From assembly GCF_024331145.1 (NCBI RefSeq), contig NZ_JANDJO010000002.1, forward strand, positions 558,001 to 622,000: a stretch of DNA of 64,000 bases. Reading direction: 5' to 3'. The notes beneath the pieces are model-generated. The model worked only from the letters and a program-made list of their open reading frames with translations, ran no database searches and had not been told where the DNA came from. Origin of the DNA: Shimia sp. CNT1-13L.2 (GTDB lineage: Bacteria > Pseudomonadota > Alphaproteobacteria > Rhodobacterales > Rhodobacteraceae). The position numbers and the translations under genes are program-made. Below are positions 1-64,000 of this stretch, in pieces (the stretch's first letter is position 1; every line of letters begins with the position of its first letter).

Positions 1-758
1 GTTTCGCCGTTGACAAGGTGGCGCGCCCGGACGAGCAGTTCCGGGCGGCCTGCGCCGATGTGGTCATGGCGCTGATAGATGAAAAGACGGTGGTCGGGGC
101 TGACCATCAGGTCGCCGGCATTGTTGAGGGTGCCTGCTGAAATCAGGATCGGCGCGAACTCACCAAGCGCACGCATGGTGTGGGTGCCAACCCAGCGTAC
201 CTCTTGCGGGCCGTCGTCGCGGGTGAGGACCTTGTCGCCGGGGCGGATGTCTTCGATCGGTTTCTGTTCGCCGGTGGCCATGGTGATGCGGGTGCCGCGG
301 GTAAAGCTGACGCAGGCCATCTGGGCCATACGCTGGCGCGCGCCGGTGCGGTCGATGCCGACAAGGGAATACGGGGTCTTTGGCGACAGCGGGGCGAGAG
401 GGGCCGCGTGGATCTGGGCCACGTTGCCGTCTTCGTCCACTTCGACCATGACGATGATCTCGATCGTCGCCCCGGTAGGAGGCATAACGGTCAGGACGCA
501 ATCGGCGTGCAGGGTCGCGCCGGGCGTGCCACAGCTGCTTTCGCTGGCGATCTGGAAGCTGTTATCGTCGGTCACGACAAAGGACAGGCTGCGCACGGGG
601 GCGCCGGGGGTCAACTCGTAAATGTCGTCGGGCACCAGTTCATCGGCAAAAGACAGCGCGTCGCCAAGGTTTGCCCCATTCGTGACGCAGAGGTCTTCTG
701 CATCATGGACGGGCATTCTCTGGGCGGGCATGGCCGAGGTTTCACTGGGGCGAGACAT
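1..758 (-). CDS. Hint-domain (Hedgehog/intein-like) protein, partial at left edge
   Basis: The reading frame is open from an ATG at 756-758 to the left edge, giving 252 residues with no stop. Residues 1-148 form a poorly conserved N-terminal part. The Hint domain starts at Cys149 (CVSFTRGTRI), followed by IEDIRPGDKVLTRDDG near 168-183 and the block motif VSPDHRLFIY near 219-228. This is the usual architecture of the Hint_2 proteins that are abundant in Rhodobacterales. Hint domains self-process at the N-terminal Cys; the role of these bacterial versions is mostly unknown. The gene is divergent from the SDR gene at 906. The C-terminus lies outside the window. The frame and family are clear; function is not assigned. 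Confidence 0.82.
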   Translation of the reverse strand, partial: MSRPSETSAMPAQRMPVHDAEDLCVTNGANLGDALSFADELVPDDIYELTPGAPVRSLSFVVTDDNSFQIASESSCGTPGATLHADCVLTVMPPTGATIEIIVMVEVDEDGNVAQIHAAPLAPLSPKTPYSLVGIDRTGARQRMAQMACVSFTRGTRITMATGEQKPIEDIRPGDKVLTRDDGPQEVRWVGTHTMRALGEFAPILISAGTLNNAGDLMVSPDHRLFIYQRHDHIGAGRPELLVRARHLVNGE

Positions 759-905
759 TTGATTGTTTTCTCTTTTTGCTGCGCGACGTGCAAGTCATCG
801 CGCAGAATTGTGGCGCTTTCGGGGATCAGGATCGGCAATTTGCTGGCGTCTTTTTGAAATTGCGGGTTACTTGGTGGGCAACAATGAGTTTGGGGAGAAG
901 AATTC

Positions 906-1685
906 ATGGATCTTGGAATCAGGGGAAAACGGGCGTTGGTCTGTGCATCGTCCAAGGGTCTTGGGCGCGGGTGTGCCGAGGCGCTGGCCGAAGCAGGCGT
1001 GGATCTGGTGATGAACGCGCGGGGGGCTGAGGCACTTGAGGCGACGGCCGCGGAGATTCGCGAGAAATACGGCGTGAATGTCGTGACCGTAGCCGCGGAC
1101 GTGACCTCGGCGGAAGGACAGGCGGCGGTTCTGGAAGCGGCGCAGGGCGTGGACATCCTTGTCAACAACGCCGGTGGCCCGCCGCCGGGCATGTGGACCG
1201 ATTGGGAGCGCGAAGATTTCCTATCGGCGCTGGATGCCAACATGCTGACGCCGATTGCCTTTATGAAGGCGCTGGTGCCGGGCATGATCGAAAAGGGTTG
1301 GGGCCGCGTGGTGAACATCACTTCGCAGTCGGTCAAGGCCCCGATTGCCGTGCTTGGCCTCTCGAATTCGGCGCGTGCGGGACTCACGGGTTATGTCGCG
1401 GGGACGTCGCGGCAGGTGGCGCAATACGGTGTGAACATCAACAACCTGCTGCCGGGCAGCCATGACACCGACCGGATTGCGGCGCTTGATGCGGGGGCTG
1501 CCAAGAACGCGGGTGTTTCCGTGGAAGAGGCGCGGGCGACCCGACAGTCGACCATCCCCGCCGGTCGGGATGGCACCATCAGTGAATTCGGGGCCACTTG
1601 TGCCTTCATGTGCTCGCAGCATGCGGGCTTCATGGTGGGCCAGAACATCCTGTTGGATGGCGGTAACGTGAACGCCACGCTCTGA
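906..1685 (+). CDS. SDR family oxidoreductase, atypical active site
   Basis: A 259-residue classical-length short-chain dehydrogenase with an N-terminal Rossmann fold. The nucleotide loop is CASSKGLGRG (about 13-22) in place of TGxxxGIG, and VNNAGG lies near residue 88. The segment where Tyr-x-x-x-Lys normally sits reads LSNSARAGLTG, so the catalytic Tyr and Lys are both absent, although the upstream Ser region (NITSQS) is kept. The C-terminus ILLDGG is normal for the family. The start is supported by GGGGAGAAG about 6 nt before the ATG. Its TGA overlaps the ATG of the AlkC-like gene by one base, so the two are translationally coupled. Substrate unknown; it may be a FabG-like protein with altered or lost chemistry. 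Confidence 0.85.
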   Translation: MDLGIRGKRALVCASSKGLGRGCAEALAEAGVDLVMNARGAEALEATAAEIREKYGVNVVTVAADVTSAEGQAAVLEAAQGVDILVNNAGGPPPGMWTDWEREDFLSALDANMLTPIAFMKALVPGMIEKGWGRVVNITSQSVKAPIAVLGLSNSARAGLTGYVAGTSRQVAQYGVNINNLLPGSHDTDRIAALDAGAAKNAGVSVEEARATRQSTIPAGRDGTISEFGATCAFMCSQHAGFMVGQNILLDGGNVNATL

Positions 1686-2794
1686 TGGCAGAGGGGTTTT
1701 CTCTCAAGGACGAGTTGTTCAATGCAACGACATTGGGCGATCTGGCGGCAGAGTATTCTGCCGCCTTGTCTTTCTTTGACGGGGAAGCGTTTCACGCCGA
1801 GGTGGTTGCGGGCCTTGAGGGGCGCGAGTTGATGGAGCGGTTGGAGTGGATCGCGGATTGTGTCGAGGCGCGGTTGTCGCCCGCGTTTCCCGAGATGGCG
1901 GATCAGTTGGAGGCCGCGATGCCTGCGCCGCTGGATCCGGGTCTGCGAGACGACGATTTCGGGCGGTTCATTCACGCGGTGCCGGGTATCCTTGCGGTTC
2001 GCCACGGGCTTGAGGCGCACCGCGAGCGGGCGCTTGACCTGCTCTATGCCGCGACCCAGCGGTTTTCGGTGGAGTTTTATATTCGTCCGTTCCTCAACCG
2101 CTGGCCCGAAGAGACCATGGCGCGGCTGGAGGCCTGGGCGGGGGATGCGAATTACCACGTGCGCCGCCTGGTGAGCGAGGGGACACGCCCCAAGCTGCCC
2201 TGGGCGAAGAAGATCGACCTGCAACCGGGAGAGGCGCTGCCGTTGCTGGACCGGCTGCACGGGGATGCGACGCGGTATGTCACGCGGTCGGTGGCGAACC
2301 ACATGAACGACATCGCCAAGGTGGACGCAGAGGCCGTGGTGGCGCGGCTTGAGGCGTGGCGCGAGGCCGGGGTGCAGGACGGCAAGGAGCTTGACTGGAT
2401 GACGCGCCATGCGCTGCGGACGCTGATCAAGGACGGGCATCCGGGGGCGCTGGCGCTGTTGGGGTATCGGCCGGATGCGGCGGTTGAAGTGGAGCTGCGG
2501 CTGGCAGATGGGCCGGTTCGGATTGGCGAGGCGCTTGAGTTCACCTGTACGGTCAATAGTGCAAAGTCCGAGCCCGTTCTGGTGGATTACATCCTGCATT
2601 TTCACAGGCCAAACGGTAAGACGGGGCGCAAGGTGTTCAAGCTCAAGCAAGGCAAGACACCGATGACGGTGACCAAGGCTCACAAGCTGAAGGGCAATGC
2701 CACGACGTTCCAGTTGCATGAAGGGCCGCACCGGATCGAGGTGCAGGTCAACGGGCGGGTTGTGACAGGGGCCGATTTCGACCTGATCTCCTGA
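1685..2794 (+). CDS. AlkC-type DNA alkylation repair glycosylase
   Basis: A 369-residue protein. Residues about 1-265 are helical, HEAT-like repeats with the family signature VRRLVSEGTRPKLPW near 160-174. Residues about 270-369 are beta-rich, matching the Ig-like domain that follows the HEAT-like repeats in AlkC proteins of the Pseudomonas type. AlkC/AlkD enzymes remove positively charged N3-alkylated bases from DNA without base flipping. It is coupled by a one-base overlap to the SDR gene upstream, which is not an obvious functional partner. Family assignment rests on sequence pattern and architecture; lesion specificity is not readable here. Confidence 0.78.
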   Translation: MAEGFSLKDELFNATTLGDLAAEYSAALSFFDGEAFHAEVVAGLEGRELMERLEWIADCVEARLSPAFPEMADQLEAAMPAPLDPGLRDDDFGRFIHAVPGILAVRHGLEAHRERALDLLYAATQRFSVEFYIRPFLNRWPEETMARLEAWAGDANYHVRRLVSEGTRPKLPWAKKIDLQPGEALPLLDRLHGDATRYVTRSVANHMNDIAKVDAEAVVARLEAWREAGVQDGKELDWMTRHALRTLIKDGHPGALALLGYRPDAAVEVELRLADGPVRIGEALEFTCTVNSAKSEPVLVDYILHFHRPNGKTGRKVFKLKQGKTPMTVTKAHKLKGNATTFQLHEGPHRIEVQVNGRVVTGADFDLIS

Positions 2795-2877
2795 CGTTTC
2801 ATCACGTTCGCGTGGGGGGTGGTAGGCGTTTGAATTTCCTGTTGTTAGAGCAGCTTGCAGGACAAAGGAAAACGCAC

Positions 2878-4251
2878 ATGCAAGCCACCGCCATCATCGG
2901 GATATTTCTGTTCATCATCGTTGCCAGCCTTCTTGCGGCACCGCGCCGGGCGTCGGTTGCGGGGTTCTTTGGCGGAATGGGCGCGACGGGCGCGGCGCCG
3001 GGGCTGTGGACACTGGTTCTAAGCCAGGTGACGACGTGGATTTTTGCCCGGTCGCTGATGAATTCGGCGATCCTTGGTTACTACTACGGGATTGCGGGCG
3101 TTCTGGCCTATGCGGCTTACTACGGATCGTTCCTGACCGGCGGCTATATCGTGGGCCGGATGCGCCAGCAGGGCGCGCGGTCGGTGCAGGACTGGCTGGT
3201 TGACCGGTTCGGCACGGTTGGCACCGGCTGCTATAACCTCGTGATCGCGCTGCGCCTGTTGTCCGAGGTCTTTGCCAACCTGATCGTCGTTGGTCTGATC
3301 TTTTCGGCGGCCCTGCCGGAAGTGGCATGGGCCAAGGATGGCGCAATCCTGATCGTGGGCGCGCTGGCGCTGGCCTATTCGGCGTGGGGCGGCTTGAGCG
3401 CGGCGCTGCGTACGGATGTGGTGCAGATGGTTCTGTTTCTCGGCGTCTTCGGTGTTGCTTTCCTTGCGCTGATCCTGAGCCCCGGTTTTGACATTGGTGC
3501 GGTTCTGACTGCCGAGGGGGCTTCGGGGGGGTACAACGGCTGGGTGCTGCTGCTGGTGGCCTTTCTTCAGGTGTTTTCCTATCCGGTGCATGATCCGGTG
3601 ATGATGGACCGCGGGTTCCTTGCGGATGAGAAGACAACGAAAAAGAGCTTTCTGCACGCCTTCTGGATTTCGGCGCTATGCATCATCGGGTTCGGGTTTT
3701 TCGGCATTCAGGCGGCGCTGGACGGTGCGGCCTATGAGGGACAGTTGATCGGGACATGGGGGGCGACACTGCCGGCGTGGGTCTTCGTGGCGCTGCTGGT
3801 GTCCCTTTTGGTGTCGGCCCTGTCGACGCTGGATTCGGCGCTGTCCTCTGCGGCACGGCTGGTGGTGGAAGAGTTGCGCCTTGCGCCGCGCAGCCTGAAT
3901 GGCGGGCGGCTGGCGATGCTGGTCTTTGCGCTGGCGGGCGGTGCGCTGACGCTTTGGGGCAACCAGACCCTGTTTGACGCGGTGGCCGTCAGCGGCACGG
4001 CGTCGATGTTCCTGACACCGGTTCTGGTGGCCGGGCTGATCGGCGCGCGCCATGTGGCGGTTTGGGCCTATGTGGTCAGCTTCGTTGCGGCGATGGCGGG
4101 CGCGGCGGCCTATTTCTTCCGTGGCACCGAGGCCATGGCGGCGATCCTGTATGACGGCCACAAGTACGAACAGCTTTTGCAGATCTGTATCGTGGTGCTT
4201 GCCGTGGGCTTTGCGGCGGTGCTGGCGGGGTCGCGTAGGGTTGCGAGCTAG
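2878..4251 (+). CDS. Sodium:solute symporter family (SSS) permease
   Basis: A 457-residue integral membrane protein with about 12-13 hydrophobic segments spread along the whole length, typical of the SSS (SLC5-like) family. These carriers couple solute uptake to Na+ entry at the inner membrane. The frame is open from a GTG at 2812, but the ATG at 2878 is preceded by AGGACAAAGGA and begins directly with the first membrane segment (ATAIIGIFLFIIVAS), so 2878 is preferred. The segment LVSALSTLDSALSSAARLVVEEL (about 315-337) matches the conserved SSS helix containing the Ser/Thr sodium-site residues. The substrate is unknown. An ABC ATPase follows 65 nt downstream on the same strand. Confidence 0.85.
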   Translation: MQATAIIGIFLFIIVASLLAAPRRASVAGFFGGMGATGAAPGLWTLVLSQVTTWIFARSLMNSAILGYYYGIAGVLAYAAYYGSFLTGGYIVGRMRQQGARSVQDWLVDRFGTVGTGCYNLVIALRLLSEVFANLIVVGLIFSAALPEVAWAKDGAILIVGALALAYSAWGGLSAALRTDVVQMVLFLGVFGVAFLALILSPGFDIGAVLTAEGASGGYNGWVLLLVAFLQVFSYPVHDPVMMDRGFLADEKTTKKSFLHAFWISALCIIGFGFFGIQAALDGAAYEGQLIGTWGATLPAWVFVALLVSLLVSALSTLDSALSSAARLVVEELRLAPRSLNGGRLAMLVFALAGGALTLWGNQTLFDAVAVSGTASMFLTPVLVAGLIGARHVAVWAYVVSFVAAMAGAAAYFFRGTEAMAAILYDGHKYEQLLQICIVVLAVGFAAVLAGSRRVAS

Positions 4252-4279
4252 GCGGGGGGCTGCTAAGGGTCAGAAAATT

Positions 4280-4296
4280 CCGATGGTTTTCATCGG
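4280..4296 (+). other. Small hairpin between symporter and ABC gene
   Basis: A perfect 6-bp inverted repeat CCGATG/CATCGG with a five-base GTTTT loop in the 65-nt gap. No T-tract follows it. It may be a weak attenuator or mRNA-processing structure, or may mean nothing. Confidence 0.35.
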
Positions 4297-4316
4297 GCAT
4301 TGACCAAGAGGCAGAC

Positions 4317-5408
4317 GTGACCGACCCGATCCAGAGCCCGCATCCCCGTCTGGAAATCCGCAACCTGAAGCGCCGGTTCGGTGACCGGCAGGTGGTGGAT
4401 GGCGTGTCGCTGACCATTCAGCCGGGGCATGTGACCTGTCTTCTGGGGCCTTCGGGCTGTGGCAAGTCGACGACGCTTCGGATGATTGCCGGCGTCGACA
4501 TGCAGGATTCCGGTGAGATCTATGTGGATGGTGAGCTGATCTGCGACACGGTTTTCCGGATTCCGCCGGAACGCCGCAAGATCGGGCTGATGTTCCAGGA
4601 TTTCGCGCTTTTCCCGCACCTGAGCGTGGCGGACAACGTTGCTTTTGGTCTGAAGGGGCCGAAAGAGGAAAAGCGGGCGCGGGTTGAAGAGCTGCTGGCC
4701 AAGGTGAACCTTGGCTGGACCATCGACAAGTTTCCCCATGTGTTGTCTGGCGGCGAACAGCAGCGGATCGCGCTGGCGCGTGCCCTTGCGCCGCGTCCGC
4801 GTATCATGCTGATGGACGAGCCGTTTTCCGGGCTGGACAACCGTCTGCGTGATGGCATCCGCGACGAGACGCTGGCGGTTCTCAAGGAAGAGGATACCGC
4901 GGTTCTTCTGGTGACGCACGAGCCGGAAGAGGCGATGCGGATGGCGGACGAGATCGCGCTGATGCGGGATGGCAAGATCGTTCAGCAGGGTGCCCCCTAT
5001 AACATCTACAATGCGCCCGTGGACAAAGCGGCGGTCGCATTCTTCAGCGATGTCAACGTGATCCGTGGCGTGAGCAACGGTGCTCTGACCGAAACCCCCT
5101 TTGGCCAGTTCCTGACACCGGGTCTGGAAGATGGGGCGGCGGTCGAGATCGTGATCCGTCCGCAGCATCTCAAGCTGGATTTCGACCGTCATGGCAAGGG
5201 GCCGATGCCCACCGCCACGGATGGGGTTGCGGCGCGGGGCGTGGTCAAGCGCGCGCGTTTCATGGGCAACGAGAGCCTTGTGGAATTCGTGATGGACCAC
5301 GACGGATCGGAGTTGAAGGTGACGGTTCCGAACGTCTTCATGCCCAAGGCGGGCACGCCGCTGTGGCTGACCATTCGCCGTGACCGGTGTTTCGTCTTCC
5401 CGGCCTAG
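4317..5408 (+). CDS. ABC transporter ATP-binding protein (Fe3+/spermidine-like importer class)
   Basis: A 363-residue ATPase. Walker A GPSGCGKST is near 45-53, the Q-loop is in LMFQDFALFPHLSV, the signature LSGGEQQRIALARAL is near 143-157, Walker B IMLMDEPFSGLD near 163-174 and the switch His in LLVTHEPEEA. After about 240 there is a TOBE-like C-terminal region (IVIRPQHLKL). This architecture is that of FbpC/PotA-type importers. No permease or binding protein is adjacent; the neighbour is a sodium symporter, so the partner permease must be encoded elsewhere. The start is GTG with AGAGGCAG upstream. The stop TAG shares CTAG with the stop of the convergent WYL gene. Confidence 0.83.
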   Translation: MTDPIQSPHPRLEIRNLKRRFGDRQVVDGVSLTIQPGHVTCLLGPSGCGKSTTLRMIAGVDMQDSGEIYVDGELICDTVFRIPPERRKIGLMFQDFALFPHLSVADNVAFGLKGPKEEKRARVEELLAKVNLGWTIDKFPHVLSGGEQQRIALARALAPRPRIMLMDEPFSGLDNRLRDGIRDETLAVLKEEDTAVLLVTHEPEEAMRMADEIALMRDGKIVQQGAPYNIYNAPVDKAAVAFFSDVNVIRGVSNGALTETPFGQFLTPGLEDGAAVEIVIRPQHLKLDFDRHGKGPMPTATDGVAARGVVKRARFMGNESLVEFVMDHDGSELKVTVPNVFMPKAGTPLWLTIRRDRCFVFPA

Positions 5409-6088
5409 GCCGAGTAATCTTCCAGCCGTTTTCCCGGTTCGTCCACGAACAGGCCGGGCAGGACCGTGACCTGTTCGATCTGATCAGCCCGGAGCGTGGC
5501 AAAGCCATCGGTGGTGTCGCACCAGACAAGGCAGGTCCAGACTCGTCCCCAATAGTCGAGTTTCAGGGGGCGCACGTCGCGCAGGCTCTGGTCCTGCATG
5601 GTGAGGCGCAGTTTCTGGCGGTTTCGAATGGCGCTGCGCAGGGTGGTGAGGTGGCGGAAGCCATAGGCCGCGTCGGCGAAGGGATAGACGGCAAAGCCGA
5701 AGGACGCCGGCGCGCCGTGGCGATCTTCGGGCAGCACGGCGTCAATCTTGGCCGAGAGGGTCTTGGCGGCCTCCTGCAGCTCACCATCAACCCCGTTGCC
5801 GACGGCGGCCAGACCAAGGTGCAGGGCCTCAAGCTCGGTCTCGGTGAGGTTTAGCGGGGGCAGGGTGATGGCGGCGCGGGCGGAATAGCCGATGCCGCGT
5901 TCGCCTTCGACCGGAACACCCGATGCGGCCAGCGTGTCCATGTCGCGGTAGATGGTGCGGATCGACACTCCGAGATCGCGTGCCATGTCTTCGGCGCGGT
6001 GCAGTTTTCCGTCTTTCAGGATTTCGATCAGCGAATAGAGGCGGTCGGAGCGTTTCAAAGGAGTGATTCTCTGTCGGTTTTTTCCCAT
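5405..6088 (-). CDS. WYL-domain transcriptional regulator (YafY/DeoR-like)
   Basis: A 227-residue protein. An N-terminal winged HTH (about 9-60: RSDRLYSLIEIL, then DLGVSIRTIYRDMDTLAASG) is followed by a ligand-sensing WYL region in which the expected tract reads LKLDYWGRVWTCLVWC near 185-200. WYL regulators typically bind nucleic-acid or nucleotide ligands, or regulate single neighbouring genes. The frame is open to a TTG at 6115, but the ATG at 6086-6088 (MGKNRQRITPLKR) is the sensible start. Four TGACA repeats lie immediately upstream and are a likely operator. It is convergent with the ABC gene, with overlapping stops, and divergent from tatA. Confidence 0.85.
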   Translation of the reverse strand: MGKNRQRITPLKRSDRLYSLIEILKDGKLHRAEDMARDLGVSIRTIYRDMDTLAASGVPVEGERGIGYSARAAITLPPLNLTETELEALHLGLAAVGNGVDGELQEAAKTLSAKIDAVLPEDRHGAPASFGFAVYPFADAAYGFRHLTTLRSAIRNRQKLRLTMQDQSLRDVRPLKLDYWGRVWTCLVWCDTTDGFATLRADQIEQVTVLPGLFVDEPGKRLEDYSA

Positions 6089-6091
6089 TAC

Positions 6092-6126
6092 TGACAAAAA
6101 TCTGACAACTGACAAGCTGTTGACAA
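6092..6126 (-). promoter_or_regulatory. Candidate WYL operator: TGACAA direct repeats
   Basis: The pentamer TGACA occurs at 6092, 6103, 6110 and 6121 on the plus strand. The spacing is 11-7-11, so two pairs each 11 bp apart repeat with an 18-bp period. The array lies 4-38 bp upstream of the WYL regulator ATG and about 135 bp upstream of tatA. Position and helical spacing suggest autoregulation by the WYL protein; binding is inferred. Confidence 0.5.
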
Positions 6127-6261
6127 AACTCGTGCCAGAATCCGCTCAAAAAGGGGGGATACGGGCGGATTTGGCGCTTTCCGTTCCCTTGGCGAAGTTT
6201 TATTTAGGGCAGGTAATTCCCGAGGCGGCGCGGGTCCGCCCCGATGTATAGGAGACATACC

Positions 6262-6480
6262 ATGGGTATCGGAAATATCGGCCTTCCCGGCCTTCTTTTG
6301 ATCGCAGTTGTCGTGCTGGTGCTTTTCGGGCGCGGCAAGATCTCGGGCCTGATGGGCGAAGTGGGCAAGGGTATCACCTCGTTCAAGAAGGGCATCAAGG
6401 AAGGTGAAGACCAGCTGGAGCAGGAAGCTGCTGATGCAGCCAAGGACGTGACCCCCGAAGAAGACAAAGACAAAGTCTGA
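6262..6480 (+). CDS. tatA: Sec-independent protein translocase TatA
   Basis: A 72-residue protein. One N-terminal membrane helix (residues about 4-21, LPGLLLIAVVVLVLFG) ends in the conserved Phe-Gly, followed by an amphipathic helix (LMGEVGKGITSFKKGIKE) and a short acidic tail. TatA oligomers form the protein-conducting element of the twin-arginine pathway at the inner membrane. The start at 6262 is chosen over an upstream in-frame ATG because TAGGAGA sits 7 nt before it and MGIGNIGLPG is the family N-terminus. First gene of tatABC; tatB begins 18 nt downstream. Confidence 0.96.
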   Translation: MGIGNIGLPGLLLIAVVVLVLFGRGKISGLMGEVGKGITSFKKGIKEGEDQLEQEAADAAKDVTPEEDKDKV

Positions 6481-6498
6481 TAGGGGGGCTGAAGCGCC

Positions 6499-6984
6499 AT
6501 GTTTGATCTCGGTATGGCCGAGCTCCTGGTGATCGGCGTGGTTGCGCTGATTGTTGTGGGGCCAAAGGATTTGCCGATCCTGTTCCGTCGTGTGGGCCAG
6601 TTTGTCGGCAAGGCCAAGGGCATGGCGCGCGAGTTTTCCAGCGCCATGAACCAGGCGGCTGACCAGGCGGGCGTGAAGGATGTGACTGACACGCTCAAGG
6701 GCGCGACGCAGGGCATGAACAAGATCGCCAACCCGCTGCAGACGGCGGCGGATGCGGTCAAGGACACGGCCAAGTCGGCGGTCGACATCAATCCTGACAG
6801 CGAGACCGGAAAGCTTGCGGCCAAGCGGGCGGAAGACAACCGCAAGGTCAAGGAAGCGATGGAGAAGAAGGCGCAGGAGCGTCTTGAGACCGAGGCCAGG
6901 GAAGCCGAAGAGGCGGCCGCCAAGGCACGCGCCCGCGCCGAGGCCGCGCGCAAGAGCAGCGAAGCAACAGAGGATGAGGCATGA
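6499..6984 (+). CDS. tatB: Sec-independent protein translocase TatB
   Basis: A 161-residue protein with the TatB N-terminus MFDLGMAELLVIGVVALIVV and the conserved GP turn (VGPKDLP), then an amphipathic helix (RRVGQFVGKAKGMAREF). The C-terminal half (about 90-161) is a highly charged, Ala/Glu/Arg-rich helix, predicted coiled coil. With TatC it forms the receptor for twin-arginine signal peptides. Its stop overlaps the tatC start by 4 nt. The Liv-type binding protein at 54450-55787 carries a twin-arginine signal and is a probable client. Confidence 0.95.
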   Translation: MFDLGMAELLVIGVVALIVVGPKDLPILFRRVGQFVGKAKGMAREFSSAMNQAADQAGVKDVTDTLKGATQGMNKIANPLQTAADAVKDTAKSAVDINPDSETGKLAAKRAEDNRKVKEAMEKKAQERLETEAREAEEAAAKARARAEAARKSSEATEDEA

Positions 6985-7931
6985 GTAGCCAAGACGACAT
7001 CGACGATACGTCCGCGCCGCTCATCGAGCACCTTGCGGAACTGCGTACGCGCCTGATCCGGTCGGTTCTGGCCCTGCTGGTCGGTGTCAGCATCTGCTTT
7101 ATCCCGATCGGTGGCGATTTTATCGCCGTGCATATCCTGAACTTCCTGCTGGCCCCGATCGAGGCCTCGTTGCGGGCGCTGGGGGATCCTTCGCCGACGC
7201 TGCAATATACCTCGCCGCAGGAGTACCTGTTCACCCTGTTTCGCATTTCGCTTGTCTTTGGCTTTGCCATGGCCTTTCCGGTCATTGCCTTCCAGATGTG
7301 GCGGTTCGTGGCACCGGGGCTTTATCGCAATGAGCGGGGGGCGTTCCTGCCCTTCATGATTGCCTCGCCTTTCATGTTCCTGCTGGGCGCGACCTTTGCG
7401 CATTTTGTCGTGACACCGCTGGCGATGGCCTTTTTCCTTGGCTTTGCCGATGTGAGTTCGATCTTTGCCAACCTGATGTCGGGGGCAACGCCGGAAGTGC
7501 CGGGCGAAGTGGTTGCCGTGCCTGAAACGCAGGAAGGTATCCGCGTGACCTTCTTTGGTAAGGTCAATGAAAGCCTTGATATCACGTTGAAATTCATCCT
7601 GGCCTTTGGCCTGTGTTTCCAGCTTCCGGTGCTTTTGACCCTGATGGGCAAGGCCGGCCTGGTGAGTGCGGATGGCCTCGGCAGCGTGCGGAAATACGCG
7701 ATGGTTGGCATCCTGGTGCTGGCCGCGCTGGTGACGCCGCCGGATGTGGTGACCCAGCTGATCCTGTTCACCGTGGTCTATGGTCTTTACGAGGTGTCGA
7801 TCTTCCTCGTGCGTCGGGTCGAGAAGACCCGCAAGGCCAAGCTTCAGGCCGAGGGTGTGTGGTTCGAGGATGAGGAAGAAGAGTTCGACGATCCGCTGAT
7901 GAAGGAATTCGACGAGGACGACAAGAAATAG
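6981..7931 (+). CDS. tatC: Sec-independent protein translocase TatC
   Basis: A 316-residue polytopic protein with the family N-terminus (PLIEHLAELRTRLIRS) and about six membrane helices. The conserved first periplasmic loop contains SPQEYLFTLFRISL, and FGLCFQLPVLLTLMGKAGLVS lies near 205-225. It recognises the twin-arginine motif and scaffolds the Tat complex. It is longer than E. coli TatC (258) because of a loop around residues 160-190 (VPGEVVAVPETQEGIRVTFF) and a charged, very acidic C-terminal tail. Last gene of tatABC, followed by a rho-independent terminator. Confidence 0.95.
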   Translation: MSSQDDIDDTSAPLIEHLAELRTRLIRSVLALLVGVSICFIPIGGDFIAVHILNFLLAPIEASLRALGDPSPTLQYTSPQEYLFTLFRISLVFGFAMAFPVIAFQMWRFVAPGLYRNERGAFLPFMIASPFMFLLGATFAHFVVTPLAMAFFLGFADVSSIFANLMSGATPEVPGEVVAVPETQEGIRVTFFGKVNESLDITLKFILAFGLCFQLPVLLTLMGKAGLVSADGLGSVRKYAMVGILVLAALVTPPDVVTQLILFTVVYGLYEVSIFLVRRVEKTRKAKLQAEGVWFEDEEEEFDDPLMKEFDEDDKK

Positions 7932-7955
7932 GCCCTGTTGAGATGAGATGGAAAG

Positions 7956-7981
7956 ACGCGCCGGAGACGGCGCGTTTTTTT
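7956..7981 (+). terminator. Rho-independent terminator of tatABC
   Basis: Perfect 7-bp stem ACGCGCC/GGCGCGT with a six-base loop, followed by a run of seven T. It sits 25 nt after the tatC stop in the right orientation. Confidence 0.88.
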
Positions 7982-8040
7982 ATGTGTGGAAGCGTGGGGG
8001 CACGAGCCTGGATGCTGCGTTCGGGGGAGGGGGCAGGTGC

Positions 8041-8074
8041 CTCCGGCGGGAGTATTTGGCGTGCATTGAAGCGA
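8041..8074 (+). repeat. 33-nt intergenic element, copy 1
   Basis: Starts CTCCGGCGGGAGTATTT and continues after a short variable stretch with GTGCATTGAAGC. It matches copies at 12741 and 19853 with only 2-4 differences and no gaps. The 5' part can form a CTCC/GGAG mini-hairpin followed by a T-rich stretch. This copy lies between the tatABC terminator and the DUF815 gene. Confidence 0.75.
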
Positions 8075-8166
8075 GGGGGCTTCGAGTGCGGAAGGGTGCG
8101 TCTCTGGCTTGCCGAGGCTGTCGGAACGTGGTTTGACAAGCGTCAGAGAATGATGGAGGCCAGAAC

Positions 8167-9006
8167 ATGGATGAGAGCGCGTTGACCCGCATTGCCGAGG
8201 CGTTGGAACGGATGTCGCCGGCACCGATGGCGGCCCCGGATTTTGCGGCTGCGGATGCCTTTGTCTGGCATGTTGCGCCGGACCGTCTTGAGCCGGTGGC
8301 CAAGGTGAACCGCGTTGATCTGTCCCTGCTGGTCGGAGTGAACCGGTCGCGGGACACTCTCTTGGAGAATACCCTGCAATTCGCACGCGGTCTGCCGGCC
8401 AACAACGCCCTGTTGTGGGGCGCGCGCGGGATGGGGAAATCCTCGCTTGTGAAGGCGGTTCATGCCGAGGTGCTGCGCCAGGGGCTGGGGTTGAAGATCG
8501 TGGAATTGCAGAGAGAAGACCTTCCCAGCGTGTCGCGCCTGTTGAACCTGTTGCGCGACAGCGGCGAGCGGTTCCTCTTGTTCTGTGATGACCTGTCGTT
8601 CAGCCATGACGACCAGCACTACAAGAGCCTCAAGGCGGTACTGGATGGCGGGATCGAGGGGCGGCCTGACAACGTGGTCTTTTATGCCACGTCGAACCGG
8701 CGTCACCTGATGCCGCGTGACATGATCGAGAATGAACGCTCTTCGGCGATCAACCCGTCGGAGGCGGTGGAGGAGAAGGTCTCGCTTTCGGACCGTTTCG
8801 GGCTGTGGCTGGGCTTCCATCCCTGTTCGCAGGATGAATATCTCGAGATGATCCGCGGCTATTGCGGGGAATATGGTGTCGAGATCGACGAGGAGACGCT
8901 CTGGGCGGAGGCCATCGAATGGCAGGCCACGCGCGGGTCGCGGTCGGGTCGGGTGGCCTGGCAGTATTTCACCGATCTGGCCGGACGGCGCGGCGTGACG
9001 ATCTGA
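8167..9006 (+). CDS. DUF815 family AAA-type ATPase
   Basis: A 279-residue P-loop protein. Walker A GARGMGKSS is at residues 85-93, with a Walker B-like segment FLLFCDDLSF near 138-147 and an arginine-rich sensor region SNRRHLMPRDM near 178-188. This matches the DUF815 family found throughout Rhodobacterales next to tat and nlpD genes. The cellular role is not established. The ATG has AGGCCAG upstream. It is convergent with the nlpD-like gene across a 37-nt gap holding a strong hairpin. Transcribed separately from tatABC, which has its own terminator. Confidence 0.85.
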   Translation: MDESALTRIAEALERMSPAPMAAPDFAAADAFVWHVAPDRLEPVAKVNRVDLSLLVGVNRSRDTLLENTLQFARGLPANNALLWGARGMGKSSLVKAVHAEVLRQGLGLKIVELQREDLPSVSRLLNLLRDSGERFLLFCDDLSFSHDDQHYKSLKAVLDGGIEGRPDNVVFYATSNRRHLMPRDMIENERSSAINPSEAVEEKVSLSDRFGLWLGFHPCSQDEYLEMIRGYCGEYGVEIDEETLWAEAIEWQATRGSRSGRVAWQYFTDLAGRRGVTI

Positions 9007-9012
9007 GGCGGG

Positions 9013-9035
9013 TGTCCCGGACGCTGTCCGGGACA
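9013..9035. terminator. Hairpin between convergent DUF815 and nlpD genes
   Basis: Perfect 10-bp inverted repeat TGTCCCGGAC/GTCCGGGACA with a three-base loop fills most of the 37-nt gap between the two convergent stops. No T-tract on either strand, so it is a hairpin barrier of uncertain mechanism. Confidence 0.6.
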
Positions 9036-9043
9036 TGCCGGGA

Positions 9044-10234
9044 TCACTTGAGGTAGGGCATCGGATCGACCGAGTCGAAGCCCTTGCGGACCTCGAAATG
9101 CACGAAGTTGTCTTTCTTGGGCACGGCGGCGATGGTCTGGCCGCGTTTGACGTTGGCGCCCTTGTCCACCTTCACGCCATCGACGTTGTAGTAGACCGTC
9201 ATCAGGTTGCCATCGTGGCGCACGACGACAATGCGCACGTTGTCGGCATCCGTGGTGATGGCGGCGACCTTGCCGTCGCGGGCGGCCTTTACCGGGCTGC
9301 CGGCGGGGGCAGAGATGTCGATGCCGTTGTTCTTGCCCTTGGCGTAGGGGCGGATGATCTTGCCATCAACCGGATAGCCCATCTTAGAGGTCGATGTGTT
9401 CTGCGCCTTGCCGAGATCGGGGGCGGGCGGCGTCTTGACCGGGGCTTCGGCGGCCGGCAGGGGCTTGGTCGAACTGGGCGGGGTCGGTGTGGGTGTGCCC
9501 TGACCTGGGGCCGTGACCGTCGCCGCGGCGGCGGGCTTGGCAGCGGATTTCGCATTGGCGTCAACTGGCGGGATCAGCAGGATCTGACCTTCGCGGATGG
9601 TGAAATCGCTGTTGAGGCCGTTCCATTCCGCCAGCGCGCGCGGCGTCACGTTGTAGAGGCGCGAAATGGTGAAGGCACTTTCGCCACGGCGGACCTTGTG
9701 TCGGATCGGCTCGAATCCGGTTTCACCCTTGGGCGCGTTCTTGGGGGCCGGTTGCAGCGGCTCGGTGCTGACCGGGGTGGACGGCGCGGTGCTGTCCAGC
9801 GCGTTACCGGCCAGCGCGGCGATGTCGACGCCTTCGGGGGCGGTGACCACACCGCGGCCACCGGTTTCGGGCGAGGGTTCGGCGACGCGGTAAGGCAGGG
9901 CCACGATCTCGCCCCGGCGCAATTCGTCTTCGGCGCGGATGCCGTTGTAGCGGGCCAGGTCCTCGACCGGCATATCGATGCGTTCGGCCACGTCGTTCAG
10001 AGTGTCTCCGCGACGGGCCACGGCGACCTGGTAGTTCGGATAAGAGATGATGCCGCGGCGATCAGGGCGCGGGCGGTCGGCGGTGGCGGCCTTGGCGGCG
10101 GTCGTGGTGTCCAGCCCCGCACCGAGCCCGCCGCGCAGGTCGATGTCGAACCCGTCCTCGCAAGCGGCCACAAGGCCAAGCGCCAGACCGGCCATCATAA
10201 GCCGCGCGGGAATACGTTTCTGCGAAGGTGCCAT
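9044..10234 (-). CDS. nlpD: LysM/M23 lipoprotein, NlpD-like amidase activator
   Basis: A 396-residue envelope protein. Its signal peptide ends in the lipobox LVAAC (Cys25), predicting a lipoprotein. LysM domains lie near 65-118 and 170-218 and should bind peptidoglycan. The C-terminal M23/LytM domain (about 305-396) starts GIDISAPAG. Catalytic LytM enzymes have His before GxD and Tyr-x-His-Leu later; here those positions read NNGIDI and YYNVDG, and only FVHFEVR is kept. It is therefore probably non-catalytic, like NlpD/EnvC, which activate cell-wall amidases during division. It follows pcm and surE on the same strand, the conserved surE-pcm-nlpD order. Confidence 0.85.
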   Translation of the reverse strand: MAPSQKRIPARLMMAGLALGLVAACEDGFDIDLRGGLGAGLDTTTAAKAATADRPRPDRRGIISYPNYQVAVARRGDTLNDVAERIDMPVEDLARYNGIRAEDELRRGEIVALPYRVAEPSPETGGRGVVTAPEGVDIAALAGNALDSTAPSTPVSTEPLQPAPKNAPKGETGFEPIRHKVRRGESAFTISRLYNVTPRALAEWNGLNSDFTIREGQILLIPPVDANAKSAAKPAAAATVTAPGQGTPTPTPPSSTKPLPAAEAPVKTPPAPDLGKAQNTSTSKMGYPVDGKIIRPYAKGKNNGIDISAPAGSPVKAARDGKVAAITTDADNVRIVVVRHDGNLMTVYYNVDGVKVDKGANVKRGQTIAAVPKKDNFVHFEVRKGFDSVDPMPYLK

Positions 10235-10341
10235 CTCGATATCCTCAAAGGCCGGCCACGTCTTGACTGCGCGGAAGGCGTTAATGCACTGGTACCAGGA
10301 TCGGGCGTTTGCGCCTCTGTTATAGGTGCCTATGCCCCAGA

Positions 10342-10992
10342 TCAGCTATCGGGGGCAAGGCCTTCGATCAGCGGAACAAAGCGCACGGGGCGCAGTTCTT
10401 CGTAATCAAAGCCGGTTTCGGTGCGATGCACACGAATGAGGCTCTGGACCGCGTCCGACTGACCGACGGGTACCACCATGATACCGCCGACCTTGAGCTG
10501 GGCCAAGAGGGGGCCGGGCGGGTCTTCGGCGGCGGCGGTGATGATGATGCGGTCAAAGGGGGCCTGATCGGGCAGGCCGAAGCTGCCGTCGCCGGACAGG
10601 GTGGTGATATTGGCAAGGTCCATCGCTTCGAACACGGCGCGGGCCTCGCGCACGAGGCGGCGGTGGCGGTCGATGGTATAGACGCGGCGGGCAAGCTGGC
10701 TGAGGATGGCGGCCTGGTAGCCGGATCCGGTGCCCACTTCGAGCACCTTGTCGCGTGGCTGCACGTCAAGCGCCTGTGTCATCAGGCCAACCACCGAGGG
10801 TTGCGAGATGGTCTGGCCGCAGGCAATGGGCAGCGGCGTGTCGTCATAGGCGCGTTCGGAAAAGATGCCGCGCACGAAGGGGGCGCGGTCGATGGTTTCC
10901 ATTGCCGTCAGAACACGCTGATCCGTGACGCCCTTGCTGCGCAGGGCGAACATGAATTGCATCTTGAGTTCTGCGGCGGCGTTGTCGATCAT
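10342..10992 (-). CDS. pcm: Protein-L-isoaspartate O-methyltransferase
   Basis: A 216-residue SAM-dependent methyltransferase. Motif [16 protein letters not shown] lies near 79-93, the acidic end of strand 2 is in [10 protein letters not shown], and motif IV-like [17 protein letters not shown] lies near 146-162. The [13 protein letters not shown] segment is the PCMT family hallmark. It repairs isomerised Asp/Asn residues in damaged proteins. Its start overlaps the surE stop by 4 nt, so the two are coupled. Length and motifs are complete. Confidence 0.94.
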
Positions 10993-11771
10993 TCGATGGC
11001 TTTCAGGGCGTCGAGCGCGTCATGGGCGGTGAGGTCGGCGCGCATCGGCGTGACCGAGATGTAGCCGTCGAGGTTGGCGGCGGCATCGGTTCCGGGCGCG
11101 GTCTGGATGCGCTGGTTGCCGCCCTTTGCCCAGAGGAAGCGACGGCCGGTTGGCGAAGCCTGGGCTTCGACCGAGAAACAGGTGCCCTTGCGCAGGCCCT
11201 GGGTGGCGACGCGGGTGCCCTTGACGTTCGCGGCGAGGACCGGCGGGAAGTTCACGTTGTAGAACAGGCCATAGTCGCTTGGGTTGGGGGGCGTGGCGTC
11301 GAGGATTTTGCGGATCACCTCGGCACCGAATTTGGCAGAAGCCTCGAAGGGGTTTTCGATCTCGTAGTTTTCAGGCCCGAGGTATTGCGAGAGCGCCATC
11401 GCGGGCAGGCCCTGAAGGGCCGCTTCCATCGCGCCGCCGAGGGTGCCGGAATAGAGCGCGTTTTCAGCCGAGTTGTTGCCGCGGTTGACGCCCGAGAGGA
11501 CAAGATCAGGCGGGTTGTCTTTCATCACGTCGTGAATGCCGGCCATAACGCAATCTGCGGGGCTGCCTTCGGCGGCAAAGCGGCGTTCGCCCATCTTGGC
11601 GATCATGGTCGGGTGGGTATAGCTGATGCAATGCGCCACGCCGGATTGTTCGAAGGCGGGGGCGACTGTCCAGACTTCGCCGTCGGGGCCGGCCAGGTCG
11701 GTGGCGATGTCGTGCATGACCTTGAGGCCCGGCGCGTTGATGCCGTCGTCGTTGGTGATGAGAATGCGCAT
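10989..11771 (-). CDS. surE: 5'/3'-nucleotidase SurE
   Basis: A 260-residue protein with the metal-binding N-terminus [13 protein letters not shown] (the Asp pair), [20 protein letters not shown] near 93-112 (catalytic Ser/Asn region), and the C-terminal [11 protein letters not shown]. SurE dephosphorylates nucleoside monophosphates and is a stationary-phase survival factor. First gene of the surE-pcm-nlpD unit. It is separated by about 210 nt, including another gene's terminator, from the minus-strand SDR upstream. Confidence 0.95.
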
Positions 11772-11925
11772 GGCTGCCCCCGGTGCTGACCTCAGTGGTT
11801 CGTTGCATTCTGTCTAGGGGGCCAGGCCGTGACGGGCAAGGGAAACGGCGCGTTTTGTAGCGGGTTTTAACCGGCGCTAAAGGCCGGTGCCGCATTGAGG
11901 GGGGAATGCGGGCGCGGCGGGCATG

Positions 11926-11958
11926 AAAAAGCCCCGGACCAGTTGCGTGATCCGGGGC
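11926..11958 (-). terminator. Rho-independent terminator of the SDR gene
   Basis: 8-bp stem GCCCCGGA/TCCGGGGC with five T residues on the minus strand after the stem. Lies 26 nt beyond the SDR stop. Confidence 0.88.
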
Positions 11959-11983
11959 CTGAAATGCGTCTTGTGCAAGGCGA

Positions 11984-12628
11984 TCAGAGGTCGAGGGTGG
12001 CCAGAAGGCGGGCGGCCTCGTCGCGCGGATTGCTCAGGGTTTCGCGGTCTTCGCCGGGGAAGAACCGGGCGCGGGTGCCGGTGGGCATGCCGTTTGGCGA
12101 CAGGATCGACACACGCGGGCCGGTGTTCACGGTTTCGGCCTGCCAGCTGCGGGCAAGTGCGATCTGCGCGGCCTTGGTGGCACCGTAGGAGCCGAAGAAC
12201 TTTTGGCCGGCGCGGTCGTCTTCGAAAAAGACAGCGTGGCCGGTATCACCGAGCAGCGGAGACAGGAAGGGGATCAGGCGTCCGGTGGCGGTCACGTTGA
12301 TCGACACGGCCTTGTCGAGGTCTTTCTGGTCGATGTGGTTGGTCGGGGTGAGCGGCGCACCGTGGACGGCGCTGTGGACCCAGAGGTCGACCTTGCCCCA
12401 GCGATCATGGATCGAGCGGCAGAGTTGGGCCATCGCGTCGATATTGGTGATGTCCATCGGGGCCAGCGTGGCCTTGCCGCCCTTGGCCTGGATATTGTCG
12501 TCCAGTTCCTCGAGCGCGCCGGTGGTGCGGGCCACGGCGACGATGTGGTATTCGGGGGCGAGGGCTTCGGCGAAGGCCGCGCCAAGGCCGCGGGAGGCGC
12601 CGGTGATCAGGGCTAGTTTCTCGGTCAT
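11984..12628 (-). CDS. SDR family oxidoreductase
   Basis: A 214-residue short-chain dehydrogenase. The cofactor loop TGASRGLG is near residues 9-16 and MDITNI, the Asp that contacts adenine, near 60. The active-site segment YGATKAAQIALARSW gives the standard Tyr-x-x-x-Lys. The frame extends upstream to 12766, but that part is translation of the repeat element at 12741-12774 in reverse, so the ATG at 12626-12628 (MTEKLALITG) is the start. Substrate not predictable. Followed by a clear terminator. Confidence 0.88.
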   Translation of the reverse strand: MTEKLALITGASRGLGAAFAEALAPEYHIVAVARTTGALEELDDNIQAKGGKATLAPMDITNIDAMAQLCRSIHDRWGKVDLWVHSAVHGAPLTPTNHIDQKDLDKAVSINVTATGRLIPFLSPLLGDTGHAVFFEDDRAGQKFFGSYGATKAAQIALARSWQAETVNTGPRVSILSPNGMPTGTRARFFPGEDRETLSNPRDEAARLLATLDL

Positions 12629-12689
12629 GGGGAGGGTGTGCGCCCTTGTGCGGCAAAGGTCAAGGGGGCGAATTTGCCGATCTGCATCG

Positions 12690-12711
12690 CGTCGGTATCC
12701 CGTCGGTATTA
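12690..12711. repeat. 11-bp tandem repeat, copy 1
   Basis: Two adjacent 11-mers, CGTCGGTATCC then CGTCGGTATTA, followed by CGGCGG. A nearly identical pair at 19564-19585 is followed by CGGAGG. It lies upstream of the SDR start at 12628 and 30 bp before a 33-nt element. Confidence 0.7.
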
Positions 12712-12740
12712 CGGCGGTGGGCGTGTGCGGACAGATGCGT

Positions 12741-12774
12741 CTCCGGCGGGAGTATTTGCGGTGCATTGAAGCGG
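12741..12774 (+). repeat. 33-nt intergenic element, copy 2
   Basis: Begins CTCCGGCGGGAGTATTT and ends GTGCATTGAAGC, differing from copy 1 at two adjacent bases. Lies between the SDR start and the stop of the next minus-strand gene at 12778. Confidence 0.75.
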
Positions 12775-12777
12775 GTG

Positions 12778-13032
12778 TCAGCCCGGCAGGTGCAGGCGCG
12801 TGGTCTTGTCGCCGCGCTGGAGGGTGACGCTGGTGCCGTCGACGCCGACGAGGCGGCCCATCGGGGTCTTGTCGTCGCGCCCTGCCGAAAGGGTGCGGCC
12901 CGAGGGTAGGAGGAACAGGGCGCGCAGGTTGGTTTCCGGGCCCATGATCCCGATCAGGGTCAGGCGGGCGCGGTTTTTCAGCACGCCTTTGTCGGTGGCC
13001 AGCGCGGCCACGTTGTCGGGGGTGTCGGTCAT
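12778..13032 (-). CDS. Small conserved protein, GspC/PilP HR-domain-like
   Basis: An 84-residue protein starting MTDTPDNVAALATDKG at the ATG 13030-13032. The longer frame to 13185 includes an unlikely N-terminus. Residues 23-84 read as short beta strands, LTLIGIMGP, RALFLLPSG, RLVGVDG and VTLQRGDKTTRLHLPG. That is the pattern of the HR/PilP domain of type II and IV secretion proteins, but without a membrane anchor or signal. The fold is inferred from pattern only; function unknown. The start is judged by composition and family-like N-terminus. Confidence 0.6.
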   Translation of the reverse strand: MTDTPDNVAALATDKGVLKNRARLTLIGIMGPETNLRALFLLPSGRTLSAGRDDKTPMGRLVGVDGTSVTLQRGDKTTRLHLPG

Positions 13033-13208
13033 GTGAGTGGTGATCTGCTGTTGTTGCTCTGGCCCCATATGGGGCAGGGGCGCGCAGTTAGAAGGCGTGC
13101 GTGCAAAGCGCAAGAGGCAGATGGCGGGATTTTGCCGCGATGCAGCAATTTTGGGCGGATTCGTGCTGAAACCCCAAGGAAACATGGGGAATCTGGCGCG
13201 TTGGAGCG

Positions 13209-13778
13209 TCAGTCGGCCATCAGGAACGGGCGGATGTCATCGCCGGAGGCGGCGTAGATGTCGAGCAGCTGATCAAAGGAGATGCCGTTTTCCTGTGCTT
13301 CGGCCAAGGGGCCGGAGAGGGCGATCAGGACGGGGCGCTGGCCGGCGTCGCCCGGTTGCAGGGCGCAGGCGATCGGGTCTTCGCTTTCGAAACCGGGGAG
13401 ATCGTTCATCAGCCAGGCCTCTCCGCCTTCGAACCCGTCGGCGGCGCCGGTGGCTTCGTCGATATAGGCATAGAAGGTGTCAGGCTGGACGCTGGCCCAG
13501 GGGCCGAAAAAGAACACCTCGTCGCTGCCGCGGATCGGCAGGGGGAGAACGCATTTGAGGAAACGGTCTTCATCGATGCGGCAGAGATCGCTGGAGAGGC
13601 GATCTTCGCCGACCTGAAGGTCCGGGGTGCCGGCCTCGGCCAGATCGCCGTGCGGCCAGCTGTCGGGGTGATCGTAGCCGATGTCGAAGATGCCGTTGAA
13701 CCGGCGTCCGCTTTGCGGGCAGACGCGGGTTTCATCGTGCAGACGCCGCCAGCGGGCGTCGAGGGCGAGAAGGGTCAT
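13209..13778 (-). CDS. DUF2199-like conserved protein
   Basis: A 189-residue cytosolic protein without signal or membrane segments. The blocks CPQSGRRFNGIFDIGYDHPD (20-39), LSSDLCRIDEDRFLKCVLPL (61-80) and FFFGPWASVQPDTFYAY (89-105) resemble DUF2199 (C..C/HxD, SDLC, W.s.). It lies 12 nt after the purF stop on the same strand, so it may be cotranscribed with purF. No enzymatic function is known. Confidence 0.68.
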   Translation of the reverse strand: MTLLALDARWRRLHDETRVCPQSGRRFNGIFDIGYDHPDSWPHGDLAEAGTPDLQVGEDRLSSDLCRIDEDRFLKCVLPLPIRGSDEVFFFGPWASVQPDTFYAYIDEATGAADGFEGGEAWLMNDLPGFESEDPIACALQPGDAGQRPVLIALSGPLAEAQENGISFDQLLDIYAASGDDIRPFLMAD

Positions 13779-13790
13779 CGCCCTGGTCCC

Positions 13791-15317
13791 CTAGCCGTGC
13801 GAGGCCGCGGCGGGCGCGTTCCACGACGCGCCGGGCTGCGGCATGTCCTTGATCTTCTTGCTGACGCGGCTGCTGCTTTCGAGGGCTTCGAGGTAGTCGG
13901 GCGACACCGAGCCGGTGATGTAGTTGCCGTCAAAGCAGGAGCAGTCGAAGGTGTCGATCTCGGGGTTGCCTTCCTGGGCCGCCCAGATCAGATCGTCAAG
14001 GTTCTGGTAGAACAGGGCATCTGCGCCAAGTTCCTCGCGGATTTCCTCGATGGTCTGGCCGTTGGCGATCAGCTCGTGCTTTGTGGGCATGTCGATGCCG
14101 TAGACATTGGGGTATTTCACCGGCGGCGAGGCCGAGGCGATATAGACCTTCTTGGCGCCTGCTTCGCGGCACATCTGGACGATCTTCTTGATGGTGTTGC
14201 CGCGCACGATCGAGTCGTCGATCAGCAGGACGTTGTGGTCCTTGAACTCGAGCGGGATGGCGTTGAGCTTGCGGCGCACGGATTTCTGGCGCTCGGCCTG
14301 GCCGGGCATGATGAAGGTACGGCCGACATAGCGGTTTTTGACGAGGCCTTCACGGTAGGGGATGCCGGTGGCCTTGGCGACCTCGAGCGCAACCGGGCGG
14401 GCGCTGTCGGGGACCGGGATGATACGGTCGATCTGGAGGTCGGAGTCCTGGATCTGCTTGGCGAGGGCCTGACCCATGCGCATCTGGGTCTTGTAGACCG
14501 AGATCCCGTCGAGCAGCGAGTCGGGACGGGCGAGGTAGACGTATTCGAAGATACAGGGCGTGAGCTTGCCTTCGACGGCCTGGAACTCGTGCTTGTTGCC
14601 GTCGAGGTCGATCAGGATCGCTTCGCCCGGTTTCAGGTCACGCAGCTTCTGGAAGCCGTTGATGCCGAAGGCCACGTCTTCGGAGGCAAAGGCATAGTCA
14701 TCGCCGTCACCCTCTGCGTCGCGCTTGGCGACAGAAAGCGGGCGGATGCCGTGCGGGTCGCGGAAGGCGAGCATGCCGACACCGGCGATCAGGCAGATCA
14801 CCGAATAGGCGCCCTGGACCCGTTCCATGGTCATTTTTACGCCGGCAAAGATATTGCGGATCGGATCGGCATTGCCGTTCACCTTGATGGCGTCGGCCAC
14901 CTTGTCGGCGAGGACGTTCAGCAGGATTTCCGAGTCGGAGGTGGTGCGCAGGTGGCGGCTGTATTTTTCCGTGACCTTTTCGCGCTGTTCCTCGGTGTTG
15001 GTAATGTTGCCGTTGTGCACGAGGTAGATGCCGTAGGGCGCGTTCACGAAGAACGGCTGGGCCTCGGAGGCGCTGAGCGAGCCGGCGGTGGGGTAGCGGA
15101 CATGGCCCATGCCGATGTGGCCGCGGAGGGTTTCGGCGTCGGAGGGCTGGAAGACGTCTTTGACGAGGCCGTTTTCCTTGCGCTCGCGGAAGTTCTCGCC
15201 GGTGTAGGTCACGATGCCCGAGGCGTCCTGACCCCGGTGCTGAAGCATCAGCAAGCCGTCGTAGATTTCCGCAAAGACCTCATCGGTCCGGCTTGCAATG
15301 CCTAGAATCCCGCACAT
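13791..15317 (-). CDS. purF: Amidophosphoribosyltransferase
   Basis: A 508-residue enzyme making 5-phosphoribosylamine from PRPP and glutamine, the first committed step of purine synthesis. The start MCGILGI places the nucleophile Cys directly after Met, with no propeptide. MLQHRGQDASG near 24-34 and RTTSDSEILL near 135 belong to the glutaminase domain. The PRPP loop VLLIDDSIVRGNT lies near 363-375. The C-terminal motif CSCFDGNY resembles the Fe-S ligand region of Bacillus-type enzymes. Separated from cvpA by a glycerophosphodiesterase gene; a leader of about 350 nt lies upstream. Confidence 0.96.
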   Translation of the reverse strand: MCGILGIASRTDEVFAEIYDGLLMLQHRGQDASGIVTYTGENFRERKENGLVKDVFQPSDAETLRGHIGMGHVRYPTAGSLSASEAQPFFVNAPYGIYLVHNGNITNTEEQREKVTEKYSRHLRTTSDSEILLNVLADKVADAIKVNGNADPIRNIFAGVKMTMERVQGAYSVICLIAGVGMLAFRDPHGIRPLSVAKRDAEGDGDDYAFASEDVAFGINGFQKLRDLKPGEAILIDLDGNKHEFQAVEGKLTPCIFEYVYLARPDSLLDGISVYKTQMRMGQALAKQIQDSDLQIDRIIPVPDSARPVALEVAKATGIPYREGLVKNRYVGRTFIMPGQAERQKSVRRKLNAIPLEFKDHNVLLIDDSIVRGNTIKKIVQMCREAGAKKVYIASASPPVKYPNVYGIDMPTKHELIANGQTIEEIREELGADALFYQNLDDLIWAAQEGNPEIDTFDCSCFDGNYITGSVSPDYLEALESSSRVSKKIKDMPQPGASWNAPAAASHG

Positions 15318-15666
15318 AGGTTGGCTCCAATTTCACGTTGGCTGTGTCTCAGACACGGGGCTTTGAAGGGAGAGGCCGACGATGTGTCGGCCACAAGCTT
15401 CACGCTGATGAGGGGGAGGGCCTTGTGTGCCGTCTTGGTGCCGGATGCGAAGGTGCGTTTCGTCGGATGTGCGACGACCCCTTCGGCAGGTGGCATAGGG
15501 CTGGACAAGGTGGGTGCTCCGAATCCGTGTGGCGTGTTTCGAGGCCCCTCTTAAGGGGTCACGCGCAGTATGTCACGAAAGGATCACAATCAGAAGTGTC
15601 GCGGTGTTGTGCATATTCGACGCGGGCCGCGAAAGGGCCCGCGCCGGTGGTTTGCGGCTACGTGGA
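15318..15666. other. 349-nt intergenic region upstream of purF
   Basis: Lies between the purF start and the glycerophosphodiesterase stop on the minus strand. It must hold the purF promoter and leader. I see a GC hairpin at 15621-15643 and an imperfect CCCCTCTTAAGGGG palindrome near 15544. No convincing ORF, riboswitch or purine-box motif was recognised. Confidence 0.5.
15621..15643 (-). terminator. Hairpin downstream of the glycerophosphodiesterase gene
   Basis: Perfect 8-bp stem CGCGGGCC/GGCCCGCG with a seven-base loop, 24 nt past the stop on the minus strand. No T-tract, so it is a possible but atypical terminator. Confidence 0.45.
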
Positions 15667-16881
15667 TCAGTTCAGATTCATGCAGCTTGCATAGTAGGTG
15701 ACCGTGGCGGGCCAGTCCGAGAAGATACCTTCGATTCCCACTTCTTCATGCAGGGCGTGCAGCATGGTGAAATAGTCGGCGTCGGTGTCGATGGTTTCCT
15801 TGACCGACTGGAAGTACCAGCCGCCGCCATTGGTGAGCGGGCCGGAGCGTTCGAGGGTCCAGGTGATCAGCTTGAGACCGGCGTCTTTGGCGGCTTTGGT
15901 GTAGGGCGAGGCAACGATCTTGTCGCCTTCGGTGGTGACCAGCATCCACATCGGCGGGGCGATGTAGTTCACGCCCATATCCTTGAGCTCCTGCATGGAA
16001 GGCTCAAAGGTGGCGGGGTCCATGTGGTCGAAGGTTTCGACGTTGTAGCGACCGTCGAGGAAGACCGCCTGCTTGCCGAACTCGGGCTCGTTCTTGATCC
16101 AGTAGAGCACGTCGTCGAGGTTGAAGGACTGGGCAAAGACGTCGCTGGCAGGGATGCCGGCGGCCTTGTATTCGTCGACCAGCTTCTGCGCGTACATTTC
16201 CTGGGTGAAGCCATCAAAGGGCATTTCGACCGAAGGGGATTTCAGTTCCGGGGTGAACTTGGCACCCAGCGACTTGAACAGTTCGATCGACTCGGCATGG
16301 GTCATCAGGGTGCCATCTTCGACCGAGTAGAGATCGGTGCGCCAGTTGGCGGTGCCGTCCATGTAGGCCTCGACCGTGGTGGCCGATTTGTCGGCGGCGT
16401 CCATCTTGCCGCGCAGGGTGCGGTATTCGGCGAGGGTGATTTCCGAGGTCCGGCATTCTGCCTTGGCGTTCTGGTCGCCAGAGGCCGGGGTGAAAGGCGC
16501 GACGCAGGTGTCGGCCAGCGGGCTGGCGAGGATGTTGGTGGTGGTGTGCAGGTCGTTCTGGGCGTGGCGGCAGACCAGTTCCTTGTCCTTGGTAAAGGTC
16601 ACGTCGCATTCCAGAATGCCGGCACCCATGCGGGCCGCTGCACGGTTGGATTCAACGGTGTGCTCGGGGAACTGCAGGGGGGCTCCGCGGTGACCGATGG
16701 AAAAATCGGTGCGCTTCAGGGGGGTGGTGGCGCAGGCGGCGAGCTGTTGTTTCAGCTCACCTTCGGGCATGCGGTCCACGAGGTAGAGCGGGCGCGGGCC
16801 GACGTGGATGTCGCTGGCAGAAGCGAGGGCCGCCATGGCGGTGAAGGCCGTGGCAGCCAGGGCTGCAAATGTTGGTTTCAT
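15667..16881 (-). CDS. Periplasmic glycerophosphodiester phosphodiesterase
   Basis: A 404-residue secreted GDPD. The signal peptide [22 protein letters not shown] is followed by the mature start SDIHVGP. The catalytic core [18 protein letters not shown] is near 62-79, with His-Arg and Glu, then [21 protein letters not shown] with the metal-binding Glu/Asp and second catalytic His. The start at 16881 is chosen over in-frame starts to 16914 because GGAG lies 6 nt upstream. It should release glycerol-3-phosphate from phospholipid head groups in the periplasm. It is longer than E. coli GlpQ, with an insertion around 140-230. It sits between cvpA and purF. Confidence 0.88.
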
Positions 16882-16995
16882 GAGGAACTCCATTGTCGAT
16901 GGACAAGAGATCATCCTGAAAAGGCACAGGCAGATGACGCTTTTCTAACCAATCGGTAAAACCGATGCGGAGGTATTTTTTTACGTTGCGCAAAG

Positions 16996-17021
16996 AAAAA
17001 GGCCCGCGCGGGACGCAGGCC
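16996..17021 (-). terminator. Rho-independent terminator of cvpA
   Basis: 8-bp stem GGCCTGCG/CGCGGGCC (one G-T pair) followed by five T on the minus strand, 22 nt after the cvpA stop. It separates cvpA from the glycerophosphodiesterase gene. Confidence 0.85.
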
Positions 17022-17042
17022 TTGAAAGCGATGGGACGGGTT

Positions 17043-17597
17043 TTATTGACCGCAGACGCCAACCAGCTCTTCGTATTGGGTTGTGATCCAGCCAAGGGCC
17101 TGCGCCGGATCGCGGTCTTCGATCTGGTCGGTCATGCGGCTGAAGACGGCGGCCGAGCGGCTGTCGTCGACCATGGGGATGGCCTGCGAGGTGGCAATGG
17201 TTTCGTAGACGAAGAAGGCGATGGCGACGAGGAGAATGCCGCGCAGCACACCGAAGAGGAAGCCGAGCCCCTGATCGATGCCACCAAGCGCCGAGCGTTG
17301 CACCAGCGAGGAAAACAGCGGGGTGAACAGCGAGACGATCACCAGCGACAGGGCAAAGACGATGGCGAAGGAGGCGATGATCGAGAGTTCGCAGCTGTCG
17401 GCGAGGTATTCGCCAACGACCGGGATTTCCTTGACCAGCGGTTCGACCTGCGGCGCGAACATGAAGGCGAGGATGGCGGCGGCAATCCAGCCGACGATGG
17501 CCATGCCTTCGCGGACGAGGCCGCGGCTGTATGCCAGCAGTGCCGAGATGATGATGACGCCTGCGACAACGCCGTCGATAACCGTGAAACCTTCCAT
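17043..17597 (-). CDS. cvpA: CvpA family membrane protein
   Basis: A 184-residue protein with four predicted membrane helices, starting FTVIDGVVAGVIIISALLAYSRGLVREG, the conserved N-terminus of the family. E. coli CvpA was found through colicin V production and is linked to envelope stress; its molecular role is still unclear. It starts 32 nt downstream of the radA stop and is likely cotranscribed. The usual cvpA-purF linkage is interrupted here by the GDPD gene and a terminator. Confidence 0.9.
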   Translation of the reverse strand: MEGFTVIDGVVAGVIIISALLAYSRGLVREGMAIVGWIAAAILAFMFAPQVEPLVKEIPVVGEYLADSCELSIIASFAIVFALSLVIVSLFTPLFSSLVQRSALGGIDQGLGFLFGVLRGILLVAIAFFVYETIATSQAIPMVDDSRSAAVFSRMTDQIEDRDPAQALGWITTQYEELVGVCGQ

Positions 17598-17629
17598 ACC
17601 TGTCCCGTCCCTGTTGCCGCCTGTCGCGG

Positions 17630-18997
17630 CTATCCTGCTCCGAACACGTCCCCGACAAAGCCTGCCAGATCGCCAACACGGTTGAGGCTCATGCCGTCAA
17701 TCGCCGGTGATTTGCCGCCTTTCGGAGCGATTGCCGTTGTGAAACCAAGTTTTTGCGCTTCTTTCAACCTGTTTTCGGTCTGGCCGACGGCGCGGAGGGC
17801 ACCTGAGAGGGAGATTTCGCCAAAAACCACCGTATCGGCGGGCAGGGCGCTATCTTCGCGGGCAGACAAAAGGGCGGCTGCAACCGCAAGGTCGGCGGCG
17901 GGTTCGTTGATCTTCATGCCGCCCGCGACGTTGAGATAGACGTCGAGACCGGTGAAGGGGATGCCGCAGCGGGCCTCGAGCACGGCGAGGATCATGGCGA
18001 GGCGGCCGCCGTCCCAGCCGACCACCGTGCGCCGCGGTTGCGAGTGTGGCGAGGGGGCGACCAGCGCCTGAAGTTCGATCAGGACGGGGCGGGTGCCTTC
18101 GATGCCGGCAAAGACGACCGAGCCGGGCGAGGGTTCGCCGCGGTCGGACAGGAACAGGGCGGAGGGGTTCAGCACCTCGCTGAGGCCACCGCCGGTCATT
18201 TCGAAGACGCCGATCTCATCTGCAGGACCAAAGCGGTTCTTGACGGCGCGCAGGATGCGGAACTGGTGGCCGCGTTCGCCTTCGAAGTAGAGCACCGTGT
18301 CGACCATGTGTTCGACAACGCGGGGACCGGCGATCTGGCCCTCTTTGGTGACGTGGCCCACAAGGATCACCGCCATGCCCTTGCGCTTGGCAAAGGAGGT
18401 CAGCTCGTGGGCGGCGGCACGGACCTGCGAGACCGATCCGGGGGCGGAGCCGACGTTGTCGGACCACATGGTCTGGATCGAGTCGATGATGGCCAGCTGG
18501 GGTTTTTCCGCCTCCAGCGTGGTGTGAATATCGCGCAGGTTGGTTTCCGAGGCGAGCTGGACCGGGGCCTCGGTCAGGCCAAGGCGCTGGGCACGCATAC
18601 GTACCTGGGCCGAGGCTTCTTCGCCGGAAACATATATTGTTTTCAGGCCGCTACGGGCGAATTGTGATGCGGCCTGCAAGAGCAGGGTCGACTTGCCGAT
18701 GCCCGGATCACCGCCCACGAGGATGGCGCTTGCCGGCACCAGCCCGCCGCCGAGGACGCGGTCGAGTTCGCCAAGGCCGGAGTGGGTGCGTGGGGGCGGG
18801 GTTTCTTCGGTCCGCAGGTCGGTCAGCGGGATGGTGCGGCCCTTGGCGGTGCCAAGCGCGGTCGAGGAGGGGCCGGAGGAGAGCGGGGTCTCTTCCGAGA
18901 TGGTGTTCCATTCGCCACAGGCCTCGCAGCGGCCGGACCATTTGGAGGTGATACTGCCGCAAGCGGAACAGGAGAACTGGGTTTTTGATTTTGCCAT
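17630..18997 (-). CDS. radA: DNA repair protein RadA
   Basis: A 455-residue RecA-like ATPase. The N-terminal zinc finger is FSCSACGSITSKWSGRCEAC (8-27), a C-x2-C plus C-x2-C site. Walker A GGDPGIGKSTLLLQ is near 93-106 and the RadA-specific motif KNRFGPADEIGVF near 253-265. The C-terminal Lon-protease-like domain (about 310-455) contains GGMKINEPAADLAVAAALLS. RadA is a branch-migration helicase in homologous recombination. Lies 17 nt downstream of the PqiA-like gene. Confidence 0.96.
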   Translation of the reverse strand: MAKSKTQFSCSACGSITSKWSGRCEACGEWNTISEETPLSSGPSSTALGTAKGRTIPLTDLRTEETPPPRTHSGLGELDRVLGGGLVPASAILVGGDPGIGKSTLLLQAASQFARSGLKTIYVSGEEASAQVRMRAQRLGLTEAPVQLASETNLRDIHTTLEAEKPQLAIIDSIQTMWSDNVGSAPGSVSQVRAAAHELTSFAKRKGMAVILVGHVTKEGQIAGPRVVEHMVDTVLYFEGERGHQFRILRAVKNRFGPADEIGVFEMTGGGLSEVLNPSALFLSDRGEPSPGSVVFAGIEGTRPVLIELQALVAPSPHSQPRRTVVGWDGGRLAMILAVLEARCGIPFTGLDVYLNVAGGMKINEPAADLAVAAALLSAREDSALPADTVVFGEISLSGALRAVGQTENRLKEAQKLGFTTAIAPKGGKSPAIDGMSLNRVGDLAGFVGDVFGAG

Positions 18998-19014
18998 GTT
19001 CTCGTTTTGCCCCC

Positions 19015-19443
19015 TTATCGGCGGCGCGTCAAATGGCTTATCGCGATAGAGGCGAGAATTGCGCCGGTAAAGAGGTAGAGGCCCCAGCCCGTCTGCACCG
19101 TGACATGGCCCGCGCCTTTGACGATGACCACGTAGAGCGCGATCAGGAAGACATCGGCCATCGCCAGTTTGCCAAGGATTTCAAGGGCCGGAACCACCTT
19201 GCGCCGCATCAGGCCGAAGTGGACCAGCGCGAGACCGATGGTTTTCATGTAGGGCGCGAAGATGGCGAGGAAGGTGACCAGCAGCGCGAGCGTCGGATCG
19301 GTGTCCCACAGCGATTGCAGGCCGGAGATGATGGAGATCTCGCTGAGGCCGAAGATCGGCAGGAGGCCCGCATGCAGGAGAGGGGCGAACCATGCAATGG
19401 GAAACAGGACCAGTAGGGCGAGGTTGGCAATACGGAGCGTCAT
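19015..19443 (-). CDS. PqiA-like inner-membrane protein
   Basis: A 142-residue protein with four hydrophobic segments. The hallmark of the paraquat-inducible protein A family is seen in FAPYMKTIGLALVHFG and ALEILGKLAMADVFLIALYVVIVKG (LxxLgkwSMxDVFlvall). It is a single-domain version without the zinc-ribbon modules of E. coli PqiA. PqiA proteins work with MCE proteins in lipid transfer between membranes; mlaF and mlaE lie just upstream on the same strand, although a 462-nt gap separates them. Confidence 0.83.
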   Translation of the reverse strand: MTLRIANLALLVLFPIAWFAPLLHAGLLPIFGLSEISIISGLQSLWDTDPTLALLVTFLAIFAPYMKTIGLALVHFGLMRRKVVPALEILGKLAMADVFLIALYVVIVKGAGHVTVQTGWGLYLFTGAILASIAISHLTRRR

Positions 19444-19563
19444 GTGGAAGAGCTAGGCCGTGGGGGGACAGCGCGCAAGGGGGAGGATTGCGTGCGTCGG
19501 TGTCATATCTGGGGGAATCGGGGTTAACGCGTTGGAAGCAGGGGATTTTGTGCTGCGGTAAAA

Positions 19564-19585
19564 CGTCGGTATTACGTCGGTATTG
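19564..19585. repeat. 11-bp tandem repeat, copy 2
   Basis: CGTCGGTATTA followed directly by CGTCGGTATTG, then CGGAGG. Same unit length and sequence as the pair at 12690-12711. Confidence 0.7.
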
Positions 19586-19672
19586 CGGAGGTGCGATCTG
19601 CCGGGGTTTGCGGGGTTAACGGGCCGTGCGGTGGTGGCGAGGTTAACGAAGTGTTGCGGTGAAATTGGCGGG

Positions 19673-19690
19673 CGCCGGGCAGCGCCTGCC
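19673..19690 (-). repeat. REP-like element, half copy, inverted
   Basis: On the minus strand reads GGCAGGCGCTGCCCGGCG, identical over 18 nt to 19793-19810 on the plus strand. The second hairpin arm is missing. Confidence 0.7.
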
Positions 19691-19773
19691 TGGGGAGGCG
19701 CATGGGCGCGACGGTGCAAAGTGGGCTGTCCTTGATGGGGGAAGTGGGGTGATCACGGGCGGGTACGTTGTAA

Positions 19774-19821
19774 AGCGCCTGCCGGGGGGGCAGGCAGGCG
19801 CTGCCCGGCGGGGCCGGGCGG
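19774..19821 (+). repeat. REP-like double hairpin element
   Basis: Hairpin one is the 10-bp perfect stem AGCGCCTGCC (19774-19783) with GGCAGGCGCT (19793-19802). It runs into a second GC palindrome, GCCCGGCGGGGCCGGGC (19803-19819). Related elements lie at 33616-33652 and, inverted, at 35822-35863. Confidence 0.72.
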
Positions 19822-19852
19822 GATAGATCGTCTAGGGCCGCGTTTGGGGCGC

Positions 19853-19885
19853 CTCCGGCGGGAGTTTTTGGGGTGCATTGAAGCC
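19853..19885 (+). repeat. 33-nt intergenic element, copy 3
   Basis: CTCCGGCGGGAGTTTTT followed by GTGCATTGAAGC after a GGG spacer; differs from copies 1 and 2 at three to four bases. Confidence 0.72.
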
Positions 19886-19905
19886 TGCACCGGTCAGGGA
19901 CCGGT

Positions 19906-20652
19906 TTAGCGTACCGCCTCGATCGGGCCTTCGGCGCTGCCGGAGATGAACTGGGTCAGGTAGGGATCGCCGGAATTGTCCATGTCGGCGACGGGGCCGG
20001 TCCATTGGATGACGCCGTCGTGCAGCATGGCCACCTTGTCAGCGATGGCGCGGACCGAGGACATGTCGTGGGTGATGGTCATGGCGGTGGCGCCCATTTC
20101 GACCACGATTTCGCGGATCAGGTCGTTGATGACGCCGGACATGATCGGATCAAGCCCGGTGGTGGGTTCGTCGAAGAAGATGATTTCCGGCTCGGCGGCG
20201 ATGGCGCGGGCGAGGCCGACGCGTTTCTGCATGCCGCCGGAGAGTTCGGAGGGGAAGAGATCGGCCACATCAGGCGTGAGGCCGACACGGCGCAGTTTCT
20301 CGATGGCGATGTCGCGGGCTTCGTCCTTGGGGCGTTTCAGCGAGCCGCGCAGCAGGCGGAAGGCGACGTTCTGCCAGACGGTGAGGCTGTCGAAGAGGGC
20401 GCCGCCCTGGAACAGCATGCCAAAGCGGGCGAGGAAGGCATCACGGTCGCCCTTGGTGGCGTCCTTGCCATCCACCGTGATGGTGCCCTGATCGGGGGAC
20501 AGGAGGCCGAGGACGCATTTCAGGGTCACCGATTTGCCGGTGCCGGAGCCGCCGATGATGACCATGGATTCGCCCTTGGGGACGTGCAGGTTGACGCCGC
20601 GCAGAACCTTCTTGGGGCCAAAGGCCTTGTGGACGTTGTCGAAGGTGATCAT
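19906..20652 (-). CDS. mlaF: Phospholipid ABC transporter ATP-binding protein MlaF
   Basis: A 248-residue ATPase. Walker A GGSGTGKSVTLKCVLG is near 33-48, in the MlaF/MKL form with Ser-Val after the Lys. The signature LSGGMQKRVGLARAI is near 138-152, Walker B IIFFDEPTTGLDP near 157-169 and the switch His in TITHDMSS. It energises MlaE in retrograde phospholipid or lipid trafficking at the inner membrane. Its start overlaps the lipoprotein gene stop by 4 nt; last gene of alr-mlaE-lipoprotein-mlaF. Confidence 0.92.
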   Translation of the reverse strand: MITFDNVHKAFGPKKVLRGVNLHVPKGESMVIIGGSGTGKSVTLKCVLGLLSPDQGTITVDGKDATKGDRDAFLARFGMLFQGGALFDSLTVWQNVAFRLLRGSLKRPKDEARDIAIEKLRRVGLTPDVADLFPSELSGGMQKRVGLARAIAAEPEIIFFDEPTTGLDPIMSGVINDLIREIVVEMGATAMTITHDMSSVRAIADKVAMLHDGVIQWTGPVADMDNSGDPYLTQFISGSAEGPIEAVR

Positions 20653-21098
20653 TGCGAGACCTCGCAGGGTTGGGGCGGCTCTTGCGGTTGGGTCCAGGGG
20701 CGCTGGGTTGTCTGGTGACTTCTGCGGGCGGTGAGGGCCGTGGGGTCGGTTTGCGGATCGCCGGTGAAGGTGACCACGTAGCAGGTGGCGTGGTGGTTGC
20801 GCATGCCCCTGGCGCTGTTGCTGATGCCGAAGTGTTTCTCGGCCCAGGTTTCCTTGTGGTGGGTTTCAAGGCTGCACGAGGTTGTGGTGCAGAAGAAGCC
20901 GAAGTCTTGCAGGCGGGCGATGGCCTCGGGGCGGGAGCGGCCGGAGAGGTGTTTGGCGAAGGCCTTGTTGAGGGCGGTCTCGCGGCTCTCGTAGTCCTTG
21001 TAGAAGTTGTAGTGCATCAGAACGGGATCGAGGCCCGACGGGGGCGGGCCGCAGGCGGCGAGGGTGCCGAGGGCAAGGAGGGCGAGGCCGCGGTTCAT
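20649..21098 (-). CDS. Small lipoprotein in the mla operon
   Basis: A 149-residue protein with signal [16 protein letters not shown] and lipobox LAAC (Cys16), so probably membrane-anchored. The mature part has a Cys pair in FFCTTTSC near 79-86 and a Pro/Gln-rich, low-complexity tail ending PQPCEVSQ. It overlaps both mlaE and mlaF by 4 nt, so its expression is coupled to the transporter. No MCE (MlaD) domain is visible. Family not recognised; an accessory or periplasmic partner of MlaEF is inferred from position only. Confidence 0.75.
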   Translation of the reverse strand: MNRGLALLALGTLAACGPPPSGLDPVLMHYNFYKDYESRETALNKAFAKHLSGRSRPEAIARLQDFGFFCTTTSCSLETHHKETWAEKHFGISNSARGMRNHHATCYVVTFTGDPQTDPTALTARRSHQTTQRPWTQPQEPPQPCEVSQ

Positions 21099-21877
21099 GA
21101 CACGAAGAAGATCGAGGTGAGCAGGAAGTTGGCGGCGAGGATCAGCACGGCGGCGGCCTGAACCGAGGCCTTGGTGGCTGCGCCCACACCCTGTGCGCCG
21201 CGCCCGGAGTGCATGCCGAAGTAGCAGCCCATGGTGGCGGCGATGCCGCCGAAGACCGAGCCCTTGATCAGCGAGGAGATCACGTCGGAGCGTTGCAGGA
21301 AGTCGACGGTGTTGGTGATGTAGGTGGCCGGGTTGAAGCCCAGTTGCTGGGTGCCGACGACAAAGCCGCCGAAGATACCGATGATGTCGCCGATGCCAAC
21401 CAGCGCGGGCACCACGAGGAGGGCGGCCAGCACGCGGGGGGCGGCGAGGTATTTCATCGGGTGGGTCGACAGGGTGGTCAGCGCGTCGATCTGTTCGGTC
21501 ACCTTCATGGTGGCGATCTCGGCGGCGATGGATGAGGTCACGCGGGCGGCGACCATCAGGCCGACAAGCACGGGGCCGAGTTCGCGCACCATGCCGATGG
21601 CGACGATCTGGGGCACCACGGCTTCGGCCGAGAAGCGCGAGCCGCCGTCATAGATTTGCAGGGCAAGGGCGGCGCCGGTGAAGATGGCGGTGAGGCCGAC
21701 CACGGGCAGCGACAGCCAGCCGATGTTGAGAAGGGCGACGGCGAATTCGCGGCCATAAAAAGGCGGGCGCAGGATGTGGGTGAGTGCGGCAAGCGCAAAG
21801 AGCGCGACACGCCCGATGGTGGCAAAGACGCTGATGGTGGCGCGGCCGAGGGCCGCTAGGGGCGTCACGAGGATCAT
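21095..21877 (-). CDS. mlaE: Phospholipid ABC transporter permease MlaE
   Basis: A 260-residue permease with about five or six membrane segments. The conserved block [37 protein letters not shown] is near 97-133, the EQ-loop contacting MlaF. Its stop and start overlap the neighbouring genes by 4 nt each (lipoprotein and alr). Forms the membrane core of the Mla lipid transporter. MlaD/MlaC equivalents are not in this window. Confidence 0.93.
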
Positions 21878-22908
21878 GACTTGTACCGCCGGTAATAGCG
21901 TGCGCCCATCGAGGTGAGGATTTCATAGCCGATGGTGCCGGCCCAGTCGGCCAGGGTGTCGACCGACTGGTGCTGGCCGATCAGTTCCACGGAGGCGGGG
22001 TCTTCGGTGGCGTCGGTGATGTCGACGCCAATCATGTCCATCGAGATCCGGCCGATGATCTTGCAGCGGGTTTCGCCGGCGTGGACCCAGGCCTCGCTGC
22101 CCATGCCACGGATCAGGCCGTCGGCGTAGCCGGCGGCGATGGTGGCAACGCGGGAGGGGCGTTCGGCGGTCCAGGTGTTGGAATAGCCGACGGTTTCGCC
22201 GGGGGCGACGTCGCGGATCTGGATCACCGGAATGTCGAGGGTGACAACGGGGGTGGCTTCGACATAGGGCATGCCGCCGTAGAGGCCGACGCCGGGGCGG
22301 GTTAGGTCGAAGTGGTAGTCGGGGCCGAGCAGGATGCCGCCGGTGGCCGCAAGGGAGCGGGGCACGTCGAGGCCGTCGGTCATGTCACGGAACACCGCAA
22401 GCTGGTGCGGGTTCATCGGGTGTTCGGGATCGTCGGCGCAGGCAAGGTGCGACATGATCAGTGTCGGGCCCTGTTCGATCGCGATGTCGCGGACGGCGGC
22501 CCATTCGTGGGGCTCCATCCCGAGGCGGTTCATGCCGGTATCAAGCTGGATGCCGAAGGGCGCGCCGGGCAGGGCCTCGAAGTGGCGCAGCATCTGGTCG
22601 AGCGAGTTCAGCATCGGGGTGAGTTGCAGATCGGAGATCATGTCGGTGTCGCCGGCCATGTGACCCGAGAACACACAGATTTCCGGCCCCGGACCGAGCG
22701 CCTGACGCAGGGCGGCGCCTTCTTCGGTGGCGGCGACAAAGAACTTGCGCGCGCCCGCATTGGCCAGAGCGCGGGCGACGCGGTCGGCGCCAAGGCCATA
22801 GCCGTCGGCCTTGACCACGGCTGCGGTCTCGCAGGCTGTCATTGCATCCAGTGCCCGCCAGTTGGAGGTCAGGGCGTTGAGGTCGATTGTCAGTGTCGCG
22901 GTAGCCAT
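21874..22908 (-). CDS. alr: Alanine racemase
   Basis: A 344-residue fold-type III PLP enzyme supplying D-alanine for peptidoglycan. The PLP lysine is in [11 protein letters not shown] (about 32-42), RLGM is near 129, and the second catalytic base region GYSNTWTA lies near 241-248, where Tyr is kept. [10 protein letters not shown] lies near 293. Length is slightly below E. coli Alr (359). First gene of the coupled alr-mlaE-lipoprotein-mlaF unit. Confidence 0.95.
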
Positions 22909-23015
22909 GCGGTCGTTTTTGACGGTGTTGGGGACAAGGTCAAGGGGAAAGCGGGCGCATGGGAGAAAGGGTGCCGATGACGCGACTTCCCTGCGTCAAT
23001 GGCGGTGCCGGGGCG

Positions 23016-23963
23016 TCATGTCGTGGTTGGTTTATGGGCATCATAGGCGGCTTCGAGTTCGCTGCGCAGGAAGGTATCAAAGCGGATCGGATCAAAGCGG
23101 GGCGTGCCGGTGCCGGGCAGGGGCGCGATGGTGGTCGCGACGTTGGGATCATAGAAGAACGGGCAGGAAAAGCGTTCGCGGCCAGAGCGGTTGATCACCC
23201 GGTGTGGCGTGGAGAGCAGGCGACCGTTGCTGAGGCGGTGCAGCATGTCGCCGACGTTGACCACGAAACTGCCGGGGATGCGGGGGGCATCGACCCAATC
23301 GCCGCCGGGGGTGCGGACCTGAAGACCGCCGACATCGTCCTGGGCAAGGATGGTCAGGCAGCCGAAATCGGTGTGCGGGGCCGAGCCATAGAGGTCGTCT
23401 GGCGCGGCGGCTGGTGACGGCGGGTAGTGCAGGAGGCGCAGCCAGATGGTGGGGGTGTCGAAGGCGGACATGATCGCGGTGTCACTCACGCCCGCGGCCT
23501 TGAGGGCGACCTGCATCAGGGCATGGCCGAGATGGGAAAGCTGTTCGGCATAGGCGGTCAGCGTGTCGCGAAAGCCGTCGAGGTCGGGCCATTGGTTGGG
23601 GCCGGAGAGGTAGAGGTCGGGGTCGGCGGCGCTGTCTTCGCGCATCATCATGAAGCTGGCGGACTGGTTGGGTTTTGTCACCTCTGCCAGTTGCGAGTTC
23701 ACGTCGGTCGAGCTGTCGATGGGGATATAGCCGCGATGGGTGCGGTTCACCTTGATCGCAAGTTTCTGTTCTATCGGCAGGGCGTGGAAGCGGCGGGAGG
23801 CTTCGAAAACCGCGTCGACCAGTGCGGGGTCGATGCCGTGGTTGACGATGTAACCAAAGCCCGTTGTGCCATAGGCGGCGCGGAAATCCGAGATGAGGGT
23901 GGTCTGGTCGCCCTCGTGCAGGGCGCTGGCGTCGATCACGGGGATTTCGGTGAATTCGGTCAT
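23016..23963 (-). CDS. Isopenicillin-N-synthase-like 2-oxoglutarate/Fe(II) oxygenase
   Basis: A 315-residue oxygenase of the IPNS/2OG family: N-terminal DIOX_N part (IPVIDASALHEGD, then TGFGYIVNHGID near 35-46) and a double-stranded beta-helix core. Iron ligands are the HxD in PHTDFGCLTI (about 196-205) and the distal His in STPHRVINRSGRERFSCPFF. The Arg-Ser pair RFS binds the 2OG carboxylate. The frame extends to 24152, but the ATG at 23961-23963 (MTEFTEIPVID) starts the domain. Substrate unknown. Lies 10 nt after the sulfotransferase stop. Confidence 0.88.
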   Translation of the reverse strand: MTEFTEIPVIDASALHEGDQTTLISDFRAAYGTTGFGYIVNHGIDPALVDAVFEASRRFHALPIEQKLAIKVNRTHRGYIPIDSSTDVNSQLAEVTKPNQSASFMMMREDSAADPDLYLSGPNQWPDLDGFRDTLTAYAEQLSHLGHALMQVALKAAGVSDTAIMSAFDTPTIWLRLLHYPPSPAAAPDDLYGSAPHTDFGCLTILAQDDVGGLQVRTPGGDWVDAPRIPGSFVVNVGDMLHRLSNGRLLSTPHRVINRSGRERFSCPFFYDPNVATTIAPLPGTGTPRFDPIRFDTFLRSELEAAYDAHKPTTT

Positions 23964-23973
23964 TCGGCCCTCG

Positions 23974-24924
23974 TCAGGTTGGCGTGTCCAGCGCGGCGGG
24001 TGCTGTCGGGAGCAAGGTTTCAATATGGGTGCGGGCCGCGTCAAGAGAGATGGCGGGTTTGACGGTGGTTGTGATCGGCTCGGAAAACAGGGTTGTGCGC
24101 CCTTTGGTCCATGTGGCGCAGGTGCGGGCGTTGTCGTCGGCAAATTCCGCAAGCATTGCGGCGCGTTCTGTGGCGGTGAGGCAATCGTTGCCGGCCAGTG
24201 TTTTGCCAGAGGGATCGGCGATCAGGGCGCGGATCAGGTGGCGACGGACGGGTGGTGTCAGGTCAGGGAGGGTGCCAAGCGCCTGACAATAGGGCAGGGC
24301 GAGCGAGGCATTGGTCTGGCCCGAACCAAGCGCGTCTGTTGGTGGGGCCTGCCAGCCGACGCGGTGGGCGAAGTCCGCCACCACGTTGCCACCCGGAAAT
24401 TCGGCGCGTTCGTAAGGCACGACGATCAGGTTTTCGCGGCCAAAGGCAGTGTCAAAGGCGTCGAGGATCGGGGCATAGGCGAGGCGGTCGCCAAGAAAGG
24501 CGCGATAGGCCGCGACATCGCCCTTGAAACGTCCGTTCTTGAGGTGCTGTTTGTACATCGCCTCGAAGTATTCGTCTTGCCTGCGCAGGTAGACAATCAC
24601 GCGGGTGCGGGCGCGTTGCGGTGCGGAAAGGAAGCGGGCGAAGACCTGCGCGACTTCGGGGCGCAGGAACATTTCGCAGGACAGGATATGGGTGGCGTCG
24701 GGGTTGGCCTTGAGTTCCTCGCGCAGGCGCAGGAAAGGCGGGCGCGGGCGGTTGGCGACAAAGGCCTGCCACATGCGGTTGTGTGAAATGTGGTTGCGCC
24801 CCGCGCTGGCAAAGCGCAGGCCGCTTTGGGCAAGGCTTTGGGGACAGGCGTCCAGGGCGGATTGAATGGCCGTGGAGCCTGTCTTTTGCGAGCCGATGTG
24901 CAGGATCAGCAGGGGGCGCGACAT
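23974..24924 (-). CDS. Sulfotransferase-like protein
   Basis: A 316-residue P-loop protein starting MSRPLLILHIGSQKTGSTAIQ; residues 10-18 (GSQKTGSTA) are the 5'-phosphosulfate-binding loop of PAPS sulfotransferases. VIVYLRRQDEYFEAMYKQH near 114-132 fits the 3'-phosphate-binding segment with Arg and Tyr/Ser contacts. The ATG at 24922-24924 overlaps the dnaB stop by one base, so upstream in-frame extensions are rejected. The acceptor is unknown; surface polysaccharide or lipid is plausible. Confidence 0.78.
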   Translation of the reverse strand: MSRPLLILHIGSQKTGSTAIQSALDACPQSLAQSGLRFASAGRNHISHNRMWQAFVANRPRPPFLRLREELKANPDATHILSCEMFLRPEVAQVFARFLSAPQRARTRVIVYLRRQDEYFEAMYKQHLKNGRFKGDVAAYRAFLGDRLAYAPILDAFDTAFGRENLIVVPYERAEFPGGNVVADFAHRVGWQAPPTDALGSGQTNASLALPYCQALGTLPDLTPPVRRHLIRALIADPSGKTLAGNDCLTATERAAMLAEFADDNARTCATWTKGRTTLFSEPITTTVKPAISLDAARTHIETLLPTAPAALDTPT

Positions 24925-26411
24925 CAGAAGCCTTCGTCTGCGCCGTCCTGCTGCCAGGGTTTGACGAGGTTGCCGAAGCGGGTGAAGCGGCCCTCGAAGG
25001 AGAGTTCCACGGTGCCGATCGGGCCGTGACGCTGTTTGCCGAGGATGACTTCGGCCTTGGCGTGCAGGCGTTCCATGCGCTCCTGCCACGCGGCCATTTC
25101 CTCGAGCCGGTCATCCGAGGGTTTTTCCCGTTCCACGTAGTATTCTTCGCGGAACACGAACATCACCACGTCGGCATCCTGTTCGATCGAGCCCGATTCA
25201 CGCAGGTCCGACAGCTGCGGGCGTTTATCGTCGCGGCTTTCCACGGTCCGTGACAGCTGGGACAGGGCGATCACCGGGATGTTCAATTCCTTGGCGATGG
25301 CCTTCATGCCCATCGAGATTTCGGCGATCTCCTGAACCCGGTTGTCGGCGGTACCGCGGCAGAGCTGGAGGTAGTCGATGATCAGCAGATCAAGGCCGTG
25401 GGTCCGCTTGAGGCGACGGGCACGGGCCGCGAGCTGCGCGATGGGCAGGGCGGGGGTGTCGTCGATGTAGAGCGGGCAGGCCTCGAGCGATTTGGCAGCA
25501 TCGACGAAGCGGCGGAACTCGGCCTCGGTCATGTCACCCTTACGGATTTGTTCCGAGGGGATTTCGGCGGCCTCGGAGAGGATACGCGAAGCGAGCTGTT
25601 CGGCGCTCATCTCGAGCGAGTAGAAGCCGACCACGCCGCCTTCGACCGCGCCTTCGGAGCCGTCGGGTTTGATGCCCTTCTTGTAGGCCTTGGCGACGTT
25701 GAAGGCGATGTTGGTGGCCAGCGAGGTTTTCCCCATCGAGGGACGACCGGCGAGGATCAGAAGGTCGGAGGGGTGCAGGCCGCCGAGTTTCTTGTCGAGG
25801 TCGATCAGCCCGGTGGAGATCCCGGCGAGGCCGCCGTCACGCTGATAGGCGGCGTTGGCGGTGTTGACCGCTTCTGTCACCGCCTTCAGGAAGGAGACGA
25901 AGCCGCGCTCGGTCTGGCCCTGCTCGGACAGTTTGTAGAGCGCCTGCTCGGCCTGCACGATCTGTTCGCGCGGCTCGAGTTTGATATCGGCCTTGCGCGC
26001 CGAGGTAGAAATGTTGTCGCCCAGGCCGATGAGTTCACGGCGGATCGCCATGTCATAGATCATCTGCGCATAGTCGCGGGCGGCGAAAGACGAGATGGCG
26101 GCCCCGGCCAGACGTGCGAGGTAGGCGGGGCCGCCCAGCTCCTTCAGACCCTCGTCATCTTCGAGAAAGGCCTTCAGCGTCACCGGCGAGGCCAGCGCGT
26201 TCTTGGCGATGCGGGCGGCCGCGATTTCATAGATCCGCGCGTGGACGGGATCGTAGAAATGGTCTGCCGTGATCACCGAAGCGACGCGGTCGAAGATGTC
26301 ATTGTTGGTGAGGATCGCCCCCAGAAGCTGCTGCTCGGCCTCGATGGAATGCGGCATCGGATCGGCGTCTGTCGACTCGCCGGTCGGATTGATGGCTGCG
26401 ATTTCGTTCAT
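24924..26411 (-). CDS. dnaB: Replicative DNA helicase DnaB
   Basis: A 495-residue helicase. The N-terminal DnaB domain (about 18-120) begins PHSIEAEQQLLGAIL, and the RecA-like C-terminal domain has Walker A AGRPSMGKTSLATNIA near 216-231. Walker B LLIIDYLQL and the arginine-finger region SRTVESRDDKRPQLSDLRESG follow. The frame runs to 26501, but the ATG at 26409-26411 (MNEIAAINP) gives the usual N-terminus. DnaA-box-like sites lie 230-260 bp upstream. Confidence 0.95.
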   Translation of the reverse strand: MNEIAAINPTGESTDADPMPHSIEAEQQLLGAILTNNDIFDRVASVITADHFYDPVHARIYEIAAARIAKNALASPVTLKAFLEDDEGLKELGGPAYLARLAGAAISSFAARDYAQMIYDMAIRRELIGLGDNISTSARKADIKLEPREQIVQAEQALYKLSEQGQTERGFVSFLKAVTEAVNTANAAYQRDGGLAGISTGLIDLDKKLGGLHPSDLLILAGRPSMGKTSLATNIAFNVAKAYKKGIKPDGSEGAVEGGVVGFYSLEMSAEQLASRILSEAAEIPSEQIRKGDMTEAEFRRFVDAAKSLEACPLYIDDTPALPIAQLAARARRLKRTHGLDLLIIDYLQLCRGTADNRVQEIAEISMGMKAIAKELNIPVIALSQLSRTVESRDDKRPQLSDLRESGSIEQDADVVMFVFREEYYVEREKPSDDRLEEMAAWQERMERLHAKAEVILGKQRHGPIGTVELSFEGRFTRFGNLVKPWQQDGADEGF

Positions 26412-26630
26412 TCTCTGTCCCCAAGGTCGGGCGCCCCGTCTTTGGCGAGGCTGTGCCCAGTTCCCAGTACCACTGGTTCTATCCTCAAATTGGTGTGGCA
26501 CCTATCAGGATAAGTCGGTGGATATGCCTGTAGATAACGTCGGTCACGTTGAGTTAGGCGCGCTCTGCGCTCCAAGATATTGTGGCACAGGGTTGCGATT
26601 CGTCCAAATCACGTCGAGTCGAGACGTTTT

Positions 26631-26672
26631 GGGGCAGTCTTGTCCACAAACTGCCCCAGAGAGTTATCCACA
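26631..26672. promoter_or_regulatory. DnaA-box pair, one inside a palindrome
   Basis: TTATCCACA at 26664-26672 is a consensus DnaA box, and TTGTCCACA at 26640-26648 is one base off, 24 bp away and in the same orientation. The second sits in the loop of an 8-bp inverted repeat GGGGCAGT (26631-26638) / ACTGCCCC (26650-26657). The region lies between dnaB and pyrE. A DnaA-responsive control region is inferred. Confidence 0.55.
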
Positions 26673-26690
26673 GAAAAAGTGTTAACAGCG

Positions 26691-26709
26691 GGCTGACCGA
26701 GGGTCAGCC
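26691..26709 (-). terminator. Hairpin over the pyrE stop codon
   Basis: Perfect 8-bp stem GGCTGACC/GGTCAGCC with a three-base loop overlapping the pyrE stop. On the minus strand a T5 run follows only 13 nt later, so it is a possible but imperfect terminator. Confidence 0.4.
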
Positions 26710-27384
26710 TTTCTTGTTGGCTTCCTGCCATTCGCGGGGCGATTTCAGGAAGTTTTCAACCTCTGCAAGGGTTTCCTCGGAAAAGGCCTTTTGGGCGCGG
26801 GCTTCGGCGAGGACGTCCCACCAGGTGCAGAGATAGTGCAGATCAACGCCGTGATCGCCCAGTGTCTTCGTGGTTTCCGGGAAGATGTCGTAGTAGAAGA
26901 TCACCGCGGTGTGGCCACAGGTGGCACCGGTGTCGCGAATGGCGTCGACGAAGCTCAGCTTGGAGCCGCCGTCGGTGGTGAGGTCTTCGACTAGAAGGAC
27001 GCGTTCGCCTTCGCTCATGGCGCCTTCGATGCGGGCGTTCTTGCCATAGCCTTTGGGTTTCTTGCGCACGTAGGTCATGGGCAGGGCCATGCGTTCGGCC
27101 ACCAGCGCGGCAAAGGGGATGCCCGCGGTTTCGCCACCGGCGATGTTGTCGAAGGCCTCGAAGCCCGCGTTGCGCATGACGGTGACGGTCAGGAAGTCCA
27201 TCAGCGTGCTGCGGATGCGCGGGAAGGAGATCAGCTTGCGGCAGTCGATGTAGGAGGGCGATGGCAGGCCGGAGGCCAGGGTGTAGGGCTCATCGGTGTT
27301 GAAGTTCACCGCGCCGATTTCCAGCAGCATACGCGCGGTCAGGCGGGCAATTTCTTCTTGCGAGGGATAAGAGGTGGGGATCAT
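26704..27384 (-). CDS. pyrE: Orotate phosphoribosyltransferase
   Basis: A 226-residue enzyme converting orotate and PRPP to OMP. The PRPP-binding signature [14 protein letters not shown] lies near 126-139, and the catalytic-loop lysines are in [15 protein letters not shown] near 106-120. The C-terminal [29 protein letters not shown] is usual for alphaproteobacterial PyrE. The gene is separated from pyrC by a two-gene insertion and a strong hairpin. Confidence 0.95.
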
Positions 27385-27448
27385 ATCTGGCTCCGGTGTT
27401 TTCCGGTTACATATCGCAGATCTTTCGGGAATGAGAAGACTAGAAACG

Positions 27449-27482
27449 GAGTCACGGCAGACTTGTTGGTCTGCCGTGACTC
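27449..27482. terminator. 14-bp perfect hairpin between pyrE and the inserted genes
   Basis: GAGTCACGGCAGAC and GTCTGCCGTGACTC form a 14-bp perfect stem with a six-base loop. The T-rich tail (TTTAGTTTTT) is on the plus strand; on the minus strand CGTTTC follows. It lies 35 nt past the stop of the 99-residue protein and 65 nt before pyrE. Confidence 0.75.
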
Positions 27483-27517
27483 TTTAGTTTTTGAAGGCCC
27501 GGTTCAGATCCGGCGGC

Positions 27518-27817
27518 TCAACCAGAGTCTGAGGGATTTGTAATCGTGTTTTGTTCGCTGGATTGTGCCTTGCCCGTGAGACTGGTGATCATGGTCGACA
27601 TCTGGGTAAGCGCGGACCCAAAGAAAAACCCGATGATAATGCCGCCCCAGTCCTTTATTTCAGGTGGCGTCTGGACCGAATTATCCTTGTATATTATTGC
27701 GTACAGCGGAATGAGTGTGGCGCTGCCAATGATAAGAATGGCCAATAATCCTGAGATTGCAGTTTGCCAAATCAGAATTCGGGCAATCGAATTTTCGATT
27801 GGTTTGGGCGTACTCAT
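27518..27817 (-). CDS. Small two-helix membrane protein, unknown
   Basis: A 99-residue protein with two membrane segments, about 14-40 (IWQTAISGLLAILIIGSATL onward) and 58-76 (WGGIIIGFFFGSALTQMS), joined by a loop containing YKDNSVQTPPEIKD, plus a polar tail. Its start overlaps the stop of the 387-residue gene by 4 nt, so the two are one transcription and translation unit. GC content is visibly lower than the flanking pyr genes. No family recognised; a membrane partner for the secreted upstream product is an inference. Confidence 0.72.
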   Translation of the reverse strand: MSTPKPIENSIARILIWQTAISGLLAILIIGSATLIPLYAIIYKDNSVQTPPEIKDWGGIIIGFFFGSALTQMSTMITSLTGKAQSSEQNTITNPSDSG

Positions 27818-28977
27818 TCACTACTCCTTTTTTTGAAACAACGGTACATATCCGCGAAATGACGACTGCACCGGCGGGTGTTTGATCCGCATATTTTGGT
27901 GAGATGCTCGTCGAAGGCTTCACTGGAAAGTCCAGAGGTCGTTGGATCGCACTTCGTCGTTTGGACGACGGTCTGGTAGGTTACCATGATGTCGGAATGT
28001 GGCTTTGTATTGTATGTATCGTCAGCTTTGACGAGAAAATCATAAGACGCGAAAAACTGGGACAGGCATTCGTTCCGGTCGTATTCGACTGTGATTTGAC
28101 TGCAGTAGTTAATGAAATCCTTGGCAATGAATCCAGCGTTGCGGTTTTTGTCTCTGACGTATTTAGTGCGCTGTTGGTATAGAAAGCGAAGTGTGGACCA
28201 GTAGTTCCGACGGAATTCCGGTTGGCCAAAGGCGTATTGGCTCAGACTGATCTTCTGCATGCCAAGCAGGATCTCTTTGGCGGCGTTGGTACCGCCCTCG
28301 GTGGAGGTATCGCCGAGAACCACCGTTCTGATTTTGCTGGCGATACCTTGTGCGTCGGGGTTGTGAATTTGGAAATAATGCTGGTGTTGGAGCCGGCCCA
28401 GTGGGGCGGATCTGGCCAAAAGTTTCGCAGTCAAGACACCAATGCCGCGATAATGATCGGAGTCAAAGGGGCGTTTCAGCAAAGAAATGAAGTCGTTTTC
28501 TCTTTTCCGTAGTACCGCCTCGGTTGACGAGAAGGAATCCACATCCTTCTCGATCTCGTTCAGGCGATTGCTGAAATAATTTTTGGACGTATCAAGTCCG
28601 CGCAATGCAAAAAACTGATTTTGTTCAGCGACTTCTGCGGCTGAAAACACGTCACAGGGTTCGATAATAGCCAAGCTGATATCCAACGACTTGTCCACGA
28701 ACCTAAAGCAGATGATTTTAGCGCCCTGAGGCACGTTGGCGGCATTTACTCTGCCTTTTACGCGACCTCCGCCTATGGTGGCCTCTAGCTGACCTGCGTA
28801 GAGTTCGGACTGATCATTGTCTTGAAGGCTATAGATGAGTTTCAGGCTGTCCCCGGAGACTATGGCGGTCAGGACATCGCTGGCCGGGGCGTCAAAGCCA
28901 ATGCCTCTTACTTCAGCTCCTGCAGAAAAAGCCGATAGCAAGATCAGTGCAGCAGGGACCGCTGGGAAAACGCGCAT
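27814..28977 (-). CDS. Secreted Cys-containing protein of unknown function
   Basis: A 387-residue protein with a signal peptide (MRVFPAVPAALILLSAFSAGA, cleavage after AGA). The first mature part (22-110) reads as a beta-rich domain with a Cys pair (IICFRF, EPCDVF). Residues 120-330 are largely helical and charged. The C-terminus has clustered cysteines (NYCSQ, NECLSQ, TKCDP, KICGS, RRCSRH, YRCFKK), suggesting disulfides in the periplasm. It is cotranscribed with the two-helix protein. Codon use and GC are below neighbours, consistent with acquisition. I recognise no family. Confidence 0.75.
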   Translation of the reverse strand: MRVFPAVPAALILLSAFSAGAEVRGIGFDAPASDVLTAIVSGDSLKLIYSLQDNDQSELYAGQLEATIGGGRVKGRVNAANVPQGAKIICFRFVDKSLDISLAIIEPCDVFSAAEVAEQNQFFALRGLDTSKNYFSNRLNEIEKDVDSFSSTEAVLRKRENDFISLLKRPFDSDHYRGIGVLTAKLLARSAPLGRLQHQHYFQIHNPDAQGIASKIRTVVLGDTSTEGGTNAAKEILLGMQKISLSQYAFGQPEFRRNYWSTLRFLYQQRTKYVRDKNRNAGFIAKDFINYCSQITVEYDRNECLSQFFASYDFLVKADDTYNTKPHSDIMVTYQTVVQTTKCDPTTSGLSSEAFDEHLTKICGSNTRRCSRHFADMYRCFKKRSSE

Positions 28978-29143
28978 CTGGAAATCTCAAAAGTGATGAC
29001 AAAAATCGGAGGAAGTTTGCCAAGATTTTGAAAGCATTTCAACCTAAGCGCGGTGTTTCAGTTCTACTACCGTACTTGTGAGTGCCTGCCGATCCATTTG
29101 AAGCGCGAAATAGACGGGTTGTCCCAAAGCGGATTGAGCTCTC

Positions 29144-30184
29144 TCAGCCTACGCTCCAGTAGAGCGGGAAGCCGGGGTCGAAGACGGTGACGGTGTGCTC
29201 GCCCGCCTGCAGGGCGTTGGGGTAGGTCACTTCGGTGTCGCCCTTGGTCAGGGTGATGGTGTCCGTGTTGACCGGCAGGCCGTAGAAGGCGGGGCCGTGC
29301 AGGGAGGTGAAGCCTTCGAGCTTGTCCAGCGCGCCGGCCTGTTCGAAGGTCTGGGCGAGGATCGACAGGGCGTTGGGGGCGGTGAAACAGCCCGCGGCGC
29401 AGCATTCGGCCTCTTTGGCGTGGGTCGGGTGCGGGGCGCTGTCGGTGCCGAGGAAGAAGCGCGTGTCGCCCGAGGTGGCCGCGGCCAGCAGGGCTTCGCG
29501 GTGTTCGCGGCGTTTCAGGATCGGCAGGCAGTAATAGTGCGGACGCATCCCGCCCACCAGCATGTCGTTGCGATCCAGGATCAGGTGCTGGACCGTGATC
29601 GTCGCGCCGAGGTCCTTATCGTTGGCCAGTACATAGTCGGCACCGTTCTTGGTTGTGATGTGCTCCATCACGACGCGCAGGCCCGGTGTGGCCTTGCGGA
29701 TCGGGTCGAGGACGCGGTCGATGAACACGGCTTCGCGGTCGAAGATGTCGATCTCGCGGTCGGTCACTTCGCCGTGAACACAGAGCGGGCAGCCGATCTC
29801 GGCCATCTTCTCGAGTACGGGGCGGACCTTGTCGAAGTTGGTGACACCCGAGGAGGAATTGGTGGTGGCCCCGGCCGGGTAGAGCTTGACCGAGGTGATC
29901 AGGCCGCTGGCGTGGGCGGCGGCGAGGTCTTCGGGATCGGTGTCCTCGGTCAGGTAGAGCGTCATCAGCGGCTGGAAGGTCATGCCTTCGGGCAGGGCGG
30001 CCATGATGCGCTCGCGGTAGGCGGCGGCCTGTGCACCGGTCACGACGGGTGGAACCAGGTTCGGCATGACGATGGCACGGGCAAAATGGCGGGCGGTTTC
30101 TGGCAGGACGGTCTGCAGGATGGCGCTGTCGCGCAGGTGCAGGTGCCAGTCGTCGGGGCGGGCGATTGTCAGGGTGGTGCTCAT
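29144..30184 (-). CDS. pyrC: Dihydroorotase
   Basis: A 346-residue class II (E. coli-type) enzyme cyclising carbamoyl aspartate to dihydroorotate. The HxH metal site is in [11 protein letters not shown] (9-19), and the carboxylated Lys is in [17 protein letters not shown] near 99-115. LCVHGEVTD and the catalytic Asp in FLGTDSAPH are present. The length matches E. coli PyrC (348). A 166-nt gap separates it from the inserted secreted-protein gene; in related genomes pyrE is expected close by. Confidence 0.95.
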
Positions 30185-30282
30185 GCTTTTGGGCCATACA
30201 CAAAAGCGATGCGCCGCGCCAGTGGGGCGGTGCGAAAAAGCGCCGGTTTTCTGGGGATTCGCCCTTTGCGTTGGCCTGTGCG

Positions 30283-31230
30283 TCAGCCCGCCAGTTTGCC
30301 GCGCGAGGCGGCGTTTTCCAGCAGTTCGAGCTTGCGGCGGAAACGGGGGGCGTCAAGGCGCTGTACGACGTTGGCGCAGAGGTAGGCCTTGAGCAGCGGG
30401 CGCTTCTGTTTCTCGATGGCGAGAAGCAGGCGGTCGAGGTAGGGCACATGGGTGCGGCGTGCGCGGAACAGGCGGTGGGCGGCGTGGGCATCCAGTTCGC
30501 CCTTGCCGGCCTTGGCCAGCAGGCGGAACAGGATCTGCATCTCGAAGAAATCATCCTCGAGGCGGTCCCCCATGTTGGGCAGTGGCAGGAGCGTGGTGTT
30601 CTCGGCGCGGAACAGAGCGGCATGGATCGCGTCTTCGCGCTCCATCGGGTCATAGCAGATAAAGACCTTTTCGGCGGCCTCGGTCATGTCGGGGGCATAG
30701 CCGTAGCGGGTGGTAAAGGAGGTCTTGCGCATGTTGCGGAAGCGGGTGTCCCAGCCGGTCAGTTGCGGATCAAGGGTGGCCTGGGGTTGCAGGGCGACAA
30801 CCGTGGCACCGGGGGCGCAGACCGAATAGGTGGCGGCGGCATAGGCACAGCCGGGGCCTGCGCCGTAAAAGATCACGCGTTCGAATTCGTCGAAAAAGCC
30901 GTCATCGACGAGGCGGTCGAAATAGGCAAAGACCGCCGGATCGCGGAACCAGCTTTGGCCTTCGGACAGGATGCACAGGTGCGACCAGCCCAGTTCGCGC
31001 ACCAGTTCAAAGCCCAAGGGCTGGCCGGTGTCGGCGCGATCCTGAATCGATTCGATGGTTTCAAAGGTCACGAGCAGCAGCGGCTTGTCTTCGACAAAGG
31101 TGCTGTGGTGATGCGCGCCAAGCGGCTGGTAGTAGCCGTGTTCCTCGGCGATTTCTTCCAGTTTTTCAATCCACTCTGCGGGTTTCAATCCCAGCATGGG
31201 GGTATCGAAACCGTTTGGTGCGTCTTGCAT
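30283..31230 (-). CDS. Conserved hypothetical protein (Rhodobacterales)
   Basis: A 315-residue cytosolic protein starting at the ATG 31228-31230 ([11 protein letters not shown]); the frame extends to 31296. The middle has a Rossmann/alpha-beta feel: [31 protein letters not shown] near 134-164 contains a glycine-rich turn. A second charged helical part (230-315) contains [37 protein letters not shown] do not see Fe-S or PAPS-reductase motifs or a GxSxG elbow. Divergent from the MoxR gene; downstream is pyrC. Function unknown. Confidence 0.75.
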
Positions 31231-31409
31231 GCTCTTAACCCTTTCCCCCACGTCACTTGGCGAATGCGCCGATGGGGATACCTTTTGATTTATCACTATT
31301 GGGACATTGCGGCGAAAATTGGAAATTTTGCCAGCAATGCAGGGGCTTCAGCGCCTTGACCGCGGGGGCGGGCATCGGGCAGCCTTTGAGGCGAGAGAGA
31401 GGGGGCAGG

Positions 31410-32318
31410 ATGCAGGATTTCAATTCGATAGACGCGGTGCAGGCGGCACTTGGCGAAGAGGGCTATGTCTGCGGGCGGTCGCTTGCGACGGTGGTGTTCC
31501 TGTCGCTGCGCCTTGGGCGGCCCCTGTTCCTTGAGGGGGAGGCGGGTGTCGGCAAGACCGAGATTGCCAAGGCGATTGCGGCGGCGCTGGGCCGTCGGTT
31601 GATCCGGTTGCAGTGTTACGAGGGGCTGGATGCGTCAAGCGCGGTTTACGAGTGGAACTTTGCTGCGCAGATGGTGGCGATCCGCACGGCAGAGGCGAGC
31701 GGCAGCGCGGATCGCGAGGTGTTGAACGCGGAACTGTTCGGGCCGGATTACCTTGTGGAGCGGCCCCTTTTGCAGGCGATGCGGCCCGATCCGGCGGGTG
31801 CGCCGGTGTTGCTGATCGACGAGCTGGACCGCACGGACGAGCCGTTCGAGGCGTTTCTCTTGGAGGCGTTGAGCGATTTCCAGGTGACGATCCCGGAAAT
31901 CGGCACCATTGCAGCGCCCGAGCCGCCGATCGTGATCGTGACGTCGAACCGGACGCGGGAGGTGCATGATGCGCTGAAGCGGCGGTGCTTGTATCATTGG
32001 GTGGATTACCCCGATTTCGAGCGCGAGATCGCGATCCTTCAGGCGCGGGCACCAGAGGCGGCAGAGGCGCTGAGCCGCGAGATCGTGGCCTTTGTCCAGC
32101 AGTTGCGGACCGAGGACCTGTTCAAGAAACCCGGTGTGGCCGAGACGATTGACTGGGCCAAGTGCCTGTTGGCGCTGGATGTTCTGACGCTGAGCCCTGA
32201 GGTGATTGCCGACACGCTGGGTGCGGTGCTGAAGTATCAGGACGACATTGCCAAGCTTCAGGGATCAGAGGCGGGGCGGCTTCTGGATCAGGCGCGGGCC
32301 AGCATGGAGGTGGCCTAG
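31410..32318 (+). CDS. MoxR family AAA+ ATPase (CoxD-like)
   Basis: A 302-residue AAA+ protein. Walker A GEAGVGKTEIAKA is near 43-55, Walker B VLLIDELDR near 132-140, sensor 1 IVIVTSNRTRE near 176-186, with arginine-finger residues in RRCLYHW. The frame is open to 31257, but the ATG at 31410 follows GGGGGCAGG and starts the domain. MoxR ATPases pair with VWA proteins to insert metals or remodel complexes; here the VWA gene follows 39 nt downstream. The pair resembles CoxD/CoxE of CO dehydrogenase clusters, but no cox structural genes are in the window. Confidence 0.9.
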   Translation: MQDFNSIDAVQAALGEEGYVCGRSLATVVFLSLRLGRPLFLEGEAGVGKTEIAKAIAAALGRRLIRLQCYEGLDASSAVYEWNFAAQMVAIRTAEASGSADREVLNAELFGPDYLVERPLLQAMRPDPAGAPVLLIDELDRTDEPFEAFLLEALSDFQVTIPEIGTIAAPEPPIVIVTSNRTREVHDALKRRCLYHWVDYPDFEREIAILQARAPEAAEALSREIVAFVQQLRTEDLFKKPGVAETIDWAKCLLALDVLTLSPEVIADTLGAVLKYQDDIAKLQGSEAGRLLDQARASMEVA

Positions 32319-32357
32319 TGTGCGCTGACTGCATGTGGTGCATGCGAGGCGTCTGGC

Positions 32358-33614
32358 ATGGCTGAACACATCCCCCTCGAGCTGCCGGATGCGCCGAAGC
32401 TAAGCCACAACATCACCTATTTCGCACGGGCCCTGCGCAAAGCGGGGCTGCCGATCGGGCCGGGGCGCGTGATTGATGCGATCCGCGCGGTTGAGGCGGC
32501 GGGGTTCACGCGGAAAGAGGATTTTTACTGGACGCTGCACGCCTGTTTCGTGTCCAAGCCCGAGCATCGCACGGTCTTTGCGCAGGTGTTTCGCCTGTAT
32601 TGGCGGGATCCGCGGTATCTTGAGCATATGATGGCGATGATGCTGCCTGCGGTGCGCGGGGTGCAGGAAGAGCGCACGGCGCAATCCGCCGAGAAGCGAG
32701 CGGCCGAGGCGCTGTTGGACGGGGTGGAGCGCGATGCGCCGGATGTGGCGCAGGAAGAGGGTGGCAGCGAGATCGAGGTGGACGCTTCGTTGACGATGTC
32801 GGCCGAGGAACGCTTGCGGACGCTGGATTTCGAGCAGATGAGCACGGATGAGGTGGCGCGGGCCAAGCGGATGCTGGCGAGGCTGGCGCTGCCGGTCAAG
32901 CCGATCCCGTCGCGGCGGGGCAAGGCGGATGCGCTGGGCCGGCAGGCCGACTGGCGGCGCACGCTGCGGGCGGCAATGCGGCAGGGGGGCGACATCCGGG
33001 CGCTGGCGCGCAAGAGCCCGCGACCGCGCTGGCCGAACCTCGTGGTGATTTGCGATATTTCGGGTTCGATGAGCCAGTATAGTCGGATGGTTTTGCATTT
33101 TCTCCATGCCGTGGCCAATCAGAAGGGGGCGGGATGGGCCAAGGTGCACGGGTTTACCTTTGGCACGCGGCTGACCAATATCACCCGCCATCTGGCGACC
33201 CGCGACGTGGATGCCGCATTGCGGGCGGCGGGGTCGGAGGCGCAGGACTGGGAAGGTGGCACGCGGATCGGCGCATGTCTGCATGATTTCAACCGCGACT
33301 GGTCGCGGCGGGTGATGGGGCAGGGGGCTGTGGTGTTGCTGATCACCGACGGTCTGGATCGCGGGACGCCGGAGATGCTGGCCAAGGAGATGGAGCGGCT
33401 GCACCTGTCGTCGCGCCGCCTGATCTGGTTGAACCCCCTGCTGCGCTGGGAGGGTTTTGCGCCCAAGGCGCAGGGTATCCGCACGATGCTGCCGCATGTC
33501 GACAGTTTTCGGGCCGGGCATTCGATTTCGACGCTGGAAGAGCTGGCCGAGGCAATCTCGCGGCCCGATGATGTGGGCGAGAAGGCGCGGCTGTTGGCGG
33601 CGGTGGGGGAGTGA
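32358..33614 (+). CDS. VWA domain protein (CoxE-like)
   Basis: A 418-residue cytosolic protein. The N-terminal helical part (about 1-210) is followed by a von Willebrand A domain with the MIDAS motif VVICDISGSMSQYSR near 230-244 (DxSxS) and downstream LLITDGLDRGTPEM. This is the CoxE-type VWA found with MoxR ATPases. It is probably an adaptor recruiting the ATPase to a metalloenzyme target. A REP-like element follows the stop within 2-40 nt. Confidence 0.88.
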   Translation: MAEHIPLELPDAPKLSHNITYFARALRKAGLPIGPGRVIDAIRAVEAAGFTRKEDFYWTLHACFVSKPEHRTVFAQVFRLYWRDPRYLEHMMAMMLPAVRGVQEERTAQSAEKRAAEALLDGVERDAPDVAQEEGGSEIEVDASLTMSAEERLRTLDFEQMSTDEVARAKRMLARLALPVKPIPSRRGKADALGRQADWRRTLRAAMRQGGDIRALARKSPRPRWPNLVVICDISGSMSQYSRMVLHFLHAVANQKGAGWAKVHGFTFGTRLTNITRHLATRDVDAALRAAGSEAQDWEGGTRIGACLHDFNRDWSRRVMGQGAVVLLITDGLDRGTPEMLAKEMERLHLSSRRLIWLNPLLRWEGFAPKAQGIRTMLPHVDSFRAGHSISTLEELAEAISRPDDVGEKARLLAAVGE

Positions 33615-33615
33615 C

Positions 33616-33652
33616 TGCCTAGGCAGGTGCAGCCCGGCGGGGCCGCCGGGCG
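33616..33652 (+). repeat. REP-like double hairpin element
   Basis: Opens with the palindrome TGCCTAGGCA, then GGCAGGTGCAGCCC and a GCCCGGC/GCCGGGC stem. The 31 nt from 33622 align with 19793 onward with only a few changes and a 2-nt insertion. Between the VWA stop and the convergent TerB-like stop, where it may act as a bidirectional barrier. Confidence 0.7.
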
Positions 33653-33681
33653 ATTTCTACTTTATTTGCATTGCCCTGACC

Positions 33682-34101
33682 CTAGAGCGGCAGGCGGTCA
33701 TCCGGTGAAATGCCGAGCATCTGTTCGATTTCCAGCAGGGTTTCGGATTCCTCGGGCGCGCGGGTGCCATCGGCGAGGATCACACGCGCCATCGCCTGAA
33801 GCATCTCGAGCCGGTGCGGATAGTCGACGTTCTGGCGGATCAGCAGGGCGAAATCCGGCGTGCCGGGGGCCTGTGCCTCGAGCTTTTCGCAGGTGGCGCG
33901 CATCTTGGCGGCGGGGATCGGCTTGAGATCGAAGGTTTCGGCAAGGATGCGGTCGATCTCGCCGATTTCAAGCGCGTGGTAGTTGGCATCCGACCGCGCA
34001 AGCCGCACGAGGAGGGCACCAAGGGCGAGATGTTCATCCGGTTCCGGCAAGGGCGGTTCCGCAGGCTGGCCGCGCAGACGGTTGATCAGGCTTTCAAACA
34101 T
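33682..34101 (-). CDS. TerB-like (tellurite resistance) family protein
   Basis: A 139-residue all-helical cytosolic protein. LALGALLVRLARSDANYHALEIGEIDRIL (25-53) and MLQAMARVILADGTRAPEESETLLEIEQMLGIS (about 101-133) form the repeated helical hairpin with acidic residues characteristic of TerB-fold proteins. Solitary: no other ter genes nearby. Convergent with the VWA gene. TerB-like domains sense metal or phage-related stress; no specific role can be given. Confidence 0.78.
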   Translation of the reverse strand: MFESLINRLRGQPAEPPLPEPDEHLALGALLVRLARSDANYHALEIGEIDRILAETFDLKPIPAAKMRATCEKLEAQAPGTPDFALLIRQNVDYPHRLEMLQAMARVILADGTRAPEESETLLEIEQMLGISPDDRLPL

Positions 34102-34273
34102 CAGTCTGGTATCCTTGTTGAATTATTGTTCTTCATATCAGAGCTTCTTCCCCCATCCGCTTCATCTAAAGCGGGACCGAATATTCAAGCAGATGCGCCG
34201 TTGCTTTCTTGCGCGTGATCTTGCCCTGGCCAAGCTGTTCCATCATCTCTGCATGTCCTAGCGAATTGAACGT

Positions 34274-34642
34274 TCAATCTGTGCCTAGGTTCTTAATACA
34301 AACTCCGTGATAGGTATCGGCAGAAAACGTAGTCGGACCTGCCTCTCTTGAATGGTAGGAAAACTTTGACTGATTTGGAGGGTTCTTTTCGTCTTCAGGG
34401 AAAACTGACAGCAATCCAGATGATCGATCCTCACCGATGAAAAGTATGTCTGCTTTCCCATATGAGTCAGTGTGTACATAGGCCGCTTGGTCGGTATCGA
34501 AAACCATTCTTCTTCCCGCAAGATTGCAGCCGCCGCCAGTGTCCCTGCATACTTGTGGGAAATAGCAATCATAGGTGTCCGCATATGCTGGCACCGACAC
34601 ACATATTCCCAAACAAACCAGCAAAAACCGTAACCCCATCAA
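34274..34642 (-). CDS. Small secreted protein, unknown
   Basis: A 122-residue protein with signal peptide MMGLRFLLVCLGICVSVPAYA and mature start DTYDCYFPQVC. Cysteines at the mature N-terminus (CYFPQVCRDTGGGC) and near the C-terminus (GVCIKN) suggest disulfides. GC is clearly lower than neighbours. The reading frame stays open for 35 more codons after the TGA at 34274-34276 (to 34166). No family recognised; likely acquired accessory gene. Confidence 0.65.
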   Translation of the reverse strand: MMGLRFLLVCLGICVSVPAYADTYDCYFPQVCRDTGGGCNLAGRRMVFDTDQAAYVHTDSYGKADILFIGEDRSSGLLSVFPEDEKNPPNQSKFSYHSREAGPTTFSADTYHGVCIKNLGTD

Positions 34643-34733
34643 AGAACTTTCTGTTTGTTGCGATCCATGTCACGTCGTGGGGCAGGTAGCGTTGAGGCCG
34701 CTCTTGATGGTTCGGTTTTTTTGCCCCCAAACA

Positions 34734-35027
34734 TCAGTCTTCGTAGCCTTCGATGATGATCAGCTCTCCGGTGGAGACAGGATCGCGGTGCGCCTTGGCG
34801 GCCTGGTAGGCTTCGGAGTGGTAACAGTCCAGCGCGGCCTGATAGGAGGGGAATTCGATCACGACGTTGCGCGAGCGGGGTTCGCCTTCGACCGCTTCGA
34901 AGGTGCCGCCGCGTACCAGGAAACGGGCTTCATAGGCGGCAAAGGCCGGGCCGTTGGCGGCGATGTAGTTCTTGTAGGTGTCAAGGTCTTGGACGTCGAT
35001 GCGCCCGATCCAGTAGCCTTTGGCCAT
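34734..35027 (-). CDS. DUF1330 family protein
   Basis: A 97-residue dimeric alpha/beta-barrel (ferredoxin-like) protein. MAKGYWIGRIDVQDLDTYKNYIAAN is the typical start, with RNVVIEFPSYQAALDCYHSEAYQAAKAHR near 55-83 as the DUF1330 signature. The ATG at 35025-35027 is chosen over upstream in-frame starts. Function of the family is unknown. It is 31 nt downstream of the secreted protein at 35059. Confidence 0.88.
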   Translation of the reverse strand: MAKGYWIGRIDVQDLDTYKNYIAANGPAFAAYEARFLVRGGTFEAVEGEPRSRNVVIEFPSYQAALDCYHSEAYQAAKAHRDPVSTGELIIIEGYED

Positions 35028-35058
35028 GTGTTGGTGTCCCCGTTGGTGTTGGTCTTGT

Positions 35059-35754
35059 TCAGAAAAGCATGCGTTCAATCTGGAAGAGGATGTCGTCCAA
35101 AGCAATCCCCCCCGGATCGGAATTGGTGATGAGAATGCCGCCGATGCGGGCGCGGGTGTCGGAGGTGCGGAAGCCGTAGCTGGTGATCGAGGGGCCGGGG
35201 TGCAGGGTGTGCTGGTCGAGGACGTGGCCCATGCGGGTCATGAAGGTCAAGGTCAGGGTGCCACGGGGCGCGGTGCCGAGCGGCTTGGCGTAGTCGGTGT
35301 GGACGCGGAAGCCGAGGGCGAACTGGTCGTGGTCGAACAGGATGGCAACGGCGCCTTCGCCCCGCCCCGAGATCGTGTCAAAGCCGTGCGGGCCGAGGGG
35401 CAGGAGGGCGTTGGAGGCAAAGCCGCGGTGGTGCGCGACCGAGAGGTTCTGGCGGCGCGGGCCGGGGCGGATGGCAAGTGGGCGGTGGGCGGCGGTCTGG
35501 CCAAGGATGTCATGCGGGGTGCCGGTGGCGGCGGGGCGCTGGGTGATCGACTGGCCGGCAAAGTGTTCGCCCAGCCAGATGCCGGTAAAGCGCAGCGGGT
35601 GATCGAGGTTGAAGCCCGGTTCGGGGCGGGAGGGCAGGGTCTCGAAGGTCAATGTGGTCGAGAGTTCGCGGGCGAGCGTGTCGTAGGGCACGGGGGTGAC
35701 CTCGGCCGTCAGGGGGGAGGTCAGGCAGGTGAGGAGGATGGCAAGCCAGCGCAT
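35059..35754 (-). CDS. Secreted beta-sandwich-like protein, paralogue A
   Basis: A 231-residue protein with signal peptide MRWLAILLTCLTSPLTA. The mature part contains LTFETLPSRP, GIWLGEHFAGQ, GEGAVAILFDHDQFALGFRVH and ARIGGILITNSDPGGIALDDILF. These blocks recur in the next gene upstream (35875), so the two are diverged tandem paralogues. The pattern (F/Y acidic start, IALDxIxF end) resembles PEP-CTERM-type carbohydrate-binding or LamG-like sandwich domains, without a sorting tail. Function not assigned. Confidence 0.72.
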   Translation of the reverse strand: MRWLAILLTCLTSPLTAEVTPVPYDTLARELSTTLTFETLPSRPEPGFNLDHPLRFTGIWLGEHFAGQSITQRPAATGTPHDILGQTAAHRPLAIRPGPRRQNLSVAHHRGFASNALLPLGPHGFDTISGRGEGAVAILFDHDQFALGFRVHTDYAKPLGTAPRGTLTLTFMTRMGHVLDQHTLHPGPSITSYGFRTSDTRARIGGILITNSDPGGIALDDILFQIERMLF

Positions 35755-35821
35755 GAGGGGAGCCTAGGGGGCGGATGTGCGGACTGCAATGGGGGGACTT
35801 GGGTGTCCGGATATGGATCGA

Positions 35822-35863
35822 AGCGCCCGGCGGCTCTGCCGGTCTGCGCCTGCCCTGGCAGGC
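35822..35863 (-). repeat. REP-like double hairpin element, inverted
   Basis: On the minus strand: hairpin GCCTGCC/GGCAGGC (35848-35863) followed by GGCAGGCGCAGACCGGCAG and CCGCCGGGCG, matching the 33616 copy read in reverse. Lies between the two tandem secreted paralogues. Confidence 0.7.
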
Positions 35864-35874
35864 ACAGCCCTCTG

Positions 35875-36558
35875 TTAAGGGTCTTGGGTTTGGGATGGGG
35901 CGAGCAGGCTCAATGCTGCCAGCCTGTCAAAGCGCAGGTTGTCGAGGGCGATGCCTTCGGGGTCGGAATTGGTGATCAGTAGACCGGCGATGTCGGGGCG
36001 GTCGTCCTTGCGGGCAAAACCGTAGGTGGCCTCGGACAGGGGGCCGAGGGTGTGGCTGTCGATGACGCGGCCGTCGCGGGCGAGGAAGGTGAGGGTGGCA
36101 AATCCCTGTTCGCCGCCGCGGATGTCGAGCGCGATGGCGCTTTGGTCCCAGTCGAAGATCACCGCGATGGCGCCTTCACCCACGGCTTCGGTGCGGGGAT
36201 AGCCGGCGGGACCGTGGCCTTGCAGGACCGAGGTGCGCATCAGGCGCAGGATGCCCAGTGACTGGTTCGGCGCGCCGGGCAGGAGGGTGAGGGGCGCAAG
36301 GGCGGTGCCGTTCACCCGGTCGAAGGTGCCGTCGCGGCCAAGGTCCTGACCGGCAAAGCGTTCCCCGAACCGCGCGCCGTCCTGTTCGAGGATGCCGTTG
36401 ATCAGGCGGCCCACCCCGAAGGAGGAAGGCAGATCGTCAAAGGTGATGCGACGGGACAGATCGAGCGTGTCGGGATCGGTTGGGCAGACTGGGGTCTCGC
36501 AGGCCCATGCGGGCAGGGCCAGAAGGGAAACCAGTGCGAGGGAAAGCAGGCTGCGCAT
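35875..36558 (-). CDS. Secreted beta-sandwich-like protein, paralogue B
   Basis: A 227-residue protein with signal MRSLLSLALVSLLALPAWA and mature start CETPVCPTDPD. Shares with paralogue A the blocks ITFDDLPSS, GERFAGQ, GEGAIAVIFDWDQSAIALDIRG, IDSHTLGPLSEATYGF and DIAGLLITNSDPEGIALDNLRF. The frame continues to 37158, but the ATG at 36556-36558 starts a clean signal peptide and the extension overlaps the DMT gene. Two N-terminal Cys are unique to this copy. Function unknown; likely periplasmic or surface. Confidence 0.74.
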   Translation of the reverse strand: MRSLLSLALVSLLALPAWACETPVCPTDPDTLDLSRRITFDDLPSSFGVGRLINGILEQDGARFGERFAGQDLGRDGTFDRVNGTALAPLTLLPGAPNQSLGILRLMRTSVLQGHGPAGYPRTEAVGEGAIAVIFDWDQSAIALDIRGGEQGFATLTFLARDGRVIDSHTLGPLSEATYGFARKDDRPDIAGLLITNSDPEGIALDNLRFDRLAALSLLAPSQTQDP

Positions 36559-36601
36559 GGGGCCAGTGTAGCGCAGCTTGTGATTTTCGCAAAACCGGGC
36601 G

Positions 36602-36625
36602 GAAAACTCTTCTGGAAGAGTTTTC
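36602..36625. repeat. 11-bp perfect palindrome I
   Basis: GAAAACTCTTC and GAAGAGTTTTC form a perfect inverted repeat with a two-base centre. It lies in the 104-nt gap between the DMT exporter stop and paralogue B start, five bases before palindrome II. Confidence 0.78.
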
Positions 36626-36630
36626 GGGGG

Positions 36631-36654
36631 CAAGAATTTTCCAGAAAATTCTTG
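36631..36654. repeat. 11-bp perfect palindrome II
   Basis: CAAGAATTTTC and GAAAATTCTTG form a perfect inverted repeat with a two-base centre. It is AT-rich in an otherwise GC-rich region. With palindrome I it could form tandem hairpins, or cruciforms, downstream of the exporter gene. Confidence 0.78.
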
Positions 36655-36662
36655 GCGCTTGT

Positions 36663-37628
36663 CTAGTCGGTTCCGGGTTTGCGGCGCCGGCGGAAACGAG
36701 GGCGTGGGCGTGCGGTGACGTTGGCGATGTTGCGCACGCGGCGGGCCGAAGACAGGGTGATGGCGGCAAGGATGATACAGCCCGCGATGATCTGTTGCCA
36801 TGTCAGCACCTCGGCAAAGGCAAGCCAGCCGATCACGAACATGGTGGGCAATTCGATGCTGCCCGCTACGGCGGATGTGTTGGCACCGATCACCGGTGAA
36901 AAGCGCATGTAGAGGTAGTTGGGCAGGAAGGCGGTGAACAGGCCGAGCACGCAGAGCGCGATCAGGGCTTCGCCGGATTGCGGCAGCACCTGTTCGGCAG
37001 GCAGGCTGAGCAGGACGGGGATCAGCACGATCATCGAGCCGAGCGGCACGGTTGTCATGCGTTCGCGCGGTGTCAGAATGGTGAGGCGGTGCGAGATCAC
37101 GTTGATCACGAAGCCGAAGCTGACCGGGGCCAGCAGTGCCAGGGCGATAGCCGACCACGTGGCGCCTTCGCCGTTGATCTGGCCCGCGCCGAGGATGGCG
37201 GCACCAAGGATCAGGAGCGAGGCCACGCAGGCCCGCAGCGTGAGGGCCTCGCCAAAGAGCAGACGGCTGAACATGAGGGTGAACAGCGGGTAGGTCATGT
37301 AGAGGATACCGGCGGTGGAGACTGGCATCACGTCGAGCGATCTCACGTAGAAAATCCAGCCGAGACCGGTGCCCATGCCCGCGAAAATGCCCCAGAGCGA
37401 GGCGCGGTGGTGGCTGGCGTCGAGGCGGATGTGGCGAAACAGCAGGATCGGGGTGAAGGCGTAGCGAAAGAAGGCGATGGCGGGGGCGGCCATGCCGGCT
37501 TCGGACAGCAGACGGGCGAAATAAGGCACGGTGCCAAAGGCGGCCGACGCCCCGATGACAAGGATCAGGGCAACGGTCGGGGAGTGCAGCAGGCTTGCAG
37601 ACCCGGAACTCTGTTGCGCGTTTTCCAT
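36663..37628 (-). CDS. EamA/DMT family exporter
   Basis: A 321-residue protein with ten predicted membrane helices in two EamA repeats (about 15-150 and 165-300); AFFRYAFTPILLF near 52-64 is the usual end of helix 2. Members export amino acids, nucleosides or related metabolites, or import some. Substrate unknown. A terminator belonging to pyrG ends 2 nt upstream of its start codon region. Confidence 0.86.
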   Translation of the reverse strand: MENAQQSSGSASLLHSPTVALILVIGASAAFGTVPYFARLLSEAGMAAPAIAFFRYAFTPILLFRHIRLDASHHRASLWGIFAGMGTGLGWIFYVRSLDVMPVSTAGILYMTYPLFTLMFSRLLFGEALTLRACVASLLILGAAILGAGQINGEGATWSAIALALLAPVSFGFVINVISHRLTILTPRERMTTVPLGSMIVLIPVLLSLPAEQVLPQSGEALIALCVLGLFTAFLPNYLYMRFSPVIGANTSAVAGSIELPTMFVIGWLAFAEVLTWQQIIAGCIILAAITLSSARRVRNIANVTARPRPRFRRRRKPGTD

Positions 37629-37629
37629 G

Positions 37630-37658
37630 AAAAAAGCCTGCTCCGGGGGGAGCAGGCT
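37630..37658 (-). terminator. Rho-independent terminator of pyrG
   Basis: 10-bp perfect stem AGCCTGCTCC/GGAGCAGGCT with a loop of four bases, followed by six T on the minus strand. Lies between the pyrG stop and the exporter start. Confidence 0.88.
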
Positions 37659-37710
37659 GTCTGTCTGGCGCGCGACATTCGGGATGTCGCGAAACCGGGG
37701 TCTGTTTGCG

Positions 37711-39354
37711 TCACACGAGTCGCGAATTGTCTTTCGCGGCGCGGACGAAATCCTTGAACAGCGGGTGCGGGTCGAAGGGTTTCGACTTCAGTTCCGGGTG
37801 GAACTGGACACCGATGAACCACGGGTGATCCGCCCATTCGACGATCTCGGGCAGGCGGCCATCGGGCGACATGCCGGAGAATTTCAGGCCGCATTCCTCG
37901 AGTTTCTCGCGGTAGGTGATGTCGACCTCGTAGCGGTGGCGGTGGCGTTCCTCGATGGCGACGGAGCCATAGACTTCGTGCACTTTCGAGCCGTCCGCGA
38001 GGGCCGCGTCATAGGCACCGAGGCGCATGGTGCCGCCCTTGTCGTCGGTGGCCTTGCGCTGGACCTTGGCGTTGCCCTGAACCCATTCCTTGAGGTGGTA
38101 GACCACCGGTTCAAAGCGTTTGCCGCCGGCCTCGTGGTCGAATTCCTCGGAGCCCGCGGTTTTGATGCCGGCCACGTTGCGGGCGGCTTCGATCACGGCC
38201 ATCTGCATGCCGAGACAGATGCCAAGGTAGGGAATCTTGCGTTCGCGGGCGAATTGCGCCGCCTTGATCTTGCCCTCGGTGCCGCGTTCGCCAAAGCCGC
38301 CGGGCACGAGGATCGCATCATAGCCTTCGAGGTAGGGGGCGGCGTCGGTCTTGTCGAAGACCTCGGCGTCAACCCAGTTGACGTTGACCTTGACGCGGTT
38401 GTGCATGCCGCCATGCACCAGCGCTTCCTTGATCGATTTGTAGGCGTCTTCGAGCTGGGTGTACTTGCCGACGATGGCGACGTTGACTTCGCCGTCGGTG
38501 TTGTGGATGCGGTCGTTCACGTCTTCCCAGACCGAGAGGTCGGGGCGCGGGGCCGGGGCGATGCCGAAGGCATCCAGAACCGCCTGGTCGAGGCCTTCGC
38601 GGTGGTAGGCCAGCGGGGCTTCGTAGATCGACTTGAGATCGTAGGCGGCGACAACGGCTTCTTTGCGCACGTTACAGAACAGGGCGATCTTGCCGCGTTC
38701 CTTTTCCGGGATCGGCTGTTCGGAGCGGCAGACCAGGATATCGGGGGCGATACCGATGGATTGCAGTTCCTTGACCGAGTGCTGGGTTGGTTTGGTTTTC
38801 AATTCGCCGGAGGCCGCGAGATAGGGCAGCAGGGTCAGGTGCATGAAGATGCACTGGCCGCGCGGCTTGTCGTGGCTGAACTGGCGGATGGCTTCGAAGA
38901 AGGGCAAGCCCTCGATGTCGCCGACGGTGCCGCCAATCTCGCAGAGCATGAAGTCGACTTCGTCATCGCCAATGTTGATGAAGTCTTTGATCTCGTTGGT
39001 GACGTGGGGCACGACCTGGATGGTTTTGCCCAGGTAGTCGCCACGGCGTTCTTTTTCGAGCACGTTCGAGTAGATGCGGCCCGAGGAGACCGAGTCGGTC
39101 ATGCGGGCGGGGACGCCGGTGAACCGTTCGTAGTGGCCGAGGTCGAGGTCGGTCTCGGCGCCGTCGTCGGTGACGAAGACTTCGCCGTGTTCGAAGGGCG
39201 ACATGGTGCCCGGATCGACGTTCAGGTAAGGATCGAGTTTGCGCAGTCGCACGGTGTACCCGCGCGCCTGAAGCAACGCGCCAAGAGCTGCTGACGCGAG
39301 GCCCTTGCCCAGCGATGAAACAACCCCACCCGTGATGAAAATATACCGTGCCAT
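37711..39354 (-). CDS. pyrG: CTP synthase
   Basis: A 547-residue two-domain enzyme aminating UTP to CTP. The N-terminal amidoligase has [17 protein letters not shown] (8-24), containing the ATP P-loop, and the allosteric and metal residues in [27 protein letters not shown]. The C-terminal class I glutaminase has the nucleophile in YLGICLGMQ near 379-387, with HPE near the C-terminus (FHPELKS). The frame runs to 39474, but [10 protein letters not shown] at 39354 is the family start. Next upstream on the strand is secG. Confidence 0.96.
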
Positions 39355-39540
39355 TGGTCGGCGTCCCCCGTGATTTCCAGTATCTTCCAAGCGCCCGCGC
39401 AGACCGGAATCTGACGCAGCATCACGGGACTTAAGTATAACAAGATTCGCATCAACTTGGCAACAGGACCGCAAGATGCTGTTGCGGCCCCGAAGGAATT
39501 CTCAAGTTGTGGTGTGAAAGGAGGCAGGGCCCCCGAAAGA

Positions 39541-39900
39541 TCAGTCGGCGCGCGGGACCAGCGGTTCGCTGGTGCCATCGGTCGTGGGCGGCAGGAGCGA
39601 GCCTGCGTCCGAATCCGTAGTGGTGTCCGCTGCCGGAACGCTGTCGCCGAGACGGTCCAGAACCGAGCCGCCGGCAGATTTCTGTGCGGCGATGATGGTC
39701 AGTGCAATCGAAGTACAGATGAACGCCGCGGCGAGAATCCATGTCACCTTGCTGAGCGCGGTGGCCGCAGACCGGCCAGACACAGCACCTCCGCCGCCGC
39801 CACCCATGCCAAGACCGCCCCCTTCCGAGCGTTGCAGCAGCACGACACCGATCAGTGCCAGCGCGAGGAGGAGGTGGATGATGAGGACAACGTTTTCCAT
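39541..39900 (-). CDS. secG: Preprotein translocase subunit SecG
   Basis: A 119-residue protein with two membrane helices (3-22 VVLIIHLLLALALIGVVLLQ and about 53-70 VTWILAAAFICTSIALTI) separated by the conserved RSEGGGLGMGGG loop. The C-terminal tail is Ser/Thr/Asp-rich. SecG assists SecYE in Sec export. It lies upstream of pyrG on the same strand across a gap of 186 nt. The region 39901-40139 before it has no gene and should contain its promoter. Confidence 0.92.
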   Translation of the reverse strand: MENVVLIIHLLLALALIGVVLLQRSEGGGLGMGGGGGGAVSGRSAATALSKVTWILAAAFICTSIALTIIAAQKSAGGSVLDRLGDSVPAADTTTDSDAGSLLPPTTDGTSEPLVPRAD

Positions 39901-40139
39901 GAGGACCTGTCAAAGCGTTCGGTTGGTTCAGCGCGCTATGTATGCAAGTTTGCCGCGCGGGGCAAGCGGCTTTCGGGGGGAATGTGGGCCACGCTGTCGC
40001 GGGAAATCACGCGGATTGCGGATCGCAGAGAAATCGCTTTCGAAAATGCGAGGTCTTTGCATGTGTCGAGACAGGCCGCGCACGATAAGTGTTTGCCGCG
40101 GCGGGCGCGTAAACATGCAGGGCCGGAGGCTCTGGCGGT

Positions 40140-40712
40140 CTAGCCCGGTGCGTTTGCCAGGGAGCATCTGATGGCGCTTTCGAAGGCCTTGGCGAGATCG
40201 GAGCCTTCGTTGGGAAAGGCCACCAGCTGTTTTCCGCGGTTGTCGTAAACAGAGATCGGTTTGCCCTGCGCGATGAAGGATTGCAGCTTGGAGATCGAGA
40301 TGCGGCTGCCGCTTTGCAGGTCGTGGCTCATGCCAGAGATCATTGCGCCACCGTAGAGGGCGGCGGGGATCTTGATCTGTCGGGATCCGGACCTGAGCGA
40401 CAGGCGACCGCGGGCGAATTTGTAGTTCCAGCCGCTTTTGGCGACGTAGAAGGACCAGGCCCTGTCGTTCTTGGCTTCGAACTCGAGCGATGCGGTCTGG
40501 GCAAACAGAACGGCGCTGCACAGGGTATAGCGGCCTTTCTTGCCGGTCTGCGGGATCAGGTAGGTGGCCGGTTTCTTGACCACGTACCAGTGGCCGAACC
40601 TTTCGACTTTCTTGCTGTTTCGTGTGGCGGGGTCTGCGCTGGTGGCGGTTGCGATCAGGCCAAAGCCGATCAAGACAAGGGCCAGAAAAGGTAGTTTCGC
40701 AAGGGTTTTCAT
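40140..40712 (-). CDS. Secreted protein, IalB-like
   Basis: A 190-residue protein with signal MKTLAKLPFLALVLIGFGLIATATSA. The mature part begins ADPATRNSKKVERFGHWYVVKK and has beta-rich blocks (YTLCSAVLFAQTA, WSFYVAKSGWNYKFARGRLSL) with two Cys (YTLCSA and AIRCSLA). The layout (early F..W.v, central C, terminal Cys pairing) is like the invasion-associated locus B family common in alphaproteobacteria, although the match is weak. Probably periplasmic. Separated from secG by 239 nt. Confidence 0.62.
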   Translation of the reverse strand: MKTLAKLPFLALVLIGFGLIATATSADPATRNSKKVERFGHWYVVKKPATYLIPQTGKKGRYTLCSAVLFAQTASLEFEAKNDRAWSFYVAKSGWNYKFARGRLSLRSGSRQIKIPAALYGGAMISGMSHDLQSGSRISISKLQSFIAQGKPISVYDNRGKQLVAFPNEGSDLAKAFESAIRCSLANAPG

Positions 40713-40883
40713 CGGACGTCTCCTTTCGGGAAAAGAGGTGTGCTGTGATGGGCAACAAGCCTAGGCGACCTGACATGCGGGGCCATGATCTCGGTCAAAG
40801 TGGTGAAAGGGCGCGGTTTGACGGATTGGGACGGTGCGTTTCACCGCTTGCCATGAGCGGTTTTTCTCTGCCAGTGTCGGGCC

Positions 40884-41507
40884 ATGCCACATGACCATTC
40901 TGACCACGATCACCCGCACGCATTGTTGCCGCCCGAGCCTGCGCTCAGGGTCAAGGCGCTGGAGACCATCCTGACCGAGAAGGGGCTGATCGATCCGGCG
41001 GCGCTGGACGAGATCATCGACACCTACCAGAACAAGATCGGGCCGCAGAATGGCGCGCGGGTGGTGGCGAAGATGTGGAGCGATCCGGCGTTTCGTGCGG
41101 CGATGCTGAGCGATCCGATGCCGCTGTTGGAAGAGATGGGGTTTTACGGGCGTCAGGGCGAGCACATGGTGATCGTCGAGAATACACCGGAGGTGCATAA
41201 CGTGGTCGTCTGTACCCTGTGCAGCTGTTACCCTTGGCCGCTGCTGGGGATACCGCCGGGGTGGTACAAGTCGGATGCCTACCGGTCGCGGGTGGTGCGC
41301 GAGCCGCGGAAGGTTTTGGCAGAGTTCGGGCTGGACCTGCCGGAGGGCAAATCCGTGCGGGTCTGGGATTCGACGGCTGAGATCCGGTATCTGGTGGTGC
41401 CCGAGCGGCCCGAGGGTACGGAGGGGATGAGCGAAGAGGAATTGGTGGCGCTTGTCACGCGGGATTCGATGATCGGCACCGGTCTGGCGCAGGAGCCGGG
41501 CGCATGA
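40884..41507 (+). CDS. nthA: Nitrile hydratase subunit alpha, cobalt type
   Basis: A 207-residue subunit of the enzyme hydrating nitriles to amides. The metal claw VCTLCSC puts ligands at Cys110, Cys113, Ser114 and Cys115; Thr in the second position is the cobalt-type signature (Fe types have Ser). The N-terminus [12 protein letters not shown] is His/Asp-rich and could bind metal. [20 protein letters not shown] near 134-153 is conserved. Stop overlaps nthB start by 4 nt. First gene of nthA-nthB-activator. Confidence 0.95.
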
Positions 41508-42172
41508 GCCGGGTGCATGACATGGGCGGTCGGTTCGGTGACGGGGCAGTGACCCCCGGTGATGATGCGACATTCGCCGAGGACTGGCACGCGCGGGCTT
41601 TGGCGGTGACGCTGGCGGCGGGGGCCTTGGGGCAGTGGAACATCGACAGTTCGCGCCACGCGCGGGAATTGCTGGCGCCGAAGGATTACAGCCGGTTTTC
41701 CTATTATGAGAAGTGGATGGCGGCGCTGGCCGATCTGCTTGTGGAGCGTGGCGTTGTGAGCCGTGAAGAGCTTGCCGCGGGGCATGGTACGGGGCGTTCG
41801 GAGCTGGCCGGTCGGGCCTTGCAGGCCGATAAGGTTGCTGGCGTTCTGTCGGGGGGCAGCCCCTATGTCCGCGAGGATGCAGAGGCGGCGCGGTTCAGGG
41901 TGGGCGACAGGGTGACAACCCGCAGGCCCGCCCGCAATGCGCTGGTTGACGGAGGGCACACGCGATTGCCGTCATACGCGGCGGGCGCGACGGGGACGAT
42001 TGTTCTGTGCCACGGGGGGCATGTGTTTCCCGATTCCAACGGGCATTACCTTGGCGAGGCGGCCCAGCCGCTTTACGCGGTGGCCTTTGCCGCGCGTGAC
42101 CTTTGGGGCGAGGGTGCCGAGGGGGACGAGGTGGTGCTGGACCTCTGGCAAAGTTATCTGGAGCCCGCATGA
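41504..42172 (+). CDS. nthB: Nitrile hydratase subunit beta
   Basis: A 222-residue beta subunit. The family N-terminus [16 protein letters not shown] is followed by [32 protein letters not shown] near 24-55 and [11 protein letters not shown]. The C-terminal SH3-like barrel includes [12 protein letters not shown] near 129-140, [11 protein letters not shown] and [15 protein letters not shown]. It caps the alpha subunit metal site. Overlaps nthA and the activator gene by 4 nt each. Confidence 0.95.
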
Positions 42173-42483
42173 ACCAGCCTGATCCCGTTTTCGAGGCCCC
42201 GTGGCATGCGCAGGTCTTTGCGCTGACGGTCCATTTGCATGAGCGCGGGTTGTTCACGTGGCCGGACTGGGCCACGGGTTTTGGCGCGACGCTGGCGCGG
42301 CACGGGCTGGAGCGCGAGCTGAACGGTGGGGATGATTACTTTAACGCCTGGCTGGAGACGCTGGAAACGGTCCTGCGCGAGGCGGGGAAGGCAGATGCGG
42401 TGCAGGTGGAGGCCGTCAGGGCGGCGTGGGAAGAGGCCTATCTTTCAACGCCGCACGGGCAGCCGGTCAGGCTGGCGGATTAA
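42169..42483 (+). CDS. Nitrile hydratase accessory/activator protein
   Basis: A 104-residue small protein starting at the ATG 42169 that overlaps the nthB stop. FEAPWHAQVFALTVHLHERGLFTWPDWA (8-35) matches the N-terminal part of beta subunits and the P14K/NhlE-type metallochaperone that carries cobalt to the alpha subunit. GGDDYFNAWLETLETVL follows. Cobalt delivery is known for homologues; here inferred. Its stop overlaps the convergent DUF6524 gene by 4 nt. Confidence 0.9.
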   Translation: MNQPDPVFEAPWHAQVFALTVHLHERGLFTWPDWATGFGATLARHGLERELNGGDDYFNAWLETLETVLREAGKADAVQVEAVRAAWEEAYLSTPHGQPVRLAD

Positions 42484-42875
42484 TCCTCGACATCATCCAT
42501 GTCGTACTGGCCCGACAGCATCCGGCGCACGATTGACCAGCCAAGGCCAATGCCCAGAACGGCAGAAAGCGCGAAGATGCCGATCCATGTGTTCATGTTG
42601 GGATTGTCGAGCGAAAGCATGTTCCAGTCATAGAGCACCCATACCATCGCGCCGACAACCGACAGCACCAGAAGCATGCCAAAGCCGCCGATCGAGCGCA
42701 GGGTGGCCCGCAGGTAGATGATGTAACCAATCACCAGAAGCAGCCCGAGCAGCACCGAGAGCGGTGTCTCCTCGAGGTAGTTCTCCATAGTCCAGCGAAT
42801 GTAGTTCCACTGGGTAGGGTTGTAGGTGAGGGCCAGCAAGATGAATGCAAAGACCCAGCGCAACAACAAGCCCAT
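42480..42875 (-). CDS. DUF6524-like four-helix membrane protein
   Basis: A 131-residue protein with four membrane helices, about 5-18, 38-54, 63-82 and 94-113; NPTQWNYIRW near 19-28 is conserved in the DUF6524 family of Rhodobacterales as I know it. It ends in an acidic tail YDMDDVED. Function unknown. Convergent with the nitrile hydratase activator, sharing 4 nt. Confidence 0.75.
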   Translation of the reverse strand: MGLLLRWVFAFILLALTYNPTQWNYIRWTMENYLEETPLSVLLGLLLVIGYIIYLRATLRSIGGFGMLLVLSVVGAMVWVLYDWNMLSLDNPNMNTWIGIFALSAVLGIGLGWSIVRRMLSGQYDMDDVED

Positions 42876-42964
42876 GCGCCTTCCGCTCCTTTTTTACCCA
42901 TGGTTTGCGCAAAAAAGCCGGGTCTGTCCAGATGTTGGCGAGAATTTCCCTAGGTTTCTGCGCG

Positions 42965-43255
42965 TTAAAGGGTCACGGGGCGGTCGATTGCCTTTCCCCA
43001 GGCCATAATGCGGTAGCTGCGGTGGTCCGGATGGAAGTAGGGATCGTGGCGCACGAGATCTTCGACATCGCCCCGTTCGGCGGCCTCGACCACCCAGAGG
43101 CCACCGCAGAAGGGCGCGTCGGGATCAGTCCGGAGACCGCCGCCGACGAGAATGCGGTCGGAATAGAGATCGAGATAGGCCAGATGCGCCGCGCCATGGC
43201 GTTTGCGATGGGCCAGCATTTCCTTAGTGTCTTCGAACAGAACGATCCAACGCAT
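42965..43255 (-). CDS. YciI-like family protein
   Basis: A 96-residue alpha/beta protein. MRWIVLFEDTKEMLAHRKRHGAAHLAYL with the conserved His near 20-24, then GGLRTDPDAPFCGGLWVVEA near 39-58 and DPYFHPDHRSYRIMAWGKAI. This fits the YCII domain, with the conserved His-Asp pair. Start chosen at 43255 (ATG). Divergent from purA across 187 nt. Function of most members is unknown. Confidence 0.86.
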   Translation of the reverse strand: MRWIVLFEDTKEMLAHRKRHGAAHLAYLDLYSDRILVGGGLRTDPDAPFCGGLWVVEAAERGDVEDLVRHDPYFHPDHRSYRIMAWGKAIDRPVTL

Positions 43256-43442
43256 GAGTCTTTCCTTCCCGCTTGGTTGGCGGCAGAGTTTCGCGCCCGT
43301 GGCGGTAGGGAAAGGGCCAGTTTGGCGTGGGCGATACCCCCAATTGCGCCGAAAAGCCGCGATCTGCGGCACATTTGCGGTTTCGCGCCGCAGACAAGAT
43401 GGCTAAAAGGGCGCGGGTTTGACCTCTTGAAAAGGACCGAAA

Positions 43443-44756
43443 ATGGCAAACGTCGTCGTCGTGGGCGCCCAGTGGGGCGATGAAGGCAAAGGCAAGATCG
43501 TTGACTGGCTCAGCGAACGCGCGGATGTGATTGCGCGCTTCCAGGGTGGCCACAATGCAGGCCACACCCTCGTGATTGACGGCAAGGTCTACAAGCTGCA
43601 CGCGCTGCCCTCGGGTGTTGTGCGTGGCGGCAAGCTGTCGGTGATCGGCAACGGTGTTGTGCTGGACCCCTGGCACCTTGTGAACGAAATCGAAACCGTG
43701 CGTGCGCAGGGCGTCGATATTTCGCCGGAAACCCTGATGATCGCAGAGAACACCCCGCTGATCCTGCCGATTCACGGGGAGCTTGATCGGGCGCGCGAGG
43801 AAGCGGCCAGCAAGGGCACCAAGATCGGCACCACCGGACGCGGTATTGGTCCGTGCTATGAGGACAAGGTGGGCCGTCGTGCGATCCGCGTTGCCGACCT
43901 GGCGGATGAAGCCACGCTGGAAGCGCGTGTAGACCGTGCGTTGCAGCACCATGACCCGCTGCGCAAGGGTCTGGGCATTGAAGCGGTTGACCGTGATGCC
44001 CTGCTGGCGCAACTCAAGGAAATTGCACCGAAAATCCTGCCCTATGCGGCGCCGGTCTGGAAGGTGCTGAACGAGAAACGCAAGGCGGGCAAGCGCATTC
44101 TGTTCGAAGGGGCACAGGGCGCACTTCTGGACATCGACTTTGGCACCTATCCCTTCGTGACCTCGTCGAACGTGATTGCCGGCCAGTCGGCGACGGGTGT
44201 TGGCATCGGTCCGAACTCGATCGATTTCGTGCTGGGCATCGTCAAGGCCTATACCACCCGCGTGGGCGAGGGGCCGTTCCCGACCGAGCTGCTCAAGGAA
44301 GATGGTACGCCGGATGCCGATGGCGAGCGTCTGGGCACCCGTGGCCACGAGTTCGGCACCACCACCGGCCGTCAGCGCCGCTGTGGCTGGTTCGATGCGG
44401 CCCTGCTGCGCCAGACCTGTGCAACCTCGGGTGTGACCGGTATCGCGCTGACCAAGCTGGACGTTCTGGACGGGTTCGAGACCCTGAAAATCTGTGTCGG
44501 CTATGAGCTGGATGGCGAGCGTCTGGACTATCTGCCGACCGCGGCGGACCAGCAGGCGCGCTGCACCCCGATCTACGAAGAGATGCCGGGATGGAGCGAG
44601 TCGACCGAAGGCGCGCGCAGCTGGGCGGAACTGCCGGCCAATGCCATCAAGTACGTGCGTCGCGTCGAAGAGTTGATCGATTGTCCGGTTGCGCTACTTT
44701 CCACTTCGCCGGAGCGGGATGACACGATCCTCGTGACCGATCCGTTTGCGGACTAA
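43443..44756 (+). CDS. purA: Adenylosuccinate synthetase
   Basis: A 437-residue enzyme catalysing GTP-dependent formation of adenylosuccinate from IMP and aspartate in AMP synthesis. N-terminal [20 protein letters not shown] (4-23) is the GTP/IMP-binding P-loop with catalytic Asp; [10 protein letters not shown] near 35-44 holds the catalytic His; [21 protein letters not shown] is near 128-148. [14 protein letters not shown] lies near 398-411. The small DUF2842 gene follows 14 nt later. Confidence 0.96.
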
Positions 44757-44770
44757 GAGGTAGACCAACC

Positions 44771-45013
44771 ATGGCAATGAGCTACAAGTCACGTCGGCGC
44801 TGGGCGCTGTTGATCCTGCTGGTGGGCATTCCGCTTTACCTTGGCGTGGCCTGGGGTGTTCTGAGCCGTCTGGGGCTTTGGGAACTGCCGGTGCTGGTGG
44901 AATTCGTGATCTACGTGTTCTTCGGCGTGGCCTGGGTGTTCCCGCTGAAGCCGATCTTCCTTGGCATCGGCCAAGCCGACCCGGACGATCCGGACCACGG
45001 CACATGGGATTAA
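44771..45013 (+). CDS. DUF2842 small membrane protein
   Basis: An 80-residue protein with two membrane helices (about 13-34 and 40-60). SRRRWALLILLVGIPLYLGVA and YVFFGVAWVFPLKPIFLGIG followed by DPDDPDHGTWD are typical DUF2842, a family seen downstream of purA in Rhodobacterales. Function unknown. Followed at once by a terminator, so purA and this gene form one unit. Confidence 0.88.
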   Translation: MAMSYKSRRRWALLILLVGIPLYLGVAWGVLSRLGLWELPVLVEFVIYVFFGVAWVFPLKPIFLGIGQADPDDPDHGTWD

Positions 45014-45018
45014 ACAAA

Positions 45019-45047
45019 AACGCGTCAGGTGACTGGCGCGTTTTTTT
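45019..45047 (+). terminator. Rho-independent terminator after DUF2842
   Basis: 9-bp stem AACGCGTCA/TGGCGCGTT with one wobble pair, followed by a run of seven T. Confidence 0.88.
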
Positions 45048-45194
45048 GTTGTTGGACAGTTTGTCGCTAATTTTCATTGAGCTTTCCAACGATTTTTAAC
45101 CGTTGGCAATTCCGATGCGGTTCGATCTGAGCTAAGAATTCTGCAATCCACCTTTGGTAGAGTGATTGTTCTGAGATTTTTGTAGAGGTTGAAA

Positions 45195-46529
45195 TTGGAC
45201 CCAGTTGCGATTGGTTTGATAGTATGGATGCTCAGCGCTCCCGTTTTTCTTGTTCTCTGGTTGCGAAGCCATTTTAGGCGGAAGCGAGCCTTGGGAGAAC
45301 TCGAACGGTTCGCGGAAATAGTTTCCATTGAAAAGGAAGTGGTCAAGAAGAAGCATGAGGTTGAGGCACTGGAGACCGACATCGAAACTCTTCAGGCAAC
45401 TTACGGCGAAAAGAAAAAATATCTTGATCAGCTATTAGAGCAGGTAGCTGTCTATGATGACCGCTTGGCCTTTGCTGAACTGGGAATGTATGAGCCACAT
45501 TTCGAGTTTGGGGATAGCGAACAGTACAAAGACCAAATTAAGAAAGTACGAACCCTTCAAAAGGCGATGGTCTCGGCAAAAGAGGCGACGATCTGTCCGG
45601 CTGATTGGACGGTTGAAGGGAGCCGTGCCAAAGGGCAGACAATGATCAACCGTCAATCGCGCTTGACGATGCGGGCTTTCAACAATGAGTGTGAGGCCGC
45701 AATCGCCAATACCAGATGGAACAATGTGGTTGCGATGGAAAAGCGCATCCTGAACTCGGCTAAAGCAATTTCAAGAGAAAACACCTCTCTCCAACTGAGC
45801 ATCAATGACGCCTACGTCGCGTTGAAGATCGACGAGTTACACTTGACGCACGAGTATCGTGAGCAGCTAAAGATCGAAAAGGATGAACGCGCCGAACTTG
45901 CCAGGGTTGAAAGAGAAGAAAAGAAGCTGGCAGCTGAGGCAAGAGCGGCGGAAAAAGAAGAGATGAAATATCAAGCGCTCTTGGAAAAAGCGCGAAGAGA
46001 AGCAGGCTCTGATGAGGTTAGTGACAGCTTGAAGCAAAAAATCCACGATCTCGAGAGCGCTTTGGAAGAGGCGCGCGCGACCTCTGAGCGCGCACGCGCA
46101 ATGGCGGAAATGACTAGGTCAGGGTATGTGTATGTAATTTCCAATGTGGGATCGTTTGGAGAAGAAATGGTTAAGATTGGCCTGACGAGGCGTCTCGACC
46201 CTGGTGACCGTGTTCGCGAACTGGGAGACGCGAGTGTTCCGTTTGGTTTCGATACACATGCCATGATTTATTCAGAAGAGGCGCCAGCCTTGGAAGCTGC
46301 TCTACACAAAGAGTTCTCAGAACAACGCGTCAATATGGCCAACATGCGGAAGGAATTCTTTCGCGTGTCCCTTGACGAAGTGGAAGACGCTGTTGCGCGA
46401 CTTGCTCCAGATGCTGACTTCTTCAAGGACAGAGAAGCGCAGGAGTGGCACGAAACCTTGGCAAGGCGGAAGGAGAAATTGCAAGAGGTCGCTCCATCCG
46501 AACTTGAAGCGCTGCCCGCCGCAATTTGA
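45195..46529 (+). CDS. DUF4041-type coiled-coil protein with GIY-YIG (T5orf172) nuclease domain
   Basis: About 444 residues. An N-terminal membrane helix (about 3-22) is followed by coiled coil (35-95), a DUF4041-like central part (HFEFGDSEQYKDQIKKVRTLQ), a long charged coiled coil (215-300), and a GIY-YIG-like domain near 307-400. GYVYVISNV and MVKIGLTRRLDP stand for the GIY and YIG strands, with LEAALHKEF supplying the Glu and NMRKEFF the Asn region. The start is non-ATG: a TTG at 45195 has AGAGG 6 nt upstream, and TTG 45189 and ATG 45228 are alternatives. Low GC, solitary, bounded by terminators. Homologues occur in phages and genomic islands; a nuclease or defence role is inferred. Confidence 0.78.
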   Translation: MDPVAIGLIVWMLSAPVFLVLWLRSHFRRKRALGELERFAEIVSIEKEVVKKKHEVEALETDIETLQATYGEKKKYLDQLLEQVAVYDDRLAFAELGMYEPHFEFGDSEQYKDQIKKVRTLQKAMVSAKEATICPADWTVEGSRAKGQTMINRQSRLTMRAFNNECEAAIANTRWNNVVAMEKRILNSAKAISRENTSLQLSINDAYVALKIDELHLTHEYREQLKIEKDERAELARVEREEKKLAAEARAAEKEEMKYQALLEKARREAGSDEVSDSLKQKIHDLESALEEARATSERARAMAEMTRSGYVYVISNVGSFGEEMVKIGLTRRLDPGDRVRELGDASVPFGFDTHAMIYSEEAPALEAALHKEFSEQRVNMANMRKEFFRVSLDEVEDAVARLAPDADFFKDREAQEWHETLARRKEKLQEVAPSELEALPAAI

Positions 46530-46603
46530 CATAGTTCGCGCGGCTTTCTCGAAAGGGGTCTTCTGGATTGAGTTTGGGTTGATAGTTGTCTGAATCTAAA
46601 GCG

Positions 46604-46633
46604 AAAAAAGCCGCCCCTGATGGAGCGGCTTTT
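46604..46633. terminator. Bidirectional rho-independent terminator
   Basis: 9-bp perfect stem AAAAGCCGC/GCGGCTTTT with a ten-base loop and A/T runs on both sides, between convergent genes ending at 46529 and 46656. Confidence 0.85.
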
Positions 46634-46655
46634 GGCGTTTTGGGGCTTGCCCGGA

Positions 46656-48653
46656 TCAGCCGGCGGCGCGGTCTTCGGGGCGGTAGCCGATCAGTTCGGA
46701 AGCCGTGAAACGGCCGCCTTCGATCTTGGCAATCTTGTTTTCGCGCAGGAGCTGGCCGAAGGAGCGCAGGCTGTCTTCGCGGGTGTAGGCGTTGCTGCCG
46801 TCGACATCGCGGGCGAGGCGCATGACCATCGGGCGCGAGAACTTGTCCTGACCTTCAACGAAGGTGAGGTAGGCGGCGGCGGCTTCGAGAACCTCGGGCA
46901 GCTTGGTGGCGCCCATTGATTCCGCGAATTCCGCAAAGCTGCCGGCCTCGGCCGGGTCCATCTGCGACGGGGCGGCGGGGGCCGGTGCCGGGGCATCGGC
47001 GGCGCGTTCGCCAACCGAGACGCGGCGCGGACGTACGGGGCTGCGCGGTGCTTCGGCCTCGGGGGCTGGGGCGGCTTCGACCGGCGCGGCGGGTTCCTGC
47101 GGTTCCGCGGCGGGGGTGTCGACGCGCTGTTCGGCCACAAGTTTCAGCGGGGCCGCGGGGGCCTTGGGACGGCTCGGGCGGACCTCGGTTTCCTCGGGAG
47201 CCTGGCCGGTCACGTTGCGCACCACGCTGGCGAGATCGCCGCGATAGGGCTCGGTGGCGTCCTGCGGGGCGCGGGCGGCGCCGGAACGCTGTTCCGCTTT
47301 GGTGGCGGCAACGGCGGCACGCAGATGTGCGATGGCCTGGCGACGACGGTTGCCGTCCGGTTCGTTCATGTGCTGGTCGGCCTCGGCCATCAGGCGCGGC
47401 ATGTCGCTTTCGGCGTCGCGGTCGGCATCGGTCAGGTGTTTGCCACGCTCCGAACGGTCAGCCTCGGGCTCTTCTTCGGCTTCCATCTGGTCGGCGCGGT
47501 TCAGTTCGGCCTCGACCTGAGCCAGTTCGGCCAGCAGTTCGGCTTCGTCCTCGGGGGTCAGGCTGGAGACACGGCCGGGTTCGTCGGTCTTGGTCTCTGC
47601 GGTGTCCTCGGCGATCGGTGCTTCGGGTTCGTCTTCTTCCGGCTCGGCCTCAAGCAGACCTGCAGAGACTGCCTCTTCGAAGTCGGCCTTTTTCATGCGG
47701 ACAACGCGGGCACGGACCGGGCGTTCGACCGGGGCCTCTGCCACGATCTCTTGCTCGGCGGGCTCTTCGGCAACGTCCTCTTCGGCGGCTGCTGCGGCCA
47801 TTTCATCGTCGAGTTTCAGAACCGATTCAATCTCTTCGCGGGCTTCGGTCAGGAAGCTGTCGGCGTGTTCGTCTTCGGAATAGTCTTCTTCTTCGGGTTC
47901 GTTGCGCGACTTGGACACCACGGCGCGGATACGCTGGAGCTTGGCGGCGATGGAGTTTTCCTCGGCGGGGAAGTCCTCGGGCTCTTCGACCAGTTCGGCA
48001 ATGTCTTCGGCGGCGTCCTCTTCGGCGAGGGCGTCTTCGATGGCGGAGAGGTCGAGCGTGTCGTCCTGTGCGGGGGCGCTGGCCACCTCGTCGTCGGCAA
48101 AGTCCTGTTCCTCCAGCGCGCCTTCGAGATCGGCGACAATGGTGGCGTCCTGATCTGCGATGGCCTCTGCGACAGGGGCGTCTTCGACGATGTCTTCGGC
48201 GACCACCTCTTCGATGGTTTCTTCGACCATCTCGGTCTCGGGGGCGGTCACGGCATCGAGAATCTCGTCGGTGACGTCTTCGACTTCCGGTTCAATCTGT
48301 TCTTCCGGGGATTCGGCCTGCGGTTCGGCAACCTCGACGGGCGCCGCTTGGGCCACGGGTGCGGGGGCTGCCTCGGGCTGCGGCGCGGGGGCGGCGGGGG
48401 CCTCGGTGGTCAGGTAGATCGAGCCCTGCTCGGTGCGCGCCTGTACGCGGCGTTCGACCTCGCGCTCGGCGATGCGGGCCAGCATTTCGGCGTCGGGGGT
48501 GGGGGGCTCGGCACCGAAGTACCTATCATCTGCCGCGAGATCGCGGAAATACTCAGCAATTGCTTTCATGGTGTCGAACGAGTCATCGAAACCCTCAAGC
48601 GTACAGGAGAACGTGCCGTATGAGACCGTCAAAACTTTGTTATTCGTAACCAT
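46656..48653 (-). CDS. Large acidic, mostly disordered conserved protein
   Basis: 665 residues, starting at the ATG 48651-48653 (MVTNNKVLTVSYGTFSCTLEG); the frame to 48812 is rejected because it runs into the thiN start. A conserved N-terminal domain (1-75) contains FDTMKAIAEYFRDLAADDRYFG. A very acidic Glu/Ala/Asp-rich, low-complexity region (about 80-560) is followed by a C-terminal helical domain (about 570-665), EFAESMGATKLPEVLEAAAAYLTFVEG, with RPMVMRLARDV. No signal or membrane helix. Known only as an uncharacterised Rhodobacterales family to me; a scaffold or nucleoid-linked role would be a guess. Confidence 0.78.
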   Translation of the reverse strand: MVTNNKVLTVSYGTFSCTLEGFDDSFDTMKAIAEYFRDLAADDRYFGAEPPTPDAEMLARIAEREVERRVQARTEQGSIYLTTEAPAAPAPQPEAAPAPVAQAAPVEVAEPQAESPEEQIEPEVEDVTDEILDAVTAPETEMVEETIEEVVAEDIVEDAPVAEAIADQDATIVADLEGALEEQDFADDEVASAPAQDDTLDLSAIEDALAEEDAAEDIAELVEEPEDFPAEENSIAAKLQRIRAVVSKSRNEPEEEDYSEDEHADSFLTEAREEIESVLKLDDEMAAAAAEEDVAEEPAEQEIVAEAPVERPVRARVVRMKKADFEEAVSAGLLEAEPEEDEPEAPIAEDTAETKTDEPGRVSSLTPEDEAELLAELAQVEAELNRADQMEAEEEPEADRSERGKHLTDADRDAESDMPRLMAEADQHMNEPDGNRRRQAIAHLRAAVAATKAEQRSGAARAPQDATEPYRGDLASVVRNVTGQAPEETEVRPSRPKAPAAPLKLVAEQRVDTPAAEPQEPAAPVEAAPAPEAEAPRSPVRPRRVSVGERAADAPAPAPAAPSQMDPAEAGSFAEFAESMGATKLPEVLEAAAAYLTFVEGQDKFSRPMVMRLARDVDGSNAYTREDSLRSFGQLLRENKIAKIEGGRFTASELIGYRPEDRAAG

Positions 48654-48791
48654 CAGATGCGGGTCCTTTGAACTACTCGAGGTTCTGTTTACCACGACAG
48701 TCGAGACGAAAGCTGACCGATTCTGTGAAAGACAGCGTATCATTTTGAGGCTAGATTGTGGCGCGTTTCTTAAAATTGGAGGGAAACCGGG

Positions 48792-49475
48792 GTGTCTGAG
48801 GCGATTGTGCATAGTTTGGAACCAATCACCCTTGTTGGGGCGGGATTGGTCGGGAAAACCGATCTGGACACCTGTAGACGCTTAGCACCGCGTGTTGTTG
48901 CGGCAGATGGCGGGGCCTTGCATTGCCTTGAATACGGGGTGATGCCCGAGGCGGTTGTCGGCGATATGGACTCGTTGGAGGGGGCCGGGGTGGAGGGCAT
49001 TCCGCAGGATCGCCTGCATGTGGTGTTTGACCAGAACCGGACCGATTTCGACAAGGCGCTGCATAGTATAAGGGCGCCGTTGGTGATCGGGATGGGGTTC
49101 AGCGGGGCGCGGCTGGATCACCAGCTTGCCTGTTTCAACGCGCTGGTGCGCAACTGTGATCACCGCTGCATCTTGCTGGGTGACACGGATATTGCCTTTC
49201 TCGCGCCGCCGTCGATTGATCTTGATCTGGAAGAAGGCGAGCGGGTCTCGCTGTTTCCGATGGGGCTGGTTGAAGGGGTGTCGGACGGGCTGCACTGGCC
49301 GATTGGCGGGCTGACCTTTACGCCGGACGGGCGTGTGGGAACATCGAACCGCGCGACGGGGGCGGTGTCGCTTCAGTTCACGGCACCGAAGATGCTGATC
49401 ATCCTGCCGCGTGACTGTCTGGGACGGGCGGTTGAGGCGTTGCTGACGCAATCCGCGACATGGCCCGCTCTCTGA
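48792..49475 (+). CDS. thiN: Thiamine pyrophosphokinase
   Basis: A 227-residue enzyme forming thiamine diphosphate from thiamine and ATP. RVVAADGGALHCLEYGVMPEAVVGDMDSLEG (34-64) holds the GDxDS metal site, QNRTDFDKAL near 81-90 the TD-K motif, and GFSGARLDHQLACFNAL near 102-118 the GxxGGRxDH motif (partly changed). The start is GTG, preceded by GGGAAACCGGG. The 3' end overlaps the convergent DMT gene by 77 nt. Confidence 0.9.
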   Translation: MSEAIVHSLEPITLVGAGLVGKTDLDTCRRLAPRVVAADGGALHCLEYGVMPEAVVGDMDSLEGAGVEGIPQDRLHVVFDQNRTDFDKALHSIRAPLVIGMGFSGARLDHQLACFNALVRNCDHRCILLGDTDIAFLAPPSIDLDLEEGERVSLFPMGLVEGVSDGLHWPIGGLTFTPDGRVGTSNRATGAVSLQFTAPKMLIILPRDCLGRAVEALLTQSATWPAL

Positions 49476-50340
49476 AGACGATATAAAGACCGGCGGCCAT
49501 GGTCACGCAAATACCGATGGCGGCGAGGCCATTGGGCAGGTCGGAGAAGATAATCCAGCCGATCAGCGTGGCGAAGGGGATCTCGAGGTATTGCATCGGT
49601 GCCAGCGTGGCCGAGGGGGCATAGCGCAGCGACCATGTCATCAGGAGGTGGGCGAGGGTGCCGAGTGCGCCGATGAACAGGAGCATCGCCGTGGTGCTGG
49701 TGTCGGTCCAGACGATCGCGGTTTCGGGCATGTTGATATGCGGGCCGATCAGCAGGAACGGCAGGATCATGAGCGAGGCCATGGTGCCGCTGACGGCCTG
49801 AAGGCTGATCGGGTCGGTTTCCTTGGCGATCTGGCGGGTGACCAGCATGAACAGCGAAAAGACCACCGCCACCACGAGGGGCAGGAGGGCGGGCAGGCCG
49901 ACCTCGGCAAAGCTCGGCTGGATCACCATGAGGGTGCCGACAAAGCCGACAACGCAGGCCAGGATGCGGCGCAGGCCGACTTCTTCGTCGAGGACGAACT
50001 TGCCAAGCAGCAGCATCAGGAAGGGCATGACGAAGGCGATGGCCACGGCATCGGCCAGCGGCAGGAAGCGCAGGGCGGTGAACATGGCGCCAATGCCGAT
50101 GATATGCAGGACGGTGCGGATGATCATGAGATTGAAGGTGCGGCGGCGCATTCGCCATGGGCGGTTGGTGGCGGCAACGACGGGGATCAGCAGCAGTGCC
50201 TGAATGCCGAAACGCACCAGAAGCAGTTGGCATAAGGGAACGAGTTGACCCAGGATCTTCGCAACAGCGTCTCCTAAAGGGGCAAGCACACAAAAACCAA
50301 GCATCAATAAAATGCCGAGGAGAGGTCGATCCTGAGCCAT
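49399..50340 (-). CDS. EamA/DMT family transporter
   Basis: A 313-residue protein with ten membrane helices and the EamA double repeat; LLLVRFGIQALLLIPVVA near 37-54 and PLADAVAIAFVMPFLMLLLG near 90-109 fit the family. A charged tail RERAMSRIASATPQ follows helix 10; this end lies antisense to the last 77 nt of thiN. Substrate unknown. Confidence 0.85.
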   Translation of the reverse strand: MAQDRPLLGILLMLGFCVLAPLGDAVAKILGQLVPLCQLLLVRFGIQALLLIPVVAATNRPWRMRRRTFNLMIIRTVLHIIGIGAMFTALRFLPLADAVAIAFVMPFLMLLLGKFVLDEEVGLRRILACVVGFVGTLMVIQPSFAEVGLPALLPLVVAVVFSLFMLVTRQIAKETDPISLQAVSGTMASLMILPFLLIGPHINMPETAIVWTDTSTTAMLLFIGALGTLAHLLMTWSLRYAPSATLAPMQYLEIPFATLIGWIIFSDLPNGLAAIGICVTMAAGLYIVFRERAMSRIASATPQPPVPDSHAAG

Positions 50341-50412
50341 GGGGTGACGCTAATCCGAAACAGTTGCGCGGTTCAATCCTGAGCTTAGCAATGTGACCCA
50401 GCGTAAATCACG

Positions 50413-50443
50413 AAAAAAACGGGCCGGTACGAAGACCGGCCCG
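50413..50443 (-). terminator. Rho-independent terminator of the liv operon
   Basis: 9-bp stem CGGGCCGGT/ACCGGCCCG, loop of six bases, then seven T on the minus strand, 57 nt after the livF stop. Confidence 0.87.
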
Positions 50444-50499
50444 ACAGGGAGTGAGCTCGGTCTATGGATCAACACCGAGCATCGGGGAACTTTTGGCGA

Positions 50500-51255
50500 T
50501 CAGATCGCCAGGTATTCTGCGCGCAGCTCTTCGTTCGAGAGCACTTCCTCGGCAGAGCCGTCAAAGACGATGCCGCCGGTATCGAGGATCACCGAACGGT
50601 CGGCGAGTTCGAGGGCGCGGACCGCGTTCTGTTCAACGAGGATCGTGGTGATGCCCTGTTCCTTGATGATGCGCAGGGTTTTCTCGATCTCGTCGACGAT
50701 CACGGGGGCGAGGCCTTCGTAGGGTTCGTCGAGCAGCAGTACCTTGATGTCACGCGCAAGCGCCCGTGCAATCGCCAGCATCTGCTGTTCACCACCAGAC
50801 AGCGTGACGCCTTCCTGTTTGCGGCGTTCGCCGAGACGCGGGAAGAGATCGTAGAGGCGTTCAATCGACCAGCCGATAGGCGGTGCGATTTGCGCCAGTT
50901 GCAGGTTCTCTTCCACGGTCAGGCCGGGAATGATGCAACGATCTTCGGGCACCAGGCCGATTCCGGCGGCGGCGGCCTCATGGCTTTTCATGAGGTGCAG
51001 CGGCTGGTGGTCGAGCCAGATTTCGCCGTGGGTGACCTGCGGGTCATCCATGCGGGCGATCGAGCGCAGGGTCGATGTCTTGCCAGCGCCGTTGCGGCCC
51101 AGAAGCGCGAGGATCTCGCCTTCGTGCACGTTGAACGAGATGTTCTGCACGATGTAGCTTTCGCCGTAGTAGCTTTCCATGTTCCAGACGGAGAGGAAGG
51201 CGGGGGCGGTTTCGGCCAGGTTGTGGCCCTTGGAGAAGTCGGGTTTGACGTTCAT
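50500..51255 (-). CDS. livF: HAAT-type ABC transporter ATP-binding protein (LivF-like)
   Basis: A 251-residue ATPase. Walker A GRNGAGKTSTLRS is near 53-65, the signature LSGGEQQMLAIARAL near 152-166 and Walker B VLLLDEPYEGLAP near 172-184. It has an N-terminal extension of about 20 residues before the first strand. Second nucleotide-binding subunit of a branched-chain amino acid/amide-type importer. 15 nt after livG; last gene of the operon. Confidence 0.9.
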   Translation of the reverse strand: MNVKPDFSKGHNLAETAPAFLSVWNMESYYGESYIVQNISFNVHEGEILALLGRNGAGKTSTLRSIARMDDPQVTHGEIWLDHQPLHLMKSHEAAAAGIGLVPEDRCIIPGLTVEENLQLAQIAPPIGWSIERLYDLFPRLGERRKQEGVTLSGGEQQMLAIARALARDIKVLLLDEPYEGLAPVIVDEIEKTLRIIKEQGITTILVEQNAVRALELADRSVILDTGGIVFDGSAEEVLSNEELRAEYLAI

Positions 51256-51270
51256 TTGGGTCTCTCCTGA

Positions 51271-52026
51271 TTATGCCGTTTCGCCCAGGTACGCTTCGCG
51301 CACCTTGGGATTGCCGCGGATGTTTTCCGGGTCGTCTTCGACGAGGGGGGTACCCTGTGCCAGAACGGTGATCCGGTTGGCCAGCGAGAACACGACGTGC
51401 ATGTCGTGTTCGATGATCGCGATGGTGATGTCGCGTTCGTCGCTGATCTGCTTGAGCAGGTCGATGGTGTTGTTGGTATCGGCCCGCGCCATACCGGCGG
51501 TGGGTTCGTCCAGAAGCAGCAGGCGCGGCTCCTGGGCGAGGCACATGCCGATCTCGAGGCGGCGTTTGTCACCACGCGACATGGCAGCGGCGTGCATGTC
51601 ACGCTTGTCGGCCATGTTCATTTCCTCGAGCATGTGCTCGGCCCGTTCCACGATGTCCTTTTCGTCCATCATGTTTTCGATGGCGTGCATGCGGAAGGCA
51701 CCGTCGCGCTTGGCGAAACAGGGGATCATCATGTTTTCCATGACGCTGAGTTCGCCGAAGATCTCGGGTGTCTGGAACACGCGGGAAATGCCCATCTGGT
51801 TGATCTCGTAGGGGCTGCGGCCCAGCACCGACTGGCCGTCGAACATGACAGAGCCGGTGTCGGGGATGAGTTTGCCCACGAGGCAGTTCAGGAGGGTCGA
51901 CTTGCCGGCGCCGTTGGGGCCGATGATGGCGTGGACGGAGTTTTCCTTCACGCTCAGGTTGACGTCGCTCAGAGCCTGGAGGCCGCCGAACCGTTTGCCA
52001 ACATCTTTGACTTCAAGAATGCTCAT
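51271..52026 (-). CDS. livG: HAAT-type ABC transporter ATP-binding protein (LivG-like)
   Basis: A 251-residue ATPase with Walker A GPNGAGKSTLLNCLVG near 36-51, the helical insert typical of LivG (FQTPEIFGELSVMENM), a signature-like segment MSRGDKRRLEIGMCLA near 148-163 where LSxGxQ is replaced by SRGDKR, and Walker B LLLLDEPTAGM near 168-178. Lies 12 nt downstream of livM. The altered signature is common in this subfamily. Confidence 0.9.
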   Translation of the reverse strand: MSILEVKDVGKRFGGLQALSDVNLSVKENSVHAIIGPNGAGKSTLLNCLVGKLIPDTGSVMFDGQSVLGRSPYEINQMGISRVFQTPEIFGELSVMENMMIPCFAKRDGAFRMHAIENMMDEKDIVERAEHMLEEMNMADKRDMHAAAMSRGDKRRLEIGMCLAQEPRLLLLDEPTAGMARADTNNTIDLLKQISDERDITIAIIEHDMHVVFSLANRITVLAQGTPLVEDDPENIRGNPKVREAYLGETA

Positions 52027-52038
52027 CAGTCGTTCTCC

Positions 52039-53238
52039 TTATTCAGCGGGTTCGGTTTTGGCGGTTTCGGTGTCATCGGCCTTTTTGCCTTTGATGGCTT
52101 TGCGGATGCGTTGACCACCTTCGACCAGGCCACCGGGCAGGAAGATCACGACGAGCATGAACAGGATGCCGAGGGTCAGGTGCCAGCCTTTGCCGATGAA
52201 GGGGTGGATGATGAAGACAACGAAGTCTTCAAGACCATCGGGCAGGAAGGCGAACCACTGGTGCAGGATGTTGTCGTTGATCTTCGAGAAGATGTTCTCG
52301 AAGTACTTGATGAAGCCCGCGCCCAGAACCGGACCGATCAGGGTGCCGGTGCCGCCGAGGATGGTCATCAGAACAACTTCACCGGATGCGGTCCACTGCA
52401 TACGCTCGGCGCCTGCCAGCGGGTCCATCGAGGCCATCAGGCCGCCTGCGAGACCAGCGTACATGCCGGAGATCACGAAGGCTGCCAGCGTGTAGGGACG
52501 CGGGTTGAGGCCGGTGTAGCTCAGGCGGTTCTGGTTCGACTTGATCGCGCGCAGCATCATGCCGAAAGGCGAACGGAAGATGCGGATCGACAGGTAGAAG
52601 GCGAGGATCATGATCAGCGCCGAGAAGTAGTAGCCGACGTTGAAGGTGAAGACCCATCCGGCGATTTCCAGATCCGTGCTGCTGCGCATTTCCATGCCGA
52701 AGAGGCTTGGAACCGGGATGTTGCCGCCAGCGGTCTGGCTTGCGCCAAGGATACGCGGGTCGTTCAGGGTCAGTTGCAGGCCGGTTTCACCACCGGTGAT
52801 CGGGGTCAGAACCGAATAGGCCAGTGCAAACATCATCTGGGCGAAGGCGAGCGTCAGGATCGAGAAGTAGATGCCCGAGCGACGCAGGCTGACGTAGCCG
52901 ATGACGACTGCGAAGAGGCCGGCGACGATGACCGCGAGCACGATGGCGGGCAGCACGTTCATGCCTAGGATCTTGAACATCCAGACCGCGCCGTAGGAGC
53001 CGATGCCGAGGAAGGCAGCGTGGCCGAAGGAGAGGTAGCCGGTGAGGCCGAAGAGGATGTTAAAGCCGATGGCGAAGATCCCGAAGATCACGAAACGCTG
53101 CATCAGGTCCGGATAGCCTGCGTTGAACTGTGCCATCGCCGAGCCTTCGGGGAAGGGGTTCAGGATGAAGGGTGCAAACAGGGTCAGCACCACAACGATC
53201 AGCAGGAGGGAGGTGTCTTTTTTGTTGAGACCCAGCAT
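52039..53238 (-). CDS. livM: HAAT-type ABC transporter permease (LivM-like)
   Basis: A 399-residue permease with about ten membrane segments. [23 protein letters not shown] near 64-86 is the LivM/LivH signature, and [26 protein letters not shown] is near 293-318. The C-terminus is charged ([17 protein letters not shown]). Only 3 nt separate it from livH. Forms the translocation pore with livH. Confidence 0.92.
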
Positions 53239-53241
53239 GAG

Positions 53242-54273
53242 TTATTCCTCCATCACGCCTTTGCGACCCATCAGGCCACGCGGACGCGTCAACAGAATGA
53301 TAATGGCAACCAGGTAGATGATGATCTGGTTGATGCCCGGGATGAGGTCGATGACTTCGCGCATGGAGGCAAAGCTTTCGAGGATGCCCAGCAGGAAGCC
53401 TGCCAGAACCGCGCCCGGAAGCGAGCCCATGCCGCCGACAACCACAACAACGAAGGACAGCACGAGGAAGTCCATGCCCATGTGGTAGTTGGGCGAGTTG
53501 ATCGGGGTGTACATGACGCCTGCGAGGCCGGCCACGGCGGCTGCGAGGCCGAACATGATGGTGAAGCGCTTGTCGATGTCGATGCCCAGGAGGCCCACGG
53601 TTTCACGGTCTGCCATGCCGGCACGCACGACCATGCCGAAGGTGGTGAATTGCAGGAAGGCAAACACACCGCCGATGATCACGACCGAGAACATGAAGTA
53701 GACCAGACGCCAGTAGGGGTAGATGATGGTGTTCGGGTCGAAGCCGATCGCGGCCCCAAAGTCGAACGAGCCCTTGAAGGCGTCGGGCGCCGGGGTCGGG
53801 ATCGGGTTGGCACCGAAGTAATACTTGATGATTTCCTGCAGAACGATGGCCAGGCCGAAGGTCACGAGGATCTGGTCGGCGTGCTCACGCTTGTAGAAGT
53901 GCTTGATCAGGCCGCGTTCCATGATGACGCCGACCAAGAGCATGATCGGGATCGAGAACAGGATGGCGAGCGGGACGGACCAGTCGATCAGGGCGGCACC
54001 GGTTTCCGGGCCGAACCAGCTTTCGACGTAGGGGGTTTTGACCTTGAGCGGGTTGCCGAGGAAGTCGGTCTTGTTCGGGTCGATCGTCTCGAAGCTCAGG
54101 TTGAGGATCTTGCTGAGGGTCACGGCACAGAAGGCGCCGATCATGAACAGGGCGCCGTGGGCGAAGTTCACCACACCCAGCGTCCCGAAGATCAGTGTAA
54201 GCCCAAGCGCGATCAGCGCGTAGGCCGAGCCCTTGTCGAGCCCGTTTAGGATTTGAAGGATTATTGCGTCCAT
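53242..54273 (-). CDS. livH: HAAT-type ABC transporter permease (LivH-like)
   Basis: A 343-residue permease with eight or more membrane segments. ILNGLDKGSAYALIALGLTLIFGTLGVVNFAHGALFMIG (6-44) is the family N-terminus, and FVVVVVGGMGSLPGAVLAGFLLGILESF is near 279-306. The start at the ATG 54271-54273 is preferred over GTG 54282 because GGGTGGGA lies upstream at the right distance. It follows the binding protein gene after a gap with a strong hairpin. Confidence 0.92.
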   Translation of the reverse strand: MDAIILQILNGLDKGSAYALIALGLTLIFGTLGVVNFAHGALFMIGAFCAVTLSKILNLSFETIDPNKTDFLGNPLKVKTPYVESWFGPETGAALIDWSVPLAILFSIPIMLLVGVIMERGLIKHFYKREHADQILVTFGLAIVLQEIIKYYFGANPIPTPAPDAFKGSFDFGAAIGFDPNTIIYPYWRLVYFMFSVVIIGGVFAFLQFTTFGMVVRAGMADRETVGLLGIDIDKRFTIMFGLAAAVAGLAGVMYTPINSPNYHMGMDFLVLSFVVVVVGGMGSLPGAVLAGFLLGILESFASMREVIDLIPGINQIIIYLVAIIILLTRPRGLMGRKGVMEE

Positions 54274-54414
54274 GGTTCCCACCCGTAGGTTTTGTCTGGG
54301 GTCGCTCCGTTAGATCAGTGCCCCGATCCTTGGAATGAAAAGCCCGTCCTCCCACCCGCGAAGGGGCAGAGCGTAGCGGTGTCGCGATGCTCGATTTGGG
54401 GGCGGACAGAGAAA

Positions 54415-54439
54415 CCGGTCGCGCCGGGGGCGCGACCGG
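54415..54439 (-). terminator. Hairpin between binding-protein and permease genes
   Basis: 11-bp perfect stem CCGGTCGCGCC/GGCGCGACCGG with a three-base loop, 10 nt after the binding-protein stop. The minus-strand tail is TTTCTC. Likely a partial terminator or mRNA-stabilising hairpin that keeps binding protein in excess. Confidence 0.65.
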
Positions 54440-54449
54440 AAGGTCCGGA

Positions 54450-55787
54450 TTAGGCGCCCGGGTTGCAGGTGCCCAGTTCGCCGCCGAAGATCGCCGGATC
54501 GTAGGTAACCTGTGCGGTCGGGGTAACTTCGACGATTTCGAGAAGGTCGAATTCCGAAGTCGGGTTTTCCTTACCGCGCACAACCAGAACGTCTTTGAAG
54601 CACTGGTGGTCTTCCGCACGGTACAGGGTCTTGCCGTTGCCCATGCCGTCGAACTCGAAGCCTTCGAGAGCTTCTGCAACACCGCAGGGGTTGAAGGTGC
54701 CTGCGCGCTCACATGCGTCAGCGTAGAGCATGGCCTGAACGTAGCAGGTGTGTGCAGCCTGCGACGGCGGGAAGCCGTACTTGGTGCCGAACGACTTGAC
54801 GAATGCCTTGGAGCCTTCGTCCTGCAGCGACCAGTGCCAGTTGGTGGAACCGTAGATGCCCTTAACGTTGGCACCGGCACCCTTGGCCATCAGGCGCGAG
54901 TAGAGCGGAACAACGATTTCGAAGTTCTTGTTGTTGACCAGCTTGTCACGCAGGCCGAACTGAACCGCGTTGGTGAGCGAGTTCACCATGTTGCCGCCGT
55001 AGTGGTTCAGAACCAGAACGTCCGCGCCCGATTGCAGAACCGGAGCGATGTAGGACGAGAAGTCGGTCTGGGTCAGCGGGGTTTTCACGGCCGCAACGGT
55101 TTCCCAGCCAAGAGCTTCGGTCGAGGTGCGAACCGCTTCCTCGGTGGTGTAGCCCCAGTTGTAGTCGGCGGTCAGGTGATAGGCCTTACGGTCGGTGCCG
55201 TAGTTGTTGGCCAGGATCGGCGCAAGCGCGGCACCCGACATGTAGGAGTTGAAGAAGTGGCGGAAGCCGTTGGCCCGCTTGTCCTTGCCGGTGGTGTCGT
55301 TCGAGTGGGTCAGGCCGGCCATGAAGATGACGCCTGCCTCCTGGCAGAGTGCCTGTACGGCAACCGCAACGCCCGAGGACGAACCGCCGGTGATCATGAC
55401 AGCGCCGTCTTTTTCGATCATCGACTTGGCCGATGCGCGGGCTGCGTCCGATTTGGTTTGGGTGTCGCCGGTTACGAATTCGACTTTCTTGCCCAGGATG
55501 CCGTTACCTTGCAGCGCCTTGGACGAGAAGGTGTTCATCATGCCGCCGTCGCCGCCACCGTTCAGGTGCTCAACAGCCAGCTCGTATGCGCGCAGTTCGT
55601 CTGCACCCTCGTCCGCGTAGGGACCGGTCTGGGGCACGTTGAAGCCCAGGGTCACGGAGCCGCCGGTGGGCTCGTTGGTGTAGGCAGCAGCAGACGACGC
55701 GGTAAAGATGGTCGGAAGCGCTACGCCAGCGCCAGCGACGGCACCGGACTTGAGCACGCCGCGACGTGTCATAGTGGTTTTGGACAT
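54450..55787 (-). CDS. HAAT-type ABC substrate-binding protein with Tat signal
   Basis: A 445-residue periplasmic binding protein. The N-terminus MSKTTMTRRGVLKSGAVAGAG carries a twin-arginine motif (TRRGVLK), then a hydrophobic stretch and a cleavage site near ASSAAA. The mature part has the type I periplasmic fold seen in amino acid/amide-binding proteins: GFNVPQTGPYADEGADELRA near 48-67 and MITGGSSSGVAVAVQALCQEAGVIF. Cys near 391 and at the end (FGGELGTCNPGA) may pair. Strong RBS GGGAGGATTAA before the ATG. Specificity cannot be read; branched-chain amino acids or amides are family-level guesses. Confidence 0.9.
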   Translation of the reverse strand: MSKTTMTRRGVLKSGAVAGAGVALPTIFTASSAAAYTNEPTGGSVTLGFNVPQTGPYADEGADELRAYELAVEHLNGGGDGGMMNTFSSKALQGNGILGKKVEFVTGDTQTKSDAARASAKSMIEKDGAVMITGGSSSGVAVAVQALCQEAGVIFMAGLTHSNDTTGKDKRANGFRHFFNSYMSGAALAPILANNYGTDRKAYHLTADYNWGYTTEEAVRTSTEALGWETVAAVKTPLTQTDFSSYIAPVLQSGADVLVLNHYGGNMVNSLTNAVQFGLRDKLVNNKNFEIVVPLYSRLMAKGAGANVKGIYGSTNWHWSLQDEGSKAFVKSFGTKYGFPPSQAAHTCYVQAMLYADACERAGTFNPCGVAEALEGFEFDGMGNGKTLYRAEDHQCFKDVLVVRGKENPTSEFDLLEIVEVTPTAQVTYDPAIFGGELGTCNPGA

Positions 55788-55858
55788 TTAATCCTCCCGT
55801 TTGGTAAACAATGGCGATTGGCTCCTCTTCCGCACGCCATAAGCACTTTTGTGCAAAT

Positions 55859-55960
55859 TCATTATCGGGGAGGGATAGAAAATTCCGCAACAACTGCTTT
55901 TAGCGTAACAATTTTTTTGTAAAGTAATCCACAATACCATAGTATGCACTGTAAAGAAAT
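55859..55960. promoter_or_regulatory. AT-rich divergent promoter region
   Basis: A markedly AT-rich stretch between the divergent binding-protein and regulator genes. It contains the repeat TGTAAAG at 55918 and 55950 (32 bp apart) around an ATAC-cata-GTAT palindrome at 55934-55945. A GCACttttGTGC inverted repeat lies at 55843-55854. Probable promoters and operators for one or both genes. Confidence 0.5.
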
Positions 55961-56005
55961 TTTTCGGCGCTGCAGAAAGCCGTTGAAAACAACAAGGAAA
56001 ACACC

Positions 56006-57304
56006 ATGGCCCGCGACACTTTGACAGGCAGCCGTATTCGGGAGCGACGGGCGATGGCGGGGATACGTCAATCAGAGCTTGCGCGCGAGGTCGGTATCTC
56101 TGCCAGTTACCTCAATCTGATCGAGCACAACAGGCGCAGAATCGGCGGTAAACTCCTTGTGGACATAGCCCAGGTGCTTGGGGTGGAGCCATCCCTGTTG
56201 AGTGAGGGGGCCGAGGCGGCATTGATCGCGACTCTGCGGGAGGCGGCGGCGGATGCGCCTTCAGTGCAATCGGAGCTGGACCGGGTGGACGAGTTTGCCG
56301 GACGGTTTCCGGGCTGGGCGGAGCTGATTGCGGACAACCACCGCCGGGTGGGCACGCTGGAGCGGGTTGCGGCCACGCTGACCGACCGGCTGACCCACGA
56401 TCCGCATCTGGCCACCTCGATGCACGAGGTTCTGACGATGGTAACGGCGATCCGCTCGACCGCGGGCATTCTGGCCGAAACCAAGGAAATTGAACCGGAA
56501 TGGCGCAACCGGTTCCAGCGCAACCTGAACGAAGACAGTCAGCGGCTGGCCGAGAGCACGCAGCAGCTTGTGACTTACCTTGATGGGGCTGGGGATGTGG
56601 GGGCGAGCCTGACCTCGCCGATGGAAGAGGTGGAAATGATGCTGGCCGAGCACAATTACCGCTTTACCGACCTGGAGGAGAGTGACGAGGGGCTTGAGGC
56701 GTTCATCGAGGCGCAACCGCAGCTGACCTCACATGCCTCGCGGGATGTGGCGCTTGGGGTGCTGCGTCAGCTTAGGCGCGATGCGGTGATGATGCCGCGG
56801 GCGAGTTTTGGCAAGGCGATGGGCGAGTGGGGGCTGGATTTCCCGCGTCTTGTAAAAGAATTCCGCGCGCCGATGGCGGCGGTCATGCGGCGGATTTCCA
56901 TCCTGTCCAATGATTTCTGGTCGTCGCCCATCGGGATGGTGGTCTGCGACGGCTCGGGAACGCTTATCTTTCGCAAGCCGGTCGAGGGGTTCGCGGTGCC
57001 AAGGTTCAGCGCGGCCTGTCCGAAATGGCCATTGTTCCAGGCCTTGAACCGGCCTTTGCGGCCGATCCACCAGACCGTGACGGTGACGGGGCGGGATGCG
57101 CGGCAGTTTGATTGCTATGCCATATCCGAGACCATTGGGCCGCTCGAATTCAACGAAGACCCGCTGTATCACGCTTTCATGCTGGTGGTGCCGATCGAGG
57201 GGGATGCAGGGGCAACGCGCGAGGTTGGCTCAACCTGTCGGGTATGTCCGAGCCTTGACTGTGTCGGCAGACGGGAACCATCCATTCTTGTTGATGGGAT
57301 TTGA
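56006..57304 (+). CDS. XRE-family regulator with short-chain fatty acyl regulator domain
   Basis: A 432-residue regulator. The HTH (about 9-65) contains RIRERRAMAGIRQSELAREVG and ISASYLNLIEHNRRRIGGKLL. The middle is helical (70-230), and the C-terminal DUF2083-like domain (about 240-432) has PRASFGKAMGEWGLDFPRLVKEF and a Cys cluster ending TCRVCPSLDC near 411-420. Relatives such as RamB, ScfR or PccR sense acyl-CoA and control acetate or propionate metabolism. The ImmA/IrrE-type HExxH motif is not visible. Next come a response regulator and SSS-kinase operon. Confidence 0.85.
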   Translation: MARDTLTGSRIRERRAMAGIRQSELAREVGISASYLNLIEHNRRRIGGKLLVDIAQVLGVEPSLLSEGAEAALIATLREAAADAPSVQSELDRVDEFAGRFPGWAELIADNHRRVGTLERVAATLTDRLTHDPHLATSMHEVLTMVTAIRSTAGILAETKEIEPEWRNRFQRNLNEDSQRLAESTQQLVTYLDGAGDVGASLTSPMEEVEMMLAEHNYRFTDLEESDEGLEAFIEAQPQLTSHASRDVALGVLRQLRRDAVMMPRASFGKAMGEWGLDFPRLVKEFRAPMAAVMRRISILSNDFWSSPIGMVVCDGSGTLIFRKPVEGFAVPRFSAACPKWPLFQALNRPLRPIHQTVTVTGRDARQFDCYAISETIGPLEFNEDPLYHAFMLVVPIEGDAGATREVGSTCRVCPSLDCVGRREPSILVDGI

Positions 57305-57380
57305 CTTGGCTTTTTGGTGCGGGCAGTTAAGATCGGCGGGCGCGGCCGTAACATCGGTTGAGGCAGGGAGGGTATAATGT

Positions 57381-57749
57381 ATGGGAAAGAGCGTTCTTCT
57401 GATTGAGGACGAGCCGAACATTATTGAGGCGATCAGTTTCATCCTGTCGCGGGATGGCTGGGCTGTTTCCACGCATTCGAACGGGCATGATGCGGTTGAC
57501 GTCGTGCGTGGCGCGGTGCCCGATATTCTCATTCTCGACGTGATGCTGCCGGGCAAGAGCGGGTTCGACATCCTGCGCGAATTGCGTGAAACCCATGGAC
57601 CCGAGAGCCTGCCGGTGCTGATGCTGACCGCGCGTGGCCAGTTGAAGGATCGCGAAATGGCGGAAAAGGCCGGTGTGAACCGGTTCATGACCAAGCCGTT
57701 CTCTAATGCTGAAGTGCTTGAGGCGGTGCGCGATCTGGTCGACGCATGA
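57381..57749 (+). CDS. Single-domain response regulator
   Basis: A 122-residue receiver domain with no output domain. Acidic pocket ED (LLIEDEPN, residues 9-10), phospho-acceptor Asp53 in ILILDVMLPGKSG, Thr in MLTARG near 82 and Lys in FMTKPF near 104. It probably works in a phosphorelay or by protein contact. Its stop overlaps the next gene by 4 nt, and that gene abuts the SSS-kinase, making a three-gene unit. Confidence 0.9.
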   Translation: MGKSVLLIEDEPNIIEAISFILSRDGWAVSTHSNGHDAVDVVRGAVPDILILDVMLPGKSGFDILRELRETHGPESLPVLMLTARGQLKDREMAEKAGVNRFMTKPFSNAEVLEAVRDLVDA

Positions 57750-58012
57750 GCAAGCGGCAGAGTTCCGTTTTCTTGCAAAGGCGAAACTATCGCCGCAGGC
57801 GCCTTGTTGACCTGATCCGCATGATGCCGGTGATCGGCGCGCTGCTCTGGGCGGTGCCCCTGTTGTGGCCGACGGGTGAAGATGGCGGCGTGACCACGTC
57901 AAAGGCGCTGGTTTACGTATTTCTGGTGTGGTTCGGGCTGGTGGTCGTCACGGCGCTGTTGTCGCGGCTGGCGTTGACGGCGCAGGTGGACGAGAACCTC
58001 AAGGACGGCTAG
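57746..58012 (+). CDS. Small two-helix membrane protein in the kinase operon
   Basis: An 88-residue protein with a basic N-terminus (KRQSSVFLQRRNYRRRRLVD) and two membrane helices near 25-42 and 52-73 (LVYVFLVWFGLVVVTALLSR). It overlaps the response regulator stop by 4 nt and its own stop directly abuts the kinase ATG. A role in kinase assembly or localisation is inferred from position; no known family. Confidence 0.78.
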   Translation: MSKRQSSVFLQRRNYRRRRLVDLIRMMPVIGALLWAVPLLWPTGEDGGVTTSKALVYVFLVWFGLVVVTALLSRLALTAQVDENLKDG

Positions 58013-60703
58013 ATGGCGACGCTCAACATACTTGTGGCGGTCTGCCTGATCTACGTGATTTTCCTCTTCGTGGTGGCCTTTGCCGCCGAACGCGAGGCGC
58101 GGCGGGGTAAGGGCGGGTGGCTGCGGTCGCCGCTGGTCTATACGCTGTCGCTGTCGATTTACTGTACTGCGTGGACGTTCTACGGGGCGGTAGGTTATGC
58201 CGCGCGGTCGGGGCTTGAATACCTGACTATCTATATCGGCCCGAGCCTCGTGATGATTGGCTGGTGGTGGATCCTGCGCAAGCTGGTGCGGATCGGCCGG
58301 GCACAGCGGGCGACCTCGATTGCCGACCTGATTTCCTCGCGATATGGCAAGTCTAACCTGCTGGCGGTGGGGGTGACGATCCTCGCCGTGATCGGAACCA
58401 CGCCCTATATTGCGCTTCAATTGCAATCGGTTACGCTTAGTTTTGCGGTGTTTTCCGACGCTGGATCGACCTTTGAGGCGCTGGCGGATCAGGAAAGCAC
58501 GGCGCTGTTGGTCGCGATGGGGCTGGCGTTGTTCACGATCCTGTTCGGCACCCGGAACCTTGACGTGAACGAACGCCATCACGGTGTGGTCATGGCCATC
58601 GCGGTGGAGGCCATCGTAAAGCTTTTTGCGCTCTTGGCGGTTGGGGTGTTCGTGGTCTGGGGCGTTGGTGGGGGCCTGTCGGAGACACTGGACAAGATCG
58701 ATGCCTCGAAGATCGGCATGTGGGAGATGCGTGGAGATCGCTGGGCCTCGCTGATCTTCTTGTCGGCGGCGGCCTTTCTGTGCTTGCCGCGCATGTTCCA
58801 GGTGATGGTGGTGGAAAACGATGATGAAAGCCACCTGCGCACCGCATCCTGGGCGTTTCCGGCCTATATCATGGTGATGAGCCTGTTCGTGGTGCCAATC
58901 GCGGTGGTGGGGCTGGACCTGTTGCCGGAAGGATCGAACCCTGACCTCTTTGTCCTTACGTTGCCGTTGGCGACGGGGAACGAGGGGCTGGCGATGCTCT
59001 CTTTCCTTGGTGGGTTTTCCTCGGCGACGTCGATGGTGATCGTGGCGGCGCTGGCGTTGTCGACGATGGTGTCGAACCATATCGTGATGCCGATCTGGCT
59101 GACGGCGACAGGTGGCGGTGCGACGGTTTCGGGCGACGTGCGCAACGTGGTGATCCTGGCGCGGCGGTTCTCGATTGCGGGGGTGGTGTTCCTTGGGTTC
59201 CTGTATTTCCAGCTTTCGGGTGGCGGCACCGCGCTGGCCTCGATTGGTCTTGTTTCCTTTGCTGGTGTCGCGCAGTTCCTGCCGGTGTTGCTGGGCGGGG
59301 TTTTCTGGCGGGGCGCGACACGCAACGGGGCCTTTGCCGGTTTGACCGTGGGGTTCATGGTCTGGGCCTATTGCCTGATGCTGCCAAGCTTCGGCCCCGG
59401 CGTTCTGATCCCGGAAACAGTAATGGAGCACGGGATCTTCGGGATTGATTGGCTGCGGCCCTATGCGTTGTTCGGGATCGAGGGAATGGATCCGCTGGTC
59501 CATGCAGTCCTGTGGTCTATATCGCTGAATTCAGTTGTGTTTTTCCTTGCGTCCCTGATCGGGTTTCCAACCCCGCTTGAGCGTTTACAGGGCGCGCAGT
59601 TCGTGAATGTCTACGAACACACGGAGAACCTCCAGAGCTGGAGCGGCAGCTTCGCGCAGAGTGAAGACCTGATGGTGATGTCGCAGCGTATTCTTGGCGC
59701 GCGTGAGGCGCAGATCCTGTTTGAAAGCGAGGCCCAACGGCAGGGTGTGGGCGGTTACCTGCCCGAGCCCAGCCCGGATTTCCTGCTGGTGCTGGAGCGT
59801 GAGTTGTCGGGTTCGGTTGGGGCGGCGACGGCCCATGCGATGATTGGCCAGATCGTTGGCGGGGCCTCGGTTTCGGTGGAAGACCTGATGGCGGTGGCGG
59901 ATGAAACCGCGCAGATGATGGAGTATTCCAGCCGCCTTGAGGCCAAGTCGGAAGAGCAGAGCCGGACTGCGCGGCAGTTGCGGCAGGCCAACGAGAAGCT
60001 GACCGAGATTTCGGTGCAGAAGGATGCCTTTTTGAGCCAGGTGAGCCATGAATTGCGCACGCCGATGACCTCGATTCGGGCGTTCTCGGAAATCCTGCGG
60101 GATAGCGAGCGGCTGAGCGAGGTGGAGAAGGTCAAGTATTCCTCGATCATCCATGACGAGGCGTTGCGTCTGACCCGTCTTCTGGATGACCTGCTGGACC
60201 TGAGTGTGCTTGAGAACGGGCAGGTGAACCTTAACGTGCAGACCGGTGATCTGGGCGCGCTTCTGGATCATGCGCTGGCCTCGGCGCTGACGGGGGCGGG
60301 CAGTGAAGGGTTTACCGTGCGCCGGGATCAGGCCAAGGAGGCGGTTGCGCTGAATACCGATCTGGATCGCCTGAGCCAGGTGTTCATCAACCTGATCGCC
60401 AATGCGCGCAAATACTGTGATGCAGAGGCGCCCGCGCTGACCATTCGTGTTGTGCAGAACGGGGCCTCGGTACTGGTGGATTTCGTGGACAACGGATCGG
60501 GTATTTCCAAGAAAGATCAGGCGGTTATCTTTGAGAAGTTCGCGCGGGTCGGGGAGATGAAAGCCGGCGGCGCGGGGCTTGGGCTGGCGATTTGCCGCGA
60601 GATCATGGCGCGGCTTGGCGGGTCGGTGAACTATTTGCCGGGACAGGGCGGTGCTGCGTTTCGGGTGATCGTTCCAAGGACGTTGCGCAAGGCGGCGGAA
60701 TAG
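58013..60703 (+). CDS. Hybrid SSS-transporter/sensor histidine kinase
   Basis: An 896-residue kinase (CbrA/CrbS-like architecture). Residues 1-525 form a sodium:solute symporter domain with about 13 helices (YTLSLSIYCTAWTFYGAVGYAARSG near 43-67). A linker with a coiled coil follows (640-675), then the HisKA domain with His679 in VSHELRTPMTSIRAFSEIL and the HATPase with N-box NLIANARKYCD, FVDNGSGISKKDQ and GGAGLGLAICREIM. Homologues regulate acetate or carbon-source use, and a nearby acyl-sensing-type regulator (56006) fits that. The transported or sensed solute is unknown. Confidence 0.9.
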   Translation: MATLNILVAVCLIYVIFLFVVAFAAEREARRGKGGWLRSPLVYTLSLSIYCTAWTFYGAVGYAARSGLEYLTIYIGPSLVMIGWWWILRKLVRIGRAQRATSIADLISSRYGKSNLLAVGVTILAVIGTTPYIALQLQSVTLSFAVFSDAGSTFEALADQESTALLVAMGLALFTILFGTRNLDVNERHHGVVMAIAVEAIVKLFALLAVGVFVVWGVGGGLSETLDKIDASKIGMWEMRGDRWASLIFLSAAAFLCLPRMFQVMVVENDDESHLRTASWAFPAYIMVMSLFVVPIAVVGLDLLPEGSNPDLFVLTLPLATGNEGLAMLSFLGGFSSATSMVIVAALALSTMVSNHIVMPIWLTATGGGATVSGDVRNVVILARRFSIAGVVFLGFLYFQLSGGGTALASIGLVSFAGVAQFLPVLLGGVFWRGATRNGAFAGLTVGFMVWAYCLMLPSFGPGVLIPETVMEHGIFGIDWLRPYALFGIEGMDPLVHAVLWSISLNSVVFFLASLIGFPTPLERLQGAQFVNVYEHTENLQSWSGSFAQSEDLMVMSQRILGAREAQILFESEAQRQGVGGYLPEPSPDFLLVLERELSGSVGAATAHAMIGQIVGGASVSVEDLMAVADETAQMMEYSSRLEAKSEEQSRTARQLRQANEKLTEISVQKDAFLSQVSHELRTPMTSIRAFSEILRDSERLSEVEKVKYSSIIHDEALRLTRLLDDLLDLSVLENGQVNLNVQTGDLGALLDHALASALTGAGSEGFTVRRDQAKEAVALNTDLDRLSQVFINLIANARKYCDAEAPALTIRVVQNGASVLVDFVDNGSGISKKDQAVIFEKFARVGEMKAGGAGLGLAICREIMARLGGSVNYLPGQGGAAFRVIVPRTLRKAAE

Positions 60704-60772
60704 GGGTGTTGTAAAGCCTCTGGTAACCTCGTGTGCCTAGACTGGGGTGATACTCGTGTCAGGCAGCAGGCA

Positions 60773-61852
60773 ATGACGGAACAGGACGTAAAATCGGTCT
60801 TGCGAAAGATGGCGACGCCCAAGGGCAGCGCGGGAACGGTGCGGGCCGTGCCGGTGGCGCGGCTGATGCGGCGCGCGCTTGAGACGGCGGCGCAGGACAG
60901 CCTTGGGGTGCCGCTCGAGGTGCGGTCTGTGCGGCAGTCATCGGTCAAACACGAGGACCTGCGTGAACTGTTTGCCGGTTTCGGGTTCATGGCGCTTCTT
61001 GAGGGGAGGCCCGCCGCAGGTGTCGCGATCGAAACCCCGGTGTTGGGTGGCGTGGTCGAGCATCAGACCATCGGCACCGTGTTGCCGCAAGGCGCGGGCG
61101 AGCGGCCGCCGACACGGGTGGATGCGGCGTTGATGGCACCGCTTCTGGATGATGCGCTGACGCGGTATTCGCAGAGCCTCGAGACGGCGGATACGTCGTT
61201 CTGGGGGCGCAATTATGCCTTTGGGGCGATGGTGCCAGAGGCGCGAACACTTGTTCTGGCGCTGGGGGACGGGCTGTATCACCTGTTCGAGATGGAGGTG
61301 TCCCTTGCCAGTGGCGCGCGCGAAGGGCGGCTTGTCATGGCCTTTCCCGACCATGTGGAACCGGCAGAGGAGCAAGAGGGCGGGGATGCGGTGTCAGAGA
61401 CCGTGCGGCAGGGCGTGCTTTCGGCCCATGTCACGCTGGATGCGGTGCTGGCGCGGGTGCAGCTTCCCTTGTCGCAGCTTCAGGGCCTTTCGGTTGGCGA
61501 GACAATCCCGCTTGAGGCTGGTGTGCTGGACCGGACCTGGCTTGTGATGGAAGAGGGGGGCGTGTCGGCGCAGGTCACGCTTGGCCAGATGAATGGCGCG
61601 CGGGCTGTGCGGCTGATCGGGCAGGCCGGACGGGGCGAAGAGGGCGGTGAAAAAGATGCGACGGCGTTCGTGCAGATGCACGAGGAGGCGCGGGTGGCCG
61701 AACCTGACCTGTCGGATTTGCCGGAGGTGGCCCTTGATATGCCGATGATGGATCTTGAGACTGGTATGGAAGACGGCGAAGCCCTCGATGATCTGGAAGA
61801 TCTGTTATCGGGAGAGGGCTTGGCCGAAGATGATATCGCCTTAACCGCCTGA
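60773..61852 (+). CDS. FliM/FliN-like SPOA-domain protein
   Basis: A 359-residue protein with a FliM-like middle region (about 25-215) and a SPOA C-terminal domain near 218-285: VTLDAVLARVQLPLSQLQGLSVGETIPL followed by NGARAVRLIG. The last 60 residues are an acidic tail (LEDLLSGEGLAEDD). The ATG at 60773 is preferred (CAGCAGG upstream) over 60731. SPOA proteins form the flagellar C-ring or injectisome sorting platform. No other flagellar genes are in the window, so the gene is either a dispersed flagellar gene or an orphan paralogue. Lies 69 nt after the kinase stop. Confidence 0.78.
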   Translation: MTEQDVKSVLRKMATPKGSAGTVRAVPVARLMRRALETAAQDSLGVPLEVRSVRQSSVKHEDLRELFAGFGFMALLEGRPAAGVAIETPVLGGVVEHQTIGTVLPQGAGERPPTRVDAALMAPLLDDALTRYSQSLETADTSFWGRNYAFGAMVPEARTLVLALGDGLYHLFEMEVSLASGAREGRLVMAFPDHVEPAEEQEGGDAVSETVRQGVLSAHVTLDAVLARVQLPLSQLQGLSVGETIPLEAGVLDRTWLVMEEGGVSAQVTLGQMNGARAVRLIGQAGRGEEGGEKDATAFVQMHEEARVAEPDLSDLPEVALDMPMMDLETGMEDGEALDDLEDLLSGEGLAEDDIALTA

Positions 61853-62269
61853 CGCCAGCGAGGCGATGCGGGGCGCGAGCGGGCGCATGTCATAGCCGCC
61901 CTGCGCTGCGGCGTTGACGATTTCGTCAACCGTGAGGGTATCGGCATGGCCCAGCGACCAGCACACCGTCGAGCGGGTGCCGGATGCGCAATAGGCCAGA
62001 ACCTTGCCGGGGGCCTCTTCCAGCGTCTTGCGTTGCAGGGCGCAGCGGTCGGGCGTCATGGTGTCATGGGTCAGAGGGTTGACCACGAAGGTCAACCCGG
62101 CCGCCGTTACCGCGTCACCGATGGCATCGGCTTGATGCGAGGGCGGAACCTCGGCATCGGGGCGGTTGCAGATGACATGTGTGAACCCTGCGTCGGCGAG
62201 GGCGGCAACGTCCTCGGCCGAGATTTGCGGGGCAACGAAGTATCGGGGCGTGATCTGACGAATATCCAT
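61841..62269 (-). CDS. DUF442/TIGR01244 phosphatase-like sulfurtransferase
   Basis: A 142-residue protein. IRQITPRYFVAPQISAEDVAALADAGFTHVICNRPDAE (3-40) is the DUF442 hallmark. The Cys-containing loop VLAYCASGTRSTVCWSLGH near 90-108 has the CxxGxR active site of rhodanese/PTP-like enzymes (CASGTRS). In BigR-operon BLH proteins this domain is fused to an MBL persulfide dioxygenase; here it is separate. Overlaps the convergent SPOA gene by 12 nt; YeeE genes follow upstream on the strand. Confidence 0.86.
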   Translation of the reverse strand: MDIRQITPRYFVAPQISAEDVAALADAGFTHVICNRPDAEVPPSHQADAIGDAVTAAGLTFVVNPLTHDTMTPDRCALQRKTLEEAPGKVLAYCASGTRSTVCWSLGHADTLTVDEIVNAAAQGGYDMRPLAPRIASLASGG

Positions 62270-62280
62270 GATGCTCTCGA

Positions 62281-62715
62281 TTACTCGGCTGGAACCGCCT
62301 TGTCCAGTTGCGAGCGCACCATCGGTGCGGCCCACATTCCGGCGAGCATGGCCACGAGGAAGACCCAGTGCGGCCAACCGCCATAAGACAGAGAGGCAAC
62401 GGCCGGTCCGGGGCAGAGGCCGGCGAGGCCCCAGCCGGCACCGAAGAGGACCGAGCCTAGAACGAGGTTGCGGCCGATTTTGGGTTCCGGCGGGGTGGGG
62501 AACTCTCCGCCAACAATCGGGCGGCGGCCCTTGGTGAGCATCCAGGCGATGGCCATGGGCAGGATTGCCCCGCCCATCACGAAGGCAAGGGTCGGATCCC
62601 AGTTGCCGAAGACATCAAGCCAGCCCTGCACCTTGGTGGTGTCGGTCATGCCGGAGACGAAGAGGCCGGCACCGAACAGGCCACCCGCGATGAAAGCAAA
62701 CACAAGGCGCTGCAT
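62281..62715 (-). CDS. YeeE/YedE family membrane protein (DUF6691-like), second
   Basis: A 144-residue protein with four membrane segments. MQRLVFAFIAGGLFGAGLFVSGMTDTTKVQG is the family start, and GAGWGLAGLCPGPAVASLSYGG near 96-117 carries the conserved Cys105 of YeeE-like thiosulfate or sulfur-compound carriers. Its start overlaps the stop of the preceding gene (shared base at 62715), so the two half-size proteins form a pair, like a split YeeE. Confidence 0.88.
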   Translation of the reverse strand: MQRLVFAFIAGGLFGAGLFVSGMTDTTKVQGWLDVFGNWDPTLAFVMGGAILPMAIAWMLTKGRRPIVGGEFPTPPEPKIGRNLVLGSVLFGAGWGLAGLCPGPAVASLSYGGWPHWVFLVAMLAGMWAAPMVRSQLDKAVPAE

Positions 62716-63152
62716 CAGATCACCCCCAGAATGTGACGGAAGAGGACCACGGTCAGGCCACCTGCCATGATGTAGAAGACGGTGGCGACCATGCCGCGCA
62801 GCGACAGGCGCGAGATACCGCAGACCCCGTGTCCGGAGGTGCAGCCATTGGCGATACGGGTGCCGATGCCGACAAGGAGACCCGCTGCAACCAGCACGGC
62901 GAGGTTCTCGCTGGCGTGGGTTTCGAAGGGGCGGTAGAGCGGTTTCAGCACGATCGGCAGCAGGAAGACCCCGATCAGAAAGACAATGCGTTCCATGGCC
63001 GAACTGCGGCCCGATCCATCGACGAGGCCGCCGATGATACCGCTGGCGCCCATGACGCGCCCGTTGGCAAGAAGGAAGACGGCACCGCCGGTGCCGATCA
63101 GGAGGCCGCCAACCAGCCCCCAGATCCAATCAACTGGGATAGATTCAAACAT
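62715..63152 (-). CDS. YeeE/YedE family membrane protein, first
   Basis: A 145-residue protein with four membrane segments. WGLVGGLLIGTGGAVFLLANGRVMGASGIIGGL lies at 11-43 and RIANGCTSGHGVCGISRLS near 99-117, with the Cys-containing motif NGCTSGHGVCG of sulfur-compound transporters. It pairs with the overlapping second YeeE gene. Predicted role: import of thiosulfate or another reduced sulfur species for the adjacent persulfide/sulfurtransferase genes. Confidence 0.9.
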   Translation of the reverse strand: MFESIPVDWIWGLVGGLLIGTGGAVFLLANGRVMGASGIIGGLVDGSGRSSAMERIVFLIGVFLLPIVLKPLYRPFETHASENLAVLVAAGLLVGIGTRIANGCTSGHGVCGISRLSLRGMVATVFYIMAGGLTVVLFRHILGVI

Positions 63153-63240
63153 CGCATTTCCTCTTGGTCCTGATGCGAGACTATGAGGTGGCGCGCCCTA
63201 TCCGCATTTGGACGCGACACCGGTGTTCTTTGGAAAGGGG

Positions 63241-64000
63241 TCAGAGTTTGTTGACCGGCACTTTCAGGAAGACATCGCCCTTTTCATCCGGTTCGGGCAT
63301 CTGGCCAGCGCGCATGTTGACCTGAAGCGAGGGGATGATGAGCTTGGGCATGTCGAGGGTGGCGTCGCGTGCGTCGCGCATTTCGACAAAGGCGTCCTTG
63401 TCCTTGCCCTCGCCAACGTGGATGTTGCGCGCCCGCTGTTCCGCGACGGTGGTTTCCCACGCGTATTCATCGCGACCCGGGGCCTTGTAGTCGTGGCCCA
63501 CGAAGATACGGGTCTCGTCGGGCAGGGCGAGGATCTTCTGGATCGACTGGTACAGGATCTCGGAGGAGCCACCGGGGAAATCGCAGCGGGCGGTGCCGAA
63601 ATCGGGCATGAAGAGGGTGTCGCCCACGAAGGCGGCGTCGCCGATCACATAGGTCAGGCAGGCGGGGGTGTGGCCCGGGGTGTGCAGCACGTCACAGCGC
63701 ATCTGGCCGATCATGATGCTGTCGCCCTCGGTGAAGAGCTGGTCGAACTGCGAGCCGTCGCGCTGGAACTCGGTGCCTTCGTTGAAGACCTTGCCGAAAG
63801 TGTCCTGAACGATGGTGATGTTCTTGCCGATGCCGATCTTGCCGCCCACCTGTTCCTGGATATAGGGCGCGGCGGAAAGGTGATCGGCGTGGACGTGGCT
63901 TTCAAGCAGCCATTCGACGTTGAGGTTGTTGTCCTTGACGTAGGCGATGACCTCATCGGCCGAGGCGGTGCTGGTGCGACCTGACGAGTAGTCGAAGTCG
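63241..64000 (-). CDS. MBL-fold persulfide dioxygenase-like protein, partial
   Basis: The frame is open from the stop at 63241 to the right edge (about 252 residues), so the N-terminus is missing. The metal site ESHVHADHLSAAP (HxHxDH) is at 63850-63900, and the second ligand is in VLHTPGHTPACL. GDTLFMPDFGTARCDFPGG and VGHDYKAPGRDEY are typical of ETHE1/SDO/BLH enzymes, which oxidise glutathione persulfide. It precedes the two YeeE genes and the DUF442 gene on the same strand, together a BigR-like sulfide or persulfide detoxification set. Confidence 0.88.
   Translation of the reverse strand, partial: DFDYSSGRTSTASADEVIAYVKDNNLNVEWLLESHVHADHLSAAPYIQEQVGGKIGIGKNITIVQDTFGKVFNEGTEFQRDGSQFDQLFTEGDSIMIGQMRCDVLHTPGHTPACLTYVIGDAAFVGDTLFMPDFGTARCDFPGGSSEILYQSIQKILALPDETRIFVGHDYKAPGRDEYAWETTVAEQRARNIHVGEGKDKDAFVEMRDARDATLDMPKLIIPSLQVNMRAGQMPEPDEKGDVFLKVPVNKL

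Follow-up and report, generated by a model that had tools for sequence, protein, structure and literature searches.

Why does a block of 1.76 kb separate pyrC from pyrE in Shimia sp. CNT1-13L.2, and what do its two genes encode? The window analysed here is the whole 64,000-nucleotide stretch of contig NZ_JANDJO010000002.1 in which the block lies (positions 558,001 to 622,000). A preliminary description had called both flanking genes intact, and profile matches over pyrC and pyrE bear this out (Table 1). The block was said to encode a secreted protein of 387 residues (here S) coupled to a two-helix membrane protein of 99 residues (here M). A Sec-type signal on S, an ATGA overlap of 4 bp between the reading frames and a GGAG six bases upstream of the M start are all consistent with that account. 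The label "Cys-rich" was generous for S, since only eight of its 387 residues are cysteine, none of them within the signal peptide. Beyond the signal peptide, S has no hydrophobic segment of transmembrane strength.

Table 1. Features of the pyrC-pyrE interval and its flanks, in window coordinates
Feature	Position	Strand	Basis or remark
pyrC, dihydroorotase	29144-30184	-	TIGR00856, E 8.9e-128; intact upstream flank
Spacer from pyrC stop to S start, 166 bp	28978-29143	-	
S, 387-aa Sec-type signal-peptide protein	27814-28977	-	ORF call
GGAG, likely M ribosome-binding site within the S 3' end	27824-27827	-	Sequence inspection
M, 99 aa, two hydrophobic helices	27518-27817	-	ORF call
Hairpin, 14-bp perfect, between M and pyrE	27449-27482	.	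Terminator-like mainly on the + side
pyrE, orotate phosphoribosyltransferase	26704-27384	-	NF001729, E 4.3e-117; intact downstream flank

The block differs from its surroundings in base composition, as had been claimed. The interval is about 50% GC, with S at 0.503 and M at 0.473 against 0.624 for the remainder of the window, and 1.5-kb windows across it are among the GC minima of the 64 kb, alongside a second dip near 45 kb. The predicted hairpin was likewise confirmed: it has 14 perfect pairs around a 6-nt loop, and the 121 nt around it fold with z = -4.98, none of 200 shuffles being as stable. Its T-rich tail, TTAGTTTTTG, lies on the + strand side, and the tail on the genes' own strand is CGTTTCTAGT; judged from these tails, the hairpin would terminate weakly or in both directions at most. 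A hairpin 3' of the final cassette gene is strong in the window only and weaker in 4 of 11 other stretches, so that the terminator does not appear to be a general part of the cassette. In the 166-bp spacer, no sigma-70-like promoter was found on the - strand; across 31 genomes the spacer matched, apart from itself, nothing but short segments with E values of 0.02 or higher, and the DNA between M and pyrE likewise has only short matches elsewhere. Also encoded in the window is a DUF4041-T5orf172 protein similar to the anti-phage nuclease SNIPE.

Comparison of the junction among relatives agrees with the earlier suggestion of an insertion. pyrC and pyrE occur together on the fetched stretch in 22 of 23 congeners, separated each time by 30-91 bp (in the 23rd, the stretch is interrupted by a contig end). 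S-M is missing from the junction in all 22, and also in three of three outgroup genomes whose fetched stretch included pyrC and pyrE. On this comparison of sequences, the 1.76-kb block is an insertion. A target-site duplication was sought by comparison with the relatives' junctions, which are too divergent for the ends of the insertion to be fixed.

Neither window protein could be placed in a characterised family, in line with the preliminary description: matches of both in Pfam, NCBIfam, PHROGs and PADLOC were no better than E 0.14, and among PDB sequences the best match was E 0.25 for S, with none for M. A direct search of 146 other genomes with S found nothing at E <= 0.001. Against 393 other genomes it gave just three matches (E 0.03-0.06), none convincing; two were rejected because their genomic context is unrelated, and the third, which contains three TGA stops, was left aside. 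S also had no match in collections of genome contigs, plasmids, phages or viral contigs. Plasmids likewise gave no match to window M, to M or S of Yoonia, or to S of Paracoccus, and viral contigs gave none to window M used alone. Open-licence PMC papers yielded nothing on the motif GFYFGS, on an insertion at the pyrC-pyrE junction or on this gene combination. Several weak family matches were set aside as too weak. For S, these were phrog_34021 (one of 11 members, E 0.017) and an AlkZ-like match (E 0.044); for M, they were phrog_24259 (1 of 12 members) and phrog_1544 (4 of 12), with best E 0.0013 and 0.002, together with MARVEL (E 0.0022) and RhtC (E 0.004).

M led to the pair elsewhere. Its search at E <= 0.1 matched 22 of 194 genomes, of which its own, G053 and G059 were retained; the other 19 (12 congeners, 3 of the family and 4 of the class, E 0.007-0.09) were dropped from the M set for low score. 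In total there are 14 distinct M loci, the window locus included. In 13 of them, M is immediately preceded on its own strand by S, a signal-peptide gene of 387-452 codons, with an S-to-M gap of -8 to +24 bp given the chosen start codons. The sole exception, L116, has M without an S of matching kind alongside. All 13 S proteins have a hydrophobic N-terminus and no subsequent 19-residue stretch with hydropathy above 1.39. A third cassette gene is present in nine of the 13 loci, encoding an SBP_bac_3 protein in five and a TPR protein in four. As far as could be seen, 13 of the 14 M loci are chromosomal. In Paracoccus, a low-GC S-M pair adjoins a gyrB/parE-type gene; F11138 and G382 have similar ccmF-adjacent settings, as judged by eye; and in L122 an S-M-SBP cassette sits in a phage fragment, flanked by a terminase gene of gpA type and a portal gene of lambda type. 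Occurrence is sporadic: 7 of 394 genomes in the family and 4 of 371 in the order, the window genome being counted in both. One further genome, G563 (E 3e-6 and 8e-4), was left uncounted: its two small frames carry IVG[FI]YFG without WGG, and an exported-looking protein stands after, not before, each. It may represent a distant relative.

A near-invariant feature is in the membrane. The second transmembrane helix (TM2) of window M contains WGGIIIGFFFG, a glycine zipper; the pattern WGGxIIGF[YF]FG occurs in all 13 S-paired M proteins, and its GxxxGxxxG is fully conserved among them. Window M is 43% identical to that of Paracoccus. TM2 is moderately hydrophobic and has no conserved charged residue inside. 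Mean column identity is 37% for M and 28% for S, and the distances of the two proteins covary (Mantel rho 0.80; 0 of 10,000 permutations). The recurrence of a signal-bearing S with M in unrelated genomic places, and in one phage, indicates a real cell-envelope module. Pairs of conserved order thus give good support, at the level of architecture, to the earlier idea of an uncharacterised envelope module; the homology of window S to the other S proteins is tentative, and any interaction of S with M, or function of the pair, is putative.

That homology was approached by several comparisons. Profile alignment (hhalign) of window S with the two main S groups, A and B, was not significant (E 0.24 and 0.28) and gave no match with Paracoccus S (E 0.35). 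Global alignment with the Paracoccus L118 protein gave z 3.6 (1 of 300 shuffles), weak as the best of 11 comparisons; the next best, with G053, gave z 2.3 (6 of 300). Cysteine placement agrees with that of Paracoccus S at 4 of 20,000, in a test chosen after the pattern had been seen. By normalised local score, F11138 is nearest to window S (0.028) and Paracoccus falls outside the four nearest. Window S is therefore only tentatively assigned as a homologue of the other S proteins.

The one confident structure model, that of Yoonia S, shows a protein in two parts. AlphaFold2 modelled the Yoonia protein with pLDDT 85.5 and pTM 0.75, as strands over residues 25-138 followed by helices over 139-400. 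The model of window S did not fold (pLDDT 35.9), with strands and then helices at low confidence. The helical part of Yoonia S aligns with TPR solenoids such as LGN (4wne; Z 12.1, rmsd 7.0 over 218), and a Z near 12 between helical repeats may reflect only a common arrangement. Foldseek found nothing in the PDB at E <= 0.001 (best 1.1e-3; TM-scores by query low, 0.10-0.33). Against BFVD it gave three matches under E 0.001, the top one gamma-SNAP-like (2.0e-4, TM 0.22/0.28), which on this model are solenoid likeness only. The profile of groups A and B had a best E of 0.0088 against PDB sequences.

Taken together, we propose, with confidence that is about evenly balanced, that S-M is a compact, horizontally acquired and uncharacterised cassette for an inner-membrane-anchored periplasmic complex. 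S would be exported via Sec, lose its signal peptide and adopt a periplasmic fold in which a beta domain at the N-terminus precedes a TPR-like helical solenoid, as modelled for the Yoonia homologue and extrapolated to the window. Translation of M would initiate from the end of S, and M would enter the membrane as a hairpin of two helices whose tails probably both face the cytoplasm. To judge from their motif, M copies could pack via the TM2 glycine zipper, while the putative periplasmic turn (P..L.NW) would dock S. The fast-evolving S might then be the specificity or client-binding scaffold, and the conserved M would fix it at the inner membrane, probably acting as signal relay or membrane-active part. 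In related loci, binding of a ligand or client would be contributed by the third protein (SBP_bac_3 or TPR), which also appears to be exported, and the cassette would be lodged as cargo, with housekeeping or phage genes on either side. S-M has no convincing match in the family libraries searched, yet gene order and covariation are kept over 13 loci from alphaproteobacteria and a single phage. A variable sensor with a fixed membrane part would be expected to look like this: a membrane motif of 11 residues that hardly varies, joined to a periplasmic scaffold that diverges fast. The pair is a small, directly testable system, and it accounts for the anonymous block that separates pyrC from pyrE.

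The alternative that survives best, though we consider it unlikely, is superinfection exclusion or anti-phage cargo, in which S, in the periplasm, would detect or stop incoming phage material, with M as its membrane component or effector, in the manner of moron-type exclusion proteins. The terminase-portal position of L122, the sporadic distribution, the Paracoccus pair beside a gyrB/parE-type gene and the SNIPE-like protein of the window all favour it. However, only one phage locus was found, PADLOC had no match for the window pair or for 11 S proteins scanned, 50,697 phage records had none to window S or to Yoonia S and M, no known exclusion domain is present, and the ccmF-adjacent loci resemble a settled chromosomal gene set. 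A bolder version, which we offer as speculation and hold to be rather improbable, makes S-M(-SBP/-TPR) a new phage-spread envelope defence whose variable periplasmic scaffold recognises a phage component and gates a shared glycine-zipper effector. It is also quite doubtful that M oligomers form a pore or channel, with S as a periplasmic lid or sensor, so that stress opens the membrane: the invariant zipper, the higher conservation of M and the close translational coupling in the window are in keeping with such a pore, but glycine zippers serve plain helix packing too, and TM2 has the moderate hydrophobicity and lack of conserved internal charge noted above.

A secreted toxin S with M as its membrane immunity protein is highly unlikely. 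One coupled cassette does hold a secreted and a small membrane protein, and S diverges fast and is spread sporadically; nevertheless, the conserved partner is M, and immunity usually follows its toxin. Moreover, the Yoonia model is a scaffold, the S proteins scanned have no toxin domain, the window pair has no adjoining exporter, and the third genes encode binding proteins. Least credible of all is an ancestral pair lost in relatives, for although the searches covered a single genome per species, the pair is missing from every congener and outgroup junction compared, the 146 and 393 other genomes gave no convincing S, and the block is low in GC.

The cassette can be set beside three known systems. 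PMC5380434 describes Caulobacter Cdz contact-dependent killing with the zipper in secreted toxins of 84-86 aa and a type I exporter. The likeness lies in the alphaproteobacterial host, the GxxxGxxxG proteins, a small membrane protein and horizontal spread; in S-M, by contrast, it is the membrane protein that bears the zipper, and its exported partner has 387-452 aa and a Sec-type signal. A Cdz-type bacteriocin with immunity was rejected for the window, where S has 387 aa, a Sec-type signal and pyrC and pyrE as neighbours.

The helical half of Yoonia S resembles TPR and TPR-like periplasmic solenoids, with BamD, PilF and MamA in the fold lists. However, no TPR model of Pfam matches the five S proteins tested against it, and S adds an N-terminal beta domain (in the Yoonia model) and has a two-TM partner of its own. 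As lipoproteins, BamD and PilF belong to the outer membrane, whereas the signal region of window S lacks cysteine.

Finally, HK97 gp15 is a phage moron superinfection-exclusion protein, according to a title in the reference list of PMC13190303. In L122, likewise, a cargo cassette inserted amid phage structural genes encodes a small membrane protein, a likeness of gene arrangement; M differs in being chromosomal and in being coupled to a large exported S, each in 13 of 14 loci. L122 is a phage-carried added cassette, and the window pair, flanked by pyrC and pyrE, combines a signal-peptide S directly upstream on the same strand with an M of two transmembrane helices bearing the zipper motif.

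The two-gene block between pyrC and pyrE, which encodes S (a 387-aa signal-peptide protein) and M (a 99-aa two-helix membrane protein), is an insertion. A pyrC search of 40 genomes gave a match in 29; these include the window's genome and each of the 23 congeners. pyrE is also on the fetched stretch in 22 of these 23, with a pyrC-pyrE distance of 30-91 bases (tblastn ends); in the 23rd, G020, the stretch ends at the contig end. The two genes are adjacent in three outgroup genomes as well (L026-L028, both genes on the stretch), and the comparison of the junction thus bore out the insertion proposed in the preliminary description. S had no match at E <= 0.001 among 146 other genomes, and just three doubtful ones (E 0.03-0.06) in a search of 393 others.

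Other features claimed for the block also held: pyrC and pyrE are both intact, no mobile gene lies between them in the window, and GC content falls to 0.50 in S and 0.47 in M against 0.62 in the remaining window. The minus-strand order is pyrC, S, M, hairpin and pyrE. By eye, S opens with a signal peptide of the Sec type. Its residues 1-30 lack Cys, and past the signal no stretch reaches the hydrophobicity of a TM helix. M has two hydrophobic helices; the S stop codon overlaps its start codon (ATGA), which a GGAG precedes. Between hairpin and pyrE, 14-24 bases have near matches elsewhere in the window's own genome and in a few congeners, which may point to a short repeat or be coincidence.

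Coordinates of the pyrC-pyrE insertion and of other features discussed
Feature	Sequence	Position	Strand	Remark
pyrC	window	29144-30184	-	NCBIfam equivalog model
S	window	27814-28977	-	
M	window	27518-27817	-	
Hairpin	window	27449-27482		between M and pyrE
pyrE	window	26704-27384	-	NCBIfam equivalog model
14-24-base stretch	window	~27417-27441		
446-aa protein	window	45189-46529	+	
M and 246-aa protein	L116	5914-6945		opposite strands
S-M-SBP	L122	3022-5277		
Tandem small frames and the genes that follow them	L123	~5497-8476	reverse	

As a lone query, M gave two convincing relatives in 194 genomes (E 4e-7 and 2e-6; 19 genomes with weaker matches were dropped), both with a signal-peptide gene directly before M and a 4-bp overlap. 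A three-row M profile matched 7 of 394 family genomes, the window's own counted, and 7 loci in genome_contigs, where L112 and L113 encode proteins identical to those of G053 and G228 and were counted once. With twelve rows, the profile matched one viral contig, 4 of 371 order genomes (one new, G845) and, among 385 class genomes, the window and G563 only, the latter left out of the locus count. The 14 distinct M loci are those of the window, G053/L112, G059, G228/L113, G382, G421, G437, G845, Yoonia maritima (L114), Rhodobacteraceae F11138 (L115), Roseibium aggregatum (L116), Paracoccus amoyensis (L118), a Rhizobiaceae MAG (L117) and a phage contig (L122). G563 (L123) has a tandem pair of short frames of membrane type that contain IVG[FI]YFG and lack WGG. 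Each stands before a gene for an exported-looking protein, the two proteins forming one family by eye; this is possibly a distant relative in reversed order.

The pair does recur elsewhere in conserved order: in 13 of the 14 M loci, the gene immediately before M, in the same orientation, encodes an S of 387-452 aa. With start codons picked by eye for L108, L111, L115, L122 and L127, S and M overlap by 4 bp in six loci and by 8 bp in one, and are 1 to 24 bp apart in the other six. All 13 S-linked M proteins contain WGGxIIGF[YF]FG, which includes the glycine zipper GxxxGxxxG. Between loci, S and M vary together in local-alignment score (Spearman 0.80, 0/10,000 permutations), and therefore the pair was inherited together, although shared ancestry and direct co-adaptation look alike in this test. 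In Roseibium aggregatum, M occurs without S; directly adjoining it, in convergent orientation, is a gene for a signal-peptide-like protein of 246 aa with no Pfam match at E <= 0.01; GC3 of this pair is ~0.3 versus ~0.8 in its neighbours, making it another two-gene low-GC insert.

Two main groups of S proteins, A (Yoonia, G053, G437, G228, phage) and B (F11138, G059, G382, G421), are homologous along their whole length (hhalign E 6e-13). G845 S joins group A, matching G437 at blastp E 4e-55, and the link of the Rhizobiaceae S to the joint A/B profile is weak (E 0.007). Homology of the window M to other M is firm, the nearest being Paracoccus M (43% identity). For the window S, sequence evidence is mixed and homology to other S is tentative. 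Its best global alignment of 11 was with Paracoccus S (z 3.6, 1/300 shuffles as good), followed by G053 (z 2.3, 6/300). The six Cys of Paracoccus S match six of the eight window S Cys in position (4/20,000 random placements as close, in a test picked after the pattern was noticed). hhalign detected no link between these two proteins (E 0.35), and by normalised local score Paracoccus S is outside the window S's four nearest.

The Yoonia S model (five-row alignment; pLDDT 85.5, pTM 0.75) has strands at 25-138, then helices at 139-400. Likeness to TPR-like solenoids lies in the helices (LGN 4wne: Z 12.1, rmsd 7.0, 218 residues), though for helical repeats Z values of this kind can reflect mere common arrangement. 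Foldseek gave low TM-scores, no PDB match at E <= 0.001, and three viral structure matches below 0.001 (TM <= 0.30; two gamma-SNAP-like, one phage glycosyltransferase). The window S model shows the same strand-then-helix order, with little weight at pLDDT 35.9.

A third gene follows M in several loci, with a signal-like start in most of its proteins (by eye). It encodes an SBP_bac_3 protein (SBP) in L114, L108, L113, L122 and L127, or a TPR protein in L115, L111, L100 and L110, that is, SBP in 5/6 group A and TPR in 4/4 group B loci; none was recognised in the window, Paracoccus, the Rhizobiaceae MAG or L112. The cassette occurs at unrelated sites. It follows a gyrB/parE-type gene in Paracoccus (S 39% GC, flanks 60%), is flanked in G845 by a peptide deformylase-like and an aminotransferase-like gene (names by eye), and in L122, an uncultivated phage fragment, has a gpA terminase gene on one side and a lambda-type portal gene on the other. 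F11138 and G382 carry S-M-TPR near a ccmF-like gene (by eye), possibly a settled chromosomal home of group B. Low GC is not universal: in G437, G421 and G382 the GC of S differs from that of the flanks by no more than 0.02-0.04.

The analysis shows that the pair keeps its gene order, overlaps, has a conserved motif, diverges jointly and is sporadically distributed; an export signal in S and two membrane helices in M are predicted from sequence. S would dock on M, M may oligomerise via its glycine zipper, and S could be the variable recognition part. We give about an even chance to S-M being an inner-membrane-anchored periplasmic scaffold module. That it serves superinfection exclusion or defence is unlikely; the two readings overlap, because the scaffold is an architecture and exclusion or defence a use of it. 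A gated pore is less probable still, and a toxin with its immunity protein is the most improbable of the four.

Scans of M and S members from loci other than L122 and G845 against Pfam, NCBIfam, PHROGs and PADLOC gave nothing better than E 0.0013 and no match shared throughout the family; the Pfam scan of S covered five members and the PADLOC scan of M the window M. A search of open-licence PMC papers found nothing on the M motif, the pyrC-pyrE junction or the gene combination.

At the window's second low-GC dip, beside a purA-like gene (by eye), is a gene for a protein of 446 aa. It combines DUF4041 (E 7.8e-16) and T5orf172 (E 4.9e-18) with a hydrophobic helix that, by eye, stands at the N-terminus. 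This layout matches that of SNIPE, an anti-phage nuclease bound to the membrane (PMC13190303).
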